This document shows positions 1 through 64,000 of a stretch of DNA of 64,000 nt, one piece after another. The DNA lies in NCBI RefSeq assembly GCF_000296405.1, contig NZ_JH815195.1, positions 253,023 through 317,022 of the forward strand. Reading direction: 5' to 3'. Origin of the DNA: Corynebacterium otitidis ATCC 51513 (GTDB lineage: Bacteria; Actinomycetota; Actinomycetes; Mycobacteriales; Mycobacteriaceae). The position numbers and the translations under genes are program-made. The notes beneath the pieces are model-generated. The model ran no database searches. It had not been told where the DNA came from and saw only the letters and a list, made by a program, of their open reading frames with translations. The first letter of the stretch is position 1; each line of letters starts with the position of its first letter.

Positions 1-1083
1 GGGCCCGGCGCGGCCGGCACCGTCGCGGCCTTGAGCCAGGGCCTTGGCGGGGACCTCGCCCGGGCCCGGCCCGAGCCCCGCGAGGCCCGGCGCCTTCGGC
101 GCCTCGCGGAGAGGCACTCCCAGCCCGGGCAGGCGGAGCCGTCGCCAGGGCGGGTCGTCGCGGCCGCGTACCCCGAGCGCGTCGCGCGGCTCGTCGGGGA
201 GGACACCTACCTGCTCGCCGGCGGGGCGCGCGCCCGGCTCTCCGGGGACGTGGGGCTGGCGGGCTGCGCGTGGCTCGCCGTCGCCGAGGCGACCCGGCAG
301 GCCTCGCGGCAGGGCGGCGCCTCGGCGCTCATCCGCTCGGCCGCGCGGCTCGACGAGGAGGACGCCCTCGAGATCGGAGGCGTGTCCGAGGACCTCGAGG
401 CGGGGGTGTCCGGCGGGCGGCTCAAGGCCCGGGCCACGAGGCGGCTCGGCGCGATCGAGCTGTCCTCCCGCCCCGCGGAGGTGCCTCCCGCGCGCGCCCG
501 GGAGCTCGCGGCGCGCGCCGTGCGCGACGCGGGCCTTGGCCTCTTCGAGCCCTCCGAGAAGGCCCGCTCGCTTATCGAGCGGCTGCGCTTCCTTAGCGCC
601 CGGCTCGGCGCACCGTGGCCCGATATCGACGCCGCGGATCCCGAGGAGTGGCTCGCCGGGCCCATCGGGGAGCTCGCGCGGGGCAAAACGGCCGCCAGCA
701 TCGACGTCTACCCCGCGGTCCAGGGGCTGCTCCCCTGGCCGGAGGCCACCCGGCTCGAGGAGCTCGCCCCGGAGCGCCTCCCGGTGCCCAGCGGCGGGCG
801 GCCCAGGGTGGATTACTCCTCCGGGCGGCCAGTGGTGCGCGTCAAGCTCCAGGAGTGCTTCGGGCTCGCGGCCTCACCTCGGCTCGCGGGAGAGGCGGTG
901 CAGTTCCGGCTGCTCTCCCCCGCCGGCCGGGAGCTGGCCATCACCGACGACCTCGAGGGCTTCTGGAACGGCGCGTACCCGCAGGTGCGCGCCGAGATGC
1001 GCGGGCGCTACCCCAAGCACCCGTGGCCCGAGGACCCGTGGTCGGCGACCGCGACGGCGCGCACGAAGAAGGGGCGCCGCTAG
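1..1083 (+). CDS. hrpB: ATP-dependent helicase HrpB, C-terminal part (5' end outside window)
   Basis: The reading frame is open from base 1, so about 360 C-terminal residues are visible and the true start lies upstream. The segment has the HrpB-specific C-terminal region rather than the helicase motifs. It runs from an AAAYPERVARL region and a central alpha-helical part to the closing block with LLSPAGRELAITDDLEGFW and RGRYPKHPWPEDP, which is diagnostic of HrpB. HrpB is a DEAH-box RNA/DNA helicase-like ATPase of uncertain cellular role. The stop codon sits in the loop of a perfect hairpin (1071-1097). The next gene is convergent. Because the catalytic half is missing here, intactness cannot be judged. 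Confidence 0.9.
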   Translation, partial: GPGAAGTVAALSQGLGGDLARARPEPREARRLRRLAERHSQPGQAEPSPGRVVAAAYPERVARLVGEDTYLLAGGARARLSGDVGLAGCAWLAVAEATRQASRQGGASALIRSAARLDEEDALEIGGVSEDLEAGVSGGRLKARATRRLGAIELSSRPAEVPPARARELAARAVRDAGLGLFEPSEKARSLIERLRFLSARLGAPWPDIDAADPEEWLAGPIGELARGKTAASIDVYPAVQGLLPWPEATRLEELAPERLPVPSGGRPRVDYSSGRPVVRVKLQECFGLAASPRLAGEAVQFRLLSPAGRELAITDDLEGFWNGAYPQVRAEMRGRYPKHPWPEDPWSATATARTKKGRR

Positions 1084-1097
1084 ATACGCGGCGCCCC
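1071..1097. terminator. Hairpin terminator spanning the hrpB stop codon
   Basis: A perfect 10-bp stem (GGGGCGCCGC with GCGGCGCCCC) encloses a 7-base loop that holds the TAG stop of hrpB. It lies 44 bases from the end of the convergent DUF885 gene and could serve both directions. The downstream T-run is weak. Confidence 0.6.
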
Positions 1098-1140
1098 TTG
1101 ATCCCCCTTTCGCTCCCCGGGCCGGGGAAGCTGGGACGGC

Positions 1141-2832
1141 CTAGTCGGCCTCGTCGAGGACCTCGCCGCGCAGGATCGACATCGGCATGCTGCCGAGCTT
1201 GAGGGCGCGGCTGTGGAACTCGGCGAGCGACTGCCCCTCGGCGAGCGCCTCGTCGCGGATCTGCTCCCACATCCGCTGCCCCAGCGCGTAGGAGGGCGCC
1301 TGGCCCGGCCAGCCGAGGTAGCGCTCGAGCTCGAAGTTGAGGTTCGCGTCGTCCATCGCGGTGTTCTCCCGAAGGAAGGCCCTAGCGATGGAGGAGTCCC
1401 ACACGCTGTTGGCGTCGGGCAGCTTCTTCTGCAGGTGCACCCCGATGTCGAGGACGACGCGCGCGGCGCGCAGCCGCTGCGAGTCGAGCAGCCCCATCCG
1501 GTAGCCCAGGTCGTCGAGGTAGCCGAGATCGGCCATGAGCTGCTCCGCGTAGAGCGCCCAGCCCTCCCCGTGCCCGGAGATCCAGCACGCCGAGCGGCGC
1601 CAGAAATTCAGCGCGCTCGCCTCCGCGAGCGTCGCGCCGCACTGCAGGTGGTGGCCGGGCACGCCCTCGTGGAAGACGGTGGTGAGCTCCTGCCACGTGT
1701 GGAAGGTCGTCTGCCCCTCCGGCACGGACCACCACATGCGCCCCGGGCGCAGTAGGTCGTCGCTCGGCGGGGTGTAGAAGATCGCCCCGGTTCCGGCCGG
1801 GTCGATCTTGCACTCGATGGTGGCGATCTCCGGGGGGATGTCGAAGTGATCACCGTCGATGCCGGCGATCGCGTCGTCGGCGACGTCCTGCATCCACTCG
1901 CGGATCTCGTCGACGCCGTGGACGAGGTAGCGCTCATCCTGGTTGAGGTTGTGCAGCGCCTCGCGCACCGAGGTGCCCTCGCCGTAGAGCTTGCGGGCGA
2001 TGGCCTCCTGCTCCGAGCGGATCTCCATGACCCGGTTCATGCCCCACTCGTAGGCCTCGTCGAGGTCGACCTTGTCGCCGACGAACTTCCGCGAGAACAG
2101 CTCGTAGCGGTCGCGGCCCACCGCGTCGTGGTGCGGGGCCTGGGGGCCGAGCTCCTCGCCGAGCCAGTCCGCGAACGCGCCGAACGCGGCCTTCGCGTCG
2201 ACGACCTCCTTGGAGTCAGCGGGCAGCCCGAGGCCCTCGAGCATGGAGTCCGAGTCCGCGAGGTCCTCGCACTGGTTGACGAGGTTGTCGACCTGGCGGT
2301 GGGCGGCGACGTGCCCGTGCGCGGCGGCCTCGATGAGCGACTCGCGATACCCCTCGAGCGCGGCGGGCACCTTCGACATCCGCGAGCGCAGCGCCTCGAG
2401 CTCGTCGTCGGTGTCGGTGTCCATGAGCAGGAACGTGTCCCTGATGGTCTGCACCGGCGAGTCGATGTTGTTGAGCAGCCGGAGGTCCTCGCCGTTGTGG
2501 TGCAGGTCAAGGTCGAGGTAGAGCCGGTCGCGCAGCACCTCGGCGGTGACGTGGTCGACGTCGTCGAAGTCGTCCTCGTCGTCCGAGGCGTCGGTGCTCT
2601 CGTCGAAGGCGTCGACGTCCATGCACATCTCGCGGTTGCGCTCGGCGACGTCGTTCCAATAGTCGGGGGAGAAGTCCTGCAGCTCGCCGTCGAAGCCGTC
2701 GATGCCCCACGCGGTGGCGTCGGTGGGGCTCAGCGCCGCCAGATCGCCGACGAAGGTCTCGCAGGCGCAGTCGAGCAGCGAGGGCTCTCGCTCGCCTGCG
2801 ACCTCGTCGTTCGCGGAAATCTCGGAACTCAT
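1141..2832 (-). CDS. DUF885 family protein (putative zinc carboxypeptidase-like)
   Basis: 563 residues from the ATG at 2832. The frame is open further upstream, but that part is Arg/Gly-rich and unlike the family. The hallmark DUF885 motif is FHEGVPGHHLQ near residue 385, which looks like a gluzincin HExxH variant. Downstream are the usual W-x-S-G-H-G-E-G-W-A-L-Y-A-E block and an LGWPGQAPSYALG block close to the C-terminus, both typical of this family. DUF885 proteins are thought to be metal-dependent hydrolases, often with peptidase activity; the substrate is unknown. No signal peptide is visible, so it is probably cytoplasmic. The -10-like TAAGAT at 2841-2846 ends 8 bases before the ATG and there is no Shine-Dalgarno, so the transcript may be leaderless. 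Monocistronic. Confidence 0.85.
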   Translation of the reverse strand: MSSEISANDEVAGEREPSLLDCACETFVGDLAALSPTDATAWGIDGFDGELQDFSPDYWNDVAERNREMCMDVDAFDESTDASDDEDDFDDVDHVTAEVLRDRLYLDLDLHHNGEDLRLLNNIDSPVQTIRDTFLLMDTDTDDELEALRSRMSKVPAALEGYRESLIEAAAHGHVAAHRQVDNLVNQCEDLADSDSMLEGLGLPADSKEVVDAKAAFGAFADWLGEELGPQAPHHDAVGRDRYELFSRKFVGDKVDLDEAYEWGMNRVMEIRSEQEAIARKLYGEGTSVREALHNLNQDERYLVHGVDEIREWMQDVADDAIAGIDGDHFDIPPEIATIECKIDPAGTGAIFYTPPSDDLLRPGRMWWSVPEGQTTFHTWQELTTVFHEGVPGHHLQCGATLAEASALNFWRRSACWISGHGEGWALYAEQLMADLGYLDDLGYRMGLLDSQRLRAARVVLDIGVHLQKKLPDANSVWDSSIARAFLRENTAMDDANLNFELERYLGWPGQAPSYALGQRMWEQIRDEALAEGQSLAEFHSRALKLGSMPMSILRGEVLDEAD

Positions 2833-3128
2833 AGCTGGGTATCTTAAACCTCGAGCAAAGACGGGTGCCACCCAGCTAAAAACTTCCCGCGACCTGCGCT
2901 TTCCACCCCGCCTTAGGGCCGGGCGCACCGGCCCGACCTGCGCCTCTTCCTCCCCGCGCCCGCGCCGGCACGCACGCGCGCTACCCCCCGGCCTAGGGTG
3001 TCCCAAGGTCAGGGGAGCCCGCCGCGGCCTGCCCCGGCCCCGCCGGCGGGCGGGCGCTCGGCTCCGGGCGGCGGACCGATCGGGACGCGGGGAATGGTCA
3101 AAGAGGTCCGCCCCGGTCGGGGCCCTAT
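2833..3128. other. Divergent intergenic region
   Basis: About 300 bases between the DUF885 gene and the ROK regulator. The left end holds the DUF885 promoter (-10 TAAGAT at 2841-2846, minus strand). The rest is GC-rich with no convincing gene. Promoter elements of the ROK gene start at 3128. Confidence 0.5.
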
Positions 3129-3158
3129 TAGACTGCCTTGTCTATTTGTCCTTAGAAT
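3128..3158 (+). promoter_or_regulatory. ROK regulator promoter with perfect McbR-type operator
   Basis: TAGAC-TGCCTT-GTCTA at 3129-3144 matches exactly the TAGAC-N6-GTCTA operator known for McbR, the sulfur-metabolism repressor of C. glutamicum. It overlaps the likely -35 (TTAGAC, 3128-3133) of a promoter with -10 TAGAAT at 3153-3158, seven bases before the ATG. Repression by occlusion of RNA polymerase is inferred. Confidence 0.65.
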
Positions 3159-3165
3159 GTAATCC

Positions 3166-4323
3166 ATGCCAGCTCTCACCGCGGTCGCCCCCTTCACGCG
3201 GCCGAGCACCCCGGTTTCCCAGTGCTTCCACAAGCTGCGCCAGACGGACCTCGCCTCGCGCACGGACCTCGTCGCCGCGACGGGGCTCTCCCAGCCGACG
3301 GTCACGCGCGCGGTGACGACGCTGATCGAGGCCGGGCTCGTGCGCCCGCGCAACGACAAGCGCCAGATCAAGGGCCGCGGCCGGCCCACCATCCCCATCG
3401 AGATGGTCGACCAGCCCGTCGTCTTCGCCGGCATCGCCGTGGGCACCTCGGAGACGTACTTCGCGATCTACGACCTGCGCGGGCGCACGCTGCGCGACAT
3501 CTCGCTGGACATCAACGTCGCCGAGTTCGACCAGAACTCCTTCCTCGAGCACCTCGCGGCGGGCCTGCACCGCATCACCACGGGGCTCAAGCGCCCGCTC
3601 GCGCACGTCGGGGTGACGACCTCGGGCTACGTGAGCCCGGACGGGGTGGTCAACGCCCCCAACCTCGGCTGGCACGACGTCGACTTCGCCGGCCGGCTCA
3701 ACTACTACTTCTCCGTGCCCGTGACCATCGCCGGCGCGGTGCCCGCGATCCTCGGCTCGGAGATGCAGCACACCGAGCCGCGCCCCAAGGACGAGCCCCG
3801 CAAGAGGCAGCTCGCGCTGTTCGCCGACGACTCGCTCAGCGCCGCGCTCTCCGACCCGGAGGGGGTGCGCCAGGTCGACGCGCTGCCCGCCGCCGACGGC
3901 GGCGAGCCTGGCGGGGAGCGCCCCGAGAACACCCTCATCACGCAGGGCGTTATCGAGCGCGCCCGCGAGCGCGGCGCGCGCGGCGAGACGTTCGCCGACG
4001 TCGTCGCGGAGGCCGCGCGCCAGCCCGGGGTGCGCGCCGTGCTCGACGAGCGCGCCCGCCTGCTCGGGGAGATTAGCGCCCAGCTCATCGACGAGCACCG
4101 CGCCGAGTCGCTCGTGCTCGCCGGCTCCGCGTTCACCGAGGACAAGCGCGCCCGCCCCGTCTTCGCCGAGTCGGTGCGCGCGGCGCTCGGCCGGGAGATC
4201 GAGCTGCGCCTCATCCCCACCCACGCGGAGATCGTCACCTCCATCGCGCGGGCCGTGGCGCTCGACGCGCCGATTAAAGACCCGCTCGCCTACGCCGCAC
4301 CCATCCCCCACGACGTGAACTAG
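3166..4323 (+). CDS. ROK-family transcriptional regulator, CysR/SsuR-like
   Basis: 385 residues. Residues about 20-70 form a winged helix-turn-helix (DLVAATGLSQPTVTRAVTTL). The remainder is a ROK/sugar-kinase-like fold, degenerate for kinase function: the phosphate-binding DxGxT is replaced by VGTSETYFAIYD. Length and build match the ROK regulators CysR and SsuR of C. glutamicum, which activate sulfate reduction and sulfonate use and are themselves repressed by McbR. The perfect McbR-type operator in this promoter supports that role, but CysR and SsuR cannot be told apart here. The ATG at 3166 has no Shine-Dalgarno and follows the -10 by 7 bases, so it is probably leaderless. The next gene has its own promoter. 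Confidence 0.8.
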   Translation: MPALTAVAPFTRPSTPVSQCFHKLRQTDLASRTDLVAATGLSQPTVTRAVTTLIEAGLVRPRNDKRQIKGRGRPTIPIEMVDQPVVFAGIAVGTSETYFAIYDLRGRTLRDISLDINVAEFDQNSFLEHLAAGLHRITTGLKRPLAHVGVTTSGYVSPDGVVNAPNLGWHDVDFAGRLNYYFSVPVTIAGAVPAILGSEMQHTEPRPKDEPRKRQLALFADDSLSAALSDPEGVRQVDALPAADGGEPGGERPENTLITQGVIERARERGARGETFADVVAEAARQPGVRAVLDERARLLGEISAQLIDEHRAESLVLAGSAFTEDKRARPVFAESVRAALGREIELRLIPTHAEIVTSIARAVALDAPIKDPLAYAAPIPHDVN

Positions 4324-4380
4324 GGCTAGCCCTCCTGCGGCGCGGCGCCCTCCCGCCGGCTTCCCGGCCGGGTCGGGATA

Positions 4381-4431
4381 TTGACCCGCCCGCGGGCCGG
4401 TGTCATACTGACCTGTCTAGACAAGATAGAC
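4381..4431 (+). promoter_or_regulatory. DAACS symporter promoter with TAGAC-rich operator
   Basis: TTGACC (4381-4386), a 17-base spacer and CATACT (4404-4409) form a good housekeeping-type promoter with the start near 4416. Immediately downstream, 4415-4431 holds GTCTAGAC plus another TAGAC, so the half-site seen upstream of the ROK gene recurs three times, but not with canonical N6 spacing. This looks like a roadblock operator for McbR or for the neighbouring ROK regulator. Confidence 0.6.
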
Positions 4432-4492
4432 CGGCCCGGGAGGCGTGGGGCGCCCGGCGGGCCGGCGCGCGCGTTGGTTGCAAGGAGGGCTC

Positions 4493-5863
4493 ATGGCTGG
4501 GGATTCCCCCACCGCTGACACCACCAATCTCACCGAGGGCGGCAGCCGCCCCCTGGCGAGCCGCCTGCCGAAGTGGATGACGAGCTTCGGCGTCCAGATC
4601 GTCGCCGGGCTCATCGTCGGGCTCGCGCTCGGCTTCATCGCCCGCTCCATGGAGCCCGCCGAGCCTGAGGAGACCTCGTGGCTCGGCGGGCTACTCGACG
4701 AGGTGGGCGGCATCTATGTGCAGCTGCTCATGCTGCTCATCCCCGTGCTCGTCTTCACCGCGGTGGTGACCTCGGTGGCGAACCTGCGCAAGGTCGCCAA
4801 CGCCGCGCGCCTCGCGGTCTCGACGCTCATCTGGTTCGCGATCACGGCGTTCTTCTCCGTGCTCGCGGGCATCCTCGTCGGCGAGGTGCTCCGCCCGGGC
4901 GAGAACAGCACCGTCGACCCCAGCCTCGCCGAGGCGCCCGACACGCACGGCAGCTGGACCGGGTTCTTGGAGTCGATCGTGCCGGTCAACATCCTCGGCC
5001 TCGACGGCTCGGCGGACGGGGACGGCTCCGTCGAGCTGAACTTCAACGTGCTGCAGATCCTTGTCCTCGCCCTGGTGTTCGGGATCGCCGCGATCAAGGC
5101 GGGCCGCGCCGCGGAGAGCTTCATCGAGTTCAACGAGTCCTTCCTCAAGGTCATCCAGAAGATCCTGTGGTGGATCATCCGGCTCGCACCGATCGGCACG
5201 GCCGCGCTCATCGGCGACGCGGTCGTCTCCTACGGCTGGGAGGCCCTCGGCTCGCTGGGCATGTTCGTGCTCGCGATCTACCTCGGCCTCGCGATCGTCA
5301 TGGGCGTGATCTACCCCGCGACGCTGGCGTTCAACCGGCTGCCGGTCTTCGGCTTCTTCCGCCGCGTGTGGCCGGTGACCTCGCTGGGCTTCTTCACCCG
5401 CTCCTCGATGGGCGTCATGCCGGTCACCCAGCGCACCACCGAGGAGAACCTCGGCGTGCCCACCGAGTACGCCTCGTTCGCGATCCCGCTGGGCGCGGCC
5501 TCGAAGATGGACGGCTGCGCCGCGGTCTACCCATCGGTCGCCGCGCTGTTCGTCGCGCAGTTCTACGGCATCGACCTCAACATCACCCATTACCTGCTCA
5601 TCATCTTCGTCAGCGTCATCGGCTCGGCGGCGACCGCGGGCACGACCGGCGCGACGGTCATGCTCACGCTCATGCTCTCCACGCTGGGCCTCCCGCTCGA
5701 GGGCGTGGGCCTGCTGCTCGCGATCGAACCGATCATCGACATGGGCCGCACCGCGACCAACGTCACCGGCCAGGCGCTCGTCGCCGCCGTCGTCTCGAAG
5801 CGCGCCGGCATCATCGACGAGGCCACGTGGCGCGACCGGGACGAGCAGCTCCAGGACGCCTAA
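4493..5863 (+). CDS. Dicarboxylate/amino acid:cation symporter (DAACS family)
   Basis: 456 residues from the ATG at 4493, set by the Shine-Dalgarno AAGGAGG at 4482-4488. A polytopic membrane protein of the glutamate/aspartate/cystine transporter fold. The hairpin serine motif is FFTRSSMGVMPVTQ (about 300-313), followed by SKMDGCAAVYP (about 335-345, the usual NMDG position) and DMGRTATNVTG (about 416-426, the conserved DxxRTxxNVxG). It would import an anionic amino acid or dicarboxylate with Na+ or H+. Cystine is a plausible substrate because TcyP-type cystine carriers belong to this family and the promoter carries sulfur-regulator-like half-sites, but that is inference. Confidence 0.88.
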   Translation: MAGDSPTADTTNLTEGGSRPLASRLPKWMTSFGVQIVAGLIVGLALGFIARSMEPAEPEETSWLGGLLDEVGGIYVQLLMLLIPVLVFTAVVTSVANLRKVANAARLAVSTLIWFAITAFFSVLAGILVGEVLRPGENSTVDPSLAEAPDTHGSWTGFLESIVPVNILGLDGSADGDGSVELNFNVLQILVLALVFGIAAIKAGRAAESFIEFNESFLKVIQKILWWIIRLAPIGTAALIGDAVVSYGWEALGSLGMFVLAIYLGLAIVMGVIYPATLAFNRLPVFGFFRRVWPVTSLGFFTRSSMGVMPVTQRTTEENLGVPTEYASFAIPLGAASKMDGCAAVYPSVAALFVAQFYGIDLNITHYLLIIFVSVIGSAATAGTTGATVMLTLMLSTLGLPLEGVGLLLAIEPIIDMGRTATNVTGQALVAAVVSKRAGIIDEATWRDRDEQLQDA

Positions 5864-5993
5864 ATCCCGGCCTCCCGCGGGTTAGAATGGCCCGCGACAG
5901 CCGCGCGCCCCTCCCCTGTCACCGGCGACCGATCGCCGGGCGCCCGGGGCGGGGCGCGCGCCGCTACTACCTCAAGGGAGGCCGCCGCTTTCG

Positions 5994-6410
5994 ATGGGAT
6001 GCCTGTGGAACCTGCTCGTCCGCTCGGCGGGCACGGCCGTCGCGCTGTGGGCGGCGACCGCGCTGATCGACGGGCTCGCCGTCGCAACCCCGATCGAGCC
6101 GCTCGTCGGGGACGGCGGCTACGACCGGCTCATCGTGTTCCTCGCCTCGGCGGGCATCATCGTGCTCGTCAACATGACGGTGCGCCCGGTGCTCCACCTA
6201 CTCGGCCTGCCGCTCACCATCCTCACGCTGGGGATCTTCGCGCTCGTCATCAACGCCATCGCGCTGCTGTTCGCCGGGGCGGTCGCCAACGCGGTGGGCC
6301 TGGGCCTCTATATCGACGGCTTCGGCGCCGCGTTCTTAGGGGCGATCATCCTCGGGCTCGTCAACTGGCTCCTCGGCCCGCTCGTCGGCGCCCTGAGCGC
6401 CCCGCGCTAG
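5994..6410 (+). CDS. Phage-holin-family (PF04020-like) small membrane protein
   Basis: 138 residues with four hydrophobic segments (about 7-30, 46-70, 73-97, 105-130) and little else. The pattern, with NMTVRPVLHLLGLPLTILTLG at the second to third helix, matches the chromosomal family annotated as phage holin family 4 / YvlD-like membrane proteins, whose function is unknown. There is no phage context. A Shine-Dalgarno (AAGGGAGG) lies upstream of the ATG. A short hairpin (CGCGGG/CCCGCG, about 5878-5898) separates it from the symporter, and the glycosylase gene follows after 65 bases, possibly co-transcribed. Confidence 0.8.
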   Translation: MGCLWNLLVRSAGTAVALWAATALIDGLAVATPIEPLVGDGGYDRLIVFLASAGIIVLVNMTVRPVLHLLGLPLTILTLGIFALVINAIALLFAGAVANAVGLGLYIDGFGAAFLGAIILGLVNWLLGPLVGALSAPR

Positions 6411-6475
6411 CGGTGCGCGCGCAGCGCCCCGCCCGGGCGCGACCAGACCCGAAGCCCGAGGGAGGAGGCTCGCCG

Positions 6476-7063
6476 ATGATCCTCGCCGGCATCGACCTCG
6501 GCCAGCCCGCCGACCGGGTGGCCCCGCAGCTGCTGGGCTGCGTCCTGCGGCTGGGCCCGGTCGCGGTGCGCCTCACCGAGGTGGAGGCCTACCTCTCAAG
6601 CGGCGACCCGGCCGCCCACTCCCACCGCGGGCTCACGAGAAGCAACGCGCAGCTCTTCGGCCCGCCGGGGCGGCTGTACGTCTACATCTCCTACGGCATC
6701 CACCGGGCCGGAAACCTCGTGTGCGGGGCAGAGGGCACCGGGCAGGGCTGCCTCATGCGCGGCGGGGAGATCATAGGCGGCCTCGCGGAGGCTAGGCGCC
6801 GGCGCGGAGACGTGCCCGACGAGCGCCTCGCACGGGGCCCGGGGAACCTCGGCAGGGCGCTCGGGCTCACCACGGACCTCAACGGCGAGCCGCTCGACGG
6901 CTCCGGGGCGGCGGGCCTCGAGCTGCGTGCCCGCGAGGCCGAGCCGGAGTGGGTGCAGGGCCCGCGCATCGGGATCTCGAAAAACACCGAGGCGCCGCTG
7001 CGCTTCTGGCTCCCCGGCGACCCGACGGTCTCCTCGCCGCGGACGCGGCGCGCCGCGGTCTAG
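6476..7063 (+). CDS. DNA-3-methyladenine glycosylase (AAG/Mpg type)
   Basis: 195 residues, the usual length of bacterial AAG proteins. The start at 6476 is set by GGGAGGAGG upstream. Family motifs are clear: LTEVEAYLSSGDPAAHSHRG (about 34-53), TRSNAQLFGPPGRLYVYISYG with the following IHRAGN (about 55-81), and ARGPGNLGRALGL near residue 122. The enzyme excises alkylated purines from DNA and leaves an abasic site for base-excision repair. The glutamate in TEVEAY is the expected catalytic residue. Its stop codon directly abuts the stop of the convergent POT transporter with no spacing. Confidence 0.93.
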   Translation: MILAGIDLGQPADRVAPQLLGCVLRLGPVAVRLTEVEAYLSSGDPAAHSHRGLTRSNAQLFGPPGRLYVYISYGIHRAGNLVCGAEGTGQGCLMRGGEIIGGLAEARRRRGDVPDERLARGPGNLGRALGLTTDLNGEPLDGSGAAGLELRAREAEPEWVQGPRIGISKNTEAPLRFWLPGDPTVSSPRTRRAAV

Positions 7064-8599
7064 CTAGCGGATCGGCTCGAGGCGGCGAAGGATCCAGCCG
7101 CGCAGCAGCAGCACGACGAGGCCGACGACGATGGTCGCGCCCGCCGCGGTGGTGAAGAAAGCGGCCTCGCCCGCGTCGGTGGACATATCGAAGATCGAGC
7201 CGAACGAGCCGGACAGGGAGCTGCCCACCGAGACGCTCATGAGCCACACGGCGAACAGCCGGGAGGAGTAGTAGCGCGGCGCGACCCTCGTGGCGAGCGA
7301 GTTGCCCACCGGGGAGAGCAGCAGCTCGCCCATGACGAAGAGGAAGATCGCCGCGACGACGAGCCACACCGGCGTGGCGTTCGCCCCGGAGCCGACGAAC
7401 GGCACGAAGAGCAGCAGGCCGAGCCCGATGAGGAGGTTCGCCGCGCCGAACTTCATGGGCGAGGACCACTGCCTATCGCCGAGCTTGGTCCACATGATGG
7501 AGAACGGCACGGAGAACACGACGACGAAGAACGGGGAGATCGAGTCGAGCTGCGCGGGCGTGATCTCGATGCCGAAGACCTGGAGGTCGACGCGGCTCTC
7601 GAAGTAGACGGCGAGCATCGTGAACTGGGTCTGGTAGATCGCCCAGAACGCCGCCGAGGACACGAGCAGCGGGATGAAGCCGATGAGCCGGCGCCGCTCC
7701 TCGGGCGTGACCTTCGGGGAGCGGTACATACTAATAAGCATCGCGGCCGCGGCGAGGGCCGCGGTGGCCGCCATGATCGTCGAGAGCCACTCGAGGCGCA
7801 CCACGCCGGTGGCGATGAGCGCGACGACGACGATCGCGGCGGCCGCGACGCCGAGGCCCCAGGGCAGGTAGCGGTTCTTCGGCAGCGGCGAGGGCACCTC
7901 GCGGCCGGCGGTGCCGAGGTTCTTCTTCCGGGTGAGCAGGTAGTGGATAAGCCCCACGGCCATGCCGACCGCGGCGAGCCCGAAGCCCCAGTGGAAGCCC
8001 TCGCGGCCCCACACCCAGCCGGTGAGCAGCGGCCCGACGAGCGCGCCGATGTTCACGCCGAGGTAGTAGAGGGTGAACCCGCCGTCGCGGCGGCGGTCCT
8101 CGGCGGAGTAGAGCTGGCCGAGCACGACCTGGGAGGCGGTCTTCACGCCGCCCGAGCCGAGCCCGATGGAGATCAGCCCGATCGCCAGGCCGGTGAGCCC
8201 CGGTACGAGCGCGAGCGCGAGGTGGCCGAACATGACGAGCACCGCGGCGTAGCGCACGGTGCGCTCCGCGCCGAGCAGCCGGTCGGCGACGAACGACGCC
8301 GCCACGGAGCTTAAGTACACGAACCCGCCGTAGACGCCGACGAGCGACAGGGCGGTCGCCTGCGGCAGGCCGAGCCCGCCGTCGGCGACGGAGAAATACA
8401 GGTAGAACGTGAGGATGCCCTGCATCCCGTAGAAGCTGAAGCGCTCCCACAGCTCGATGCTGAACAGGCTGGACAGCCCGATCGGGTGGCCGAAGAACGT
8501 GCGCTCCGGGTCCACGCCGGCCGGCGGGACCGCCCCGCCGTGCGCGTCGGGTGGGGTGTGGCTTCGCTGCGGCCCGCGGCCGTCCTCGGTGGTGGACAT
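7064..8599 (-). CDS. POT/PTR2-family proton-coupled oligopeptide transporter
   Basis: 511 residues and about 12-14 membrane helices, of the MFS-related proton-dependent oligopeptide transporter family (DtpT-like). The family signature ELWERFSFYGMQGIL is at about 49-63, carrying the ExxER proton-coupling residues, and FTLYYLGVNIGALVGPLL is the second PTR2 signature (about 165-182). It should import di- and tripeptides. The start at 8599 has no Shine-Dalgarno, but a promoter ends 6 bases before it, so it is probably leaderless. It is divergent from the YjiH gene and convergent with the glycosylase. Confidence 0.92.
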   Translation of the reverse strand: MSTTEDGRGPQRSHTPPDAHGGAVPPAGVDPERTFFGHPIGLSSLFSIELWERFSFYGMQGILTFYLYFSVADGGLGLPQATALSLVGVYGGFVYLSSVAASFVADRLLGAERTVRYAAVLVMFGHLALALVPGLTGLAIGLISIGLGSGGVKTASQVVLGQLYSAEDRRRDGGFTLYYLGVNIGALVGPLLTGWVWGREGFHWGFGLAAVGMAVGLIHYLLTRKKNLGTAGREVPSPLPKNRYLPWGLGVAAAAIVVVALIATGVVRLEWLSTIMAATAALAAAAMLISMYRSPKVTPEERRRLIGFIPLLVSSAAFWAIYQTQFTMLAVYFESRVDLQVFGIEITPAQLDSISPFFVVVFSVPFSIMWTKLGDRQWSSPMKFGAANLLIGLGLLLFVPFVGSGANATPVWLVVAAIFLFVMGELLLSPVGNSLATRVAPRYYSSRLFAVWLMSVSVGSSLSGSFGSIFDMSTDAGEAAFFTTAAGATIVVGLVVLLLRGWILRRLEPIR

Positions 8600-8605
8600 T
8601 GCCGC

Positions 8606-8635
8606 ATTATCACGCCGGCTAGATCACTTTTCCAA
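8606..8635 (-). promoter_or_regulatory. Promoter of the POT transporter (leaderless)
   Basis: On the minus strand: TTGGAA (8630-8635), an 18-base spacer, GATAAT (8606-8611), then six bases to the ATG. Transcription is expected to start at or next to the start codon. Confidence 0.6.
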
Positions 8636-8853
8636 GTCCACTTAACCCACATCCCACCCGCTCCCCGCCCGCCGGGGAGGCGCCGGCCGGGCGCCGAGCC
8701 GGCCCCACCGGCACGAACAAACTTGTTGCCCGTTATATGATTTCTTCTACGTAATCTGCGACACACCCGTCCCCGGGGCTCCCCGCCCCGCCACCCCGGG
8801 CGGGCCGGGCCGGCGCGGGTTTAGGGGCACGCGAGGAAGGACCGGGAGGCACC

Positions 8854-10212
8854 ATGGCGATCCTGTCGAGCCCGCCGCGCGGCGGGCGCGCCGAGCGGGG
8901 CGGCTGGCGCGCGAGCCCGTGGCGGCTCGCCTTCTACGGGGCGATCGGGATCGCCGCGTTCTTCCTGCCCGTGCCCATGGACGGGAAGGTCTCCATCCCC
9001 GTCGACCACGCGGTCACCCTCGTGCGCGAGCACCTCTCCGTCCTGCTCCCGCCGGCGTTCCTCGCGCTCATGGCCTACGGCGCGATCCGGGAGGCGCGCC
9101 GCGGCGCGTGGCGGCGCGGGGTGCTCGCGGCGCTGCCGCTGGTCCTCAGCGTCGCGGGGCTCGCCGTCGGGGCGCTCGCCGTTGTCGGTGCGCTGCCCGG
9201 GCCGCTCGCGCGGGAGGACCTCGTGCCCTTCCTCGTCGACAAGCTCGTCGTCCCCGTGGGCCTCATCGTGCCCATCGGCTCGGCGGCGCTGGCGTTCCTT
9301 TTGTCCTTCGGGCTCATGGAGCTCCTCGGGGTGCTCGCGCAGCCGGTCATGCGGCCCCTGTGGCGGACCCCGGGGCGCTCCGCGGTGGACGCCGCGACGA
9401 GCTTCGTGGGCAGCTACTCGCTCGGCCTGCTCGTCACCGACCGGGTCTACCGCGACGGCGGCTACACCAAGCGGGAGGCCGCGATCATCGCGACGGGCTT
9501 CTCCACGGTCTCGGCGGCGTTCATGGTCGTCGTCGCGCGCTCCCTCGGGCTCATGGGGCACTGGGCGCTCTACTTCGTCACGACTCTGATCGTCACGTTC
9601 GCGGTCACCGCGATCACCGCGCGCATCCCGCCGCTCTCCCGGATCCCGGACGAGACCTGCCCCGGCGCGACGCCCGAGCCCGAGCGCCGCCCCGAGGGCT
9701 CGCTGATCAAGGCCGCGTGGGCAAGCGCCAGGGAGACGCTCAAGACTGCCCCGCCGCTGCACCGCGCGATCGGGCAGAACCTCTTAGCCGGGGTGCGGAT
9801 GTCCGCGGCGATCACCCCGTCGATCCTGTCGGTGGGGCTCGCGGCGCTGCTGCTCGCTACCTACACCCCGGCGTTCGCGTGGCTCGGGCTGCTCTTCGCG
9901 CCGCTCGCGTGGCTGGTGGGCCTGCCCGACCCCGCCGGCACCGGGGAGGCGCTGGCCTTGAGCATCGCGGAGATGCTCCTGCCGGCGACCCAGGTCGGGG
10001 ACCAGGCCGACCCGGTCACGGCGTTCGTCGTGGGCGTGACGTCAGTGAGCGCGATCGTGTTCTTCTCCGCGCTCGTGCCCTGCATCCTCGCCACGAGGAT
10101 CCCCGTCTCCGTGCCGCAGCTGGTCGCCGTGCGGGCCGAGCGCGTCGCGCTCACCGTGCTCATCGCCGGGCCGCTCGCGCAGGGCTTCGCGGCGCTCGGG
10201 TGGCTGGGATAG
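8854..10212 (+). CDS. YjiH family protein (nucleoside-recognition/Gate-domain membrane protein)
   Basis: 452 residues with 9-11 predicted membrane helices. The overall pattern matches YjiH-family proteins: an N-terminal helix (LAFYGAIGIAAFFLPVPM), a Gate domain with SFVGSYSLGLLVTDRVYRDGGYTKREAAIIATGFSTVSAAFM (helix-loop at about 182-223; only its beginning and end are diagnostic), and a second Gate-like half near the C-terminus. The substrate is unknown; a transporter or channel role is inferred from the fold. The start is supported by GGGAGG six bases upstream. It ends 25 bases before the convergent hutG end. Its promoter probably lies in the AT-richer stretch 8725-8755. Confidence 0.8.
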   Translation: MAILSSPPRGGRAERGGWRASPWRLAFYGAIGIAAFFLPVPMDGKVSIPVDHAVTLVREHLSVLLPPAFLALMAYGAIREARRGAWRRGVLAALPLVLSVAGLAVGALAVVGALPGPLAREDLVPFLVDKLVVPVGLIVPIGSAALAFLLSFGLMELLGVLAQPVMRPLWRTPGRSAVDAATSFVGSYSLGLLVTDRVYRDGGYTKREAAIIATGFSTVSAAFMVVVARSLGLMGHWALYFVTTLIVTFAVTAITARIPPLSRIPDETCPGATPEPERRPEGSLIKAAWASARETLKTAPPLHRAIGQNLLAGVRMSAAITPSILSVGLAALLLATYTPAFAWLGLLFAPLAWLVGLPDPAGTGEALALSIAEMLLPATQVGDQADPVTAFVVGVTSVSAIVFFSALVPCILATRIPVSVPQLVAVRAERVALTVLIAGPLAQGFAALGWLG

Positions 10213-10237
10213 CTGGCCTTCCCGGGGGAGGCGGGGC

Positions 10238-11224
10238 CTAGGTGCCCTCGCCCGGGCGCGCGGGAAGCGCGCCGACGGTGTCGTCGACGAGGCGCGCGGC
10301 GACCTTCGCGGTGCGCCCGTCGACGTCGAAGCGGGGGCTGACCTCGACGACGTCGAGGAGCGCGAGCTTGCCCGTCGCCGCCGCGGCGCGCACGAGCGCG
10401 CGGATGCGGCCCAGCGCCACTCCGACGGCGGCCGGGGCGCTCACCCCGGGCGCGACCGAGGCGGGCAGCACGTCCATGTCGATGCTTAAGTGCAGCCGGT
10501 CGACGCCGGCCGCGGCGTCGTCGACGAGCGCGCGCAGCTTCTCGTCGGTGGCGTCGTTGGTCTCGTCGTCGGTGAGGTAGCGAACCCCGAGGCGCTCGGC
10601 GGTCTGAAAGAGCACGCGCGTGTTGTTCGCCGGGGAGATGCCGGCCACCGCGTAGCGGAACTCGTCGCCGGCCTCCTCGTGGAGCCCCGCGATCTGCAAA
10701 AACGGCGTCCCGGAGGTCGCCCGGGGCTCGTCTCGCAGGTCGAAGTGGGCGTCGAGGTTGAGGATGCCGACGCTCTCGCCGGCCTCGCGGGCGACGCGGT
10801 AGAGCCCCCGGTGGGAGGCGAACGCCGTGTCGTGGCCCCCGCCGAGCACGACGGTGAGCGCGCCGCGCCGCGCGTGGGCGGCGACCCGGTCGCTCAGCGC
10901 CTCCTGGCCGCCCTCGAGGTCCTCGCCCTCGTAGGTGACGGTGCCGGCCTCGTAGGCCCGAAGCGGGCGGTGCACCGCGAGCCCCGCGAGCGCGCCGCGG
11001 ATCTCGTCGGGCGCGGCGGCGGCGCCGGGGCGGCCCTGGTTGCGGCGGATCCCCTCGTCGCTCGCGAAGCCCTGGACGACGACCGCGCCGTTGAGGTCGC
11101 GCCCGCCGCCGGCGGGCGGGTCGGGAAGGGCGGCGACCTCCGTCGCCCAGCGGGCGTTCTCCGCGCCCGGGCCGTCGTCGCGCGCCTGCCAGCGGTCGAG
11201 TGCACTGTTCTCCAAGCCAGCCAT
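10238..11224 (-). CDS. hutG: Formimidoylglutamase (HutG, arginase/ureohydrolase family)
   Basis: 328 residues from the ATG at 11224; a GTG three codons upstream is possible. A ureohydrolase fold with dinuclear Mn ligands: VVLGGGHDTAF (about 140-150), NLDAHFDLRD (about 172-181) and LSIDMDVLPASVAPG (about 243-257). HutG hydrolyses N-formimidoyl-L-glutamate to glutamate and formamide, the last step of the short histidine-degradation route. Divergent from hutU-hutI, which supports formimidoylglutamase over agmatinase or arginase. Confidence 0.92.
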   Translation of the reverse strand: MAGLENSALDRWQARDDGPGAENARWATEVAALPDPPAGGGRDLNGAVVVQGFASDEGIRRNQGRPGAAAAPDEIRGALAGLAVHRPLRAYEAGTVTYEGEDLEGGQEALSDRVAAHARRGALTVVLGGGHDTAFASHRGLYRVAREAGESVGILNLDAHFDLRDEPRATSGTPFLQIAGLHEEAGDEFRYAVAGISPANNTRVLFQTAERLGVRYLTDDETNDATDEKLRALVDDAAAGVDRLHLSIDMDVLPASVAPGVSAPAAVGVALGRIRALVRAAAATGKLALLDVVEVSPRFDVDGRTAKVAARLVDDTVGALPARPGEGT

Positions 11225-11399
11225 GGCGCCCACCCTAGGCGGCGCGCGACCCGCCGCGCCGTGAACCGCGCCGTGCGGCGAGGCTTATATGTCGCGTATT
11301 ACGATGGCGCTCGGCAGTGACGGGCCCCAAGCGCGGCAGTGTCCACGCCCCAGGCCGGGCCCGCATCGACACCACACGTTGGGAAGGGTGACCGGGCAG

Positions 11400-13079
11400 A
11401 TGTCTCAACCACGCGAGGTGCGCGCGCCGCGCGGCACGGAGCTCACCGCGAAGTCCTGGCAGACCGAGGCGCCGCTTCGGATGCTCATGAACAACCTCGA
11501 CCCCGAGGTCGCCGAGCGGCCCGAGGACCTCGTCGTCTACGGCGGCACGGGGCGCGCCGCCCGCAGCTGGGAGGCCTTCGACGCCATCGTCGAGACCCTC
11601 AAGCGGCTCGAGGGCGACGAGACGCTGCTCGTGCAGTCCGGCAAGCCGGTCGGCGTGCTGCGCACGAGCGAGTGGGCGCCCCGGGTGCTCATCGCGAACT
11701 CCAACCTCGTGGGCGACTGGGCGAACTGGGAGCACTTCCGCGCCCTCGAGGACGAGGGCCTCATCATGTACGGGCAGATGACCGCCGGGTCGTGGATCTA
11801 CATCGCCACCCAGGGCATCCTCCAGGGCACGTTCGAGACGTTCGCCGCGGTCGCGAAGAAGCGCTTCGGCGGCACGCTCGCCGGCACCCTTTCTCTTACC
11901 GGCGGCTGCGGCGGGATGGGCGGCGCCCAGCCGCTCGCGGTGACGCTCAACGGCGGGGCGTGCCTCATCGCCGACGTCGACCGCGCCCGCCTCGAGCGGC
12001 GCGTCGCGAAGCGCTACCTCGACGAGGTCCACGACGACCTCGACGAGGCGGTCGAGCGCGCCGTCGCCGCGAAGCGCGCGGGCGAGGCCCGCTCCATCGG
12101 CGTGGTGGGCAACGCCGCCGAGATCTTCCCCGAGCTGCTGCGCCGCCACCGCGCGGGCGATCTCGAGATCGACATCGTCACCGACCAAACCTCCGCCCAC
12201 GACCCCTTGAGCTACCTCCCCCGGGAGATCGCGCTCGAGGACTGGGCCAGGGAGGCGAAGGCCGACCCGGAGACCTTCACGAAGAAGGCCCGCGAGTCCA
12301 TGGCCGCGCAGGTCGAGGCGATGGTCGGCTTCCAGGACGAGGGCGCCGAGGTCTTCGACTACGGCAACTCCATCCGCGACGAGGCCCGCCACGCGGGCTA
12401 CTCGCGCGCCTTCGAGTTCCCCGGCTTCGTGCCCGCCTACATCCGCCCGCTGTTCTGCGAGGGCATGGGGCCCTTTAGGTGGGTGGCACTCTCCGGGGAC
12501 CCGGAGGACATCAAGGTCACCGACGACGCGCTGCGCGAGCTCTTCCCCGACAACGAGCACCTCCACCGGTGGCTCGACGCCGCCGAGGAATACGTCGAGT
12601 TCGAGGGCCTGCCCGCGCGCATCTGCTGGCTCGGCTACGGCGAGCGCCACCGCGCCGGCCTGAAGTTCAACGAGCTCGTCGCCGAGGGCAAGCTCAAGGC
12701 CCCCGTCGTCATCGGCCGCGACCACCTCGACTCCGGCTCCGTGGCGAGCCCCTACCGGGAGACCGAGGGCATGCTCGACGGCACCGACGCGGTCGCCGAC
12801 TGGCCGCTGCTCAACGCCCTGACCGCCGCGTCCTCGGGCGCGACGTGGGTGTCGATCCACCACGGCGGCGGGGTGGGCATGGGCCGCTCCATCCACGCCG
12901 GTCAGGTCACCGTCGCCGACGGCACGGAGCTCGCCGCGAAGAAGCTCGAGCGCGTGCTCACCAACGACCCGGCCATGGGGGTTATCCGCCACACCGACGC
13001 CGGCTACAATCGCGCAGCCGACGTCGCCAAGGAGCGCGGCGTCGACATCCCCATGGACTTCCACTCGCGGGAGGACTAG
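11400..13079 (+). CDS. hutU: Urocanate hydratase (HutU)
   Basis: 559 residues from the ATG at 11400, the normal length for urocanase; the open frame further upstream lacks family similarity. GGAAGGG at 11382-11388 is the ribosome site. It binds NAD+ as an electrophilic cofactor. Visible motifs include [16 protein letters not shown] (about 43-58), the glycine-rich [13 protein letters not shown] (about 167-179) and [12 protein letters not shown] (about 404-415), where the Cys is the conserved active-site residue. It converts urocanate to 4-imidazolone-5-propanoate. Its TAG is followed directly by the ATG of hutI. Confidence 0.96.
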
Positions 13080-14270
13080 ATGACAGCCACGATCTTCACC
13101 GGAATCTCCGAGCTGCGCACCGTCTCCGAGGCGGGCACGGTGAAAGACGCGGCGCTCGTCGCCGAGGACGGGGTCGTCGCCTTCGCCGGGCCCGCCGCCG
13201 AGGCCGAACACCTCGGCCCCGCGGACGAGCGCGTCGATCTCGGCGGGCGGGCCGTCGTGCCCGGCTGGGTCGACTCCCACACCCACCTCGTCTTCGCCGG
13301 GGACCGCGGCGAGGAGTTCGAGGCCCGCATGGCCGGCGAGGACTACGCCGCCGGCGGCATCGCCGTGACCATGGGCGCGACCCGCGAGGCCGGCGAGGAG
13401 GAGCTCTCCCGGCTCGTCGCCGAGCGCGTCGCGCTCGCCAACTCCGGCGGCACGACCACCCTGGAGACGAAGACCGGCTACGGGCTCAACACCGAGGCCG
13501 AGGAGCTCAGCGCCCGCATCGCCGCACAGCACGCCGACGACGTCACCTTCCTCGGCGCGCACCTCGTGCCGCCGGGCGCGGACCCCGGCGAGTACCTCGA
13601 CGAGGTCACCGGCCCGATGCTTCAGGCGGTCGCGCCGCACTGCGGGTGGATCGACGTGTTCTGCGAGCGCGGCGCCTTCAACGAGGAGCAATCCCGCCGC
13701 GTGCTCGAGGCCGGCAAGGAGGCCGGCCTGGGCTTGCGGGTGCACGGCAACCAGCTCGGCGAGGGCCCGGGTGTGCGCCTCGCCGTGGAGCTCGGGGCGG
13801 CGAGCGTCGACCACGTCAACTACCTCACCGACGACGACGTCGAGGCGCTCGCCTCCTCGCAGACCGTCGCCACCGTGCTGCCGGCCTGCGACCTGTCGAC
13901 CCGCCAGCCGCTCGCCCCGGCCCGCCGGCTGCTCGACGCGGGGGCCACGGTCGCGATCGCCTCGAACCTCAACCCGGGCACCTCGTACACCCCGTCGATC
14001 GCGTTCTGCATCACCACCGCGGTGCTGCAGCAGCACCTCACCCTCGACGAGGCGATCGAGGCCGCCACCGCCGGCGGGGCGCGCGCCCTTAACCGCCACG
14101 ACGTGGGCGGCGGCAAGGACCCTCAGGGCCGCCCGGCGCGCGGCACCCTCGTGCCCGGGGCGAGCGCGGACATCCACGTGCTCGACACCGACCAGGCGAT
14201 CGATCTCGCCTACCGGCCGGGCGTGCCGCTGGCGTGGCGCACCTACAAGGCGGCGCGGCGCGTCGCCTAG
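13080..14270 (+). CDS. hutI: Imidazolonepropionase (HutI)
   Basis: 396 residues, amidohydrolase superfamily. The metal-binding motif DSHTHLVFAGDR sits at about 64-75; TKTGYGLNTEAE (about 138-149) and the later HVNYLTDDDVEAL (about 245-257) are typical of HutI. NLNPGTS (about 299-305) contains the usual substrate-loop residues. It hydrolyses imidazolone-5-propanoate to N-formimidoylglutamate, the substrate of HutG. It starts at the base after the hutU stop, so the two are translationally linked. No hutH (histidine ammonia-lyase) follows; the next gene is a surface protein with its own promoter. Confidence 0.96.
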   Translation: MTATIFTGISELRTVSEAGTVKDAALVAEDGVVAFAGPAAEAEHLGPADERVDLGGRAVVPGWVDSHTHLVFAGDRGEEFEARMAGEDYAAGGIAVTMGATREAGEEELSRLVAERVALANSGGTTTLETKTGYGLNTEAEELSARIAAQHADDVTFLGAHLVPPGADPGEYLDEVTGPMLQAVAPHCGWIDVFCERGAFNEEQSRRVLEAGKEAGLGLRVHGNQLGEGPGVRLAVELGAASVDHVNYLTDDDVEALASSQTVATVLPACDLSTRQPLAPARRLLDAGATVAIASNLNPGTSYTPSIAFCITTAVLQQHLTLDEAIEAATAGGARALNRHDVGGGKDPQGRPARGTLVPGASADIHVLDTDQAIDLAYRPGVPLAWRTYKAARRVA

Positions 14271-14448
14271 CCGGCCGCGCCCCGCGGCGCTACCCCCCGC
14301 CAGCCGCCCCCGCCCGCGGGCGGTGGGTGGCGGGGAGGCGCATTTCAGTCTCCCGGGACTTAACTGGCAACCCCGTCAACTACCTGCGGTTTTTATAACG
14401 AAAAGATAACGGTGCAGCTCAGCGGCTGGAAAATGGCAGGCTCGGCGA

Positions 14449-14477
14449 TTGGTGCGCGGCGGCGGTTTTCGTATTCT
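14449..14477 (+). promoter_or_regulatory. Promoter of the first LANTG surface protein
   Basis: TTGGTG (14449-14454), a 17-base spacer and TATTCT (14472-14477). The start is expected near 14484, giving a leader of about 55 bases. Confidence 0.55.
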
Positions 14478-14539
14478 TAGCTGAGCACGACGCCCACCCG
14501 GGCGCGGCTTTTCCCTTACGCATGAGAAAGCAGGACTCC

Positions 14540-15274
14540 ATGAAGCTCCGTTACGCCCTCCCCGCCGCGGCCGCGGCGCTCGCCCTCTCCCTCCCGGCCA
14601 CCGCGATCGCCGAGGAGACCAACGACCCCGAGGCCACCCAGCAGCAGGTCGAGAACACCCAGCAGGAGGGCACCCAGCAGCAGGAGAACGAGAACCAGGA
14701 GCCCACCCTCCAGGAGCAGATCCAGCAGGACCTCGCCGAGGTTCCGGGTCTGAGCGAGGAGCAGATCGCGCGCTTCAACGCGATCCTCGAGCAGGTCGCC
14801 GCGGGCGCCCTCGACGAGGACGGCGCCATCGAGGCCGTCACCGCCGGCCTCGAGACCAACGGTATCTCCCGCGAGACCGCCGACTACCTCCTCGCGGAGG
14901 CCCGCGCGATCATCGACGAGAACGTCGCCGCCGAGGGCATCGACGAGGAGACCGTCGCCGGCTACTACGCCATCGTCGAGAGCGAGCTCGACCGCCTGGT
15001 CGCCATCCACGAGGCCAACCAGGCCCCCGAGGAGGAGCCCAAGGAGGCGGAGATCTCCGAGGAGGAGAAGACCGAGGGCGAGGCCGCCGAGGAGTCCGAG
15101 AAGAAGGACGAGGAGGCCGCGAAGAACGAGCAGGCCCAGCCCGCTTCCGCCGAGCAGCCCGCCAAGCTCGCCAACACCGGCGTGAGCGGCGCCCTCGCCG
15201 GCGTTGGCGCCGGCCTCGCCGCGCTCGCGCTCGGCGGCACCGCGCTCGTCGCCGCGCAGCGCAAGAACGCCTAG
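14540..15274 (+). CDS. LANTG-anchored surface protein, Glu/Gln-rich
   Basis: 244 residues from the ATG at 14540; an ATG at 14522 is less likely because the peptide from 14540 gives a clean signal sequence (MKLRYALPAAAAALALSLP, then cleavage near AIA-EE). After it comes a Gln/Glu-rich low-complexity stretch (about 27-60), a predicted helical segment (about 60-155) and an acidic Glu/Lys-rich spacer. The C-terminus is a cell-wall sorting signal: LANTG at 210-214, a hydrophobic helix and the tail QRKNA. LANTG is an LPxTG variant. The protein is probably wall-anchored by a sortase not in this window. No enzymatic domain is recognisable. Its last 35 residues nearly duplicate those of the next gene. 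Confidence 0.8.
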   Translation: MKLRYALPAAAAALALSLPATAIAEETNDPEATQQQVENTQQEGTQQQENENQEPTLQEQIQQDLAEVPGLSEEQIARFNAILEQVAAGALDEDGAIEAVTAGLETNGISRETADYLLAEARAIIDENVAAEGIDEETVAGYYAIVESELDRLVAIHEANQAPEEEPKEAEISEEEKTEGEAAEESEKKDEEAAKNEQAQPASAEQPAKLANTGVSGALAGVGAGLAALALGGTALVAAQRKNA

Positions 15275-15684
15275 CACGCGTTTTCGGCCCAGGCCCACCC
15301 GCCCCACGCACCGCGCAGGGTGGGAGCCGTAGCCGAGAATCTCTCGCGCCGCCGCGATCCCGTTACACAGCCCCGGTCAGGGGCGGGGGTCGCGGCGGCG
15401 CTTCGTCGTCTCTCCCGAACGGCGGCCCCCATTTCCTCATCACTCACGACGCGGCGGGAACACGAACGCGTTCACCACTTTTTATAGCGTTCTAGTTATA
15501 CGTTTTTCGGGGGCTCCCCCGTTATTTCCGCGAATAGAGAAACCCTTATTTCTCTGCCAGCTTCCTCTTAGGATCGTCGGCATCCGAGCCGCTACGGCGC
15601 CCCGGCACCGCCCCGCGAGGCGAGAACCTGCGGCGCCGCCGACCGGCCACGCGACACGAATACCGAAGTAAGGAAGGCACCCTC
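15275..15684 (+). other. Intergenic leader with three stem-loops between the LANTG genes
   Basis: It holds a 12-bp GC stem (15346-15357 with 15390-15401) whose loop carries a smaller CCCC/GGGG hairpin, read as the terminator of the first gene. AT-rich promoter-like DNA follows at 15471-15501 (TTCACC, TAGTTA). Then come two hairpins, CGGGGG-CT-CCCCCG at 15508-15521 and AGAGAAA-CCCTTA-TTTCTCT at 15536-15555. The second hairpins lie in the probable leader of the next gene. Confidence 0.55.
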
Positions 15685-16662
15685 ATGACCGCCAGCACCC
15701 CCGCCCGCACGAACGCTCCCGCCTGGCGCCGCGCCCTGATCGGCGCCGGCGCGGCCACCACCCTGGTGCTCGCCGCCGGGCTGGGCGCCGCCGGCGCCGA
15801 GGAGACCCAGCCCGCGGGCGCCGGGGACGCCGCCGCCACTTCGCAGCAGGGCGGCGTCCCGGAGCTCGGGACGGGCCCGGTCACGCCCCGCCCCGACGTG
15901 CACGGCCACTTGGCCGGCGACGCCGCCGCAACCGGCGGTGGGGCGAACATCGCGCCAGTCGCCAACGAGGAAGAAGACGAGACCGGTCAGACCAACGGCG
16001 ACGGGGCGGACGACGACCCGGACGAGACCACCGCCAACGAGGACGGCTCCCCCGCGAACGGCGACACCACCGAGGGCAACGGCAACGCTGAAGGCGAGAA
16101 TGGCGACGGCGCCGGCACCGACGGCAACGCCGAAGACAACGGCGGGGCCACCGAGGAGAGCGCGACCGGCGGCGAGGACACCGAGACCGACGAGAGCGGC
16201 AACAGCGACGCCGAGGACACCGAGGGCAACGGCGAGACGACTGAAGAGAACGGAGAGACCACCGAGGACAACGGCGAAGCGACTGAGGACGACGAGACCA
16301 CCGACGAGGACGAGTCCGGCTCCGCCGAGGAGGGCCCCGAGAACAGCGAGGGCGCCCCGGAGGAGAACGTCGGCGAGGGCGCCGCGGGCGACGGCGCCGA
16401 GGAGCCCGCCGGTCCCGTCGACGAGGCCCCGGCCCAGGACGCGGGCGAGGCGAACGGGCAGGGCCAGGCACCCCAGGGAGCCGCTCCGGCCCCCGCGCAG
16501 CAGCCCGCCCAGCCCGCGCCGCAGGCCCCGCAGGGCGCTGCCGCGCCCCAGCAGCTCGCGAACACCGGCGTGAGCGGCGCTACCGCCGGCGTCGGCGCCG
16601 GCCTCGCCGCGCTGGTTCTCGGCAGCGCGGCGCTCTTCGCCGCGAAGCGAAAGAACGCGTAG
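15685..16662 (+). CDS. LANTG-anchored surface protein with long acidic stalk
   Basis: 325 residues. The start at 15685 is set by AAGGAAGG. A signal peptide covers about residues 1-38 (basic WRRA, hydrophobic core, AGA-EE). Residues about 90-240 are almost only Asp, Glu, Thr, Asn and Gly in repeats of EDTEGN / TTEENGE type. Next is a Pro/Ala/Gln-rich segment (about 245-288), then LANTG at 291-295, a hydrophobic helix and the tail KRKNA. The layout is a highly acidic, unstructured, wall-anchored stalk with no ligand-binding domain. The C-terminal 35 residues match the upstream paralogue closely, so the pair probably arose by duplication followed by divergence of the stalk. Confidence 0.82.
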   Translation: MTASTPARTNAPAWRRALIGAGAATTLVLAAGLGAAGAEETQPAGAGDAAATSQQGGVPELGTGPVTPRPDVHGHLAGDAAATGGGANIAPVANEEEDETGQTNGDGADDDPDETTANEDGSPANGDTTEGNGNAEGENGDGAGTDGNAEDNGGATEESATGGEDTETDESGNSDAEDTEGNGETTEENGETTEDNGEATEDDETTDEDESGSAEEGPENSEGAPEENVGEGAAGDGAEEPAGPVDEAPAQDAGEANGQGQAPQGAAPAPAQQPAQPAPQAPQGAAAPQQLANTGVSGATAGVGAGLAALVLGSAALFAAKRKNA

Positions 16663-16715
16663 CAGCCTTAACCGCCCCGCACTCCGGGGCGCGCGCTTCA
16701 GGCGCAGCGCGATTC

Positions 16716-16756
16716 GACCCCGCGGGTGGGTTTCCCCACCGGCGGGGTCCTTTGCT
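16716..16756. terminator. Bidirectional terminator between LANTG gene and thiD-tenA
   Basis: Nested stem GACCCCGC (16716-16723) with GCGGGGTC (16742-16749), and inside it GGTGGG with CCCACC around a short loop. CCTTTGCT follows on the plus strand. It separates two convergent genes. Confidence 0.75.
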
Positions 16757-16786
16757 GTCTCGGTTCGGGTCTAGAGCCCCGGGCGC

Positions 16787-18385
16787 TTACGCGACGCTCG
16801 CGCGGGTGGCCTGCGCGAAAAACTCGCGCTCGTAGTAGGCGGCGTAGAGGTACTGGCGCAGCGCCTCCGCGCGGGCCTTCGGGCCCGCGCCCGCGAGCGC
16901 GCGCTCGACGCGCTCCACGGCGGCGCGGGTGTCGTCGAGGAACTCCCCGTCGCCGTAGGCGCTCAGCCACTCCGTGTACGGGTGGTCCTCGGAGTTGTTC
17001 TTCGCGAGGTCGAGGCCCACCTCGGCGTAGATCCAGAAGCACGGCAGCACCGCGGCCGCGCCCACCGCGTAGTCCCGGCCGAGCGTCGCGGCCTTGAGGC
17101 TGCTCGTGTAGGCCAGCGTCACCGGGGAGAGCGGGACGTGGGTCTCGCCGTGGAGGTAGGTGCGGTGCAGCTCGGCCTCCTCGTCGAGGCACTGCTGCGC
17201 GGAGCGCGCCCACGCCACCCCGTCGGCCGGGTCGAACGCCCGCGCCGTGAGCGCGGCGAGCGCGCCCGAGTACTCCTCGAGGTAGCGGGCGTCCTGCGAG
17301 AGGTAGAACCGGAACTGGCTCTCCGGGAGGGAGCCGTCGGCGAGCTGCCGGATGAACTGCAGCTCTAGGGTCTCGCGGTAGACGCCGCGGCCGGCGCGCC
17401 ACAGCGCCTCGGTCCACGGGCCGGCGGCGAGGACGTGCGGCTCGGGGCCCTCGCCGCTCAAGTCCCCCACCTCGGCGGGGTCGTCGATCTCCTCTGGCGC
17501 GGCGGCGATCGCCGGCCACGGGCTCGTGTCCGCCGCGGCGGCGAGCCGCCTGCTGCGGTGGCTGTGGTCGAGCGGACCGTTGCCCTTCCCGACGCCGAGC
17601 TCCTCGCCGGCGGCGAGCGCCTCGTGAACGAGGCGGGTCGCCCACTCCAGCGCCGCGCCCGTCTCCTCGCCGGCGGCGAGCCTCGTGGCGAGCGCGGAGC
17701 TTAGCGTGCAGCCCGTGCCGTGGGTGGTGGTCGTGTCGATGCGGCGGGCGGAGACCGCGCGGGTCGAGCCGTCGGGGGCGACCGCGACGTTGCCGGCCTC
17801 CCGGCCGGTGAGGTGGCCGCCCTTGACGACGATCGTCGTGCCCCACTCGGCGGCCAGGGGCTTGGCCTGGGCGACGCCCTCGTCGAGGCTCCCTGCCTGC
17901 TCGGCGCGGGCGAGCACCGCGAGCTCCTTGAGGTTCGGGGTGATGACGTCGACCCTGCGGCACAGGTCGATGACCTCGCCCTCGGCGTCCTCGTCGAGGA
18001 GCCGGTCGCCGCTCGTGGCGACCATGACGGGGTCGAGGACGACGACCGGGAAGTCGTGCTCGTCGAGGAACTCGCCGACCGCGCGGGCGGTCGCTGCGGT
18101 GCCGAGCATTCCGATCTTCACGCCGTCGACCTCGACGTCGTCGACGACGGCGCTAAGCTGCGCGCCGATGGTGTGCTCGTCAATGCCGTGCACCTCGCGC
18201 ACGCCCCGGGTGTTCTGGGAGACCACGGCCGTCACCACCGAGAGGGCGAAGCCGCCCGCCTCGGTGATGGCCTTGATGTCGGCCTGGATGCCGGCGCCGC
18301 CGGTGGGGTCGGTCCCGGCGATGGTGAGCACCCGGGGCACCGCGCGGCGCGCTGGGTTCGAAGCTGGCGTGGACTGGGTCATCAT
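16787..18385 (-). CDS. thiD: ThiD-TenA fusion: HMP-phosphate kinase / thiaminase II
   Basis: 532 residues from the ATG at 18385 (a second ATG follows at 18382). An ATG at 18397 lies directly against the riboswitch 3' strand with no room for a ribosome site, so the later start is preferred. The N-terminal half is ThiD-type HMP/HMP-phosphate kinase (GTDPTGGAGIQADIKAI near residue 25; TTTHGTGCTLSSALA near 210). From about residue 320 it is a TenA domain with AAVLPCFWIYAEVGLDL, which keeps the active-site Cys, and a C-terminal YAAYYEREFF. The fusion would salvage and phosphorylate the thiamine pyrimidine. Preceded by a TPP riboswitch. Confidence 0.92.
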   Translation of the reverse strand: MMTQSTPASNPARRAVPRVLTIAGTDPTGGAGIQADIKAITEAGGFALSVVTAVVSQNTRGVREVHGIDEHTIGAQLSAVVDDVEVDGVKIGMLGTAATARAVGEFLDEHDFPVVVLDPVMVATSGDRLLDEDAEGEVIDLCRRVDVITPNLKELAVLARAEQAGSLDEGVAQAKPLAAEWGTTIVVKGGHLTGREAGNVAVAPDGSTRAVSARRIDTTTTHGTGCTLSSALATRLAAGEETGAALEWATRLVHEALAAGEELGVGKGNGPLDHSHRSRRLAAAADTSPWPAIAAAPEEIDDPAEVGDLSGEGPEPHVLAAGPWTEALWRAGRGVYRETLELQFIRQLADGSLPESQFRFYLSQDARYLEEYSGALAALTARAFDPADGVAWARSAQQCLDEEAELHRTYLHGETHVPLSPVTLAYTSSLKAATLGRDYAVGAAAVLPCFWIYAEVGLDLAKNNSEDHPYTEWLSAYGDGEFLDDTRAAVERVERALAGAGPKARAEALRQYLYAAYYEREFFAQATRASVA

Positions 18386-18397
18386 GTTCTCGGCCAT

Positions 18398-18522
18398 CCC
18401 TTCGCTAGTGCTAGCTAGAGCAGGTTCCTCGTTGCGGGTGTGTTCTCAGCGCGCCGCCGCTCCCCCACCTCCGTCGGGCGGCCGCCGGGGTGAGAGGTTT
18501 CGGGGCGCGCACCCCGTGCCTT
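18398..18522 (-). ncRNA. TPP riboswitch (THI box)
   Basis: On the minus strand it reads from CGGGGTGC (about 18510-18517) through a variable GC arm to the conserved GCTGAGA (about 18445-18451), ACACCCGC, GAACCTGCTCTAGC and finally GCACTAGCGAAGGG ending at 18398. These are the conserved blocks of the thi-box aptamer in the correct order. The 3' strand GAAGGG is also the only purine-rich ribosome site for thiD-tenA, so TPP binding probably blocks translation. Confidence 0.9.
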
Positions 18523-18600
18523 GCGTGTCTCCAGGCTAGCAACACGAGGCGAGGCTCACATCGGGCCACAAAACCACGGGGAGGGCCCAGAGACGCGAAA

Positions 18601-18616
18601 GGCCGCCCGGGCGGCC
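18601..18616 (-). terminator. Hairpin downstream of ferritin
   Basis: Perfect palindrome GGCCGCCCGGGCGGCC, followed by TTTCGCG on the minus strand, 67 bases after the ferritin stop. Confidence 0.5.
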
Positions 18617-18682
18617 TCAAAGGAGGCGCCGCGGGCGGCGGAAGGGGATCGCCGAGGGCTACCCGGCGGGGTTGTGTGCGGC

Positions 18683-19171
18683 TTAGCGCTCGCCGAGCTC
18701 GGCGTCGATGCGCAGGATGCCGGAGCCGTCGTTGCCGACGATGTCGAGGCGGTCGAGGATCTCGGAGACGGTGGACTCCTCCTCGATCTGCTCGTCGAGG
18801 AACCAGTCGATGAGGCCGCGAGAGTCCCAGTCCTCGACCTCGGCCTGGATGGCCGCGAGGTTGCGGATGGCGTTGGTGACCTTGCGCTCGTGCTCGAGGG
18901 AGGCCTCGAACGCGTCGCGCGCGGAGTTGATGGTGACCTTCGGGGCCGGGATGTCGAGGATCTGGGTGCGGATCCCGCGGTCGAGGAGGTGCTGCGAGAA
19001 CTTCGCGGCGTGCTCGAGCTCCTCGTCGGACTGCTTGCGCATCCAGTCGCGCATCCCGGTGAGGCCGAGGTCGTCGAGCGCGTAGGAGAGCTGGAGGTAG
19101 GTGATGGCCGCCTCGAGCTCGAGGGTGACCTGTTCGTTGATGGCGTTGGAAAGCTTCTCGTTGAAGGACAT
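18683..19171 (-). CDS. ftn: Ferritin (non-heme, Ftn type)
   Basis: 162 residues, four-helix ferritin. Ferroxidase-site residues are in place: Glu17-18 region in NEQVTLELEAAITYLQLSY, EELEHAAKF with the ExxH pair (about 50-58), and the later Glu in FEASLEHE (about 90-97) and QIEEES (about 127-132). No heme-binding Met in the bacterioferritin position stands out, so Ftn is favoured over Bfr. It stores iron as ferric mineral and limits Fenton chemistry. The start codon lies seven bases after a good -10, so the mRNA is probably leaderless. Monocistronic. Confidence 0.92.
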   Translation of the reverse strand: MSFNEKLSNAINEQVTLELEAAITYLQLSYALDDLGLTGMRDWMRKQSDEELEHAAKFSQHLLDRGIRTQILDIPAPKVTINSARDAFEASLEHERKVTNAIRNLAAIQAEVEDWDSRGLIDWFLDEQIEEESTVSEILDRLDIVGNDGSGILRIDAELGER

Positions 19172-19178
19172 GGCCCAA

Positions 19179-19207
19179 ACAGTACCGGTGTTTTTTGAGC
19201 GTGTCAG
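19179..19207 (-). promoter_or_regulatory. Ferritin promoter (leaderless)
   Basis: On the minus strand: CTGACA (19202-19207), a spacer of exactly 17 bases, TACTGT (19179-19184), then seven bases to the ATG. A near-palindrome GGGTTTCTTAAGGAACCC lies just upstream at 19233-19250. Confidence 0.65.
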
Positions 19208-19353
19208 CTAAGGAAAGGGCCCTCTAAGCAGGGGTTTCTTAAGGAACCCACATCTGACCCGGTGCAGAATCGCGAACATGAGAGGCCGATTCCCGGCCCT
19301 TATGTTCGGGCATATAGACATGGATCGCGTCCTGTTACCGGCCCACACCTCAA

Positions 19354-19369
19354 TGTGTTATTAGTCACA
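19354..19369. promoter_or_regulatory. Candidate GlxR (CRP-family) site
   Basis: TGTGTTATTAGTCACA matches 10 of 12 defined positions of the corynebacterial GlxR consensus TGTGANNTANNTCACA. It lies 183 bases upstream of the ferritin start. No gene reads away from it on the plus strand, so the target is unclear. Confidence 0.45.
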
Positions 19370-19491
19370 TCTTCTTCGTGGTGAGGCTGGCCTCGGCGGC
19401 GAAAGGGGACCCCGCCGGGCCCCGCGCGGCCGGCGCGGTCGACCGCTACCGGCCCCGCGACCTGCGGTTTCCCGAAACCGCGGCCCGAGAG

Positions 19492-19538
19492 CCCGCGCCG
19501 CCCCGGCCCACGTGGTGCGCGGGCCGGGGCGGCGCGGG
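19492..19538 (-). terminator. Terminator hairpin after ppk2
   Basis: A perfect 18-bp GC stem (19492-19509 with 19521-19538) around an 11-base loop, 44 bases beyond the ppk2 stop. There is no clear T-run. Confidence 0.6.
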
Positions 19539-19581
19539 GATTGTCCCCGGCGCGAGGAGAACCCCGCGCCAGGGGATGCGG

Positions 19582-20442
19582 CTAGTCGTCGTCGCCGTCG
19601 AGGCGGTCCTTCTCGAGCCAGGCGGCGACGTCGGGCACGTAGGTCTGCTTGCCGCGCGGCGGGCGGTCGTAGCCCTCCTTCGGCGGCCGCTCGGGCACCG
19701 GGGGCTTGTCGTCGTGGCTGTGCTGGTAGGGCACGGAGTGCAGCAGGTGGGAGATCATGTTGATCCGGGAGCGCTTCTTGTCCTCGCTCTCGACCGTGTA
19801 CCAGGGCGCGTGCTCGGTGTCGGTGTAGTGGAACATGACGTCCTTGGCCTTGGAGTAGGCCTCCCAGCGGGAGATCGACTCCATGTCCATCGAGGAGAGC
19901 TTCCAGCTGCGGCGCGGGTCGTTGCGGCGCGACTCGAAGCGGCGCAGCTGCTCCTCGTCGGAGACGGAGAACCAGTACTTGCGCAGCATGATCCCGTCCT
20001 CGACGAGGAGGCGCTCGACCTCCGGGGCCTGCTTGAGGAAGAGCTCGTACTCCTCGTCGGTGCAAAACCCCATGACGCGCTCGACGCCGGCGCGGTTGTA
20101 CCACGAGCGGTCGAAGATGACGATCTCTCCCGCCGTGGGGAGCCGCTCGATGTAGCGCTGGAAGTACCACTGGCCGCGCTCCCGGCTCGTGGGCTTCGGC
20201 AGCGCCTCGACGCGGCAGCTCCGCGGGCGCAGGTACTGGGTGACCCGCTTGATCGCGGAGCCCTTGCCGGCGGCGTCGCGGCCCTCCATGAGGAGGACGA
20301 GCCTGCCGCCCGTGTCCATGATCCACTCCTGCATGGCCACGAGCTCGGCCTGCAGGCGCTTGAGCTCCGACTTGTAGGCCTTCTTCTTCAGCTTCGGCGG
20401 CCGGGTCGGCTCGTCGCCGCGGGCGGCGCTCTCTTCGCTCAT
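19582..20442 (-). CDS. ppk2: Polyphosphate kinase 2 (PPK2)
   Basis: 286 residues, single-domain PPK2 of the size of the class I enzymes. The Walker A loop is MEGRDAAGKGSAIKRV (about 51-66), followed by RGQWYFQRY, the Walker B-like IVIFDRSWYNRAGVERVMGF (about 107-126) and KYWFSVSDEEQLRRF (lid region, about 155-170). PPK2 makes nucleoside triphosphates from polyphosphate, or the reverse. The donor preference (ADP or GDP) cannot be read from sequence. It ends in an acidic DRLDGDDD tail. The gene lies 9 bases from the end of the upstream hydrolase on the same strand, so it may be the last cistron of the ketone operon, although its function is unrelated. Confidence 0.93.
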   Translation of the reverse strand: MSEESAARGDEPTRPPKLKKKAYKSELKRLQAELVAMQEWIMDTGGRLVLLMEGRDAAGKGSAIKRVTQYLRPRSCRVEALPKPTSRERGQWYFQRYIERLPTAGEIVIFDRSWYNRAGVERVMGFCTDEEYELFLKQAPEVERLLVEDGIMLRKYWFSVSDEEQLRRFESRRNDPRRSWKLSSMDMESISRWEAYSKAKDVMFHYTDTEHAPWYTVESEDKKRSRINMISHLLHSVPYQHSHDDKPPVPERPPKEGYDRPPRGKQTYVPDVAAWLEKDRLDGDDD

Positions 20443-20451
20443 ACCCCGATC

Positions 20452-21468
20452 TTAGGACGCGAGCTGCTCCCGGAAGAACGCCGCGGCCTTGTCGAGGTAG
20501 CGCACCGAGGTGGGGATCGACTTCAGCGAGGTGAACAGGCTGTGCGCGTAGCCCACGAGGTGGGCGTAGGTGAGCTCCGCGCCGGCCTGCGCGAGCCTCG
20601 CCGCGTACTCGGCGCCCTCGTGGGCAAGCGGGTCGTTGTCCGCGGTGACCAGGTAGGTCGCGGGCAGCCCCTCGGGCAGGTCGTGGAGCAGCGGGGAGAT
20701 GTCCGCGGCCGAGGCGTCCGTGCCGGCCGGCAGGTACGTGCTGGAGAAGACCTCCATCGTCTGGGCGGTGAGCGGGAAGCCCCGCGCGATCCGCTGGTAG
20801 GACGGGGAGGACTCGCGGTGCTCCTTGGTGAGGTCGACCGCCGGGTAGAAGAGCACCTGCGCGCCGAGCTCGACGCCGTGGGTGTTAAGCGAGCCCGCGG
20901 CGATCTCGTTGGAGAGCACCGCGGTGAGCGTGCCGCCCGCCGAGTCGCCGCCGATGCCCAGCCGGGTGGCCTTCAGCCCGTGCTCGGCCGCCGCGTCGGT
21001 CACCCAGGAGACCGCGGCGCGGGAGTCCTCGACCGCCGCGGGGTAGGGGTGCTCGGGGGCGAGCCGGTAGTCCACGGAGACCACCGGCAGCCCCGAGACC
21101 GCAGACAGCCGCCGGTTGAGGGGGTGGTGGGTCTCGAGGTCGCCGATCACCCAGCCGCCGCCGTGGAGGTAGACGATCACGGGGGTCTCCTCGCCGGCCT
21201 CGGCCTCAGGGCGCGGGTCATAGAGCCGGGCGCGCCACGGGCCGACCTCGAAGTCGCGGGTCCTGGGCTCGGCGGGCACGTCGACGGTCTCGACGAGGCT
21301 GGTCTTGCGGTAGTTCTCCCGAAGCTCCGCGACGGTGGGCGCGGGCGCCCCGGAGGCCGCCGCCTGGGCCTCCTGCTCGCGGCGGGCCTCGATATTCGGC
21401 CACGAGTCGGCGGCGATCGGCCGGCCGGAGTACTCGTCGCTTAAGGTGTGGAAGGTTGTCTTCGCCAT
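20452..21468 (-). CDS. Alpha/beta hydrolase, HSL (hormone-sensitive lipase) family, copy 1
   Basis: 338 residues. It has the HSL oxyanion motif YLHGGGWVIGD (about 95-105), the nucleophile elbow GDSAGG (about 170-175), the acid in TADNDPLAHEG (about 277-287) and the catalytic His in VGYAHSLF (about 310-317). Probably cytoplasmic, as no signal peptide is seen. It hydrolyses short-chain esters. It is a paralogue of the next gene upstream with the same block order (the ENP/SYQR-x-x-RGFPLT region and DISPLLHDLP). Its place after a Baeyer-Villiger monooxygenase suggests it cleaves the ester or lactone that enzyme makes. Confidence 0.9.
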   Translation of the reverse strand: MAKTTFHTLSDEYSGRPIAADSWPNIEARREQEAQAAASGAPAPTVAELRENYRKTSLVETVDVPAEPRTRDFEVGPWRARLYDPRPEAEAGEETPVIVYLHGGGWVIGDLETHHPLNRRLSAVSGLPVVSVDYRLAPEHPYPAAVEDSRAAVSWVTDAAAEHGLKATRLGIGGDSAGGTLTAVLSNEIAAGSLNTHGVELGAQVLFYPAVDLTKEHRESSPSYQRIARGFPLTAQTMEVFSSTYLPAGTDASAADISPLLHDLPEGLPATYLVTADNDPLAHEGAEYAARLAQAGAELTYAHLVGYAHSLFTSLKSIPTSVRYLDKAAAFFREQLAS

Positions 21469-21482
21469 GGAAATGGGTCCTC

Positions 21483-22577
21483 TTAATTCTGTGTTGGTGT
21501 GGCGCCGCGGCCCGCCTCGCGGCGCGCCCGGCCCAGCCCGGCGCGCGCGGCGACGAAGTCCGCGGCCTCGTTGATGTAGCGCTCCCCGGTAGGGATGACG
21601 CCCGCCGAGGAGAAGATGCCGTGCGCGTAGCCGGGCAGGTGTTCGTGGTAGACGTACGCGCCGGACTTGGCGAGCTTGCCCGCGTAGTCGATGCCCTCGT
21701 CGGCGAGCGGGTCGTTGTCGACGGTGAGGACGTAGCTGTCCGGCAGCCCGGCCGGCAGCTCGTGGAGCAGCGGGCTGATGTCGCGTGCGGTGCGGTCGAC
21801 GCCCTCGGGCAGGAAGCTGTCCGAGAAGAACCCCACCGTCTCGGTGGTCATGGGGAAGCCCCGCTCGAGGCGGCGCTTCGAGGGGTTCTCCGCGCCGCCG
21901 CGCGACGCGTCGACCGCCGGGTAGATGAGCACCTGGCTGTCCAGCGGGACGGCGTCCCCTCCCGCGGCGGCCGCCGCGGCGAGCTCGTTGGTAAGCACCG
22001 CGGCGAGCGTCCCGCCGGCCGAGTCGCCGCCCAGGCTCACCGACGTGACCTTCAGGCCGTGCTCGGCCGAGTGGTCGAGGAACCAGGCGAGCCCCGCCCG
22101 GGAGTCCTCGATCGCCGCCGGGTAGGGGTGCTCGGGCGCGAGCCGGTAGCTGATCGCCGCGACCGGCAGCCCGGTACGCGCCGCCCAGCGGTTCGCGATC
22201 GGGTGGTGGGTGTCGACGTCGCCCATCACCCAGCCGCCGCCGTGGAAGAAGAACACCCCCGGCGTGGGATTATCGGCCTCGATCTCGGGGCGCGGGTCGT
22301 AGACCCGCACGACGAACTCGCCCCGGTCGAAGTCGCGCCACCGCGGCGCGGGCAGGGTGGGGTCCTCGCGCAGCGGCGCGTCGACGGCGATCTTCGCGAA
22401 CGCGGCGCGCAGCTCGTCGAGCGGGAACTGGTGGTAGGAGCGCGAGCCGTGCTGCCGGAAGAACTCCAGCGGGCCCGCGGCGTCCTCGGCGACGGGGCGG
22501 CCGGTGTGCTCGTCGGCGCCGGGCAGCAGCCGGATCGGCGTGGTGCCCGGGCCGGGCGCGGCGCTCGGGTCTGTCAT
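21483..22577 (-). CDS. Alpha/beta hydrolase, HSL family, copy 2
   Basis: 364 residues. HSL motifs are FFHGGGWVMGD (about 112-122), GDSAGG (about 190-195), TVDNDPLADEG (about 300-310) and the catalytic His in PGYAHGIF (about 334-341). Its ATG overlaps the TGA of the upstream monooxygenase gene (ATGA), so the two are translationally coupled. Tandem with copy 1 after 14 bases. The two copies share order and motifs but differ enough to suggest different acyl or ring-size preference. Confidence 0.9.
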   Translation of the reverse strand: MTDPSAAPGPGTTPIRLLPGADEHTGRPVAEDAAGPLEFFRQHGSRSYHQFPLDELRAAFAKIAVDAPLREDPTLPAPRWRDFDRGEFVVRVYDPRPEIEADNPTPGVFFFHGGGWVMGDVDTHHPIANRWAARTGLPVAAISYRLAPEHPYPAAIEDSRAGLAWFLDHSAEHGLKVTSVSLGGDSAGGTLAAVLTNELAAAAAAGGDAVPLDSQVLIYPAVDASRGGAENPSKRRLERGFPMTTETVGFFSDSFLPEGVDRTARDISPLLHELPAGLPDSYVLTVDNDPLADEGIDYAGKLAKSGAYVYHEHLPGYAHGIFSSAGVIPTGERYINEAADFVAARAGLGRARREAGRGATPTQN

Positions 22578-24064
22578 CGGGCGGCGTCTTCCTTAAGGTA
22601 GGGCGAGAAGTCGTGCGGGTTGACGAGGTCCTCGTACTCGCGCACGGTGCCCGACCACATCGTCGTCACGCGCCCGGCGGAGTTCTTGTACCAGGAGGAA
22701 CAGCTGCCCGAGTAGGCCACGCCCTCGAGGTCCTTCTGGGTCTTCTCCACGAAGTCGTGGACGGTCTTCGCGCCGACCTCGAGGGGCGTCTCGGGGTGCG
22801 CGACGGCCCGCTCGACGGCGTCGGCGACGTAGCGGTTCTGCGGCTCGAGCATGAGGATGACCGAGTGGTGGTTGAGCGCCGTGTTCGGCCCGAAGAGCAC
22901 GAACATGTTGGGGAAGCCGTCGACGGCGATCCCGAGGTAGGCCTCGGGGCTGTCGCCCCACCGCTCGTCGAGCTCGATGCCGTCGCGCCCGACGACGCTC
23001 GTCGACCCCTGGGAGCGCTGCGTCTGGAAGCCGGTGCCGTAGACGATGACGTCGAACTCGTGCTCCACGCCGTCGGCGGTGCGCACGCCCTTGGGCGTAA
23101 TCTCCTCGATGGGGCTGGTCTCGAGGTCGACGTTGTCCCGGTTGAAGGTCGGGTAGAAGTCGTTCGAGCGCAGGATGCGCTTGCAGCCGAACTCGTAGTC
23201 GGGAACGAACTTCTCCTGCAGCTCCGGGTCGTCGATCTGGGAGCGCATGTGGTCGATCGCGATGCCCGCGCTCTTCTCCGCGAGCTCGGTGCCCTTCTTG
23301 ACCCGGGAGAACTCCGCCTCGCGGGTCTCGAAGATCTCGTCGCGCAGCTTCATGAACGTCTCGGGGCGCTCCTCGTGCTCGCGGAGCTCCTCCTCGGAGA
23401 AGATCACCGGGTCGCGCGGCATGATGTAGTTCGCGCTGCGCTGGAAGACCGTGAGGTTCGATGCGACCTTCGCGACCTCGGGGACGTACTGGATCGCCGA
23501 CGCCGCCGCCCCGATCGAGGCGACCCGCTTGCCGGCCAGGTCGACGGAGTGGTCCCAGCGCGACGAGTGGAACGAGTCGCCCTCGAAGCTCTCGACCCCG
23601 GGGAAGTCGGGGATCTTCGGCACGCCGAGCTGCCCGAAGCCCAACACCAGCGCGCGGGCCCTGTAGGTCTCGCCCGACTCGGTGGCGACGTACCAGGCGC
23701 GGTCCTCCTCGCTCCACTCGGCGCGGCTCACTGCCTGGCCGTAGCGGATGAACCGCTCGAGCCCGAAGTGCTCGGCGAAGTCGTTGAGGTAGCCGATCAT
23801 CTCGTCCTGCCCGGCGTAGAGCCGGGTGGCCTTGACCATCGGGTAGTAGCTGAAGCAGTACGTCGGCGTGGGCGTGTCGCACGCGGCGCCGGGGTAGGTG
23901 TTGTCGCGCCACACCCCGCCGAGCCGGTCGGACTTCTCGAGGACGAGGAAGTTCTCCCGCCCGGAGCGCAGGAACTCGGCCGCCTGGCCCAGCCCGCTGA
24001 AGCCGGCGCCGACGATGAGCGCGTCGAGGGTCGTGGTGGGGGTCGTGGAGGTCGTGTCGGTCAT
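22574..24064 (-). CDS. Baeyer-Villiger flavin monooxygenase, copy 1
   Basis: 496 residues. The N-terminal FAD Rossmann motif is LIVGAGFSGLGQAAE (about 14-28). GGVWRDNTYPGAACDTP (about 49-65) is typical of class B monooxygenases, the fingerprint FEGDSFHSSRWDH (about 162-174) matches FxGxxxHxxxW(D/P), and a second Rossmann follows (ASIGAAASAIQ). It uses NADPH, FAD and O2 to insert oxygen next to a carbonyl. Located between an alcohol dehydrogenase and two esterases, so the route alcohol to ketone to ester to acid plus alcohol is inferred. The substrate is unknown. Copy 2 is at 39823. Confidence 0.9.
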   Translation of the reverse strand: MTDTTSTTPTTTLDALIVGAGFSGLGQAAEFLRSGRENFLVLEKSDRLGGVWRDNTYPGAACDTPTPTYCFSYYPMVKATRLYAGQDEMIGYLNDFAEHFGLERFIRYGQAVSRAEWSEEDRAWYVATESGETYRARALVLGFGQLGVPKIPDFPGVESFEGDSFHSSRWDHSVDLAGKRVASIGAAASAIQYVPEVAKVASNLTVFQRSANYIMPRDPVIFSEEELREHEERPETFMKLRDEIFETREAEFSRVKKGTELAEKSAGIAIDHMRSQIDDPELQEKFVPDYEFGCKRILRSNDFYPTFNRDNVDLETSPIEEITPKGVRTADGVEHEFDVIVYGTGFQTQRSQGSTSVVGRDGIELDERWGDSPEAYLGIAVDGFPNMFVLFGPNTALNHHSVILMLEPQNRYVADAVERAVAHPETPLEVGAKTVHDFVEKTQKDLEGVAYSGSCSSWYKNSAGRVTTMWSGTVREYEDLVNPHDFSPYLKEDAAR

Positions 24065-24191
24065 GTGGTGGGAAAGCCTCTCGGTGTCGTGGGGCGTGGG
24101 GCGGGCCGCGGCGACGCCGCGGCCACGCGGCCGGGCGGCGCGCCCCGGCCACGTGGGCGGGCTCGGGGCGCGCGGTCCCGGCGTCGCCTAC

Positions 24192-25334
24192 CTAGTCGAA
24201 GTGGATGATCTGGCGCAGCGCCTTGGCCTGGGAGAGCGTGTCCATCGCCTCGTTGATCTCGTCGAGGGTGATCGAGGAGGAGATGAGCTTCTCCGCGTCG
24301 AGGCGGCCCTCGCGCCACAGCTGCTCGTAGCGGGGGATGTCGTTCTCGGGGATCGCGGAACCGAGGTAGCTGCCGACGAGCCGGCGGGCCTGCGCGGTGA
24401 GCTGGAAGGGCTTGATCTCCAGGGTGGCGTCGGGGTGGGGCAGGCCGATCGTGCACGTCGTCTGGCCCGGCGCGGTGATGTCCCACGCGGTCTTTAAGGC
24501 CGAGGGGTGGCCCACCGCCTCGAGCACCGCGTCGGCGCGCACGCCCTCCTCGACGGCCTCCTCGGGGCTGTAGACCTTCGTGCAGCCGAAGTCGAGGGCC
24601 TGCTTGCGCTTCTCCTCGGAGAGGTCGACGCCGATGAGCTCCTTGATGCCGAGCGCCTTGGCGACGAGCACGGCGGCCATGCCGACGCCGCCGAGGCCGA
24701 CGACGGCGACGGAGTCCTCGGGGCCGGGCTTAAGAACGTTGAGCAGCGCCCCGCCGCCGGTGAGGAACGCGCAGCCGAAGACGCAGGCGATCGCGGGCGG
24801 CACGTCCTTGCCGATCTTGACGACGGAGTGCCGGTCGACGACCGCGCCGGTGGCGAACGCGGAGACGCCGATGAAGTGGTCGACGGTCTCGTCGCCGCGC
24901 TTGAGGTGGCGGGTGCCGCGCAGCAGGGTGCCGTTGGCGTTGGAGACGCCGCCCTTCTCGCAGGGGAAGCGGCCGCCGCCGCGGCAGCCCTTGCACTCCC
25001 CGCAGCGCGGCTGGAAGGTCATGACGACGTGGTCGCCCACCTCGAGGTCGTCGACGCCGGGCCCGAGCTCCTCGACGACGCCGGTGGCCTCGTGGCCGAG
25101 CAGCAGGGGCAGCTCGCGGGGGCGGTCGTTGTTGACGACGGAGAGGTCGGAGTGGCACACCCCGGCCGCGGTCATCCGCACGAAGATCTCGTCCTCGCCC
25201 GGCGCCTCCACCGACAGCTCGGAGACGGCGAGCGGCTTGGACTCGGCGTAGGGCTGGGCGGCGCCCTGGGTCTCGAGGACGGCGCCGCGAATGGTGCGCC
25301 GGCCGGCGTCGTCGGGTGCGAGCGCTTGGGTCAT
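24192..25334 (-). CDS. Zinc-dependent medium-chain alcohol dehydrogenase
   Basis: 380 residues, MDR superfamily, class III-like layout. Catalytic zinc ligands are seen in AAGVCHSDLS (about 56-65) and GHEATGVVEELG (about 79-90). The structural-zinc lobe has the four-Cys pattern C-x2-C-x2-C-x7-C (CGECKGCRGGGRFPCEKG, about 109-126). The NAD-binding glycine motif is VVGLGGVGMAAV (about 212-223). First gene of an operon with the monooxygenase and esterases. AGGAGG eight bases before the ATG sets the start. It probably oxidises a secondary alcohol to the ketone used by the next enzyme. A 127-base GC-rich gap with hairpins follows. Confidence 0.9.
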   Translation of the reverse strand: MTQALAPDDAGRRTIRGAVLETQGAAQPYAESKPLAVSELSVEAPGEDEIFVRMTAAGVCHSDLSVVNNDRPRELPLLLGHEATGVVEELGPGVDDLEVGDHVVMTFQPRCGECKGCRGGGRFPCEKGGVSNANGTLLRGTRHLKRGDETVDHFIGVSAFATGAVVDRHSVVKIGKDVPPAIACVFGCAFLTGGGALLNVLKPGPEDSVAVVGLGGVGMAAVLVAKALGIKELIGVDLSEEKRKQALDFGCTKVYSPEEAVEEGVRADAVLEAVGHPSALKTAWDITAPGQTTCTIGLPHPDATLEIKPFQLTAQARRLVGSYLGSAIPENDIPRYEQLWREGRLDAEKLISSSITLDEINEAMDTLSQAKALRQIIHFD

Positions 25335-25489
25335 GATGCAAACCTCCTGAGATTGTTTCTGTTATGCGACTCACGGTAGCAATCAAAAGAAGTGTGCGCC
25401 ATCCCGACTAGTGAAAATGCATTCCTCTTTTTGCGGGAAAATAATTCCGGGCCGCGCCCGGCGGCTCTCCGCGGCCGGCCCCTGGCACG

Positions 25490-25524
25490 AAAAAAGCGGG
25501 GCCCGGCGTGGTGCCGGGCCCCGC
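25490..25524 (-). terminator. Intrinsic terminator of sodA
   Basis: On the minus strand: GCGGGGCCCGGC, loop ACCAC, GCCGGGCCCCGC, then TTTTTT. A textbook rho-independent terminator, 30 bases after the sodA stop. Confidence 0.92.
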
Positions 25525-25553
25525 GGGAATCGAGGCGTTGAGCCTTGGGAGTG

Positions 25554-26156
25554 CTACTTGCGCGCGGCGGCGTAGCGCTCGGCGGCGTCGTCCCAGTTGA
25601 AGACGTTCCACACGGCCTTCACGTAGTCGGCCTTGACGTTGTAGTACTGCAGGTAGTAGGCGTGCTCCCACATGTCGAGCAGGAGGATCGGGGCCAGGTC
25701 GATGCTCAGCTGGCCCTGCTGGTCGGTCATCTGCTCGACGACGAGGCGCTCGCCGATCTTGTCGTAGCCGAGCACCGCCCAGCCGGAGCCCTGCAGGCCC
25801 AGCGCCGCGGAGGTGAACTGGTCCTGGAACTTCTCGAACGAGCCGAAGTCGCGGTCGATCGCCTCGCCGAGCTCGCCGGTGGGCTTCCCGCCGCCGTTCG
25901 GGGAGAGGTTCTTCCAGAAGATCGAGTGGTTGGTGTGCCCGCCGAGGTTGAACGCGAGGTTCTTCGACAGCGCCCGGATCTGGTCCGGGTTGGTGCCCTC
26001 CTCGCGGGCCTTCTCCAGCGCCTCCAGGGCGGCGTTGGCGCCCTGGACGTAGGTGTTGTGGTGCTTGTCGTGGTGGATGCGCATGATCTCGCCGGAGATG
26101 TGCGGCTCGAGCGCGTCGTAGTCGTAGGGCAGGTCGGGCAGCTCGTAGACGGCCAT
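25554..26156 (-). CDS. sodA: Superoxide dismutase, Mn/Fe type
   Basis: 200 residues. Metal ligands are His in MRIHHDKHH (about 25-33), His in [10 protein letters not shown] (about 72-81), and Asp and His in [14 protein letters not shown] (about 158-171). [13 protein letters not shown] and [11 protein letters not shown] support the family. It dismutates superoxide to H2O2 and O2 in the cytoplasm. Mn is the more likely metal in corynebacteria, but the sequence alone does not settle it. AGGAAGGA upstream supports the start. A perfect -10 (TATAAT, minus strand 26353-26358) lies about 200 bases upstream, giving a long leader. It ends in a strong terminator. Confidence 0.95.
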
Positions 26157-26751
26157 CGCTCTACCAGTCCTTCCTAAGGTTGCTTGAGGCGCCGCCGCCG
26201 AAAAGCCCGGCGGCGGGTCGAACAGGTCTGGATCGCCCGGCAGTGTGCGTTGGGCGGTTGCCGGCCGCCGGTAACTGCGGCGGCCGCGTGCCCCCGGGGC
26301 GCTCGTACCCGCCCCGGATCGTCAGGGTTAATCCGCGCGATCCTTGGCCGCGATTATAACGTGAGCGGCGGCTCGCATACGTGAGATAGCGCACGTCAAT
26401 AGCGGCGCCTCACTTCCCTTTTCGAAGGGAGGGGCGCCGGCGCGCGTCCCGGGCCGCCGGTCGGCGAGCGCGGGGTACGAGTCCCGCTGACCTGTTCTCT
26501 GCCTCAAGATGGAAGGACTGCCCGATCCCGGCGGCCCGGGCGCCGACGAGGCACGTCTGGCGTGCGCTCGCCCGAAGTATAGGCATGGAAACGGAGAGAC
26601 CGCAACTTATAAGTTCGTCTACCCGAACTTCTCGGGCGCGGGCGCGGCGGCGCGCCCGGGGGCGCTCGCGGCTAGGGATAGGTCCCGGCCCCGGTAGGTT
26701 TAAGGGGCACAACCCGCGCAGCGTTCGATTGGAAAGGTGGCACGACCGCAC
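26157..26751. other. Regulatory gap between sodA and galE
   Basis: Nearly 600 bases with no credible gene. It holds a perfect TATAAT (minus strand, 26353-26358) for sodA next to two ACGTGAG direct repeats (26359-26366, 26380-26386). A hairpin GGCGCC...GGCGCC with inner CTTCCCTT/AAGGGAG spans 26404-26438. A cluster of AAGTT/AACTT palindromes occurs at 26604-26630. galE promoter elements probably lie in the AT-richer part 26575-26640. Confidence 0.5.
26604..26630. promoter_or_regulatory. Overlapping palindromes upstream of galE (candidate operator)
   Basis: AACTTATAAGTT (26604-26615) overlaps AAGTTCG-N6-CGAACTT (26611-26630). Both are perfect inverted repeats sharing one arm, about 120 bases before galE. 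The regulator is not known. Confidence 0.5.
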
Positions 26752-27753
26752 ATGAAGGTCCTCATCACAGGGGGCGCCGGCTTCATCGGGAGCACGGTGG
26801 GCTCCGCGCTCATCGACCACGGCCACGAGGTCGTCGTCCTCGACGACTTCTCCACGGGCCGGGAGGAGTTCACCGAGGGACGCCCCACCTACCGCGGGGA
26901 CATCGCCGACCGGGCGGTCGTCGACCGCATCTTCGCCGAGCACCCGGACATCGAGGCGACCCTGCACTGCGCGGCGAAGATCGTCGTGCCCGAGTCGGTG
27001 GCCGACCCGATCGGCTACTACCGCAACAACGTCTCCGGCACCCTGGAGCTCGCCGACGCGCTTCTCGCCAACGGCTGCACGAAGCTGCTGTTCTCCAGCT
27101 CGGCGTCGATCTACGCCGTGCCCGAGGACTTCACCGTCGACGAGGACTCCCCGCTCGCGCCGACGAGCCCGTACGCGCGCACGAAGGCCGTCGTCGAGGC
27201 GATGCTCCAGGACGTCGCCCGCGGCACCGACCTCACCGTCGTGTCGCTGCGCTACTTCAACCCCATCGGCTCCGACCCGAAGCGGCGCACCGGCCTGCAG
27301 CTGAAGTACCCCTCGCACGCCCTGGGCAAGCTCATCGAGGCGCGCAACGCCGGCGAGGCCTTCACGGTCACCGGCGCCGACTACCCGACCCGCGACGGCT
27401 CCGGGATCCGCGACTACATCCACGTCTGGGACCTCGCCGACGCGCACGTCCGCGCGCTGGAGAACTTCCCCGCGGCGCTCGTCGGGGAGGACAGCGCGGT
27501 CATCAACTTAGGCACCGGCTCCGGCACGACCGTCTTCGAGCTCGTCGAGGCCTTCAACGAGGTCACCGGCGAGAAGCTCGAGACCGTCGTCGGCCCGCCG
27601 CGCCCCGGCGACCAGGCCGGCTCCTACACCCGCAGCTCGCGGGCCAAGGAACGCCTCGGCTGGGAGGCGAAGCACACCATCGCCGAGGGCATCCGCGACA
27701 CGCTCGCCTGGTTCGACGTGCGCGGCGAGAAGCTCCCCGACCTCGCGGACTAA
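26752..27753 (+). CDS. galE: UDP-glucose 4-epimerase (GalE)
   Basis: 333 residues from the ATG at 26752, which gives the conserved GalE start MKVLITGGAGFIGS. A GTG five codons upstream is possible, but it falls inside the ribosome site GGAAAGG. It is an extended SDR with the NAD-binding GGAGFIGS, catalytic Ser in SSSASIY (about 116-122), and Tyr and Lys in SPYARTK (about 141-147). LRYFNPIGSDP (about 167-177) and SGIRDYIHVWDLADAH (about 216-231) are GalE signatures. It interconverts UDP-glucose and UDP-galactose, supplying galactose for arabinogalactan in mycolata. It ends before a two-hairpin convergent terminator. Confidence 0.94.
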   Translation: MKVLITGGAGFIGSTVGSALIDHGHEVVVLDDFSTGREEFTEGRPTYRGDIADRAVVDRIFAEHPDIEATLHCAAKIVVPESVADPIGYYRNNVSGTLELADALLANGCTKLLFSSSASIYAVPEDFTVDEDSPLAPTSPYARTKAVVEAMLQDVARGTDLTVVSLRYFNPIGSDPKRRTGLQLKYPSHALGKLIEARNAGEAFTVTGADYPTRDGSGIRDYIHVWDLADAHVRALENFPAALVGEDSAVINLGTGSGTTVFELVEAFNEVTGEKLETVVGPPRPGDQAGSYTRSSRAKERLGWEAKHTIAEGIRDTLAWFDVRGEKLPDLAD

Positions 27754-27804
27754 CCAACACCGCCCGGGCCCACGGCCGCCGCGCCGGCCGCGGGCCCCAC
27801 GAGT

Positions 27805-27884
27805 CGGCCCCCGGTCGCTGGGTAAATCCCGCGGCCGGGGGCCGTCGCGTCTACAGGGGCGCGCCCGGGAAGGCCGGGCGCGCC
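27805..27884. terminator. Double-hairpin convergent terminator (galE / dehydrogenase)
   Basis: CGGCCCCCGG (27805-27814) pairs with CCGGGGGCCG (27835-27844). GGCGCGCCCGG (27858-27868) pairs with CCGGGCGCGCC (27874-27884). The two stems sit between convergent genes. Confidence 0.7.
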
Positions 27885-27897
27885 GCCTGGGGGCGTC

Positions 27898-28968
27898 TTA
27901 CTCGCCCATCTTCACGAGCACCTTGACAGTGGACTCGGTGTCGTTGATGAGGCGGTCGAAGCCCTCCTCGACGATGTTCTCGGGCTCGATGCGGGCGCTG
28001 ATGAGCGGGCTGACGTCCATGCCGGCCTCGTTGATGAGGCGGATGGACTCGTCGTAGTCCTCGCCGGTGTAGCCCATCGTGCCGCCGATGGACTTCATGC
28101 CCTTGTTGAGCAGGTCGCCGTCCACCTCGATCTTCTTGTTGTGCAGCGCGACGATCTGCAGGTGCCCGCCGGGCTTGAGCACCTCGAGGAGCTGCCCGAC
28201 CACCGGGCCGACACCGGTGCACTCGATGGCGACGTCGGCGCCCTTGCCGTCGCTGACCTTGTCGACGAGCTCGCCGAGGTCGTCACTCGTCGGGTCGATG
28301 ACGTGGTCGGCGAAGCCCGCGGACTGGGCGGTCTCGCGGCGGGTGGTCGACGGCTCGGAGACGATGACCGTCGCGCCGCGCGCCCCGAGGATCGCCGCGG
28401 CGAAGAGCCCGACCGGACCGGCGCCGCCGACGACGGCGACGTCGCCCTCGCCCGCGCCCGCGGTGCGCACCGCGTTGGTCGCCACGGACATCGGCTCGAT
28501 CATCGCGGCCTGCTCGAGCGGCATGTCGCCGACGCGGAAGGCGTTGGCGGCCGGGATGTTGAGCCGCTGCTGGAGGCCGCCCTCGCTGCGGCTCAGGCCG
28601 AAGCCGGTGATGTTCTTGCACAGGTTGGTGCGGCCCTCCTGACAGGGCGCGCACTCCCCGCAGGAGACCGGGTCGAGCACGGCGACCGCGTCGCCCTCGG
28701 AAAGACCCTCGACCCCGGAGCCGACCTTGGTGACGGTCCCGGAGAACTCGTGGCCGAATGTGATGGGAAGGGTCGCGCCGCTGATCGGGTTGGCCTTATC
28801 CGCCGTCGGCACCGAGCCGCGCGGGCCCTCCTGGTAGATGTGCAGGTCGCTGCCGCAGATACCGACCCAGGCGACCTCGACCTGGACCTCGCCCTCGGCG
28901 GGATCGCCGGGCTCGTCGATGTCCTCGACGCGGAGGTCTTCCTTACCGTAGAACCGAACTGCCTTCAT
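27898..28968 (-). CDS. Zinc-dependent (R,R)-butanediol-type dehydrogenase
   Basis: 356 residues, MDR family. Catalytic zinc ligands are in VGICGSDLHIY (about 35-45) and FGHEFSGTV (about 71-79). The structural-zinc lobe has Cys residues in DPVSCGECAPCQEGRTNLC (about 99-117). The Rossmann loop is VVGGAGPVGLFAAA (about 178-191). The N-terminal MKAVRFYGKEDLRVEDI and the insertion before the HEF motif resemble (R,R)-2,3-butanediol dehydrogenases, which interconvert acetoin and butanediol. Sorbitol or threonine dehydrogenase function cannot be excluded. AAAGGAG sets the start. A perfect inverted repeat lies in the promoter. Confidence 0.82.
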   Translation of the reverse strand: MKAVRFYGKEDLRVEDIDEPGDPAEGEVQVEVAWVGICGSDLHIYQEGPRGSVPTADKANPISGATLPITFGHEFSGTVTKVGSGVEGLSEGDAVAVLDPVSCGECAPCQEGRTNLCKNITGFGLSRSEGGLQQRLNIPAANAFRVGDMPLEQAAMIEPMSVATNAVRTAGAGEGDVAVVGGAGPVGLFAAAILGARGATVIVSEPSTTRRETAQSAGFADHVIDPTSDDLGELVDKVSDGKGADVAIECTGVGPVVGQLLEVLKPGGHLQIVALHNKKIEVDGDLLNKGMKSIGGTMGYTGEDYDESIRLINEAGMDVSPLISARIEPENIVEEGFDRLINDTESTVKVLVKMGE

Positions 28969-28984
28969 CTCGCGCTCCTTTAAT

Positions 28985-29003
28985 GAATATTGTTGTCATA
29001 TTC
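28985..29003. promoter_or_regulatory. Inverted repeat in the dehydrogenase promoter
   Basis: GAATAT-N7-ATATTC, a perfect 6-bp inverted repeat 17 bases upstream of the dehydrogenase ATG and within the AT-rich divergent region with nadC. It looks like an operator; the regulator is unknown. Confidence 0.45.
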
Positions 29004-29218
29004 GGAACTGGGTTTCTCACGCCCAATTACCAAACATACGCGCCGCTTCCACGAGGATTTCAAGAAGGCATTAACGACAACATTTATCACTAAAAGAGGG
29101 CGGCGGCAGGCGGCCTTCGGGTCGCGGCGGCGGCGTCGCCGTAGACTCACGAGGGACGCGACCCGCGCGGGCGCGGCCCGCCCGCGCCGACCGAGACGAG
29201 AAGGAGGGCGAGCGCCCG

Positions 29219-30160
29219 TTGAGCACCACCCGCGACCTGCCCCGCGCCCGGGGCCTCGACGACGAGGAAGCCGTCGCCGAGGCGGCCCGCCGGCTCGCCC
29301 AAACGGCGCTGGCCGAGGACCTCCTGCCCGGCGGGGACCCCACCTCAGCCGCGATCCCCGCAGGCCACGAGGCCTCAGGCGTCATCGCGGCGCGCTCCGG
29401 CGGGGTGGTCAGCGGCCTCGAGGTCGTGCCCGCCGTGCTCGCCGCGGCCGCCGAGGAGCCCGTCGCGGGCCTGCTGCCCGGCGCGGGGCGCCTCTCCTGG
29501 TCCCCCGCGGCCGCCAACGGCGACGAGCTCGCTGCCGGCGCCGCGGTCGGCACGCTCTCCGGCCCCACGGCCGCGCTGCTCTCCGTCGAGCGAACCGTCC
29601 TCAACGCGCTCACCCACCTCTCCGGGGTGGCGAGCTACACCCACTCCTGGGTGGCCCGCGCCGCCGACGCGGCCAGTCAGGCGGGGGTGGCCCGGCCCGC
29701 GATCCGCGACTCGCGCAAGACCCTTCCCGGGCTGCGGCTCCTCGAGAAGCGCGCCGTCGCCCACGGCGGGGGCAGCCCGCACCGCTTCAACCTCTCCGAC
29801 CAGGCGATGGTCAAGGACAACCACGTCGCCGGCGCCGGCGGCGTCGTCGAGGCGCTTACCCGGGTGCGCGCCGCCCACCCGGGCCTGTGGTGCGAGGTCG
29901 AGGTCGACTCGCTCTCGCAGCTCGAGGAGGTCCTCGGCCACGAGCCCGACCAGGTGCTGCTCGACAACTTCTCCCCCGCCGAAGTCGCCCGCGCCGTCGC
30001 GCTGCGCGACGAGAAGGCCCCCGGCGTGCCCCTCGAGGCCTCCGGCGGGATCGCGCTGGAGACGCTCGCGGGCTTCGCGGCCACCGGCGTCGACTCCATC
30101 GCCGCCGGGGCGCTCACCCACAGCGCGCCCGCGCTAGACCTCGGCCTCGACCTCGGCTAG
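29219..30160 (+). CDS. nadC: Nicotinate-nucleotide pyrophosphorylase (NadC)
   Basis: 313 residues, TTG start preceded by GAAGGAGGG. Quinolinate phosphoribosyltransferase fold. Substrate-binding Arg, His and Lys residues appear in ERTVLNALTHLSGVAS (about 124-139), IRDSRKTLPGLRLLEKRAV (about 161-179, with the RxTxPGxR signature), HRFNLSDQAMVKDNH (about 187-201) and EVEVDSLSQ. It makes nicotinate mononucleotide from quinolinate and PRPP in de novo NAD synthesis. The usual partners nadA and nadB are not in the window. Its last 27 bases overlap the convergent MaoC gene. Confidence 0.94.
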   Translation: MSTTRDLPRARGLDDEEAVAEAARRLAQTALAEDLLPGGDPTSAAIPAGHEASGVIAARSGGVVSGLEVVPAVLAAAAEEPVAGLLPGAGRLSWSPAAANGDELAAGAAVGTLSGPTAALLSVERTVLNALTHLSGVASYTHSWVARAADAASQAGVARPAIRDSRKTLPGLRLLEKRAVAHGGGSPHRFNLSDQAMVKDNHVAGAGGVVEALTRVRAAHPGLWCEVEVDSLSQLEEVLGHEPDQVLLDNFSPAEVARAVALRDEKAPGVPLEASGGIALETLAGFAATGVDSIAAGALTHSAPALDLGLDLG

Positions 30161-31015
30161 CTCGGTCACAAAGCCGGTGACGTGCGGCCGGGCCGGCCGG
30201 CCGCGCCGCGGCGGGCGCCAGGCCAAAAGCTCCACGTCCTCGCCGGCGGGTGCCACGCGCGCGGCGACGGTGCCGGGCATCGGCACGGGCGCGCCGAACT
30301 CGACGCGCCAGCGGTGCGGGCGCTTCAAGGCCGCGCCGCCCATCGACGCGAGCCGCGAGGCGAGGTTCATGCCGTGGACAATGGGCTGGCGCATCCCCCC
30401 GAGCCTGGCCGCGGCGCGGCTTAGGTGGATGGGGTTCCAGTCCCCGGAGGCGCGCGCGTACTCGCGGTTGTCCCGGGGCCCAAAGCCGATCGTCGCGGTC
30501 GGCTCGGGCGGGACGAACTCGGGGCGCTCGGGCCGGTCCGGGTGGCCGGCGAGCCACACCCCGCGCGCGAGGTACTCCGCGGTCTCTCTGAACACCCGGC
30601 GCCCGGCCTGGTAAATCTCGGCGCGGGCGACGACGACGGTGCCGGCGTGGTGCTCCTCGAGGCGCTCCAAAAGCGCCACGCCGTGAAGCTCCTCGCCCGG
30701 GCACACCGGCTCCTCGAGGGTGGCCTCGTTGCTTAAGTGCACGATCCCCGCGGCGGGGAACGGCGCGTCCGGGCGGGTGAGCAGCCACGTCACCAGCGGG
30801 AAGACGAGCGCGTGGAGATAGCCGGGGTGCAGGGCGTCGGAGACGCCCGCGCCGACCGCGCGGCTGAACGCGGCGTGGCGCGCGGGGTCGACGCTCAGCG
30901 GCGCGTGGGCGCTCTGCCGGCGGAACTCGCCGCGCCGCTTCCCGGCGAGCTGCCGGGCGGCGGCGATCGCGAGCGCCCCCGGTCCTGGCGGGCGGGACAG
31001 CTCGGTGTGGTCCAT
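30134..31015 (-). CDS. MaoC-like (R)-specific enoyl-CoA hydratase, HtdX-like
   Basis: 293 residues, double hot-dog. The hydratase-2 motif in the C-terminal half is YARASGDWNPIHLSRAAARL (about 188-207), continuing GGMRQPIVHGM, with the catalytic Asp and His. It hydrates trans-2-enoyl-CoA to (R)-3-hydroxyacyl-CoA. Together with the next two genes it reproduces the mycobacterial set htdX-fabG4-fadA2 (Rv0241c-Rv0243). The 3' end overlaps nadC by 27 bases. The gap to fabG4 is about 95 bases on the same strand, consistent with one operon running thiolase-reductase-hydratase. Confidence 0.87.
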   Translation of the reverse strand: MDHTELSRPPGPGALAIAAARQLAGKRRGEFRRQSAHAPLSVDPARHAAFSRAVGAGVSDALHPGYLHALVFPLVTWLLTRPDAPFPAAGIVHLSNEATLEEPVCPGEELHGVALLERLEEHHAGTVVVARAEIYQAGRRVFRETAEYLARGVWLAGHPDRPERPEFVPPEPTATIGFGPRDNREYARASGDWNPIHLSRAAARLGGMRQPIVHGMNLASRLASMGGAALKRPHRWRVEFGAPVPMPGTVAARVAPAGEDVELLAWRPPRRGRPARPHVTGFVTELAEVEAEV

Positions 31016-31110
31016 GGGTTCGTGGCCTCCGATTCCTTAAATTGGGTCGTCGTGTCGGTCGGTCTCCCGCCTGCCGGCGAGCGCACCGAGGGGCGGGGCG
31101 CGGCCTCTCC

Positions 31111-32481
31111 CTAACGGCCGACGGGGTTGTCGCCGCAGACGCGCAGCGTCTCGCCGCGCAGGCCGGTGGCCTCCGGGGCGGCGAGGAAGCCCACGGCCTC
31201 GGCGACGTCGAGGGGCAGCCCACCCTGCGCGAGGCTGTTGACCCGGCGCGCGATCTCCCGCTTGGGCTGGGGGATCGCCGCGGTCATGTCGGTCTCGATG
31301 AAGCCGGGGGCGACGGCGTTGGCGGTGGCCCCCTCCCCGAGGCTCGCCGCGAGCGCCGCGACGAACGAGCTCACCGCGGCCTTGGTGTAGGCGTAGTTCG
31401 CCTGACCGGCGTTGCCCGCGATCCCCGAGGTCGAGGACAGCCCCACGAGGCGAACGTCCGGGGCGAGCAGCCCCGCCTCGGCGAGCCCCGCGGTGAGCGC
31501 GAGCGGGGCCTCGATGTTGACGTCGACGACGTCGGACCACTCCTTCTCACTCATCCGCGCGATCGAGCGGTCCCGGGTGAGCCCCGCGTTGTGGACGACG
31601 ACGCCGAGGTTCTTCGCGCCGGCGGGCAGCGCCTCGGCGACCTGGCGGGCGGCAGCCGGGTCGGTGACGCTCGCCTGGACGGGGGTGGCGCCGATCTCGT
31701 TGGCGAGGGCGGCGAGCCCCTCCCCGGCGGCGGGCAGGTCGAGGACCACGAGCTCGGCGCCGAGCCTACGCAGCACCCGGGCGATCTCCGCGCCGATGCC
31801 GCGGGCCGCGCCCGTCACGAGCGCGAACTCCCCGTCGAGGGGCTTCTCGGGGTCGGCGGACGCGCGGCCCGGCGCGGCGACGCGGATGCGCTGCCCGGAG
31901 ACGAACGCCGAGCGCGCGGAGAGCAGGAAGTCCACGGCGGCGCCCACCGCGGGCGCGTCGAGCGGCACGCCGTCGGCGACGAGCACCTGGTTCGCGGTCG
32001 AGCCGTGGCGGGCCTCCTTCGCGGCTGTGCGCACGAAGCCCTCGACGCCGCCGAGCGCGGCCGCCCGGGCGAGCGCCGCGGCCCGGTCGGGGGTCCCCTC
32101 GCTTAAGGGAGCGGGCTCGCGGGTGAGCGCGACGACCCGGCCGCCGCGCGCGAGGCGCACGAACGCCTGGGGCAGCCCGGCGATGAGGTCCTTCATGTCG
32201 CGGGGCCGCTCGAGGTCGTCTGCGACGACGACGATCGCCCCGACGGGGCCGTCGCGCAGCGTCTCGACGTGGCGGTGGACCTCGGCGCCGCCGTCGACGA
32301 GGCGCTGGGCGAGGCCCTCCGCGGCCGCGCTGCGGCCGAGGAGAACCACGGGCCCGGGCACGGGCCCGGGGCGATCGGCAAGCCGGGGCAGCTCGGTGGG
32401 CACGGGCAGGCCGAGCCGCTTCGCGAGCAGCCCGCCGGGCGGGGTCGAGGCGAGGTAATCATAGGTGCTCGTGTGGGTCAT
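31111..32481 (-). CDS. High-molecular-weight 3-oxoacyl reductase, FabG4-like SDR
   Basis: 456 residues, about twice the length of a normal FabG. It has an N-terminal flavodoxin/Rossmann-like domain (1-210) and a C-terminal SDR domain (about 215-456), as in M. tuberculosis FabG4 (454 residues). The SDR part holds TGAARGIGAEIARVL (about 219-233), HNAGLTRDRSIA (about 305-316), the catalytic Ser in LSSTSGIAG and YAYTKAAV (about 362-369). FabG4 acts on CoA thioesters with NAD(H), so here it probably oxidises (R)-3-hydroxyacyl-CoA, matching the stereochemistry of the MaoC product. Confidence 0.88.
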   Translation of the reverse strand: MTHTSTYDYLASTPPGGLLAKRLGLPVPTELPRLADRPGPVPGPVVLLGRSAAAEGLAQRLVDGGAEVHRHVETLRDGPVGAIVVVADDLERPRDMKDLIAGLPQAFVRLARGGRVVALTREPAPLSEGTPDRAAALARAAALGGVEGFVRTAAKEARHGSTANQVLVADGVPLDAPAVGAAVDFLLSARSAFVSGQRIRVAAPGRASADPEKPLDGEFALVTGAARGIGAEIARVLRRLGAELVVLDLPAAGEGLAALANEIGATPVQASVTDPAAARQVAEALPAGAKNLGVVVHNAGLTRDRSIARMSEKEWSDVVDVNIEAPLALTAGLAEAGLLAPDVRLVGLSSTSGIAGNAGQANYAYTKAAVSSFVAALAASLGEGATANAVAPGFIETDMTAAIPQPKREIARRVNSLAQGGLPLDVAEAVGFLAAPEATGLRGETLRVCGDNPVGR

Positions 32482-32566
32482 CTCGTGGCGCCTTCCTAGG
32501 CGAGAGCTCGTCTCGCCGTCGTTCGCGATCAGAGTGGGTCCTGGTTGCTCGTGCCCGCGGCGGGCC

Positions 32567-33838
32567 TTAGGCCGCGGAGCGCAGCAGAGCGACGGCGCCC
32601 TGGCCGCCGGCGGCGCACACGGAGATCAGCCCCAGGGCGCCGGGGCCGCGCTGGTAGAGCGCCTTGGCCAGCGTCGGGAGGATGCGCGCGCCCGTCGCGG
32701 CGAAGGGGTGGCCGGCGGCGATCGAGGAGCCGTGGACGTTGAGGCGCTCCTCCTCGATGGGGCCGAGCGCCCCGTCGAGGCCGAGGCGCTCGCGGCAGAA
32801 CTCGTCGGAGGCCCACGCCTTCGTCGTCATCGCGACGGTGCCGGCGAAGGCCTCGTGGATCTCGACGAGGTCGATGTCCGCGAGCGAGACGTCGTTGCGC
32901 TCAAGGAGGCGGGGCAGCGCGAAGATCGGCGCGGAGAGCAGGTCCGCGCCGCGCACGAAGTCGACCGCGGCGGTCTGCACGTCGACGACGTGCGCGAGTA
33001 CTCGAAGCCCGCGCTTCTCGGCCCACTCGTCGCTGGCGAGCAGCACGCTCGCGGCGCCGTCGGTCATGGGCGTGGAGTTCCCGGCGGTCATCGTGCCGTT
33101 CTCCCCGCCGAAGGCGGGCTTGAGGCGCGCGAGCTTCTCCATGGAGGTCTCGCGGAGGTTCTCGTCGCGCGAGAGGCCCTGGAAGCTCGTCGCGAGGTCC
33201 GAGAAGAAGCCCTCGTCCCACGCGCGGGCGAGGCGCTCGTGCGAGCGCAGCGCGATGGCGTCCTGCTCCTCGCGGGTGATGCCCCACCGCTCGTTGGAGA
33301 GCGCCTGGTGCTCGCCCATCGACAGCCCAGTGCGCGGCTCCCCGCCGCCCGGCGCGGCCGGCAGGAGGTCCCGGGGCCGGAGCCCGGCGATCGCGCGGGC
33401 GCGGTCGCCGGCGGAGCGCGCGGCGCCGAGCCGGTGGGCGGCCCGCCGCATCCCGGGGGAGGCCTCGAGCGGCGCGCCGGAGACCGAGTCGGAGCCGGCG
33501 GCGACGCCGACGTCGATTTGGCCGAGCGCGATCTTGTTGCCCACCAGGGTGGCGGCCTCGAGGCTCGTGGCGCAGGCGCGCTGCACGTCGACGGCGGGGG
33601 TGGCGGGGTCGAGCGCGGAGCCGATGACGGACTCGCGGGTGAGGTTGAAGTCCCTCGAGCTCTTGATGACCGCGCCGCCGGCGACCTCGTCGAGGCGCTC
33701 GCCGGCGAGCCCGAAGCGGGCGGCGAGCCCGTCGAGCGCGGCGGTGAGGAGGTCCTGGTTGCCGACGTTTCGGTAGGCCTTATACGCCCGGCCGAAGGGG
33801 ACGCGGTTGCCGCCGAGGATCGCGACGCGTGGGCTCAT
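32567..33838 (-). CDS. Acetyl-CoA acyltransferase (thiolase), FadA2-like
   Basis: 423 residues. The acyl-carrying Cys is in VQRACATSLEAA (about 84-95). The second site is in NVHGSSIAAGHPFAATGAR (about 360-378, His of the GHP motif). The general-base Cys is in ISVCAAGGQGAVALL near the C-terminus (about 404-418). It cleaves 3-oxoacyl-CoA to acetyl-CoA and a shortened acyl-CoA. GGAAAGGACC upstream supports the start. First gene of the minus-strand operon with fabG4 and the hydratase, and divergent from the acyl-CoA oxidase, with a GlxR-like site between. Confidence 0.92.
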   Translation of the reverse strand: MSPRVAILGGNRVPFGRAYKAYRNVGNQDLLTAALDGLAARFGLAGERLDEVAGGAVIKSSRDFNLTRESVIGSALDPATPAVDVQRACATSLEAATLVGNKIALGQIDVGVAAGSDSVSGAPLEASPGMRRAAHRLGAARSAGDRARAIAGLRPRDLLPAAPGGGEPRTGLSMGEHQALSNERWGITREEQDAIALRSHERLARAWDEGFFSDLATSFQGLSRDENLRETSMEKLARLKPAFGGENGTMTAGNSTPMTDGAASVLLASDEWAEKRGLRVLAHVVDVQTAAVDFVRGADLLSAPIFALPRLLERNDVSLADIDLVEIHEAFAGTVAMTTKAWASDEFCRERLGLDGALGPIEEERLNVHGSSIAAGHPFAATGARILPTLAKALYQRGPGALGLISVCAAGGQGAVALLRSAA

Positions 33839-33916
33839 CCCTCTGTGGTCCTTTCCGCTCGGTCCGCGGGCTTCCCCCGCGGATGTTTTGTGAGTTAGAA
33901 GTTTTTCTCCATGTAT

Positions 33917-33932
33917 TGTGAGTTATAGCACT
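33917..33932. promoter_or_regulatory. Candidate GlxR site in the beta-oxidation divergent promoter
   Basis: TGTGAGTTATAGCACT matches 10 of 12 defined positions of TGTGANNTANNTCACA. It lies between the divergent thiolase and acyl-CoA oxidase starts, where one bound dimer could control both. Confidence 0.55.
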
Positions 33933-33993
33933 TATCAACATTGCTTGCTACGGTGCACGCCACACCACCCCGACCGAGGAGGCTGAACCGATC

Positions 33994-36081
33994 ATGACCC
34001 TTCGTCACCGACCGCAGGCCGAGGCCCGACCCGACCAGGCGCGCCCCGAGCGGGGCCTCGACGTCGAGGCGCTGCGCGGGCTGCTCGACGGGCGCTGGCG
34101 AGAGAGGCGCGAGGCGACCCGCGAGATCGCCGCGCGCCCCGAGTTCCGCCGGCCCGCCGCCGCGAGTATCGCCGAGCACCGCGCCCAGACCCTCGCCGCG
34201 CTCCCGCTCGTCGCGGAGCTCGCCGGGGAGGGCTGGCCGCTCGACCTCTCGCGCGAGGCCCCGGTCGGCCCGGACGACCTCGGCACCAACCTCGCCCACT
34301 CGCAGGAGCTCATCGCCGCCGACGCCTCGCTCCAGGTCAAGGCGGGCGTGCAGTGGGGGCTCTACGCCGAGACGATCCACCGGCTCGGCACCGAGCGCCA
34401 CGAGGAGGCCTACCGGAGCGCCCACCGCCTCGAGACGCTCGGCTGCTTCGCGATGACCGAGTGGGGCCACGGCTCCGACGTCGCCTCGCTCGCGACGACC
34501 GCGACCTTCGACGGGGAGGCAGGCGAGTTCGTCGTCGACACCCCCACCGCCGCGGCCGCGAAGCGCTTCCTCGGCAACGCCGCCGAGGACGCCACCTCGG
34601 CGGTGGTGTTCGCCAAGCTCGTCACCCGCGGCATCGACCACGGCGTCCACGCCCTCATCGTGCCCATCCGCGACGAGCACGGCGCCCCGCTGCCCGGCGT
34701 GGAGATCACCGACGACGGGGCCAAGGCCGGGCTCAACGGCGTCGACAACGGCCAGCTGTCCTTTAACCGAGTACGCGTCCCGCGCGAGAACCTCCTCAAC
34801 CAGTACGGCGACGTCGACGAGGAGGGTCGCTACCACTCCCCCATCGAGTCCCCGGGCCGGCGCTTCTTCACGATGATCGCCTCGCTCGTCCAGGGCCGGA
34901 TCATGCTCTCGGGCTCGGCTCTTAACGCCGCGCAGTTCGGGCTCGGCATCGCGACGACCTACGCGCTCGAGCGGCGCCAGTTCTCCAAGCCCCGCGGCGG
35001 CGGGGAGACCGCGATCATGGACTACCAGGCCCACCAGCACCGCCTGCTTCCCCTGTTCGCAAAGACGATCGCCGCCACCCTCGCCGCCCGCGAGCTCGAG
35101 GAGCTCTTCGCCGAGACCTTCGCCGCCCAGGAGCGCGACGACGACAAGGTCAGCCGCGTGGAGACGGCGGCTGCCGGGCTCAAGCCGTACGCGACGTGGC
35201 TCGCACTCGACGCGCTCCAGGAGTGCCGCGAGGCGCTCGGCGGGGCGGGCTTCATCGCCGCCAACCGGGTCGCCCAGCTGCGCCAGGACATCGACGTCTT
35301 CGCCACCTTCGAGGGCGACAACACTGTCCTGCGCCAGCTCGCCGGCAAGCGCATCCTTGAGGACCACGCCCGCGCGCTCACCGGCGGCGGGGCCGCCTCG
35401 GTGGGCGCGCTCGTCGCCAGCCGCGCCCGGGCGCTTCTTGCCCGCCACACCCCGATCCCCCGGCTCGCGGGGCTCGCCGCGAGCGGCGGGAAGGACCTCG
35501 GCGGGCGCGCCCGGCTCGCCGAGCGGGAGGTCCAGGCCGGCCTGCTCGCGAGGCGGGCGCACGAGGCGACCGAGTCGCTCGTGCTCGCGCTGCGCTCCGC
35601 GGGCCGCGACAAGGCGCTGCGCAACGAGAAGGTCGCCTTCGAGCACCAGGTCGAGCTCCTCGAGGCCGCCGAGGCCCACACCCACGTCGCGCTCGAGGAG
35701 GCCTTCGCCCGGGGCATCGAGCGCCTGCCCGAGGGCGAGACCCGCCGGGTCGCCGAGGAGCTGCGCTCCCTCTTCGCGCTCGCCACCATCGAGGAGCACG
35801 CCGGCTGGTACCTCTCCCACGGCTACCTCTCCCCCACCCAGGGCCGCGCGCTGCCGGGGCTCGTGCGCGAACACTACCCCAGGCTGCGCCCCCACCTCTC
35901 CGACATCGTCGCGGCCTTCGGCTACGACCGGCGGCACTGGGCCGCGCCCGCCGTCGACGGCTCGGAGGACGAGCGCCACGCCGAGCAGGAGGAGCACGCC
36001 GCGCGCTCCCGGGCGAGCGCCGCGGGGCCGGTCACCGAGCGGGAGCTGCGCGCCGCGGCCCGGCGCGCGAAGCGCCGCTAA
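33994..36081 (+). CDS. Acyl-CoA oxidase-type acyl-CoA dehydrogenase (ACOX family)
   Basis: 695 residues, much longer than ordinary acyl-CoA dehydrogenases and the normal size of acyl-CoA oxidases. The core has FAMTEWGHGSDVASL (about 151-165), VHALIVPIRDEHG (about 218-230), GVDNGQLSFNRVRVP (about 249-263) and the catalytic Glu440 in TFEGDNTVL. The C-terminal ACOX domain is recognised by EEHAGWYLSHGYLSPTQGRA (about 605-624). It makes trans-2-enoyl-CoA, passing electrons to O2 (H2O2 formed) or to an electron-transfer flavoprotein; sequence does not decide which. GAGGAGG upstream sets the start. A basic 60-residue tail follows the domain. Confidence 0.87.
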   Translation: MTLRHRPQAEARPDQARPERGLDVEALRGLLDGRWRERREATREIAARPEFRRPAAASIAEHRAQTLAALPLVAELAGEGWPLDLSREAPVGPDDLGTNLAHSQELIAADASLQVKAGVQWGLYAETIHRLGTERHEEAYRSAHRLETLGCFAMTEWGHGSDVASLATTATFDGEAGEFVVDTPTAAAAKRFLGNAAEDATSAVVFAKLVTRGIDHGVHALIVPIRDEHGAPLPGVEITDDGAKAGLNGVDNGQLSFNRVRVPRENLLNQYGDVDEEGRYHSPIESPGRRFFTMIASLVQGRIMLSGSALNAAQFGLGIATTYALERRQFSKPRGGGETAIMDYQAHQHRLLPLFAKTIAATLAARELEELFAETFAAQERDDDKVSRVETAAAGLKPYATWLALDALQECREALGGAGFIAANRVAQLRQDIDVFATFEGDNTVLRQLAGKRILEDHARALTGGGAASVGALVASRARALLARHTPIPRLAGLAASGGKDLGGRARLAEREVQAGLLARRAHEATESLVLALRSAGRDKALRNEKVAFEHQVELLEAAEAHTHVALEEAFARGIERLPEGETRRVAEELRSLFALATIEEHAGWYLSHGYLSPTQGRALPGLVREHYPRLRPHLSDIVAAFGYDRRHWAAPAVDGSEDERHAEQEEHAARSRASAAGPVTERELRAAARRAKRR

Positions 36082-36154
36082 AGGCTCAGGTCCCGGCTAA
36101 CGCCGGGGCCCGGGAGGATTCCACTCAGCGTGGATCGATGCCTTCCCCGCCGAC

Positions 36155-36170
36155 TAGACCGCATGGTCCA
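36155..36170. promoter_or_regulatory. McbR-type operator upstream of the SsuD-like gene
   Basis: TAGAC-CGCATG-GTCCA differs from the McbR motif TAGAC-N6-GTCTA by one base and ends eight bases before the ATG at 36179. This fits sulfur-responsive control of a desulfonating monooxygenase. Confidence 0.55.
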
Positions 36171-36178
36171 GTTGGGGA

Positions 36179-37348
36179 ATGACTGAGATCACGCTGCACT
36201 GGTTTCTCCCCACCTACGGCGACTCCCGAAACATCATGGCCGGCGGCCACGGCAGCGGGCTCGAGGCGGGCCCCCGGGAGCCCTCCCTGGCCTACCTCAA
36301 GCAGATCGCGCTCGCCGCGGAGACCAACGGTTTTGAGTCCATGCTCGTGCCCACCGGGCAGTGGTGTAACGACGCGTGGGTCGCCTCGAGCGCGCTCATC
36401 CCCGAGACCTCGAGGCTGAAGTTCCTGATCGCCTTCCGCCCCGGGATCATCAACCCGGTGCTCATCGGGCAGCAGACCCAGACCTTCCAGGACCTCTCGA
36501 AGGGCCGGCTGCTGCTCAACGTCGTCATCGGCGGGGAGGACTCCGAGCAGCTGACCTTCGGCGACGACACGACGAAGATCCAGCGCTACGAGCGCGCCGA
36601 CGAGGCGCTAGAGATCACCTCGCACCTGTGGCGGGAGAACACCCCGCTCGACTACGAGGGCGAGTACTACCAAACCCGCGGCAGCCAGCTCGCGCGCCTA
36701 CCCTACGCGGTGCCGCCGATCTACTTCGGCGGGTCCTCTAAGAAGGGCATCGAGGTCGCGGGCAAGCACTCGGACGTCTATCTCACGTGGGGCGAGCCGC
36801 TGCCGGCGGTCTCGGAGAAGCTCTCCCGCGTCGCGGCGGCCGCCAAGGCCGCGGGGCGCGACGAGAGCGAGCTCGAGTACGGCATCCGGCTGCACGTCAT
36901 CTCCCGGGAGACCGAGGACGAAGCGTGGGCGGAGGCCCAGCGCCTCCTCGACGGCGTCGACGAGGAGAAGGTCCGCGAGATTCAGAAGAAGCTCGCGACC
37001 TCCCAGTCGGAGGGGCAGCGCCGCATGACCGAGCTGCACAACCAGGGCTCGGGCTTCAAGACCGGAGACGACGCCCGCTCGCTGGAGATCGCGCCGAACC
37101 TCTGGGCCGGGGTGGGGCTCATCCGCGGCGGCGCGGGCACCGCTCTGGTGGGCTCCCACCGGCAGGTCGCCGAGCGCATCGCCGAGTACCGCGAGGCGGG
37201 GCTCAAGCACGTCGTGCTCTCCGGCTACCCGCACCTCGAGGAGACCTACGCCGTCGGCGAGGGCGTCGTCCCCGAGCTGCAGCGGCTCGGCTATTCCGTG
37301 ACCAACCACCCGGACGCCGCGGATAATGGAGCCCATGACAACGACTGA
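36179..37348 (+). CDS. SsuD-like FMNH2-dependent alkanesulfonate monooxygenase (LLM family)
   Basis: 389 residues, bacterial luciferase-like fold. SsuD-type blocks are HWFLPTYGDSRN (about 6-17), PTGQWCNDAWVASSAL (about 61-76), LKFLIAFRPGIINP (about 80-93), GRLLLNVVIGGEDSEQ (about 108-123) and the closing GAGTALVGSHRQVAERI (about 317-333). The Cys in QWCNDAW corresponds to the active-site Cys of SsuD. It would oxidise an alkanesulfonate to aldehyde and sulfite with reduced FMN. No ssuE reductase or ssuABC transporter is adjacent. A McbR-like operator precedes it. It overlaps the start of the peptidase gene. Confidence 0.87.
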   Translation: MTEITLHWFLPTYGDSRNIMAGGHGSGLEAGPREPSLAYLKQIALAAETNGFESMLVPTGQWCNDAWVASSALIPETSRLKFLIAFRPGIINPVLIGQQTQTFQDLSKGRLLLNVVIGGEDSEQLTFGDDTTKIQRYERADEALEITSHLWRENTPLDYEGEYYQTRGSQLARLPYAVPPIYFGGSSKKGIEVAGKHSDVYLTWGEPLPAVSEKLSRVAAAAKAAGRDESELEYGIRLHVISRETEDEAWAEAQRLLDGVDEEKVREIQKKLATSQSEGQRRMTELHNQGSGFKTGDDARSLEIAPNLWAGVGLIRGGAGTALVGSHRQVAERIAEYREAGLKHVVLSGYPHLEETYAVGEGVVPELQRLGYSVTNHPDAADNGAHDND

Positions 37349-38717
37349 TCTTTCGCTCTACGACGATGTGCTCAGTCTCTTAACCGAGCTCATCGGCAAC
37401 GCCTGCGTCAACGACCTCACCGCCGACTCCGGCGAGGAGTACCGCAACGTCGAGACGCTCGAGCAGTTCTTCTCCCCCGTCGCCGACGAGGTCGAGTTCC
37501 AGCACTTCGAGCCGCACCCGGGCCGCCAGTCCCTCGCGGTGACGGTCCCGGGACGCGAGCCCGAGGCCGCCGAGCCGCTGACCTTCCTCGGCCACATCGA
37601 CGTCGTGCCCGTCAGCGAGGAGCAGTGGACGAAGAAGCCCTTCGCCGCGGAGATCGCCGACGGGAAGCTCTACGGCCGCGGCTCGGTCGACATGCTCTTC
37701 ATCACCGCGACGATGGCGGGCGTGACCCGCGCGGTGGCGCGGCTCCCGAAGGACCAGCGGCCGCGCGGCACGCTCACCTTCGTCGCGCTTGCCGACGAGG
37801 AGGCCCGCGGCGGGCTCGGCGCGAAGTGGCTCTCGGAGAACGAGCCGGACGCGTTCAGCTGGAAGAACGCGCTCTCCGAGACCGGCGGCGGGCACCTGCC
37901 CATCGCGAAGCTCGCGGGCCACGACCGCGACGCCGTGGTCATCAACGTCGGGGAGAAGGGTGCCGGCCAGCGGCGCATCCACGTCTCCGGGGACGCCGGG
38001 CACGGCTCCACCCCCCGGGGCAAGCGCTCGACGGTCGCGCTGCTCGGCGAGGTGGCCCGCCGCATCGACGCCATCGAGCCGAAGGTCACCGACAACGACT
38101 ACTGGCAGGGCTTCGTGCGCGCCTTCGGCTTCGACGAGGAGACCGAGCGAGCGCTGCTCGAGGGCACCGACCGGGACGCCTACGAGCGCTTCGGCCCGCT
38201 CGCCGCATACGCGGACGCGTTCTCGCACTTAACGATCGCGCAGACGGTGGCGCGCGCCGGCGGGCCGATCAACGTTTTGCCCTCGAGCGGCTACCTCGAG
38301 CTCGACATCCGCCCGCTGCCCGGGCAGACCCAGGACGACATCGACGAGGTGTTGAAGGCCGGCCTCGGGGACCTCGCCGACGAGGTGGAGATCGAGCACC
38401 TCATCACCGAGCCCGCCTCCGAGTCGCCCGCGGAGGGCCCGCTGTGGGACGCCATCGTCGAGACCGTCCACGAGACCTTCCCCGACGCCGAGGTCGTGCC
38501 CGTGCTCGCGACCGGCGGCTCGGACCTGCGCTTCGCGCGCCGGCTCGGCGGGGTGGGCTACGGCTTCGCGCTCCACGGCGGCGGCCGCACCCTCGCCGAG
38601 GTCAACGGGCAGCTCCACTCCCACGACGAGCACCTCTACCTCGAAGATCTCGAGCTCACCGTCGGCGCGTACGCCCGGCTCACGGCCCGGTTCCTCGACA
38701 CCCCGCCGCTGGCCTAA
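37335..38717 (+). CDS. M20-family metallopeptidase
   Basis: 460 residues from the ATG at 37335; another ATG at 37326 is possible. Either start overlaps the end of the upstream monooxygenase. Dizinc ligands: His in LGHIDVVP (about 79-86), bridging Asp in GRGSVDML (about 109-116), the catalytic and ligand Glu pair in ADEEARGG (about 147-154), and a C-terminal His in GQLHSHDEHLYLED. It belongs to the ArgE/DapE/CPG2 group and probably removes a C-terminal or acyl-linked amino acid. The exact substrate is unknown. Coupling to the SsuD-like gene suggests shared transcription, perhaps for a sulfur-containing amide or peptide. Confidence 0.88.
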   Translation: MTTTDLSLYDDVLSLLTELIGNACVNDLTADSGEEYRNVETLEQFFSPVADEVEFQHFEPHPGRQSLAVTVPGREPEAAEPLTFLGHIDVVPVSEEQWTKKPFAAEIADGKLYGRGSVDMLFITATMAGVTRAVARLPKDQRPRGTLTFVALADEEARGGLGAKWLSENEPDAFSWKNALSETGGGHLPIAKLAGHDRDAVVINVGEKGAGQRRIHVSGDAGHGSTPRGKRSTVALLGEVARRIDAIEPKVTDNDYWQGFVRAFGFDEETERALLEGTDRDAYERFGPLAAYADAFSHLTIAQTVARAGGPINVLPSSGYLELDIRPLPGQTQDDIDEVLKAGLGDLADEVEIEHLITEPASESPAEGPLWDAIVETVHETFPDAEVVPVLATGGSDLRFARRLGGVGYGFALHGGGRTLAEVNGQLHSHDEHLYLEDLELTVGAYARLTARFLDTPPLA

Positions 38718-38769
38718 CACCCCTCGCGACCCGGCGCGCCTCCGGGCCGTGCGAGTCGCCCGCCTCGTT

Positions 38770-38785
38770 AGTGACGAGGATCACA
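38770..38785. promoter_or_regulatory. Candidate GlxR site upstream of hydrolase-BVMO module 2
   Basis: AGTGACGAGGATCACA keeps both GTGA and TCACA arms of the GlxR/CRP consensus. A weaker GTG-N8-CAC follows at 38821-38834. Both lie 70-140 bases before the hydrolase ATG at 38906. Confidence 0.5.
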
Positions 38786-38905
38786 GTTTTCCGGGCGGCC
38801 ACTTCCCCGCTCCCGCTGCAGTGTCGTAGCACACAGTGATGTGATGTAGACGACACATTTTCAGCGACCCGCGGGCCGCCCTGCGCGCCCGGGAAAGGAA
38901 GCGGG

Positions 38906-39760
38906 ATGGCAGCATCCACCGACTTCGAGCCGAAGAGCGCGACGGTCGACGGCACCGAGATCACCTTCTACGACTCCGGCGACGAGCACGGCCGCCCCGG
39001 CGACACCGTGGTCCTCGTCCACGGCACCGGCGGCACCGCGAGGTCGCACTTCGGCTTCCTCTACCCGGTGCTCGCCACGAAGCAGCGCACCATCGCCGTC
39101 GACTGGGCGCAGACCAGCGAGGGTGCAGGCGACCTCACCGTCGAGGCGCTCGCCGGGCAGGTCGCCGGCGTCATCGAGCGCGCCGCCCCCGGCGGCAAGG
39201 TCGTGCTGCTCGGCTACTCGCTCGGCGCGGTCGTCGCGGCGCAGCTCGCCGCGGCCCGCCCCGACCTCGTCGGCCGGCTCGTGCTCGTCGCCGGCTGGCA
39301 GAAGACCGACATCCAGCAGATCCTGCGCAACGACACGTGGTGGGCGCTGCGCAAGGCCGACACCACCGGGCTGCAGCGCTTCACAGGCTTCTGCGTCTAC
39401 AGCGGCGCGTTCCTCACCGGCCAGCCCAAAGAGCAGCTCGAGGAGGCCCTCGGGCGGATCTCCTTCGGGTCCTTCGGCGACCAGCAGATGGACCTCAACC
39501 GCCGGGTGGACATCACGGAGCTCACCCCGACCATCGAACAGCCCACGCTCATCGTCTCGGGCACCGCGGACATCATGGTGCCCGCCCACCACCAGCGCGC
39601 GCTGTTCGGCTCGATCCCCAACTCCCGGCTCGCCGACGTCGACTCCGGCCACGGGATCGTCCACGAGCGCCCCGCGGAGCTCAGCCACCACGTGCAGCGC
39701 TTCATCGACGACCCCGAACGCCACCCGGCCGGCACGATCATCCCCCGACCCGGGTCCTAA
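38906..39760 (+). CDS. Alpha/beta-fold hydrolase (module 2 esterase)
   Basis: 284 residues. The oxyanion region is VLVHGTGGTARSH (about 33-45), the nucleophile elbow LLGYSLGAVVAAQLA (about 106-120), the acid probably in SGTADIMVPAHH (about 220-231) and the catalytic His in DSGHGIVHERP (about 246-256). It is a classical esterase/lipase fold and not of the HSL type found in module 1. It is followed after 62 bases by a Baeyer-Villiger monooxygenase on the same strand, so cleavage of that enzyme's ester product is the likely job. Confidence 0.88.
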   Translation: MAASTDFEPKSATVDGTEITFYDSGDEHGRPGDTVVLVHGTGGTARSHFGFLYPVLATKQRTIAVDWAQTSEGAGDLTVEALAGQVAGVIERAAPGGKVVLLGYSLGAVVAAQLAAARPDLVGRLVLVAGWQKTDIQQILRNDTWWALRKADTTGLQRFTGFCVYSGAFLTGQPKEQLEEALGRISFGSFGDQQMDLNRRVDITELTPTIEQPTLIVSGTADIMVPAHHQRALFGSIPNSRLADVDSGHGIVHERPAELSHHVQRFIDDPERHPAGTIIPRPGS

Positions 39761-39822
39761 CGACCCCCGCGCCCGCCCGGCCACCCGGGCCGGGTGCCGC
39801 ACCCTCCTAGGAGGACGACCCC

Positions 39823-41331
39823 ATGACCACCAGCCCGACCACGACGACCACGACCACCACGACACTCATCGTCGGCGCCGGATTCGGCGGCCTGGCGCTC
39901 GGCGCGCTGCTCAAGCGGCGCGGCGAGGACGACTTCACCATCATCGAGCGCGCCGACGAGGTCGGCGGCACGTGGCGCGACAACCGCTACCCCGGCGCCG
40001 CCTGCGACATCCCCTCCCACCTCTACTCGTTCTCGTTCCGGCCGAACCCCGACTGGTCGCACGTGTTCTCCCCCGGCCCGGAGATCCTCGACTACCTCAA
40101 GGAGACCGCCCGCGAGGAGGGCCTCTACGAGCACGTCGTCTTCGACGCGCCGATGGAGCGCGCCTGGTGGGTGCCCGAGGAGGCCCGCTGGCACGTCGCC
40201 ACCCCCGCGGGCGAGTTCGTCGCGCAGTTCCTCGTCACCGCGACCGGGCACTTGAGCGACCCGAAACTGCCCGACATCCCGGGGCTGGAGAGCTTCACCG
40301 GGGAGGTCTTCCACTCCGCGCGGTGGGACCAGGACGCCGACCTCTCGGGCAAGCGGGTCGCCGTCGTCGGCACGGGCGCCTCGGCGATCCAGATCGTCCC
40401 CGAGATCGCCAAGGTCGCCGGCTCCTTGACGGTCTTCCAGCGCACCCCGGCGTGGATCGGGCCGCGCGTCGAGGACTCCTACTCGCAGCAGGAGAAGACG
40501 CTCTTTAGGCGCGACCCCGCGACGATGAAGAGCCTGCGCGACCGGCTGTTCTGGAACAACGAGCGCACCTTCGCGGCCCGGCGCGGGATCCCCGAGTTCC
40601 TCGAGGAGGGCCGCGGCCAGGCGCTCGATCACCTGCGCCGCCAGGTGCCCGACCCCGAGCTGCGCGAGAAGCTCACCCCCAACTACGAGCTGGGCTGCAA
40701 GCGCCGGCTCATGAGCAACACCTTCTATCCGGCGCTGCAGCAGCCCAACGTGGAGCTCGAGGCCTCGGCGCTCGAGTCGGTCGAGGGCTCGACGCTTAAG
40801 GCCGCCTCTGGCGAGACCTACGAGGCCGACGTCATCGTTTTCGCCACCGGCTTCGAGATCACCGAGCCGCCCTACGCGGCCCTCGTGGAGAACGCCGCCG
40901 GCGAGACGCTCGCCGACCAGTGGTCGCGCCGCGGGATGCAGGCCTTCCACAGCACGACGGTGGCGAACTTCCCCAACCTGTTCTCCATCAACGGGCCGAA
41001 CACGTCGCTGGGCCACAACTCGATCGTCCACATCATCGAGTCGCAGGCGGCGTTCGTCCTCGGGGCGCTCGACCACATCAGGGCCCAGGGCGCGGAGGTC
41101 ATCACGACGCGGGAGGACGCCGAGTCGGCCTACGTCGACGAGATCGACGAGCACGCCATGGGCACCGTGTGGCTCGAGGGCAACTGCGACTCGTGGTACG
41201 TCGATCCGCGCAGCGGGAAGCTCACGACGATCTGGCCGGACTTCGCCTACGCGTTCCGCGACGAGAACGGCGAGTTCGACCCGGAGGGCTACGAGTTCGC
41301 GCCCGCGCCGGCGGCGAGCGCCGCCTCCTAG
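39823..41331 (+). CDS. Baeyer-Villiger flavin monooxygenase, copy 2
   Basis: 502 residues. The start at 39823 is set by TAGGAGG. The N-terminus has a Thr-rich run (TTTTTTTTTL), as does copy 1 in milder form. FAD site LIVGAGFGGLALGAL (about 15-29), GGTWRDNRYPGAACDIPSHL (about 47-66), fingerprint FTGEVFHSARWDQD (about 156-169) and the NADPH site VVGTGASAIQIVPE (about 184-197) are all present. The IPS after AACD differs from the TPT of copy 1. Substrate unknown. The module lacks its own alcohol dehydrogenase, so it may act on ketones made elsewhere. Confidence 0.91.
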   Translation: MTTSPTTTTTTTTTLIVGAGFGGLALGALLKRRGEDDFTIIERADEVGGTWRDNRYPGAACDIPSHLYSFSFRPNPDWSHVFSPGPEILDYLKETAREEGLYEHVVFDAPMERAWWVPEEARWHVATPAGEFVAQFLVTATGHLSDPKLPDIPGLESFTGEVFHSARWDQDADLSGKRVAVVGTGASAIQIVPEIAKVAGSLTVFQRTPAWIGPRVEDSYSQQEKTLFRRDPATMKSLRDRLFWNNERTFAARRGIPEFLEEGRGQALDHLRRQVPDPELREKLTPNYELGCKRRLMSNTFYPALQQPNVELEASALESVEGSTLKAASGETYEADVIVFATGFEITEPPYAALVENAAGETLADQWSRRGMQAFHSTTVANFPNLFSINGPNTSLGHNSIVHIIESQAAFVLGALDHIRAQGAEVITTREDAESAYVDEIDEHAMGTVWLEGNCDSWYVDPRSGKLTTIWPDFAYAFRDENGEFDPEGYEFAPAPAASAAS

Positions 41332-41378
41332 CGCCGGCCGCTACTACCTAGCGCCGCAGCCCCCGGCTCAGACGCCTC

Positions 41379-41469
41379 AGGCCCCGCCCGGTCATCCTGC
41401 CGGGCGGGGCCTGGTCGTGCGTTGACCGGCCCCGCGGCGCGGGGCCGGCGCCCGGCGCGGCGCCGGGCG
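41379..41469. terminator. Triple hairpin between BVMO copy 2 and DoxX
   Basis: Three successive perfect stems: AGGCCCCGCCCGG/CCGGGCGGGGCCT (41379-41391 with 41400-41412), CCGGCCCCGCG/CGCGGGGCCGG (41426-41436 with 41438-41448) and CGCCCGGCG/CGCCGGGCG (41449-41457 with 41461-41469). They separate convergent genes. T-runs are absent. Confidence 0.65.
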
Positions 41470-41476
41470 GGTGGCG

Positions 41477-41941
41477 CTAGTTGTCCTCGGAGCGCTTGGC
41501 CTCGGCCTTGCGCTTCTTCTTGCGGTCCTTCTTCGCCTTCTTCTTGTCCTTGAGGAAGAAGAGGGCCAGGCCGATGGCGAGCAGCCAGCTGTCCTTGGCG
41601 AGCGTGACGCCCTTGGCGCTCGGGCGGATCCCGTCGTCCTGGGTCATCTCGTCGTTGCGGAAGTACATGGTGAGCATGCCGGCCGAGAAGGCGGTGAGCC
41701 CGAGGCCGGCGAGCCGGTTGGAGACGACCGGGGTAAGGAGCGCGCCGCCCAGGCCGAGCTCACCGTAGGCGAGCACCTTGCCGAAGACCGTCGGGTCGAG
41801 GTCCGCGACCTGGGGAACCCCGGTCTTGGCCATCTCTTGCAGGCCCTCGTAGCCCTTCTTAGGAAGATCCTTCTTGCCCCAGCCGGACTGGAGCAGGAAG
41901 GCGCCGGCGGTGCCGCGAAGGATGAGCGCGGGCAGGGACAT
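41477..41941 (-). CDS. DoxX-family membrane protein
   Basis: 154 residues from the ATG at 41941; a TTG two codons earlier is less likely. It has three or four membrane segments (about 3-20, 55-75, 78-95, 115-130) with the DoxX-type start LILRGTAGAFLLQSGWGK and a Lys/Arg-rich cytoplasmic tail (KKKAKKDRKKKRK and on). DoxX proteins are small membrane proteins whose role is unclear; in mycobacteria one acts with SOD and a rhodanese in thiol stress. No such partner lies next to it here. Confidence 0.8.
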   Translation of the reverse strand: MSLPALILRGTAGAFLLQSGWGKKDLPKKGYEGLQEMAKTGVPQVADLDPTVFGKVLAYGELGLGGALLTPVVSNRLAGLGLTAFSAGMLTMYFRNDEMTQDDGIRPSAKGVTLAKDSWLLAIGLALFFLKDKKKAKKDRKKKRKAEAKRSEDN

Positions 41942-41968
41942 AATCAATCAGTCCTCTCGTTCGTCGTC

Positions 41969-42004
41969 GCCGGGGAGGCGCCCCTCGAGGGGCGCCTCCC
42001 CGGC
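41969..42004 (+). terminator. 36-bp perfect palindrome with T-rich 3' flank
   Basis: Every base from 41969 to 42004 pairs with its mirror (18 + 18), centred on TCGA. TTTCTT follows on the plus strand, giving an intrinsic-terminator look in that direction. It lies between the divergent doxX and nrdI starts, where no plus-strand gene ends nearby. In doxX mRNA it would fold in the 5' leader. Confidence 0.55.
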
Positions 42005-42116
42005 TTTCTTAAAGCCTCCTTATCAAGGCTAGCGCCGCCCGGCGCACCCCGCCACGACCCGCGGGCCGGCCCCCGCCGCGCGTCGGGCTGGCGCCACCCC
42101 CCGAAAGTTCATTGCA

Positions 42117-42145
42117 TTGGACTTTTAAGATTCTTACGACATATC
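42117..42145 (+). promoter_or_regulatory. nrdI-nrdF promoter
   Basis: TTGGAC (42117-42122), a 17-base spacer and CATATC (42140-42145). The start is expected near 42152, about 47 bases before the TTG start. No convincing pair of NrdR boxes was found. Confidence 0.55.
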
Positions 42146-42198
42146 TTTCTCTCGTGGCCGCCCGGCGCGGGCGGGACCCGAGCGGAGAGGAGCGTGCG

Positions 42199-42684
42199 TT
42201 GACCGCGAAGGACGAGGCGCCGGGCAGGGGCCCGGCGCCGGTCGTGGAGATCCCGCCGGAGGAGTCGCCGAGGGTCGTGTACTTCTCCAGCGCGAGCGAG
42301 AACACCCGCCGCTTCGTCGAGAAGATCGGCATCCCGGCCGCGCGCATCCCGCTGCGCCCCAAGGTCGAGGGCATGATCCGGGTCTCGCGCCCGTTCGTGC
42401 TCATCCTGCCCACCTACGGCGGCGGCTCCCGGCGCCGCGCCGTGCCGAAGCAGGTCATCGCGTTCCTCAACGACGAGACCAACCGCTCGCTCATCCGCGG
42501 GGTGATCACCAGCGGGAACCGCAACTTCGGCGCCGACTACTGCATCGCCGGGCCGATCGTCGCCGCGAAGTGCGGCGTACCGGAGCTCTACCGCTTCGAG
42601 CTGCTCGGCACGAGCCGCGACGTCGAGCGGGTGCGCAACGGCATCGAGCGCTTCTTCGCCGAGGGCGCCCCCGGCGCGAGCTAG
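42199..42684 (+). CDS. nrdI: NrdI flavodoxin-like activase of ribonucleotide reductase
   Basis: 161 residues from the TTG at 42199, set by GGAGAGGAG; an in-frame ATG at 42112 lies inside the promoter. Flavodoxin-like NrdI with FMN loop [19 protein letters not shown] (about 25-43), the conserved PTYGGG (about 71-76), [20 protein letters not shown] (about 83-102), [11 protein letters not shown] (about 106-116) and [13 protein letters not shown] near the end. NrdI delivers an oxidant to NrdF so that the tyrosyl radical, or in class Ie the DOPA cofactor, can form. It sits 97 bases upstream of nrdF; no nrdH or nrdE accompanies it. Confidence 0.92.
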
Positions 42685-42781
42685 CGCCCCAAGACTCTCC
42701 CCCAACAGACCCCACGTCCCACCTGCCGCCTCGGCTCGGCGCCGCGGCCGCAGGCGGGGCGACCTCACAGAAAGGACCGCG

Positions 42782-43801
42782 ATGAACCCGAGCCCCCGCA
42801 ACCCGCTCGCCGAGATCTCCATTACGCCGCCGGAGTTCCGGCGCCAGCCGGAGGGCAAGATGCGCCCGATCAACTGGAACCGCGTCGAGGACGAGAAGGA
42901 CCTCGAGGTGTGGAGTCGACTGACGTCGAACTTCTGGCTGCCGGAGAAGGTGCCGCTCGCCAACGACCTGCCCGATTGGAAGCGGCTCTCAGACATCGAG
43001 CGCCGCCAGACGATCCGGGTGTTCACCGGGCTCACGCTGCTCGACACGGTGCAGGCGACCGTGGGCGAGGTCTCCCAGATCGCCGACGGGATGACCGAGC
43101 ACGAGCAGGCCGTCTACACCAACATCGCGTTCATGCAGTCGGTGCACGCCCGCTCGTACTCGTCGGTGTTCTCGACTCTGACATCCACCCCGGAGATCGA
43201 CGAGGCCTACCGCTGGGCGGTGGACAACGACGAGCTCCAGGCGCGGGCGCGCGCGGTCATGGTGCACTACGTCGGCGACGACCCGCTCAAGCGCAAGGCC
43301 TCCGCGACGCTGTTGTCCTCGCTGCTGCTCTACGCCGGGTTCTACCTACCGCTGCACTTCGCGGCGCGCGGCCGGCTCACCAACACCGCCGACCTCGTGC
43401 GGCTCATCCTCCGCGACAAGGCCGTGCACGGCTACTACTCGGGCTACAAGTTCCAGCGCGGCCTCGAGCGCCACGAGGAGCGCCGCGGGGAGCTCGAGGA
43501 CTTCGTCGGTAACCTCCTAGAGCGGCTCTACGAGCTCGAGATGGCCTACTCCGGCCCGCTCTACGAGCCGCTGGGCATGGCCGACGACGTCGCCGTCTTC
43601 GTGCGCTACAACGCGAACAAGGCGATGCAGAACCTCGGCCAGCCCGAGCCCTTCACGCCTAAGGAGACCGAGGTGCGCCCGGAGATCCTCACCGCGCTCG
43701 CGCCCGGCTCGGACGAGAACCACGACTTCTTCTCCGGCTCGGGCTCCTCGTACGTCATCGGCCGCGCGGAGGACACCGCCGACGAGGACTGGGACTTCTA
43801 G
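42782..43801 (+). CDS. nrdF: Ribonucleotide reductase R2 subunit NrdF with QSK ligand set (class Ie, metal-free type)
   Basis: 339 residues, R2 fold. The C-terminal DEDWDF tail that docks to NrdE is intact. In class Ib NrdF six residues bind two metals. Here Asp88 (LTLLDTVQ), His122 (SVHARSY) and His216 (AVHGYY) remain, but the three Glu positions are Gln119 (FMQSVH), Ser179 (TLLSSLLLYAGF) and Lys213 (ILRDKAVH). Codons at 43136, 43316 and 43418 confirm this. The radical-site tyrosine is kept as Tyr126. Gln-Ser-Lys replacement defines one of the two known variants of class Ie R2 proteins, which use a DOPA radical without metal. AGAAAGGA sets the start. nrdI is upstream. It should supply the radical for NrdE, which is encoded outside the window. 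Confidence 0.92.
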   Translation: MNPSPRNPLAEISITPPEFRRQPEGKMRPINWNRVEDEKDLEVWSRLTSNFWLPEKVPLANDLPDWKRLSDIERRQTIRVFTGLTLLDTVQATVGEVSQIADGMTEHEQAVYTNIAFMQSVHARSYSSVFSTLTSTPEIDEAYRWAVDNDELQARARAVMVHYVGDDPLKRKASATLLSSLLLYAGFYLPLHFAARGRLTNTADLVRLILRDKAVHGYYSGYKFQRGLERHEERRGELEDFVGNLLERLYELEMAYSGPLYEPLGMADDVAVFVRYNANKAMQNLGQPEPFTPKETEVRPEILTALAPGSDENHDFFSGSGSSYVIGRAEDTADEDWDF

Positions 43802-44901
43802 CTGGCAGTCCCCCGCGGCGCTAGGTCGTCGAGCACGGCGCGCGCCGCGCCCTTCGCGCTGCGCCCGACCCCCACGATCGTCGCGGACATGGCGCCGGTC
43901 CACTGCCCGTAACCCACGAAGTAGAGGCCCGGAATCTCGGTGGAGCGGGTGGGCTGCGCCTCGTCGGTCGCGGGGTGCGGCTCCAGGGTGAGGCCCTCTT
44001 CCTCGAGCCCCTCGAGATACCCGAGGCTCGGTCGGAAGCCGGTGCACAGGATCACCGCGTCGACCCGCTCCTCGGCGCCGCCGGGCCACACCGCCCCGGC
44101 CTGGGTGAGGCGCTTAGGCATCGGCACCCGCGCAACGAGACCGCGGTCGCGGGCCCGGCGGACCGGGCCGGTGGCGACGATGCTCCCGGGAATCGTCCCC
44201 ACGTCCTCCCCGGCGAGCCACCGGCTAATGTGGGCGAACAGCTCGCGCCCGCCGATGCCATCGGGCATGAGCTCGGGCGGCTCCGTAGTCGCCCACCACA
44301 CCTTCTCCGCCGCGTCCGTGAGGTCCGCGGCGATCTGCGCGCCGGAGTTACCCGCCCCGACAACCATGACGCGCTGGCCGGCGAACTCCTCCGGCGTGCG
44401 GTAGTCGACCGTGTGGCAGATCCGCCCAGCGAACTCGTCCGATCCCGGCAGCCGAGGAATATGCGGGTTGGTCCACGTGCCGGTCGCGCTCACCACCACC
44501 CGCGCGCCCCACTGGCCGCGCGGGGTATCGACGACGAAGCCCGGCCCGCCCCGGGTGACGGACAGCGCCGGGGTGGCGCGCACCACCGGGAGGTCGTAGC
44601 GATCCTCGTAGGAGGAGAAGTAGTCGACCACGTCGGCGGCCCTGGGGTTCCCACCGCCCGGGGGCTGAGACATGAGCATCCCGGGAAGCGAGCTCATGCC
44701 CGCCGGGGTGAAGATGCGAAGCGAGTCCCAGTAGTGCTGCCACGAGCCGCCGGGCCGCGACTCCGCGTCGAGCAGCACGAAGCTCGGCGGCTTCCCCGGC
44801 CGGCCGTCGCGCGCCCAGCGGCGCGCCGCGCGGCGCAAGTGATAGCCCACGGCCAGGCCGGCCTGGCCGGCACCGATGATGACAATATCGACGCTCTCCA
44901 C
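43798..44901 (-). CDS. FAD-dependent NAD(P)H monooxygenase (FMO-like)
   Basis: About 367 residues from the GTG at 44901; an ATG at 44952 would add 17 residues of poor similarity. Rossmann FAD site IVIIGAGQAGLAVGYHLRR (about 5-23), RPGGSWQHYWDSLRIFTPA (about 48-66), NADPH site VMVVGAGNSGAQIAADL (about 180-196) and a CTGFRPSL block near the end (ATG-motif region) mark the FMO/CzcO-like flavoprotein group. Unlike the two BVMOs, it lacks the FxGxxxHxxxW fingerprint: the equivalent is FAGRICHTVDYRT, closer to the FMO version. Substrate unknown. The last codons overlap the nrdF stop region on the opposite strand by 4 bases. Confidence 0.82.
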   Translation of the reverse strand: MESVDIVIIGAGQAGLAVGYHLRRAARRWARDGRPGKPPSFVLLDAESRPGGSWQHYWDSLRIFTPAGMSSLPGMLMSQPPGGGNPRAADVVDYFSSYEDRYDLPVVRATPALSVTRGGPGFVVDTPRGQWGARVVVSATGTWTNPHIPRLPGSDEFAGRICHTVDYRTPEEFAGQRVMVVGAGNSGAQIAADLTDAAEKVWWATTEPPELMPDGIGGRELFAHISRWLAGEDVGTIPGSIVATGPVRRARDRGLVARVPMPKRLTQAGAVWPGGAEERVDAVILCTGFRPSLGYLEGLEEEGLTLEPHPATDEAQPTRSTEIPGLYFVGYGQWTGAMSATIVGVGRSAKGAARAVLDDLAPRGTAS

Positions 44902-44937
44902 GCCTCCACCGTAGAACCACGGCCGCGGGCCCACACC

Positions 44938-44943
44938 TAACCT
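44938..44943 (+). promoter_or_regulatory. -10 element of the macro-domain gene (leaderless)
   Basis: TAACCT, followed by seven bases and the ATG at 44951. No Shine-Dalgarno is present. Confidence 0.45.
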
Positions 44944-44950
44944 GGGGTGC

Positions 44951-45481
44951 ATGAAACTCACTGTGCAGCCCGGCGATATCACCACCACCAGGGCGGACGC
45001 GATCGTCAACGCGGCGAACTCGGGGCTGCTCGGCGGCGGGGGCGTCGACGGCGCGATCCACCGCGCCGGCGGCCCGGAGATCCTCGCCGAGTGCCGGCGC
45101 CTCCGCGAGACCGAGCTGCCCGACGGGCTGCCGCGCGGCCAGGCGGTGGCCACCACCGCCGGGAAGCTCCCGGCGCGCTGGGTCATCCACACCGTCGGGC
45201 CCGTCTTCGCCAAGGGCGAGGACCGCTCCGAAATCCTCGCGTCCTGCTACCGCGAGTCGCTGGAGCTCGCGGCCAGTCTCGGCGCGGCCTCAGTGGCGTT
45301 CCCGGCGATCTCCGCGGGGGTGTACGGCTGGCCCATCGACGACGCCGCGCGCATCGCGGTGGAGTCCTGCCGCGCCGCGGCGAAGGACGCCGGCTCTCCG
45401 GCGGGCAGCGTCGAGGAGGTCGTCTTCGTGCCCTTCGGGGACAACGCCGAGGCGGCGTTCCGCGCCCAGCTCGGCGAATAA
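44951..45481 (+). CDS. Macro-domain protein (O-acetyl-ADP-ribose deacetylase type)
   Basis: 176 residues, single macro domain of the YmdB/MacroD class. ADP-ribose contacts are in [20 protein letters not shown] (about 6-25), [20 protein letters not shown] (about 26-45), [12 protein letters not shown] (about 76-87) and [15 protein letters not shown] (about 116-130). It removes ADP-ribose-derived acetyl or ADP-ribosyl groups in the cytoplasm. The ATG shares its CATG with a minus-strand ATG of the FMO gene. Probably leaderless. It ends 48 bases before the convergent mug gene. Confidence 0.92.
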
Positions 45482-45529
45482 CTGTCCGGTACCCGCGGAC
45501 CAATCGCCGCCGAGGCCGGCCGCGAGCGC

Positions 45530-46165
45530 CTAGTCGAGCGTGCGCCACACCTCGCGCCACCGATCGGCGAGCGAGTCGACCGTCTCGTGGGCGTTGAGGC
45601 CGCTCGGGTTGGGCAGCACCCACAGCGCCGAGCCCCCGGGCCACTCCTCGCCGCCGGCCTCGAGGCCTTCCGTGTCCTGCCTCCCGAGGCTCGCCTTGGG
45701 CCGGCGAAACGCCGTGCGGAAGGCCGTCACCCCGACCACGGCGACCGCAGCGGGATGGCGGCTCGCCGCCAGCCGCGCGAGCCGCGCCGCGCCGTCGCAC
45801 TGCTCCTCGTTGGTGAGCTCGTCGGCGCGGGCGGTCGCGCGCGGCACGAGGTTGGTCATCCCGATGCCCAGGCCGAGGATCATGGCCTCGTCCTCGTCGC
45901 TTAAGCCCCGGGAGGCGTCGACCTCCCGCTCGGTGATGCCGGCCGCCGCGAGCGAGGGCCAGAACCGGTTGCCGGGCCTGGCGAACGGCGCGTTGACCGC
46001 CGCGGTCCACAGGCCTGGGTTGATGCCCACGATGAGCAGCCGGATCGGCTCGCCGGTCTCGGGCAGGAGGTCGTCGGCGGCGGGCCCGGGCCGGCCGGCG
46101 AAGCGCTCGAGGTCGGCCTTGGTGGGGCGCGCGCCGCGGAGCGGTGAGGGTCGCGCGGTACTCAT
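45530..46165 (-). CDS. mug: G/U mismatch-specific DNA glycosylase (Mug/TDG family)
   Basis: 211 residues. The catalytic-loop motif is LLIVGINPGLWTA (about 44-56), with Asn in the GINPG active site, and the minor-groove wedge motif is LPNPSGLNAH (about 183-192). NRFWPSLAAAGIT (about 66-78) is also typical. It removes uracil, or 3,N4-ethenocytosine, from mispairs. TAGCCT lies nine bases before the ATG, suggesting little or no leader. Divergent from the esterase gene. Confidence 0.92.
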   Translation of the reverse strand: MSTARPSPLRGARPTKADLERFAGRPGPAADDLLPETGEPIRLLIVGINPGLWTAAVNAPFARPGNRFWPSLAAAGITEREVDASRGLSDEDEAMILGLGIGMTNLVPRATARADELTNEEQCDGAARLARLAASRHPAAVAVVGVTAFRTAFRRPKASLGRQDTEGLEAGGEEWPGGSALWVLPNPSGLNAHETVDSLADRWREVWRTLD

Positions 46166-46277
46166 ACCCGCCCCAGGCTAGCCGCGTCGGCCGCGCGGCC
46201 CCGGCCGCTCGCGCGGGGACGCGCGGCGGCCTATCCTCCGGGCCAGATTATTATTCGCCGGATCCGGGGAGGGGTTG

Positions 46278-47534
46278 ATGGCGGTGGGGCGCGGCGCGGA
46301 ACCGGCTACGGGCACCAGGCGCATCGCGCGGCGGCTGGGCCGCGGGGCGGCGGCCGCCGCAGGCGGGCTGCTCGCCGGCTGCGGGCTGGTGGCCGGGTGG
46401 CTCGCCGCGTCGCCCTATCTCCCGCGCGTGCCGTACCTCGGGGTGGGAACGCTCGTCACCCCGCAGTACGCGGGCCCGCTGACCGTCGGCGCCGCGGGGC
46501 TCGCGGGGGCAGCCGGGCTCGTGACACTCGCCGGGGCGCGGCGGCTGGGGCTCGCCGCCGGGGCGCTCCTCGTCGCCTCGACGGTGGGCTTCGCGACGCT
46601 TTTCGGCCAGCAGGTCGCCGCCGCGCGGGACCTCGGCGTCGACGTCGACCCGCTCGCGGCGCTTCGCCCCGCGGGCCTCGACGAGGGCGCCGCGCCGGAC
46701 GAGACGGTCGTCTACGACTCGGGCCCCGACGGGGAGCTGCTCATGGACGTCTACCTCCCCGAGCACCGGCCGGCGGCGGGCGCGCCGGTGCTGCTCTATA
46801 TCCACGGCGGCGGCTGGGACTCGATGGACCGCTCCTCCCAGGCGCGCAACATGCGCTGGGCCGCCGAGCAGGGCTTCGTGGCGCTCGCGCCGGACTACAC
46901 GCTCGCCACGCACGAGCGCCCGACGTGGCGGCTCGCCGCCGGTCAGGTCTCCTGCGCGCTGTCCTGGGTCACAGAGCACGCCGCCGAGCTCGGCGGGAAC
47001 CCGGGCCGGCTCTTTACCTACGGCGAGTCCGCGGGCGGGGCGCTGGCCATGGCCGCGAGCTACGACGCCGCCTCCGGGCGCACGCGGCCCGACTGCGGCG
47101 GCGAGCCCGCCGTGCCCCGCGCGGTCTACGCCGACTCCCCCGCGATCGACCCGCGCGCCATCGCCACCAACCCCGACCCGGCCGCCGGGCCCGGCTCCCG
47201 CGAGACCGTCGAGAAGTACCTCGGCGGCCCGCCCGAGGAGCACCCCGACCGCGCGAACGCCGTGACGGTCGCGAACCTCGTCGACGACAACTCCCAGCCG
47301 ACGTTCCTCGCGCGCAGCGACGCCGACCGGCTCGTCCCTCCCGAGAGCTACCCCGCCTTCCGCGAGGCGATGGCCGCTCACGGCCGCGAGCTCACCGAGA
47401 TCGTGCGGCCGCGCGCGGACCACGCCTCGGCGCTGAGCTTCCACGGGGTGTGGAACCAGGTGCTGCGCGAGACGATGCTTCGATTCTTCGCCGATCACGG
47501 CGCCTTCGGGCCCGGCGCGGGCCCGGAGGGCTAG
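46278..47534 (+). CDS. Membrane-anchored alpha/beta hydrolase (esterase/BD-FAE-like)
   Basis: 418 residues from the ATG at 46278 (a TTG precedes it by one codon), with GGGGAGGGG as ribosome site. N-terminal hydrophobic segments (about 23-45, 58-80, 88-112) place the hydrolase domain outside or at the membrane. The domain has LLYIHGGGWDSMDRSSQAR (about 172-190), the nucleophile in YGESAGGALAMA (about 250-261), an acid in SDADRLVP and the catalytic His in RADHASAL (about 379-386). Likely a carboxylesterase; the natural ester is unknown. YLPEHRPAAGAPV resembles the start of acetyl-xylan/feruloyl esterase-like domains. Confidence 0.82.
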   Translation: MAVGRGAEPATGTRRIARRLGRGAAAAAGGLLAGCGLVAGWLAASPYLPRVPYLGVGTLVTPQYAGPLTVGAAGLAGAAGLVTLAGARRLGLAAGALLVASTVGFATLFGQQVAAARDLGVDVDPLAALRPAGLDEGAAPDETVVYDSGPDGELLMDVYLPEHRPAAGAPVLLYIHGGGWDSMDRSSQARNMRWAAEQGFVALAPDYTLATHERPTWRLAAGQVSCALSWVTEHAAELGGNPGRLFTYGESAGGALAMAASYDAASGRTRPDCGGEPAVPRAVYADSPAIDPRAIATNPDPAAGPGSRETVEKYLGGPPEEHPDRANAVTVANLVDDNSQPTFLARSDADRLVPPESYPAFREAMAAHGRELTEIVRPRADHASALSFHGVWNQVLRETMLRFFADHGAFGPGAGPEG

Positions 47535-47608
47535 CCGGGGGCCCGGCCGGCGGCGCGCGCTGCTGCTATAAAGGCCACAAGAGTTCAACCGATTGGAAAG
47601 GTAAGTTC

Positions 47609-48184
47609 GTGGCCTACAAGATCAGCGTCATCATCGGCAGCCTGCGGCGCGGCTCCTACGCCCGGAAGATCGCGCACAACGTCCTCGGCCTCTTCCCCGA
47701 GGGCTTCGAGCCGGAGATCGTCGAGATCCGCGACCTGCCGCTCTACGACTTCGACTACGACGACCCCGAGGTCACCGACAAGGAGACCCCGGCGGAGTAC
47801 ACCGCCTTCCGGGAAAAGCTCAAGGCCTCCGACGGGGTGTTCTTCGTCACCGCGGAGAACAACCGCACCATCCCCGCCTGCCTGAAGAACGCCATCGACA
47901 TCGGCTCGAAGCCGAACAGCGACGTCGCGTGGAAGGACCTGCCCGTGGGCATCATCAGCCACTCGGTGGGCCGCATGGGCGGCTACAGCTCGCAGAAGAA
48001 CCTCAGGCTCGCGCTGTCGTACTTCGGCGTGACGAGCCCCGGCCAGCCCGAGGTGTTCCTCGGCCAGTCGCCGACGCTGCTCGACGAGGACGGCCGCTTC
48101 AACAACGAGAAGACCCGCGACTTCGTCGCGGACTACGTCTCGCGCTTCGCGGACGTCGTCAAGGAGCACACCCCGCGCAAGTAG
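47609..48184 (+). CDS. NADPH-dependent FMN reductase (quinone/chromate reductase-like)
   Basis: 191 residues from the GTG at 47609, with GGAAAGG eight bases upstream. Flavodoxin-like fold: FMN phosphate loop IIGSLRRGSYARKIAHNV (about 7-24), LPLYDFDYD (about 43-51), TAENNRTIPACLKNAID (about 81-97, the typical PEYNxxxPxxLKNAID position) and SVGRMGGYSSQKNLR (about 117-131). It reduces FMN, quinones or azo compounds. It could support LLM monooxygenases with reduced FMN, but it is not linked to them in the genome. A TATAAA element lies at 47569-47574. Confidence 0.88.
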   Translation: MAYKISVIIGSLRRGSYARKIAHNVLGLFPEGFEPEIVEIRDLPLYDFDYDDPEVTDKETPAEYTAFREKLKASDGVFFVTAENNRTIPACLKNAIDIGSKPNSDVAWKDLPVGIISHSVGRMGGYSSQKNLRLALSYFGVTSPGQPEVFLGQSPTLLDEDGRFNNEKTRDFVADYVSRFADVVKEHTPRK

Positions 48185-48206
48185 GCTCCGCCGACCAGCA
48201 AAGAAT

Positions 48207-48274
48207 CCACCCCGCCTCCCCTGCGGCGGGCGCCGCCGCGGCGTTCCGGCCGCACCCCGAGGGAGGCGGGGTGG
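48207..48274. terminator. Convergent terminator (FMN reductase / SDR)
   Basis: CCACCCCGCCTCCC (48207-48220) pairs perfectly with GGGAGGCGGGGTGG (48261-48274), and TGTGTTCTCG follows. A second GC arm fills the loop. Confidence 0.7.
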
Positions 48275-48330
48275 TGTGTTCTCGAGCCCCGTGCGCCAGG
48301 CCCTGCCGGGCCCGGGGCGGCGGTGATTTC

Positions 48331-49098
48331 TTAGACGGCGTTGTAGCCGCCGTCGAGGAGGTAGTAGCCGCCGGTGCTAAACGACGCCTCATCGCTGAGC
48401 AGGAACGAGGTGAACGCGGCGACCTCATCGGCGGTCGCGAGGCGGCCGAGCGGGTGCTTCGCGATGAGCCCCTCGCGGTAGTTGTCGTCGAGGTCCTTAA
48501 GCAGCGGGGTGTCGACGTAGCCCGGGGCGAGCGCGTTGACGCGGATGCCCTCCTTGCCGTACTCGGCGGCGGCGTTCTTCGTCAGGCCCACCACCCCGTG
48601 CTTGGCGGTGGCGTAGGCCGCCGCGCCCGGCACCGCGGTCTGCCCGTGGATCGAGGACATCGTCACGATCGACGCCCGCGACGGGTCCTCCTGCGTGGCC
48701 ATCTGCTTGAGCTGGTAGTGCAGCCCGTAGGCCACGGCGTTGAGGTTGAGGTCGATGACCTTGTCCCAGTTGTCGAGGTCGGTCTCCCCGACGCGGGCCG
48801 GCTTCGGGGTGATGCCGGCGTTGTTCACCGCGTGGTGGAGGGCCCCGAAGCGCTCGACGGTCTCGGCGACGGCGGCCTCATTGTCCTCCTTGGAGGTCGC
48901 GTCGAGCTTCAGGGCGATGGCCTCGCCGCCGGCGTCCTCGATCTCCTTGGCAACCTTCGTCGCGGCGTCGAGGTCGATGTCGGTGACGACGACCGTCGAG
49001 CCGTCGGCGGCGAGCCGCCGGGCGATCGCCGCGCCGATCCCCGAGCCCGCGCCCGTAACCAGCGAGACCTCTCCGTTGAACCTGCTCTTCTCGGCCAT
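48331..49098 (-). CDS. SDR-family NAD(P)-dependent oxidoreductase
   Basis: 255 residues, classical SDR. Cofactor loop VTGAGSGIGAAIA (about 14-26), NNAGITPKPA (about 91-100), catalytic Ser in TMSSIHGQ (about 145-152), YATAKHG (about 160-166, YxxxK) and VNALAPGYVDTPL (about 185-197). An acidic residue after the second strand (TDIDLD) suggests NAD(H) preference. It resembles 3-oxoacyl-ACP reductase/glucose dehydrogenase-like SDRs; the substrate is not resolved. GGGAGGGG sets the start. Confidence 0.85.
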   Translation of the reverse strand: MAEKSRFNGEVSLVTGAGSGIGAAIARRLAADGSTVVVTDIDLDAATKVAKEIEDAGGEAIALKLDATSKEDNEAAVAETVERFGALHHAVNNAGITPKPARVGETDLDNWDKVIDLNLNAVAYGLHYQLKQMATQEDPSRASIVTMSSIHGQTAVPGAAAYATAKHGVVGLTKNAAAEYGKEGIRVNALAPGYVDTPLLKDLDDNYREGLIAKHPLGRLATADEVAAFTSFLLSDEASFSTGGYYLLDGGYNAV

Positions 49099-49210
49099 GA
49101 TGCTGACCCCTCCCTAGCGAGTGTTCTTAGGTGTTGCTCTCGCCAGTCAGTCTAGGGATCCTTAAGCCCTCCGGGCCGGGCGCCGCTCGCGCGGGAAGGA
49201 AGCGCACGAC

Positions 49211-49246
49211 AAAAGGCCCCGCCCCGGTTACCCCCGGGACGGGGCC
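49211..49246 (-). terminator. Terminator downstream of tRNA-Leu
   Basis: On the minus strand a 13-bp GC stem (one G-T pair) around a short loop is followed by TTTT, 30 bases after the tRNA 3' end. Confidence 0.75.
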
Positions 49247-49275
49247 TCAATCGGGAGATCTCTGTCTCCCCGCTG

Positions 49276-49359
49276 TGGGCGAAGGGGGACTTGAACCCCC
49301 ACGTCCGTAAAGGACACTGGCACCTGAAGCCAGCGCGTCTGCCATTCCGCCACTCGCCC
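49276..49359 (-). tRNA. tRNA-Leu (anticodon CAG)
   Basis: 84 bases on the minus strand. The acceptor stem GGGCGAG pairs with TTCGCCC, discriminator A; CCA is not encoded. Anticodon stem CTGGC/GCCAG holds loop TTCAGGT, giving CAG for CUG codons. The long variable arm expected of tRNA-Leu is present, and the T arm is GGGGG-TTCAAGT-CCCCC. A possible promoter (GAGACA, 17 bases, TACTTC) lies in 49370-49400. Confidence 0.95.
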
Positions 49360-49666
49360 TCGGACGGCCCAACGAAGTAAGCCTGCCGGCTCGGTCTGTC
49401 TCGACCGTGGGGCACACCTTAGGACCACCCGCCCCAAAGCGCAAACCACCAGGTGCGCGGGGAACCCGCCGGTCAGGCTCGGTGCGGGCCGCGGCCGCGG
49501 GCCCCGCGGCGCGCGCCGGCGATATCAAAACGCCCCGCCGGACCCTATAATGTGTGGAACATGTGCCTACCAGCGGGTTGACCTGGGCGCGCCGCCGGCG
49601 CGCGGCGGGCCCCGCGACAGACCGAGCCGAACGCCGACGAAGGAAGACGAGTAAAGGAGGGCGTCG
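49360..49666. other. Divergent region tRNA-Leu / fhaA
   Basis: About 300 bases. It holds the tRNA promoter on the minus strand and a perfect -10 TATAAT (49546-49551) on the plus strand without a good -35, giving fhaA a leader of about 110 bases. No gene is seen. Confidence 0.55.
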
Positions 49667-50665
49667 ATGTCGATCTTGGGCAAGTTCGCGCGGTTCGACA
49701 GCGCCCTCCAGCGGGGGCTGGATAACGGCTTCGCCCGCGTCTTCGGCGGCCGGCTCGTACCCGCGGAGATCGAGGAGCTCCTCAAGCAGGAGCTCGAGGA
49801 CAACCTCGTCCTCGACGAGGGCGTCGAGTACGGACCCAACGTCTTCCAGGTCGGCGTCTCGGCGAAGGACCTCGACGGCCTCGAGGAGGAGTCGCCGCGC
49901 CTGCCCGAGGAGCTCGCCGGCCGGCTGGGGCGCTTCGCGCGCAACAACGTCTGGACCCTCGACGGGCCCCCGGTGGTCATCATCGCCGAGGAGACGGGCA
50001 TGCACACCGGGCAGCTGCGGGCCTCCTCGTGGAGCGACCCCGACCCGGAGGACGTCAGCGGCTTCCAGACCATCGACACCGACGACAACGACGGCCCCGA
50101 GGGGGACGACGACGTGCCAAGCGGGGACCGCGGCGACTACCGTGGCCCCGTCGAGCCCGGCACGGGCAGCGAGACGACAGACGGGAGCAGCCCCATGGCA
50201 GACGAGTCCGGCACGACGGACGGCCCCGCCCCCTCCCGCGGGGGCTGGGGCAGCGACGAGCAGGCCGCGCAGGCCGCCACGGAGCTCATGGCCGCACGCC
50301 AGGGCCCCGCGGCCGAGCGGGGCGACTCCCCCGCCGGCGACGCGGACAAGAACGCCGCCCAGGGCCCGACGGTGAGCCTGCTGCTCCAGGACGGCTCCTC
50401 GCGCAGCTACCTCGTCCGCGAGGGCTCCAACATCATCGGCCGCGCCAACGGCACCGACTTCCGCCTCCCCGACACGGGTGTGTCCCGCCAGCACGCGGAG
50501 ATCACCTGGGACGGTAAGGACGCCGTGCTCGTCGACCTGAAGTCCACGAACGGCACGACCGTCAACGAGATGCCCATCGACAACTGGCTCCTCGCCGACG
50601 GCGACGTCATCACCATGGGGCACTCGCACATCGAAGTCCGCATCATCTGGCCCAACCAGCAGTAG
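49667..50665 (+). CDS. fhaA: FHA-domain protein FhaA (DUF3662-FHA)
   Basis: 332 residues. The start is set by AAAGGAGGGCG. Residues 1-120 form the FhaA_N/DUF3662 domain (MSILGKFARFDSALQRGLDN, LVPAEIEELLKQELEDN). A disordered acidic Gly/Asp/Ser linker runs to about 230. The FHA domain is at the C-terminus with NIIGRANGTDF, VSRQHAEI and LKSTNGTTVN. It reads phosphothreonine made by PknA/PknB and, in mycobacteria, controls late peptidoglycan synthesis with MviN. First gene of the fhaA-crgA cluster. Confidence 0.93.
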   Translation: MSILGKFARFDSALQRGLDNGFARVFGGRLVPAEIEELLKQELEDNLVLDEGVEYGPNVFQVGVSAKDLDGLEEESPRLPEELAGRLGRFARNNVWTLDGPPVVIIAEETGMHTGQLRASSWSDPDPEDVSGFQTIDTDDNDGPEGDDDVPSGDRGDYRGPVEPGTGSETTDGSSPMADESGTTDGPAPSRGGWGSDEQAAQAATELMAARQGPAAERGDSPAGDADKNAAQGPTVSLLLQDGSSRSYLVREGSNIIGRANGTDFRLPDTGVSRQHAEITWDGKDAVLVDLKSTNGTTVNEMPIDNWLLADGDVITMGHSHIEVRIIWPNQQ

Positions 50666-50680
50666 ACCCGGGAGGCACAC

Positions 50681-51157
50681 ATGGATTCACTCGTGGTCAC
50701 GGGCTTCCGCATCGGGCTGCTCGTCTTGCTGTGGCTGTTCGTGTTCCTCGCGGTGCGCGCCATGCGCCGGGACTCGACGAAGGCCGTCGGCTCGAGCGGC
50801 CGGTCCCGCTCCGGGCGTCCCTCGAGGAAGCAGCCGCGCGCCGCCGCGCAGCGGCGCGGCGAGCCCGCCACGCGCATCACCATCGTCGAGGGGCCGCTCG
50901 CCGGCTCCCACATGGACATCTCCACGATCGACGAGCTCGTCCTGGGTCGCAGCGAGGACTGCGACTTCGTGCTCGGCGACGACTACGCCTCCTCCAGGCA
51001 CGCGCGCGTCTTCCGCCGCGGCAACCACTGGTTCGTCGAGGACCTCGACTCGCGCAACGGCACCCACCTCTCGGGCGCGCGCATCGACCAGCCCGAGCGG
51101 GTCGACGTCGGCCAGGACATCCGGGTGGGGCGCACGACGGTGAGGTTGGCCTCGTGA
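50681..51157 (+). CDS. fhaB: FHA-domain protein FhaB (FipA-type)
   Basis: 158 residues. An N-terminal membrane helix (about 7-26) is followed by a basic linker and a C-terminal FHA domain: ELVLGRSEDCDF (about 86-97), YASSRHARVF (about 103-112) and DLDSRNGTHLSG (about 122-133). It is the membrane-bound phosphothreonine reader of the PknA/PknB division and growth complex. Its last bases overlap the pstP start (GTGA), so the two are coupled. Confidence 0.93.
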   Translation: MDSLVVTGFRIGLLVLLWLFVFLAVRAMRRDSTKAVGSSGRSRSGRPSRKQPRAAAQRRGEPATRITIVEGPLAGSHMDISTIDELVLGRSEDCDFVLGDDYASSRHARVFRRGNHWFVEDLDSRNGTHLSGARIDQPERVDVGQDIRVGRTTVRLAS

Positions 51158-52677
51158 CGCTCGAACTTCGCTTCTCCGCCTACTCGGACCGCGGGCTGGT
51201 GCGCTCGAACAACGAGGACTCGGCCTACGCCGGCCCGCACCTCCTCGCGCTCGCCGACGGGATGGGCGGCCACGCCGCGGGCGAGGTCGCCTCGCAGATC
51301 CTCATCACCCACCTCGAGCACCTCGACCGCGACGTCACCGAGCTCGTCGAGGAGGCCGCCAATAAGGCCGGCCGCGACGCCGCGGCCGCGGCGCGCACCG
51401 GCGACGAGCAGCCCGGCGAGTCGATGCTCGCGCTCATGGCTGGCGCCGCCGAGGCCGCGAACCGGGCGCTTGCCGAGACCATCGAGGAGCGCCCCGAGAC
51501 CGAGGGCATGGGCACCACGCTCACCGCCTTAATGTTCGACGGCACCCGGCTGGGGCTCTGCCACGTCGGCGACTCGCGCGGCTACCGGCTGCGCGACGGG
51601 GAGCTTACCCAGATCACCATCGACGACACCTACGTCCAGTCGCTCGTGGCCTCCGGGCAGCTCGACCCGGAGGAGGTCTCCACCCACCCGCAGCGCTCGC
51701 TCATCCTCAAGGCCTACACGGGCCGGCCCGTCGAGCCGACCCTTCAGGTGCTCGACGCGCGCCCCGGGGACCGCTACCTGCTGTGCTCGGACGGGCTCTC
51801 CGACCCGGTCACCCCGGACACCATCCGGGAGGCGCTCGGCGAGGGCAGCCCGCAGCACGCCGCGCAGCGGCTCGTGGAGCTCGCGCTGCGCTCGGGCGGC
51901 CCGGACAACGTCACCGTCGTCGTCGGGGAGGTCGCCGAGCAGGGCGCGACTGAGCCCTCTCCCCAGCCGGGCGAGGGCCGGCCGCTCAAGGTCGGCGCGC
52001 TCGTCGACTCCGACCAGGAGCCGGCCCGCCCCGACACGGCGGCGAGTAGGGCGGCCGCGCTGCGGCGCATGCCGAAGACCATCGCCGCGAGCGGGGAGGT
52101 CCGCGACCACCCGCGCAGCAACCGCGTCGCCACCGACGACGACGGCGACAGCGAGGACGACGAGGAGCCTCACCCGCGCCGCAAGGTGACCTGGGCGATC
52201 ATCGTCGCGCTCCTCGTGCTCATCGCCGTCCTCGGCGGCGGCTGGGCGGCCTTGAGCTACGCGCAGGGCAACTACTTCATCAGCGCGAACGCCGAGGGCG
52301 AGCTGCAGATCGAGCGCGGCATCGACTCCTCGCTCTTCGGCCGCGACCTCCACGAGCCCTACCAGAAGGCGTGCCTGACCAAGGACGGCTCGCTGCGGAT
52401 CACGGGCGCCGAGTCGAGCGGCGAGGCCTCCTGCCCGACGTTCACGCTCGACGACCTGCCCGACTCGGCGAGGCGCTCGGTTAGCGGGCTGCCGGGCGGG
52501 AGCTACGAGGAGGTCACCGGCCAGCTGCGCCGGCTCGCCGACCAGGCGCTGCCGCCGTGCGTGGCCACCGAGTCCGGGGAATCCCCCTCGGGCTCCGGGT
52601 CGCCGGCTGAAGACGACCCGACCGAGTCCGAGAAGCCCCGGCCGAGCAGCGGGGCCGACTGCCGGGAGGTGAACTAG
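51154..52677 (+). CDS. pstP: PP2C-family Ser/Thr phosphatase PstP (Ppp)
   Basis: 507 residues from the GTG at 51154, overlapping the fhaB stop. PP2C domain 1-240: NNEDSAYAG (about 19-27), DGMGGHAAGEVAS (35-47, metal Asp35), CHVGDSRGYRLRDGEL (about 133-148), CSDGLSDPV and GGPDNVTVVVGEV. After a linker comes one membrane helix (about 345-368) and an external C-terminal domain of about 140 residues ending in a Ser/Pro/Glu-rich tail. It dephosphorylates PknA, PknB and their targets. Stop and the next ATG abut. Confidence 0.94.
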   Translation: MTLELRFSAYSDRGLVRSNNEDSAYAGPHLLALADGMGGHAAGEVASQILITHLEHLDRDVTELVEEAANKAGRDAAAAARTGDEQPGESMLALMAGAAEAANRALAETIEERPETEGMGTTLTALMFDGTRLGLCHVGDSRGYRLRDGELTQITIDDTYVQSLVASGQLDPEEVSTHPQRSLILKAYTGRPVEPTLQVLDARPGDRYLLCSDGLSDPVTPDTIREALGEGSPQHAAQRLVELALRSGGPDNVTVVVGEVAEQGATEPSPQPGEGRPLKVGALVDSDQEPARPDTAASRAAALRRMPKTIAASGEVRDHPRSNRVATDDDGDSEDDEEPHPRRKVTWAIIVALLVLIAVLGGGWAALSYAQGNYFISANAEGELQIERGIDSSLFGRDLHEPYQKACLTKDGSLRITGAESSGEASCPTFTLDDLPDSARRSVSGLPGGSYEEVTGQLRRLADQALPPCVATESGESPSGSGSPAEDDPTESEKPRPSSGADCREVN

Positions 52678-54096
52678 ATGCAGGTGCTCAAGACTCTGGT
52701 CTCGAGGCGCATCGAGATCGGCCTGCTCATCGCCGCGGCGATCGTCGTCACGGTCATGCTCGCCGCGCTCGAGGTGTCCTCGGGCGAGGCCGTCATCAGC
52801 GAGCTCGCCGGGCTGCTGGCCGGGTTCGTGGGGCTCTTCGCGCTCGCGCACGTCGCGCTGTGCTTCATCGCGCCGCACGCCGACCAGATCATGCTGCCGG
52901 TCACCGCGCTGCTCAACGGGATCGGGCTGGTCATGGTCTACCGCATCGACCTCGCCAACGGCTCGACGCTCGCCTCTAGGCAGGTGCTGTGGAGCTTCGT
53001 CGGCGTCGTGCTCTTCACCCTCGTGCTCACGCTGGTGCGCGACCACCGGCCGCTGGCGCGCTACTCCTACCTGTTCGGGCTCGTCGGGCTCGTGCTGCTC
53101 GCGCTGCCGCTCGTGTGGCCAGCGGCGATCAACGCGGACGCCCGCATCTGGATCACCATCGGGCCGTTCAGCCTCCAGCCGGGCGAGTTCTCGAAGATCC
53201 TCCTGTTGCTGTTCTTCGCGCAGCTGCTCGTCAACAAGCGCGCGCTGTTCACCGTGGCGGGCTACCGGATCTTCGGCATCGACTTCCCGCGGCTTCGGGA
53301 CCTCGCGCCGGTGCTCTTCGTCTGGGCCGTCGCGATCGCGATCATGGGGGTCTCCAACGACTTCGGGCCGGCGCTGCTGCTCTTCGTCACGGTTTTGGGG
53401 ATGATCTACCTCGCGACGTCTCGGGCCTCGTGGCTCATCATCGGCGTCGCGCTCGTCGCGATCGGCGGGGCGGGGATCTACTTCATCTCCGACAAGATCC
53501 AGGACCGCTTCTCGAACTTCATCGACCCGCTGGCGAACTTCGACAGCACGGGCTACCAGCTCTCCCAGGGGCTCTTCGGGCTGTCCTGGGGCGGGTTCAC
53601 CGGCACCGGGCTGGGCGAGGGCTACCCCGAGCTCATCCCCGTCGTCGAGTCGGACTTCATCCTCGCGGCCGTCGGCGAGGAGCTCGGGCTCTTCGGACTC
53701 ACCGTGATCATCCTGCTCTTCGCGGTGCTCGTCACCCGGGGGCTGCGCGCCGCGGTGCAGGTCTCCGACGGCTACGGCAAGCTCGTCGCCTCGGGCCTGT
53801 CGCTCACGCTCATCATCCAGGTGTTCGTCGTCGTCGGCGGGATCAGCGCCCTGCTGCCCATGACCGGCCTGACGACGCCGTTCATGTCGGCAGGCGGCTC
53901 CTCGCTCATGGCGAACTACATCCTGCTCGCGATCCTCATGCGGATCTCCGACTCGGCGCAGCGCCCTCAGCCCAGCGCCGAGGAGCAGGCCGAGCGCGCC
54001 CAGCGCCAGGACGCCCAGCCGGCCGCCGGCGAGCGCCACGACAGCCCCTCGACGGGCTACATCCCCCGCGTCCCCGATTCCTCGAGCTCGGAGTAG
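52678..54096 (+). CDS. rodA: SEDS-family peptidoglycan polymerase RodA/FtsW
   Basis: 472 residues with about 10-12 membrane helices. SEDS motifs are INADARIWITIGPFSLQPGEFSKI (about 147-170, first and last parts diagnostic), the RKxL-equivalent SNDFGPALLLF (about 228-238), YQLSQGLFGLSWGGFTGTGLG and FIMSAGG-like TPFMSAGGSS (about 401-410). The last 45 residues are a disordered cytoplasmic tail. It polymerises lipid II together with a class B PBP, here probably PbpA encoded next. It starts directly at the pstP stop. Confidence 0.94.
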   Translation: MQVLKTLVSRRIEIGLLIAAAIVVTVMLAALEVSSGEAVISELAGLLAGFVGLFALAHVALCFIAPHADQIMLPVTALLNGIGLVMVYRIDLANGSTLASRQVLWSFVGVVLFTLVLTLVRDHRPLARYSYLFGLVGLVLLALPLVWPAAINADARIWITIGPFSLQPGEFSKILLLLFFAQLLVNKRALFTVAGYRIFGIDFPRLRDLAPVLFVWAVAIAIMGVSNDFGPALLLFVTVLGMIYLATSRASWLIIGVALVAIGGAGIYFISDKIQDRFSNFIDPLANFDSTGYQLSQGLFGLSWGGFTGTGLGEGYPELIPVVESDFILAAVGEELGLFGLTVIILLFAVLVTRGLRAAVQVSDGYGKLVASGLSLTLIIQVFVVVGGISALLPMTGLTTPFMSAGGSSLMANYILLAILMRISDSAQRPQPSAEEQAERAQRQDAQPAAGERHDSPSTGYIPRVPDSSSSE

Positions 54097-54106
54097 GTGA
54101 TCCCCG

Positions 54107-55537
54107 GTGAACAAGGCGATCTCGCACACGGCGACGTTCTCCTTCGTCCTCGTCCTCGCGCTCATCCTGCAGCTCACGATCGTGCAGGGCTTCTCCCAGG
54201 AGAAGTACGCCCTCAACGCGGCGAACCAGCGCAACTTCCTCGAGGTGAAGTCCACCCCGCGCGGGCAGATCATCGCCGGCGGCGCGACGCTCGCGTCGTC
54301 GTACCAGGACGCCGACGAGCTCTACCAGCGCGAGTACGGCGACCAGGCCGTGGAGTTCAGCCCGGTGACGGGCTACGTCTCCGACGTGTACGGCACCTCC
54401 CAGCTCGAGGAGACCTACAACGGGGTGCTCAACGGCACGGACTTCTACGCCCGGCAGCTGCTCGATCACCTCACGCGCGACAACCCGGCGGGCAACAACG
54501 TCGAGCTCACCCTCGACCCCAACGTCCAGCAGGTCGCCTACGACCAGCTCGCGAGCAACGGCTACGAGGGCTCGATCGTCGCGATTCGGCCCTCGACCGG
54601 CGAGGTCGTGGCGATGGCCTCGACGCCGTCCTATGACCCGAACCTGCTCGCCAACGGCGACACCGCCGAGCAGGCGTGGGAGGAGCTCAACGCCGACCCG
54701 TCGAACCCGCTGCTCAACCACGCGGCGCAGGAGACCCTCCCGCCGGGCTCGATCTTCAAGATCATCACCGCCGCCGCGGGGCTTAAGGGCGACTACACGG
54801 TCGATAGCCAGCTCACCGGCGCCCCGCAGATCACGCTGCCCAACACGGAGACCGAGCTGACGAACTACAACGGCAACGCGTGCACCGACGGCTCGGACGT
54901 GAGCCTCGAGACGGCGTTCAAGCTCTCGTGCAACACCGCGTTCGTGCAGCTCGGCCTCGCGGTCGGCGAGGACGAGTTCCGATCCACCGCCGAGGACTTC
55001 GGCGTGGGCGAGAACTACGACTTAGGCCTTCCGACCTCCTCGGGCGAGCTCGGCGAGCTGCCCGACCAGGCGGCGGTCGGCCAGTCGGCGATCGGGCAGC
55101 GCGACGTGACGATGTCGGCGCTGCAGGCCGCGGTCATGGCCGCGACCGTCGCGAACAACGGGCACCGCATGGAGCCCCACGTCGTCAGCCGGATCACCGG
55201 CCCGGACCTCAACGAGATCGACGCGATCGAGCCGAAGGAGCTCAACGCCCCGGTCGATGAGGATATCGCCGGCCAGCTGCGCGGGCTCATGATCGAGTCG
55301 GAGAAGAACACCACCGGCTACAACGGGGAGGACATCGCCTCGAAGACGGGCACCGCGGAGCACGGCGCCGAGGGCGAGGCGCCCCACACGTGGTACGTGG
55401 GCTTCGGCCCCACGGAGGACGCCGACATCGCCGTCGCCGTCGTCGTCAAGGACGGCGGCGGGCAGGGCCAATCCGCCACGGGCGGGAAGGTCGCCTCGCC
55501 GCTGGGCCGCGCCGTCATCCAGGCGGCGCTCGGCTAG
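54107..55537 (+). CDS. pbpA: Class B penicillin-binding protein PbpA
   Basis: 476 residues, GTG start ten bases after rodA. One N-terminal membrane helix (about 10-30), a short dimerisation domain, then the transpeptidase domain with nucleophile Ser215 in SIFK, Ser274-Cys-Asn in SCNTAF, and Lys413-Thr-Gly in KTGTAEHG. It cross-links peptidoglycan as the partner of the preceding SEDS protein. Same size and order as mycobacterial PbpA, a PknB substrate. The gap to pknA is 55 bases with its own ribosome site. Confidence 0.95.
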   Translation: MNKAISHTATFSFVLVLALILQLTIVQGFSQEKYALNAANQRNFLEVKSTPRGQIIAGGATLASSYQDADELYQREYGDQAVEFSPVTGYVSDVYGTSQLEETYNGVLNGTDFYARQLLDHLTRDNPAGNNVELTLDPNVQQVAYDQLASNGYEGSIVAIRPSTGEVVAMASTPSYDPNLLANGDTAEQAWEELNADPSNPLLNHAAQETLPPGSIFKIITAAAGLKGDYTVDSQLTGAPQITLPNTETELTNYNGNACTDGSDVSLETAFKLSCNTAFVQLGLAVGEDEFRSTAEDFGVGENYDLGLPTSSGELGELPDQAAVGQSAIGQRDVTMSALQAAVMAATVANNGHRMEPHVVSRITGPDLNEIDAIEPKELNAPVDEDIAGQLRGLMIESEKNTTGYNGEDIASKTGTAEHGAEGEAPHTWYVGFGPTEDADIAVAVVVKDGGGQGQSATGGKVASPLGRAVIQAALG

Positions 55538-55592
55538 CGGCCGGGCACGGTAGAACGGGAAACGACGAGTGAGGAGTTGAGAAGGAGGCGAC

Positions 55593-57194
55593 GTGGCTAG
55601 CGACGACACCGAGATCATGGCCGGGCCGGGCCGCGACCCCGAGCGCGAGCGCCTGCAGCTCCTCCTCGGCGAGGACTACCGGCTGCAGTGGGTCATCGGC
55701 CACGGCGGCATGTCCACCGTGTGGCTCGCCGACGACGTCGCGCGCGACCGGGAGGTCGCCGTCAAGGCGCTGCGCCCGGAGTTCTCCAACGCGCCGGAAT
55801 TCCTCGAGCGATTCCGCAACGAGGCGAAGGCCGCGACCGCCATCGACTCCGACCACGTGGTTGCGACCTACGACTACCGGGAGGTCACCGACCAGGCGGG
55901 CACGACGCACTGCTTCATCATCATGGAGTACGTGCGCGGCGAGACGCTCGCCGACCTGATCGCCCGGGAGGGCTCCCTCGACGAGGAGCTCAGCCTCGAC
56001 CTTCTCGAGCAGGCCGCCCACGGGCTCTCGGTCATCCACCGGCTCGGCATGATCCACCGGGACATCAAGCCCGGCAACCTTCTCGTCACCCAGTCCGGGC
56101 AGGTGAAAATCACCGACTTCGGGATCGCCAAGGCCGCCGAGGCCGTGCCGCTCACCCGCACGGGCATGGTCGTGGGCACCGCGCAGTACATCTCCCCGGA
56201 GCAGGCCCAGGGCCTCTCCGTGGGCCCGCCGACCGACGTCTACTCCCTCGGCGTCGTCGGCTACGAGGTGCTCGGCGGGCGCCGCCCGTTCAGCGGCGAC
56301 TCGTCGGTCTCCGTGGTACTCTCCCACATCAACGACGAGCCGCCGGCGCTGCCCACCTCGATCAGCGCGCAGGCCCGCGAGCTCGTCTCCATCGCGCTGC
56401 GCAAGGACCCGGCCACCCGCTTCGCCTCGGGCGACGAGTTCGCCCTGGCGATCAAGGAGGTCAGGGCCGGGAACCGCCCGCCGCAGCCCGCGTCCGCGGC
56501 ACTGCAGGGCGAGGCCGAGGAGCCCACCCCGTCGGCCACGACCGAGCTGCTCGGCCAGGCCGCCCGCCCGACGACCATCCTCCCGGAGGCCACCCGCGTG
56601 GCCCGCGCGCAGGAAACGCGCGCGGCCGCCGCCGGGGCGCGGCGCGGCGGAGCCCCGGGCGCCAAGCCCTCGGCCAAGAAGAAAGCGAAGAAGTCCGGCC
56701 GCGGCGCGGGCATCGCGGCGGCCGTCGCCGCCGCGGCGCTCGTCGCGGCCGGGGCATGGGCGTGGTCCGCGGGCGTCTTCGATTCAACCGGGGGCGAGGA
56801 GCCCTCGGAGACGATCGTCACGACGACGCTGCCCGGCGAGACGGAGACCACCACCGTGCGCGAGACCGCCCCGCAGCAGCCGAGCCGGCAGCAGGAGCCG
56901 GCGCCGCAGCAGCCCAGCCAGCAGCCCGCGCCGCAGCAGCCGCAGCCCAGCCCGACCGCCCCGATTCAGCCGCCGCCCACCCAGCCCGGCGACGACGAGG
57001 ACGACGGCGGCGACGAGCAGACGCAGGGCAGCCACCAGCCCACCCAGCCGACGGCGCCGGCGCCGACCGAGGGCTCCTCCCCGGCGCCCACGAGTGCGCC
57101 TTCCGGCCTGGACGGCGATAGGATGCACGATTATCTTGACTCCGAGCGCGGCCTGGGCGGCCTCTACGGGGCGCTTCCTAGGGAGAGAAGGTAA
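55593..57194 (+). CDS. pknA: Ser/Thr protein kinase PknA
   Basis: 533 residues, GTG start preceded by GAAGGAGG. Kinase domain about 28-295: GHGGMSTVWLAD (P-loop), VAVKALRPE (ATP Lys), IHRDIKPGNLL (catalytic loop), ITDFGIAKA and the activation loop with TRTGMVVGTAQYISPE. A membrane helix lies at about 370-392 (IAAAVAAAALVAAGAWAW). The external part is Gln/Pro-rich (QQPSRQQEP and similar) and low complexity. It phosphorylates division and wall-synthesis proteins. Its TAA is followed at once by the pknB GTG. Confidence 0.94.
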   Translation: MASDDTEIMAGPGRDPERERLQLLLGEDYRLQWVIGHGGMSTVWLADDVARDREVAVKALRPEFSNAPEFLERFRNEAKAATAIDSDHVVATYDYREVTDQAGTTHCFIIMEYVRGETLADLIAREGSLDEELSLDLLEQAAHGLSVIHRLGMIHRDIKPGNLLVTQSGQVKITDFGIAKAAEAVPLTRTGMVVGTAQYISPEQAQGLSVGPPTDVYSLGVVGYEVLGGRRPFSGDSSVSVVLSHINDEPPALPTSISAQARELVSIALRKDPATRFASGDEFALAIKEVRAGNRPPQPASAALQGEAEEPTPSATTELLGQAARPTTILPEATRVARAQETRAAAAGARRGGAPGAKPSAKKKAKKSGRGAGIAAAVAAAALVAAGAWAWSAGVFDSTGGEEPSETIVTTTLPGETETTTVRETAPQQPSRQQEPAPQQPSQQPAPQQPQPSPTAPIQPPPTQPGDDEDDGGDEQTQGSHQPTQPTAPAPTEGSSPAPTSAPSGLDGDRMHDYLDSERGLGGLYGALPRERR

Positions 57195-59183
57195 GTGAAC
57201 ACAATCGCAGACCGCTACGAGATTGGCGAGGTGATCGGCACCGGCGGCATGTCCGACGTCTACGAGGCCGAGGACCTGCTGCTCGGGCGCACGGTTGCGC
57301 TCAAGATGCTCAAGGTGGACCTCGCGCGAGACGTGAACTTCCGCGAGCGCTTCCGCCGGGAGGCGCAGAACTCCGGGCGCCTCAACCACCCCGCCATCGT
57401 CGCCGTCTACGACACCGGCGAAGACCAGCGCGAGGGCGTCAGCGTGCCCTTTATCGTCATGGAGCGGGTGTTCGGCCACACGCTGCGCGACATCGTGCGC
57501 GACAACGGCCCGTTCCCCCCGGCCGAGGCCGCCGAGACGCTCCTGCCGGTCTGCCAGGCGCTCCAGGCCTCCCACGACGCGGGCATCGTCCACCGCGACA
57601 TCAAGCCCGCGAACATCATGATCACCAACACCGGCGCGGTGAAGGTGATGGACTTCGGCATCGCCCGGGCGCTCGACGACCACACCTCGGCGATGACGCA
57701 GACGGCCGCGGTGATCGGCACGGCGCAGTACCTCTCCCCCGAGCAGGCGCGCGGCAAGACCGCGGACGCCCGCTCGGACGTCTACTCGCTGGGCTGCGTG
57801 CTCTACGAGGCGCTCACCGGGCACCCGCCGTTCGAGGGCGAGACGCCGTTCGCGGTGGCCTACCAGCACGTGCAGGAGGAGCCGGAGGCGCCCTCCCACT
57901 TCATCCCGAACCTCACGCCCACCGTCGCGGTCAACGTCGACTCGGTGGTGCTCACCGCGATGGCGAAGCATCCGGCCGACCGCTACCAGTCTGCCGAAGA
58001 GCTCGGCGAGGACCTCGAGCTGTTGGCCCGGGGCGCGGTCACCCACGCGGCGCGCAGCCACGTCGCCGTCGCCGGGGAGGGCGCGGCCGAGTCGACGACG
58101 ACGCTCGAGCCGGTCGAGGAGCCCGCCCCGCCGAAACCGGGCGCGCGCCACCGGCCCAAGCAGGAGAAGAAGAAGCGCTCCCGCTGGCCGGTGTGGCTCG
58201 CGGTCATCCTCGCGGTCATCGCGCTCGCGGGCGTGGGCGTGGTGGGCTACCGCGCGTGGCAGGCCGCCAGCGACGCGGCCCGGGAGCAGGAGACCGTCGC
58301 GGTGCCCGACCTCGTGGGCCTCGACCGCTCGGAGGCGGTGCACAAGCTGCGCGAGGCGGGCTTCCAGGACGAGATCGAGGAGCGCCCCGACCCTGAGGTG
58401 CCCGAGGACCAGGTGCTCGCCACGAACCCGGAGGCCGGCTCGCAGCTGCAGCGCGGCACGACGGTGACGCTCGTCATCTCCTCCGGCAAGGAGCAGACCG
58501 AGGTGCCGGACTTGAGCGGCCTGACGATCCAGGAGGCGCAGGAGGCGCTCGCCGAGGCGGGCCTCGAGCTCGGCGAGCCGGTGCGCGACGAGCCGTCCGC
58601 GGACGTGCCCGAGGGGCAGATCATCGAGCAGAACCCCACCGCCGGCATCGAGCTGCCCAAGGGCTCGGAGGTGCGCGTCACCCGATCGGCAGGGCCGGAC
58701 ACCACCCGCATCCCGGACGTCACGGGCCTGCAGCTCCACGAGGCGGAGGCGACGCTCACGAGCCTCGGCTTCGAGGTCGCCGTCGACCGGGTCGACTCGA
58801 CCCGCCCCGAGGGGGAGGTGCTCGCGCTGTCCCAGCCGGGCGAGGAGGTCATCAGCGGCTCGACGATCACGGTGCGGGTCTCCAACGGCAACCTCATGGT
58901 CATGCCGGACCTCTCCGGGCTCACGAAGCAGGAGGCCGTCGACGCGCTGAAGCGCGAGGGCTGGCGCGGCGAGTCCGGCGACATCGAGGAGCGCGAGCCG
59001 CGCCCGACGAGCAGCAGCAGCGCCGACCGGACGATCGCCTCGGCCTCCCCGGCCGCCGGCGACGAGGTCGACAAGTCGGTGCACGTGGAGATCACGCTCT
59101 ACGAGAAGCGCTCGACGTCGACGTCGTCCTCGCGCTCCAACGCGGACGGGCACACGGCGCTGCGCGAGGCGCTGCAGCGCTGA
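57195..59183 (+). CDS. pknB: Ser/Thr protein kinase PknB with four PASTA domains
   Basis: 662 residues, GTG start adjoining the pknA stop. Kinase domain 8-275: GTGGMSDVY (15-23), ATP-binding Lys37 in VALKML, VHRDIKPANIM, VMDFGIARA. Membrane helix about 332-352 (VWLAVILAVIALAGVGVVGY). Outside are four PASTA repeats, beginning VPDLVGL (about 370), VPDLSGL (about 437), IPDVTGL (about 504) and MPDLSGL (about 572). The last repeat has a Ser-rich insertion. PASTA domains sense lipid II or muropeptides and direct the kinase to growth sites. It is the terminal kinase of the operon; crgA follows after about 100 bases. Confidence 0.95.
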   Translation: MNTIADRYEIGEVIGTGGMSDVYEAEDLLLGRTVALKMLKVDLARDVNFRERFRREAQNSGRLNHPAIVAVYDTGEDQREGVSVPFIVMERVFGHTLRDIVRDNGPFPPAEAAETLLPVCQALQASHDAGIVHRDIKPANIMITNTGAVKVMDFGIARALDDHTSAMTQTAAVIGTAQYLSPEQARGKTADARSDVYSLGCVLYEALTGHPPFEGETPFAVAYQHVQEEPEAPSHFIPNLTPTVAVNVDSVVLTAMAKHPADRYQSAEELGEDLELLARGAVTHAARSHVAVAGEGAAESTTTLEPVEEPAPPKPGARHRPKQEKKKRSRWPVWLAVILAVIALAGVGVVGYRAWQAASDAAREQETVAVPDLVGLDRSEAVHKLREAGFQDEIEERPDPEVPEDQVLATNPEAGSQLQRGTTVTLVISSGKEQTEVPDLSGLTIQEAQEALAEAGLELGEPVRDEPSADVPEGQIIEQNPTAGIELPKGSEVRVTRSAGPDTTRIPDVTGLQLHEAEATLTSLGFEVAVDRVDSTRPEGEVLALSQPGEEVISGSTITVRVSNGNLMVMPDLSGLTKQEAVDALKREGWRGESGDIEEREPRPTSSSSADRTIASASPAAGDEVDKSVHVEITLYEKRSTSTSSSRSNADGHTALREALQR

Positions 59184-59285
59184 CTCGCCGGCGCCCGGGG
59201 CGGGGCCGGGTTGCTAGACTGGGGCCCCGTTCGGTAAGGACACTTCCCTTAAGACAACCCACGACGACCTGAGGTACGACGAAGC

Positions 59286-59564
59286 ATGCCGAAGTCAAAG
59301 ATCACGAACTCGGGCGACCTGCCGCAGGCCCCGGGGACGGACTCGTCCGCCCAGCGCGCCCCGGTGCGGATCAACATCGGCGGCACGCCGCTGTGGTACA
59401 AGATCCTCATGTTCGCGCTCCTCGGGCTGGGGCTCGCGTGGCTCGTGCTCTCCTACCTGCTCGGGGACACGGTGCCCCTCTTCGTCGAGCTCGGCCCGTG
59501 GAACTACGCCATCGGCTTCGGGACGATGGTCGTGGGCCTGCTCATGACGATCGGCTGGAAATAG
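59286..59564 (+). CDS. crgA: Cell division protein CrgA
   Basis: 92 residues. A short polar N-terminus (MPKSKITNSGD) is followed by two membrane helices (about 38-56 and 68-88) with the family block TPLWYKILMFALLGLGLAWL and WNYAIGFGTMVVGLLMTIGW. CrgA is a small actinobacterial divisome protein that binds FtsZ and class B PBPs. It is transcribed in the same direction as pknB, a different arrangement from mycobacteria, where it diverges. No clear Shine-Dalgarno; CTGAGG is the best candidate. Confidence 0.93.
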   Translation: MPKSKITNSGDLPQAPGTDSSAQRAPVRINIGGTPLWYKILMFALLGLGLAWLVLSYLLGDTVPLFVELGPWNYAIGFGTMVVGLLMTIGWK

Positions 59565-59599
59565 CCGCCGGGTCTCAAGAAGGCCCCCTGACGATCGCC

Positions 59600-59640
59600 G
59601 GCCGCCGCCGCGCGGAACTTTTCTCCCCGCCGCGGCGGCC
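59600..59640. terminator. Hairpin downstream of crgA
   Basis: GGCCGCCGC (59600-59608) pairs with GCGGCGGCC (59632-59640). The loop holds AACTTTTCTCC. Moderate support as terminator of the kinase cluster. Confidence 0.45.
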
Positions 59641-59739
59641 GACGCGTATCCGCAGCACCCCGCACGTTTCTCCGGCACCCGGCGGGCGGCCGGGGACCGC
59701 GCGGCTAGCCCCGTTTGAGGTCAACCAAGCTTAAGAACA

Positions 59740-59769
59740 TTGAGGCTACGTTTAACTCGGTGTTAGCCT
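59740..59769 (+). promoter_or_regulatory. Promoter of the siderophore transport operon (leaderless)
   Basis: TTGAGG (59740-59745), an 18-base spacer, TAGCCT (59764-59769), then six bases to the ATG. GTTAGCC within the -10 resembles one half of a DtxR box, and AGGCTA (59743-59748) is its mirror, but the 19-bp DtxR consensus is not met. Iron control is therefore likely but not shown by this site. Confidence 0.5.
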
Positions 59770-59775
59770 TCGCTC

Positions 59776-60690
59776 ATGCTTGCCAACACCAATGCCGGGG
59801 GGCGCGCCGCCTCCCTCGCCCGCCTGTTCGCAGTCCTCGCCGCGCTGGCGGCGCTCGTTAGCGTCCTGGTCGCCTGCTCGAACTCCGAGGAGGAATCCAC
59901 CGAGGGCGAGGCCACCACCTCCGAAAACGCCGGCGACGAGCCGCGCGTCGTGGCGCTCGACTGGCGCTACGAGGAAATCCTCGTCGACCTCGGCATCGAG
60001 CCGGTCGGCATCGCCGAGATCGGCGACTCCAAGCTCCCGCCGACCCTCGAGGGCAAGATCTCCGAGGATGTCGAGTCCGTCGGCCAGGCGAAGCAGCCGA
60101 ACCTCGAGGTCATCGAGTCGCTCGAGCCGGACCTCATCCTCGCGAGCCCGACCCGGCACGCCGATATCCTCGACACGCTCGAGGGGATCGCCGACACCGA
60201 GGCCTACGACGACTCCACCTTCGAGGCCGTCCTCGACTCCGTCGACGAGATCGCCGCGAAGGTCGGCAAGGAGGACGAGGCTAAGGAGATCCGCGAGCGG
60301 ATCGAGTCGAAGATCGAGCAGGCCTCCCAGGTCGTCGAGCCGGGCACCCGCGCCGCGGTCATCGGCTGGACCGACAACACCCTTTATACCTGGGTGCGCG
60401 AGTCCTTCCCGGGCTCCCTGCTCGAGGCCGTGGGCTACGAGTACGGCTACGACGGCGAGAAGTCCAACATCGAGTCGAAGACCGACGTCGCGGAGCTCAC
60501 CGGCGACAAGCTGCCGGACATGAACCTCGACATCATGTACCTCTACAACGACCAGGAGGGCTTCCGCTCCTCCCCGTGGGCCGACGTCGTGGACAACGTC
60601 GTCGACGTGGACCAGGACGTGTGGTCCCGCGCCCGTGGCACCCTGTCGGCGGAGGCCATGCTCGACCAGATCATCGAAGAAAACTCCTAA
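59776..60690 (+). CDS. Iron-siderophore ABC transporter substrate-binding lipoprotein (CiuA/FecB-like)
   Basis: 304 residues. Lipoprotein signal with lipobox LVAC at Cys34, followed by an acidic linker. The class III binding-protein fold is recognised from RVVALDWRYEEILVDLGIEP (about 56-75), KQPNLEVIESLEPDLILAS (about 111-129) and the C-terminal SSPWADVVDNV. It captures ferric siderophore for the two permeases and ATPase encoded next. The order matches ciuABCD(E) of C. diphtheriae. Probably a leaderless transcript. The next ATG follows the stop directly. Confidence 0.9.
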   Translation: MLANTNAGGRAASLARLFAVLAALAALVSVLVACSNSEEESTEGEATTSENAGDEPRVVALDWRYEEILVDLGIEPVGIAEIGDSKLPPTLEGKISEDVESVGQAKQPNLEVIESLEPDLILASPTRHADILDTLEGIADTEAYDDSTFEAVLDSVDEIAAKVGKEDEAKEIRERIESKIEQASQVVEPGTRAAVIGWTDNTLYTWVRESFPGSLLEAVGYEYGYDGEKSNIESKTDVAELTGDKLPDMNLDIMYLYNDQEGFRSSPWADVVDNVVDVDQDVWSRARGTLSAEAMLDQIIEENS

Positions 60691-61713
60691 ATGACCGTCT
60701 CCCGAAAGTGGGGGATCGCCCTCGTCATCGGGGTCTCGGTCGCGGTAGTCGCCGCCACGTTCGCGTGGCGGCTGCTGCGCGTCGAGGGCCCGGAGAGCGC
60801 CCCCTGGCTCGAGGGGGAGGTCTTCGCAGTCACCCGCGACCGCCTCATCGCCGCGACCGTCATCGGCGCCGGCCTGGGCATCGCGGGTCTCCTGCTGCGT
60901 ACCGCGACCTCCAACCCCCTCGCGGACCCGAGTATCACCGGCGTGAACTCCGGCGCCTCGCTCGGCGCGGTGCTCGGCACGACCCTGCTCGGCGGCGCCA
61001 CCGGCGCGGCGATCCTGCCCGGCTCGCTCATCGGCGCGAGCATCGCCATCGCCATCACCGTGGGCATCGGGCTGCGCGGCCACGTCGCGGACCCCTCCGG
61101 GGCGATCATCGTGCAGCGCATGGTGCTCCTCGGCATGGCGGTCTCCGCGCTGTTTAGCGCCCTGACCTCGATCGTGCTCGTCCTCGACGAGGCACAGCTC
61201 GCCACCGTGCTCTCGTGGCTCTCCGGGCGGCTCGGCGGGGTGGGCCTCGACGACCTTATCCCCGCGATCGTCGCGCTTCTCGTCGTCGCCCCGCTCGTCA
61301 TCGCGGGCGCGCGCGGCCTCGACACGCTCGCCGCGGGCGACCTCGTGGCGAGCTCCGTGGGCGCGGACCCGCGCCGGCTGCGCATCGGCGCGGTGAGCGC
61401 CGCGGTCGTGCTCGTTGCCAGCGGCGTCGCCGCCGCCGGGCCCATCGGCTTCCTCGGGCTCATGGCCGCGGTGGTCGTGCACCGGGTGTGCGGGCCGCGC
61501 CACCGCATCGGCATCGTCGTCGCGGCCGCGGTCGGGGCCGCGGTCCTCATCGTGTCCGACTCGATCGCCCAGGCGCTCTGGGCCCCCGCGGAGACCCCCG
61601 TCGGCATCGTCACCGCGCTCGCGGGCTTCCCGCTGTTGCTCTGGGGCATCCGAAACCTCACGCCGAAGAGGCCCACGGCCGCCGCGGCGGCGCCGGGAGG
61701 TGAGCGCCCGTGA
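60691..61713 (+). CDS. FecCD-family iron-siderophore permease 1
   Basis: 340 residues with about 9-10 membrane helices. Typical BtuC/FecCD blocks: RLIAATVIGAGLGIAGLLLR (about 51-70), TSNPLADPSITGVNSGASLG (about 73-92) and the coupling-helix region AGPIGFLGLMAAVVVHRVCG (about 249-268), where the usual GxIxFVGLxxPHxxR is slightly altered (VVHR in place of PHxxR). It starts at the base after the binding-protein stop and overlaps the next permease by four bases. Confidence 0.92.
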   Translation: MTVSRKWGIALVIGVSVAVVAATFAWRLLRVEGPESAPWLEGEVFAVTRDRLIAATVIGAGLGIAGLLLRTATSNPLADPSITGVNSGASLGAVLGTTLLGGATGAAILPGSLIGASIAIAITVGIGLRGHVADPSGAIIVQRMVLLGMAVSALFSALTSIVLVLDEAQLATVLSWLSGRLGGVGLDDLIPAIVALLVVAPLVIAGARGLDTLAAGDLVASSVGADPRRLRIGAVSAAVVLVASGVAAAGPIGFLGLMAAVVVHRVCGPRHRIGIVVAAAVGAAVLIVSDSIAQALWAPAETPVGIVTALAGFPLLLWGIRNLTPKRPTAAAAAPGGERP

Positions 61714-62708
61714 CTCCGAAGAACGCCGCCGCGGGCCGTGCCCGCTTCGTCGCCGTGTTCGTTGGACTTCTCATCGGCCTGGCGGCCGCCGCGGTGCTCG
61801 GCATGGCGATCGGCGCGGTGACCATGTCGCCGGCCGAGGTGCTCTCCGGGCTCGTCGACGGCGACTCGCTCATCTGGCGCTACCGCGCCCCGCGGATCCT
61901 CGTCGGCGTCGTCGCCGGGGCGTCCATGGCGGTGGCCGGCGCGCTGCTGCAGTCGGCGCTGCGCAACCCGCTCGCCGCGCCCGACACCGTCGGCATCACC
62001 GCCGGCGGCGGGCTCGCCGCCGTGGCCGCACTGCTCGGGGTGGGCACGGTCCCCGCCTCGCAGCTCACCGCGGTCGCGCTCGTCGGCGCCCTCATCGGCG
62101 CGGTGGTGGTGTTCCTGCTCGCCGGCCGCGGCATCGCCGACCCGGTGCGCCTCACGCTCACCGGCGTGACGGTCTCTGTGGTGTTCTCCGCGCTCACGCA
62201 GCTCCTGCTCGTACGCGCCGCCCCCGAGGCCGGCGCGGCGATGACGTGGCTGCGCGGCTCGCTCTACGCCCGCACCGTCGCCGACGCGGAGATCGTCGCG
62301 CCGTTCGTCGCGCTCGGCGTCGTCGCCGTCATCGTCGTCGCCCACCACCTCGACATGCTCGGCCTCGACGACTCCTCGATGCGCGGGGTCGGCGTGAGCC
62401 CCCTGGCGTGGCGCGTCATCGCCGTCGGGCTCGCCGTGACGCTCGGCGCCGCGGCCGTCGCCGCCGCCGGGGTGCTCGGCTTCGCCGGGCTCATCGTGCC
62501 CCACGCGGCGCGCATGCTCGTCGGCTCGACGATGCTGCGCCAGGTGCCCGTCGCCGCGGTCGGCGGCGCGGCGCTCGTCGTCGTGTGCGACGCGATCGGG
62601 CGCTGGGCCTTCGCCCCCACCGAGATCCCCGTCGGCGCGCTCATCGCCGTGGTCGGGGCGCCCTACTTCATCTACCTGCTCCTCAAGATGACGAAAGTGA
62701 AGGACTAA
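61710..62708 (+). CDS. FecCD-family iron-siderophore permease 2
   Basis: 332 residues, GTG start overlapping the previous stop (GTGA). About 9-10 membrane helices, with YRAPRILVGVVAGASMAVAG (about 59-78), LLQSALRNPLAAPDTVGITA (about 80-99) and the coupling motif GVLGFAGLIVPHAARMLVG (about 254-272) in full canonical form. It pairs with permease 1 as a heterodimer. Six bases separate it from the ATPase gene. Confidence 0.93.
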   Translation: MTPKNAAAGRARFVAVFVGLLIGLAAAAVLGMAIGAVTMSPAEVLSGLVDGDSLIWRYRAPRILVGVVAGASMAVAGALLQSALRNPLAAPDTVGITAGGGLAAVAALLGVGTVPASQLTAVALVGALIGAVVVFLLAGRGIADPVRLTLTGVTVSVVFSALTQLLLVRAAPEAGAAMTWLRGSLYARTVADAEIVAPFVALGVVAVIVVAHHLDMLGLDDSSMRGVGVSPLAWRVIAVGLAVTLGAAAVAAAGVLGFAGLIVPHAARMLVGSTMLRQVPVAAVGGAALVVVCDAIGRWAFAPTEIPVGALIAVVGAPYFIYLLLKMTKVKD

Positions 62709-62714
62709 ATAGCC

Positions 62715-63521
62715 ATGACGACCGGCCTGTCCTGCCGGGGGCTTTGCGTCGGATACGGCGGCCCCGAGATTCTCCACGACGTGGACCTCGACATCGAGCC
62801 GGGGAAGGTCACCGCGCTCATCGGCCCCAACGGCTGCGGCAAGTCGACGCTCCTTCGCGCGCTCGGCCGCCAGCAGAAGCCCACCTCCGGGGAGATCACC
62901 CTCGACGGGGAGCCGGCCTCGGCGCTCTCGGCGCGGGCTTTTGCCCGACAGCTGTCCTTTTTGCCGCAGGACCCCGCCGCGCCCGACGGCGTCACCGTGC
63001 GGGAGGTCATCGGCTATGGCCGCTACCCCTACACCGGCGCGTTCGCCGCGCTGCGCCGCGCCGACCACGAGGCGGTCGCCACCGCCGCCGAGCAGGCGGG
63101 CATCTCCCACCTGCTCGACGAGCCGGCCCGCGCGCTCTCCGGCGGGCAGCGCCAGCGCGTGTTCATCGCCATGACGCTTGCCCAAGACACCCCGATCGTT
63201 TTGCTCGACGAGCCGACGACCTACCTCGACCCGGCGCACCAGCTCGCGATCCTCGACCTCGTCGCGACCCTCAACGAGGCGGGCAAGACGATCGTCATGG
63301 TCGTCCACGACATGGCCCACGCCGCGCGCTTCGCCGACCGGGTCGTCGCGATGGTCGACGGCGCCATCGTCGCCGACGGCGAGTCCGAGGAGATCATGAC
63401 CGCCGCGCTCATCAGCCGGGTCTTCAACGTCGAGTGCCTCACCGTCACCGACCCGAAGACCGGCCGGGAGCTGCCCGTGCCCTACCACAACCTCGCCCTC
63501 GTGCGAGACCGCGTCGCGTAG
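62715..63521 (+). CDS. Iron-siderophore ABC transporter ATPase (FepC-like)
   Basis: 268 residues. Walker A GPNGCGKST (37-45), Q-loop in SFLPQDP, ABC signature ALSGGQRQRVFIAM (about 139-152), Walker B IVLLDEPTTYLD (about 160-171) and the switch His in MVVHDMAHAAR (about 193-203). It powers the two FecCD permeases. Downstream an 83-base gap leads to the biosynthetic gene with its own ribosome site. Confidence 0.94.
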   Translation: MTTGLSCRGLCVGYGGPEILHDVDLDIEPGKVTALIGPNGCGKSTLLRALGRQQKPTSGEITLDGEPASALSARAFARQLSFLPQDPAAPDGVTVREVIGYGRYPYTGAFAALRRADHEAVATAAEQAGISHLLDEPARALSGGQRQRVFIAMTLAQDTPIVLLDEPTTYLDPAHQLAILDLVATLNEAGKTIVMVVHDMAHAARFADRVVAMVDGAIVADGESEEIMTAALISRVFNVECLTVTDPKTGRELPVPYHNLALVRDRVA

Positions 63522-63604
63522 GAGATCCTTTAAAGACACGACGGGGCAAGCCACCGTAGATAAAGCGGCGCGGCGCGCCGCTGGGGACGAAAGGATCAGC
63601 TGAC

Positions 63605-64000
63605 ATGCCCGACACCCCCGGCGCGGCCAGCACCGTGGCCGACCGGATCTTCGACGCGCTGCTCAAGGAGAGGATCCTCGCCACCCCGGCGCGCGGGCTG
63701 CGCGCCCGGCTGCGGGCGGACCCCGCGGGCACGCTCGCCGCCCTCGCGGAGGCGGGGGCGCTCGACTGCGAGGCCCCCAACCTTAAGCGGGCGCTCGCGG
63801 AGATCGAGGACGGCGTCGTGGGGCTCGAGCGGGCGCGCCGCGGGATCGCCGAGCGCTGGGCGGCGGAGCGCGCCGCCCACGACCCGGAAAGCGCCACCGC
63901 GTTTAGCGACCTCGTCGAGGCCGCGCGGCGCCGCTGCCCGGCGGGCGACCGGGGACCGTCGGCGCTGCTCGCGCGCCTCGAGCAGATCGTCTGCGAGGGC
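63605..64000 (+). CDS. Putative IucA/IucC-family siderophore synthetase, N-terminal part (3' end outside window)
   Basis: 132 codons visible, open to the window end. Start ATG at 63605 with GAAAGGA nine bases upstream. The visible part is helical and Ala/Arg-rich and by itself not diagnostic. It ends in LLARLEQIVCEG, which fits the position just before the GHPxHPxxK active-site motif of NIS synthetases. The place behind a siderophore importer matches ciuE after ciuABCD in C. diphtheriae. If so, it would condense citrate or dicarboxylate with an amine or alcohol in siderophore assembly. The assignment rests mainly on context. Confidence 0.6.
   Translation, partial: MPDTPGAASTVADRIFDALLKERILATPARGLRARLRADPAGTLAALAEAGALDCEAPNLKRALAEIEDGVVGLERARRGIAERWAAERAAHDPESATAFSDLVEAARRRCPAGDRGPSALLARLEQIVCEG

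Follow-up and report, generated by a model that had tools for sequence, protein, structure and literature searches.

Described class Ie systems

Class Ie is the ribonucleotide reductase (RNR) subclass with a metal-free radical cofactor. The closest solved relative of the protein discussed here is R2-QSK from Gardnerella vaginalis (Bifidobacterium vaginale), for which structures of the unmodified and DOPA forms are available (8RAG/8RAH). Its active site is composed of D112, Q143, H146, Y150, S203, K237, and H240, with Q143, S203, and K237 replacing glutamates (John et al., 2025; PMC11846895). In this organism the protein is encoded in an nrdHIEF operon together with its own R1, and it belongs to the only class I RNR there (PMC11846895). 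A second group of DOPA-type R2 proteins is represented by the R2-VPK of Mesoplasma florum (6GP2, 8BT3), Aerococcus urinae (6EBO), and Streptococcus pyogenes. These have Val and Pro where the QSK proteins have Gln and Ser, and their genes are arranged as nrdFIE (PMC11846895). The M. florum radical-state paper ties W52, Q91, Y163, L183, F187, and a tail Tyr to oxidant gating and radical transfer.

The conditions under which class Ie enzymes are used inside cells were described as not understood in a 2021 review, which also states, citing Do et al. (2019), that the S. pyogenes class Ie RNR is repressed by increased Fe and Mn (PMC8463856). In Corynebacterium diphtheriae, an nrdI-nrdF2 pair (DIP1923-1924) is listed as MntR-regulated along with mntABCD, sodA, DIP2262, and piuB (PMC13001254, Table 3); Peng et al. 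(2021) is one source of that list. A word search of the main text of PMC11846895 found no mention of MntR, DtxR, or any other regulator, and the covered passages of PMC13001254 and PMC9936198 hold no tie between MntR and class Ie, with the subscription literature lying mostly outside this coverage.

A predicted QSK-type R2 in the window

The window is a 64,000 nucleotide stretch of the Corynebacterium otitidis genome. On its forward strand an nrdF gene (42782..43801) runs from ATG to TAG and encodes a protein of 339 amino acids. The codons were read directly, and the first-pass annotation was right about the frame, the start and stop, and all the residues it named. Asp88 (GAC, 43043), His122 (CAC, 43145), and His216 (CAC, 43427) are kept and are equivalent to D112, H146, and H240 of 8RAG/8RAH. 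Of the four carboxylate metal ligands, three glutamates have been replaced, by Gln119 (CAG, 43136..43138), Ser179 (TCC, 43316..43318), and Lys213 (AAG, 43418..43420), which match Q143, S203, and K237 of 8RAG. Tyr126 (TAC, 43157..43159), equivalent to Y150 of 8RAG/8RAH, is the predicted DOPA/radical residue. The alignment to 8RAG/8RAH has no gaps through the active site (query residue 12 corresponds to chain residue 36, an offset of 24).

The R2 fold is recognized by PF00268 (E 2.1e-74), and both Pfam and NCBIfam assign the protein to the small-subunit family, the top-scoring model being one for class Ib. Among PDB sequences the best matches are 8RAG (E 1.9e-149) and 8RAH (2.1e-149) at about 500 bits; the chains that follow have Glu at the ligand positions and reach at most 440 bits. 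A structure predicted from a 24-row alignment (mean pLDDT 83.5) also has 8RAG as its top PDB fold match, at 64% identity. The C-terminal tail (residues 310-339, 43709..43798), which includes Tyr324 and is the predicted R1 docking and radical-relay element, is intact, and its low pLDDT is what a flexible tail would give. The radical-path residues W52, Q91, Y163, L183, F187, and Y324 were all found. Eight residues of the M. florum R2 (W52, D88, Q91, Y126, Y163, L183, F187, and K213) have identical residue numbers in the window R2e. The first-pass annotation had proposed M. florum, S. pyogenes, and A. urinae for comparison; these species do carry class Ie proteins, but of the VPK and not the QSK type (PMC11846895), at about 50% identity to the window protein. 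The Gardnerella protein is like the window protein in its seven active-site residues, its NrdI, and its intact tail. The class Ib NrdF proteins (that of the same genome, C1:646216, and that of Corynebacterium ammoniagenes, 1KGN) share the fold, the tail, a NrdI partner, and presumably the same R1, but unlike the window R2e they have four carboxylate ligands.

The residue set D-Q-H-Y-S-K-H was found in 81/81 proteins when the window NrdF was read with the best 80 of 376 relatives from a genome contig search, a sample that leans toward QSK because it was ranked by similarity to the window protein and one search peptide included K213. The same set occurs in 56/56 R2e genes from a sample of 121 Corynebacterium genomes. 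Since it is common to both sets of homologues, QSK is not the product of chance or decay. A 111-row tree parts 102 R2e rows from 9 R2b rows at a branch whose SH-aLRT support is 100%; this tree was made by a quick method, after near-identical Corynebacterium nrdIEF rows had been thinned, and contains no solved R2e. The window protein groups with other Corynebacterium solo nrdIF genes with weak support, as is the case for its placement within R2e as a whole. Every testable sequence feature thus supports the assignment to the QSK variant of class Ie: the ligand set, the Tyr, the NrdI partner, the position in the tree, the solved relatives 8RAG/8RAH, and the radical-path residues. By analogy with those relatives, the protein would carry out metal-free DOPA chemistry.

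Two other readings of the protein were weighed. A decayed or moonlighting R2 homologue, no longer driving ribonucleotide reduction, would fit the loss of three of four carboxylate ligands in a genome that has a complete class Ib enzyme, and a relative's copy does contain an in-frame TAG. This reading is very improbable given the shared seven residues, the kept radical path and tail, the GC3 of the gene (0.97), and the activity of the 64% identical QSK protein when DOPA-modified (PMC11846895); the first-pass annotation, which had called the fold and docking tail intact, was right that the gene is not decayed. The TAG-bearing copy (G027:C34:15991-16953) is a QSK nrdF with no palindrome of the kind described below in front of it, and is probably a decaying copy, or else reflects a sequencing error. 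Retention of metal through Asp88, His122, His216, and Gln119 could be proposed on the grounds that half of the ligand set remains. However, only trace Mn and Fe are present in the Gardnerella protein, which has the same residues, and the Mn1 position in its crystal is occupied by the Lys ammonium (PMC11846895), which makes metal binding extremely improbable. A foreign gene of odd composition was also considered and rejected: nrdF has a GC content of 0.68 and the window 0.72, and GC3 is 0.99 in the adjacent nrdI.

Gene layout and the predicted R1 partner

Upstream of nrdF on the same strand lies nrdI (42199..42684), encoding a flavodoxin-like activase (PF07972, E 7.1e-45; TIGR00333, E 6.1e-46). 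Its start is predicted to be a TTG that follows a GGAGAGGAG site, and 97 bases separate nrdI from nrdF. A consensus scan found one terminator-like hairpin (41969..42004, + strand; 0.5 expected), which may separate the nrdIF unit from the upstream gene. No nrdE lies beside the window nrdI-nrdF, making this a solo nrdIF pair. Solo layouts and R1 sharing have already been described for 104 nrdIF stretches (John et al., 2025; PMC11846895), and the window locus belongs to this kind. The C. diphtheriae nrdI-nrdF2 pair resembles it, and DIP1924 would be expected to be a QSK protein as well, because 36/36 nrdI-nrdF pairs without nrdE that were read in the genus are QSK.

The window genome (2.12 Mb, 6 contigs, 99.99% complete) contains two R2 genes, two nrdI genes, and one R1. 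The sole R1, NrdE, is encoded on contig C1 in a class Ib nrdH-nrdI-nrdE-nrdF operon whose NrdF (C1:646216) has D, E, H, Y, E, E, and H in the seven active-site columns (the EEE type). A dedicated R1 elsewhere in the genome was rejected, as there is only one PF02867 match at this completeness; a class II RNR was rejected for the reason that this match is the class Ib NrdE. While the presence of one R1 and two R2 is observed, R1 sharing is what the layout implies: because the only R1 sits in the class Ib operon, the window R2e would have to share NrdE with the class Ib NrdF. The first-pass annotation had concluded that the organism can make deoxynucleotides with a metal-independent reductase. 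The class Ie R2 behind this statement holds by sequence, but a complete class Ib nrdHIEF is also present and the R2e lacks a dedicated R1, in difference from the Gardnerella operon.

The same arrangement recurs in the genus. Among the matches listed, ranked by E-value, 55/121 Corynebacterium genomes have R2e (56 genes, all QSK) and 66/121 were counted as lacking it. One R1 match was found in 33/35 solo-type genomes (in G003 a fragment only), and two in G028 and G079; in the nrdIEF-type genomes two R1 were found in 20/20. An EEE NrdF, 77-100% identical to that of the window genome, is also present in 55/55 R2e genomes. All 58 class Ib NrdF copies that were read are EEE. Three of them are extra copies, a third, divergent EEE NrdF in each of G056, G051, and G012, with 68-72% identity to the window genome's class Ib NrdF. 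According to John et al. (2025), QSK is the only RNR in 40 Corynebacterium species (PMC11846895), whereas R2e genomes without an EEE NrdF numbered 0/55 in the 121-genome sample.

The constant presence of an EEE NrdF in R2e genomes would be in line with R2e working together with R2b and not instead of it, for instance by pairing with it in a mixed dimer or by modulating class Ib activity. Yet nrdI is present at 76/81 R2e loci (the window and the best 80 of 376; two of the five exceptions are cut or incomplete stretches) and many R2e units have their own R1, which suggests autonomy, and Gardnerella manages with its QSK enzyme as the only class I RNR (PMC11846895). Cooperation of this kind is therefore judged highly improbable. 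The tails of R2e and R2b from the same genome were also compared. In solo genomes their co-variation was 0.816 vs. 0.806 when shuffled (matched by 11/2000 shuffles), and in nrdIEF genomes it was matched by 223/2000 shuffles; the effect is too small and is confounded by relatedness.

A palindrome at R2e promoters

A palindrome, AAGTTCATTGCATTGGACTT (42105..42124), is found 74 bases upstream of the predicted nrdI start, at the edge of an AT-rich stretch. It resembles an MntR box, with 16/20 positions self-complementary and 13/14 consensus positions matched (p 0.01). The consensus, AASTWCR-N6-YGWASTT, recurred on reading of R2e promoters and its 14 positions were drawn by eye from those promoters themselves; the box is thus defined by comparison and is a candidate operator. 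Promoters were tested against Euler dinucleotide shuffles (100 each), with p ≤ 0.05 taken as a site. The promoter groups share genomes (the same assemblies stand behind L009 and L110, and behind L080 and L120), and their counts are not to be summed because several assemblies appear in two groups.

With this test, sites were found in 24/36 Corynebacterium solo R2e promoters (35 solo genomes and the second R2e of G073), while the remaining 12/36 had p > 0.05. All 20 Corynebacterium nrdIEF promoters, many of them near-identical, have a site, as do 24/32 nrdIEF and 12/16 solo loci of other genera and 2/5 named Corynebacterium solo loci. The class Ib promoters gave 1/21. In the five nrdIEF genomes that were scanned whole, the nrdI site is doubled, with 22 or 23 bases between the copies.

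In a class-wide search of 394 genomes, 29 loci outside the window were read and two of these were additional R2e genes, one without nrdI in its stretch and the other with a site identical to that of two Brevibacterium loci already used. As this gave no held-out promoters, the independent test was built on mntR promoters from genomes lacking R2e. A matrix was trained on 4 sites, picked by self-complementarity alone from the mntR promoters of 12 R2e-less genomes; two of the sites look like noise. The matrix scored p ≤ 0.05 in 22/36 Corynebacterium solo R2e promoters vs. 1/21 class Ib promoters, and p 0.01 at the window site. In the other groups the counts were 2/5 for the named Corynebacterium solo loci, 9/16 for other-genus solo, 8/32 for other-genus nrdIEF, and 8/20 for Corynebacterium nrdIEF. 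Between the window site and the mntR site in G066, 3/20 positions differ.

Control by a regulator other than MntR would leave the R2e functional, with expression that is constitutive or set by redox state, DtxR, or NrdR, and the palindrome a chance or unrelated feature. The 12/36 solo promoters below threshold are in its favor. Against this, neither an NrdR-box-like nor a DtxR-box-like site stands above shuffles at the window nrdI promoter (the best NrdR box is 8/16), and control by either regulator was rejected there. NrdR boxes at p ≤ 0.05 were found in 0/36 Corynebacterium solo R2e promoters vs. 20/21 class Ib promoters of the genus; the best NrdR-like site at the window genome's own class Ib promoter is 11/16. 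Outside Corynebacterium, NrdR boxes are common at R2e promoters (22/32 and 9/16).

The palindrome elsewhere and MntR-like repressors

Genome-wide counts do not set the palindrome apart. With one mismatch allowed, the window genome has 18 sites vs. 17 for a reversed-pattern control, which is no excess. With no mismatch, 14 relatives have 38 sites vs. 20; R2e promoters make up 18 of the 38, and the other 20 equal the control. The 15 genomes of other genera show no excess either (16 vs. 14, no mismatch). Since these numbers are not raised, the case for MntR rests on where the sites lie.

Several sites lie in front of genes for manganese or metal handling. In G005 (Corynebacterium tuberculostearicum) and G004 alike, the palindrome is 57 bases upstream of an MntR-like gene. 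In G003 it is located between an mntR-like and an mntA-like gene that diverge from each other, and it precedes an MntA-like gene in G050 and a metal-ABC ATPase in G076; the NCBIfam matches of these mntR- and metal-transporter-like genes are all below their cut-offs. MntA-like genes named by eye are likewise preceded by it in a Leucobacter and in Kocuria massiliensis. At mntR promoters the 14-position consensus reached p ≤ 0.05 in 9/12 R2e-less genomes and in 3/18 R2e-bearing ones, and the site in the mntR/mntA gap of the window genome is weak (11/14, p 0.04).

The only perfect (14/14) copy in the window genome, AAGTTCGTCTACCCGAACTT (26611..26630), is between sodA (25554-26156, - strand), about 450 bases away, and galE (26737, + strand), and is possibly a further MntR-type site. 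The window also has what reads by eye as an iron-siderophore-type ABC importer (59776-63521), made up of a substrate-binding protein, two permeases, and an ATPase.

Two DtxR-family genes are present in the window genome. One is DtxR, with Met and Cys as selectivity ligands, and the other is MntR-like, with Asp and Glu there; the compared positions presumably correspond to DtxR Met10 and Cys102. The MntR-like gene (C1:405681-406376) is divergent from an MntA-like gene and has MntR NF047407 as its best NCBIfam match, at 160 bits and below the cut-off of 350. The principle that such ligands separate Mn-type from DtxR selectivity is given in PMC9936198. Within 6 kb of the window R2e there is no MntR-like neighbor in its genome. 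In the Corynebacterium sample, an MntR-like gene lies at most 6 kb from R2e in 28/55 genomes (18/20 nrdIEF, 10/35 solo). Of the 81 loci made up of the window and the best 80 of 376 relatives, 32 have an MntR-like match in their flanks, four of these being edge fragments; Schaalia, Flaviflexus, Nesterenkonia, and Microbacterium are among the genera involved.

The MntR-like proteins beside R2e (L020-L083) have Asn at the DtxR Met10 position in 26/28 cases and Asp in 2/28, with close Corynebacterium relatives accounting for about 20 of these 28 rows. These proteins may prefer a different metal from that of housekeeping MntR. In two R2e-less genomes, G117 (C1:2370360) and G090 (C1:2844453), an MntR-like gene is located about 2.2 kb or less from a class Ib nrdE.

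For control by another regulator, then, speak the palindrome counts outside R2e promoters, which do not exceed the control, and the weakness of the window genome's own mntR/mntA site. Against it stand the recurrence of the palindrome at mntR-like, metal-transporter, and R2e promoters and hardly at class Ib promoters, the MntR-like genes near R2e in about half of the R2e genomes, and the MntR regulation of nrdI-nrdF2 in C. diphtheriae (PMC13001254). Non-MntR control is accordingly regarded as unlikely, if the most serious of the alternatives. From the promoter comparison, the neighboring genes, and the C. diphtheriae data, MntR repression of the window nrdIF and its use under manganese shortage are most likely. 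The first-pass annotation had suggested a use under both iron and manganese starvation imposed by hosts; the regulatory evidence, an MntR-type operator, points to manganese.

A proposed role in manganese starvation

In our assessment it is quite likely that the window locus encodes a manganese-starvation substitute R2, of the class Ie QSK type, which acts on a shared R1 and is controlled by MntR. The nrdI-nrdF unit (42199-43801) would supply the radical subunit and its activating flavoprotein. With manganese ample, Mn(II)-loaded MntR would bind the palindrome at 42105-42124 and repress nrdIF. Upon manganese depletion MntR would be released and R2e expressed, just when a di-manganese NrdF would fail. 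By homology to the Gardnerella and M. florum proteins, NrdI and oxygen would then provide an oxidant, and Tyr126 would be hydroxylated to DOPA and subsequently oxidized to the radical, with Lys213 and water standing in for the metal site. R1 would receive the radical by way of Trp52, Tyr324 in the tail, or both. In this way R2e would be an alternative radical generator for the NrdE that the class Ib NrdF serves.

For the family, the R2e-QSK operons of Actinomycetota probably form a conserved manganese-starvation module. Such a module would have an MntR-type operator and, in many genomes, a dedicated MntR-like repressor nearby, and would swap a metal-free R2 onto the R1 of the di-manganese R2; the Corynebacterium unit would lie outside the NrdR regulon. 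To the question of when class Ie enzymes are used in the cell, the layout of one R1 with two R2s and the promoter comparison offer a testable answer, namely that manganese shortage turns on R2e through MntR. In the genomes with a shared R1, a single R1 would work inside one cell with either kind of partner, metal-containing or metal-free.
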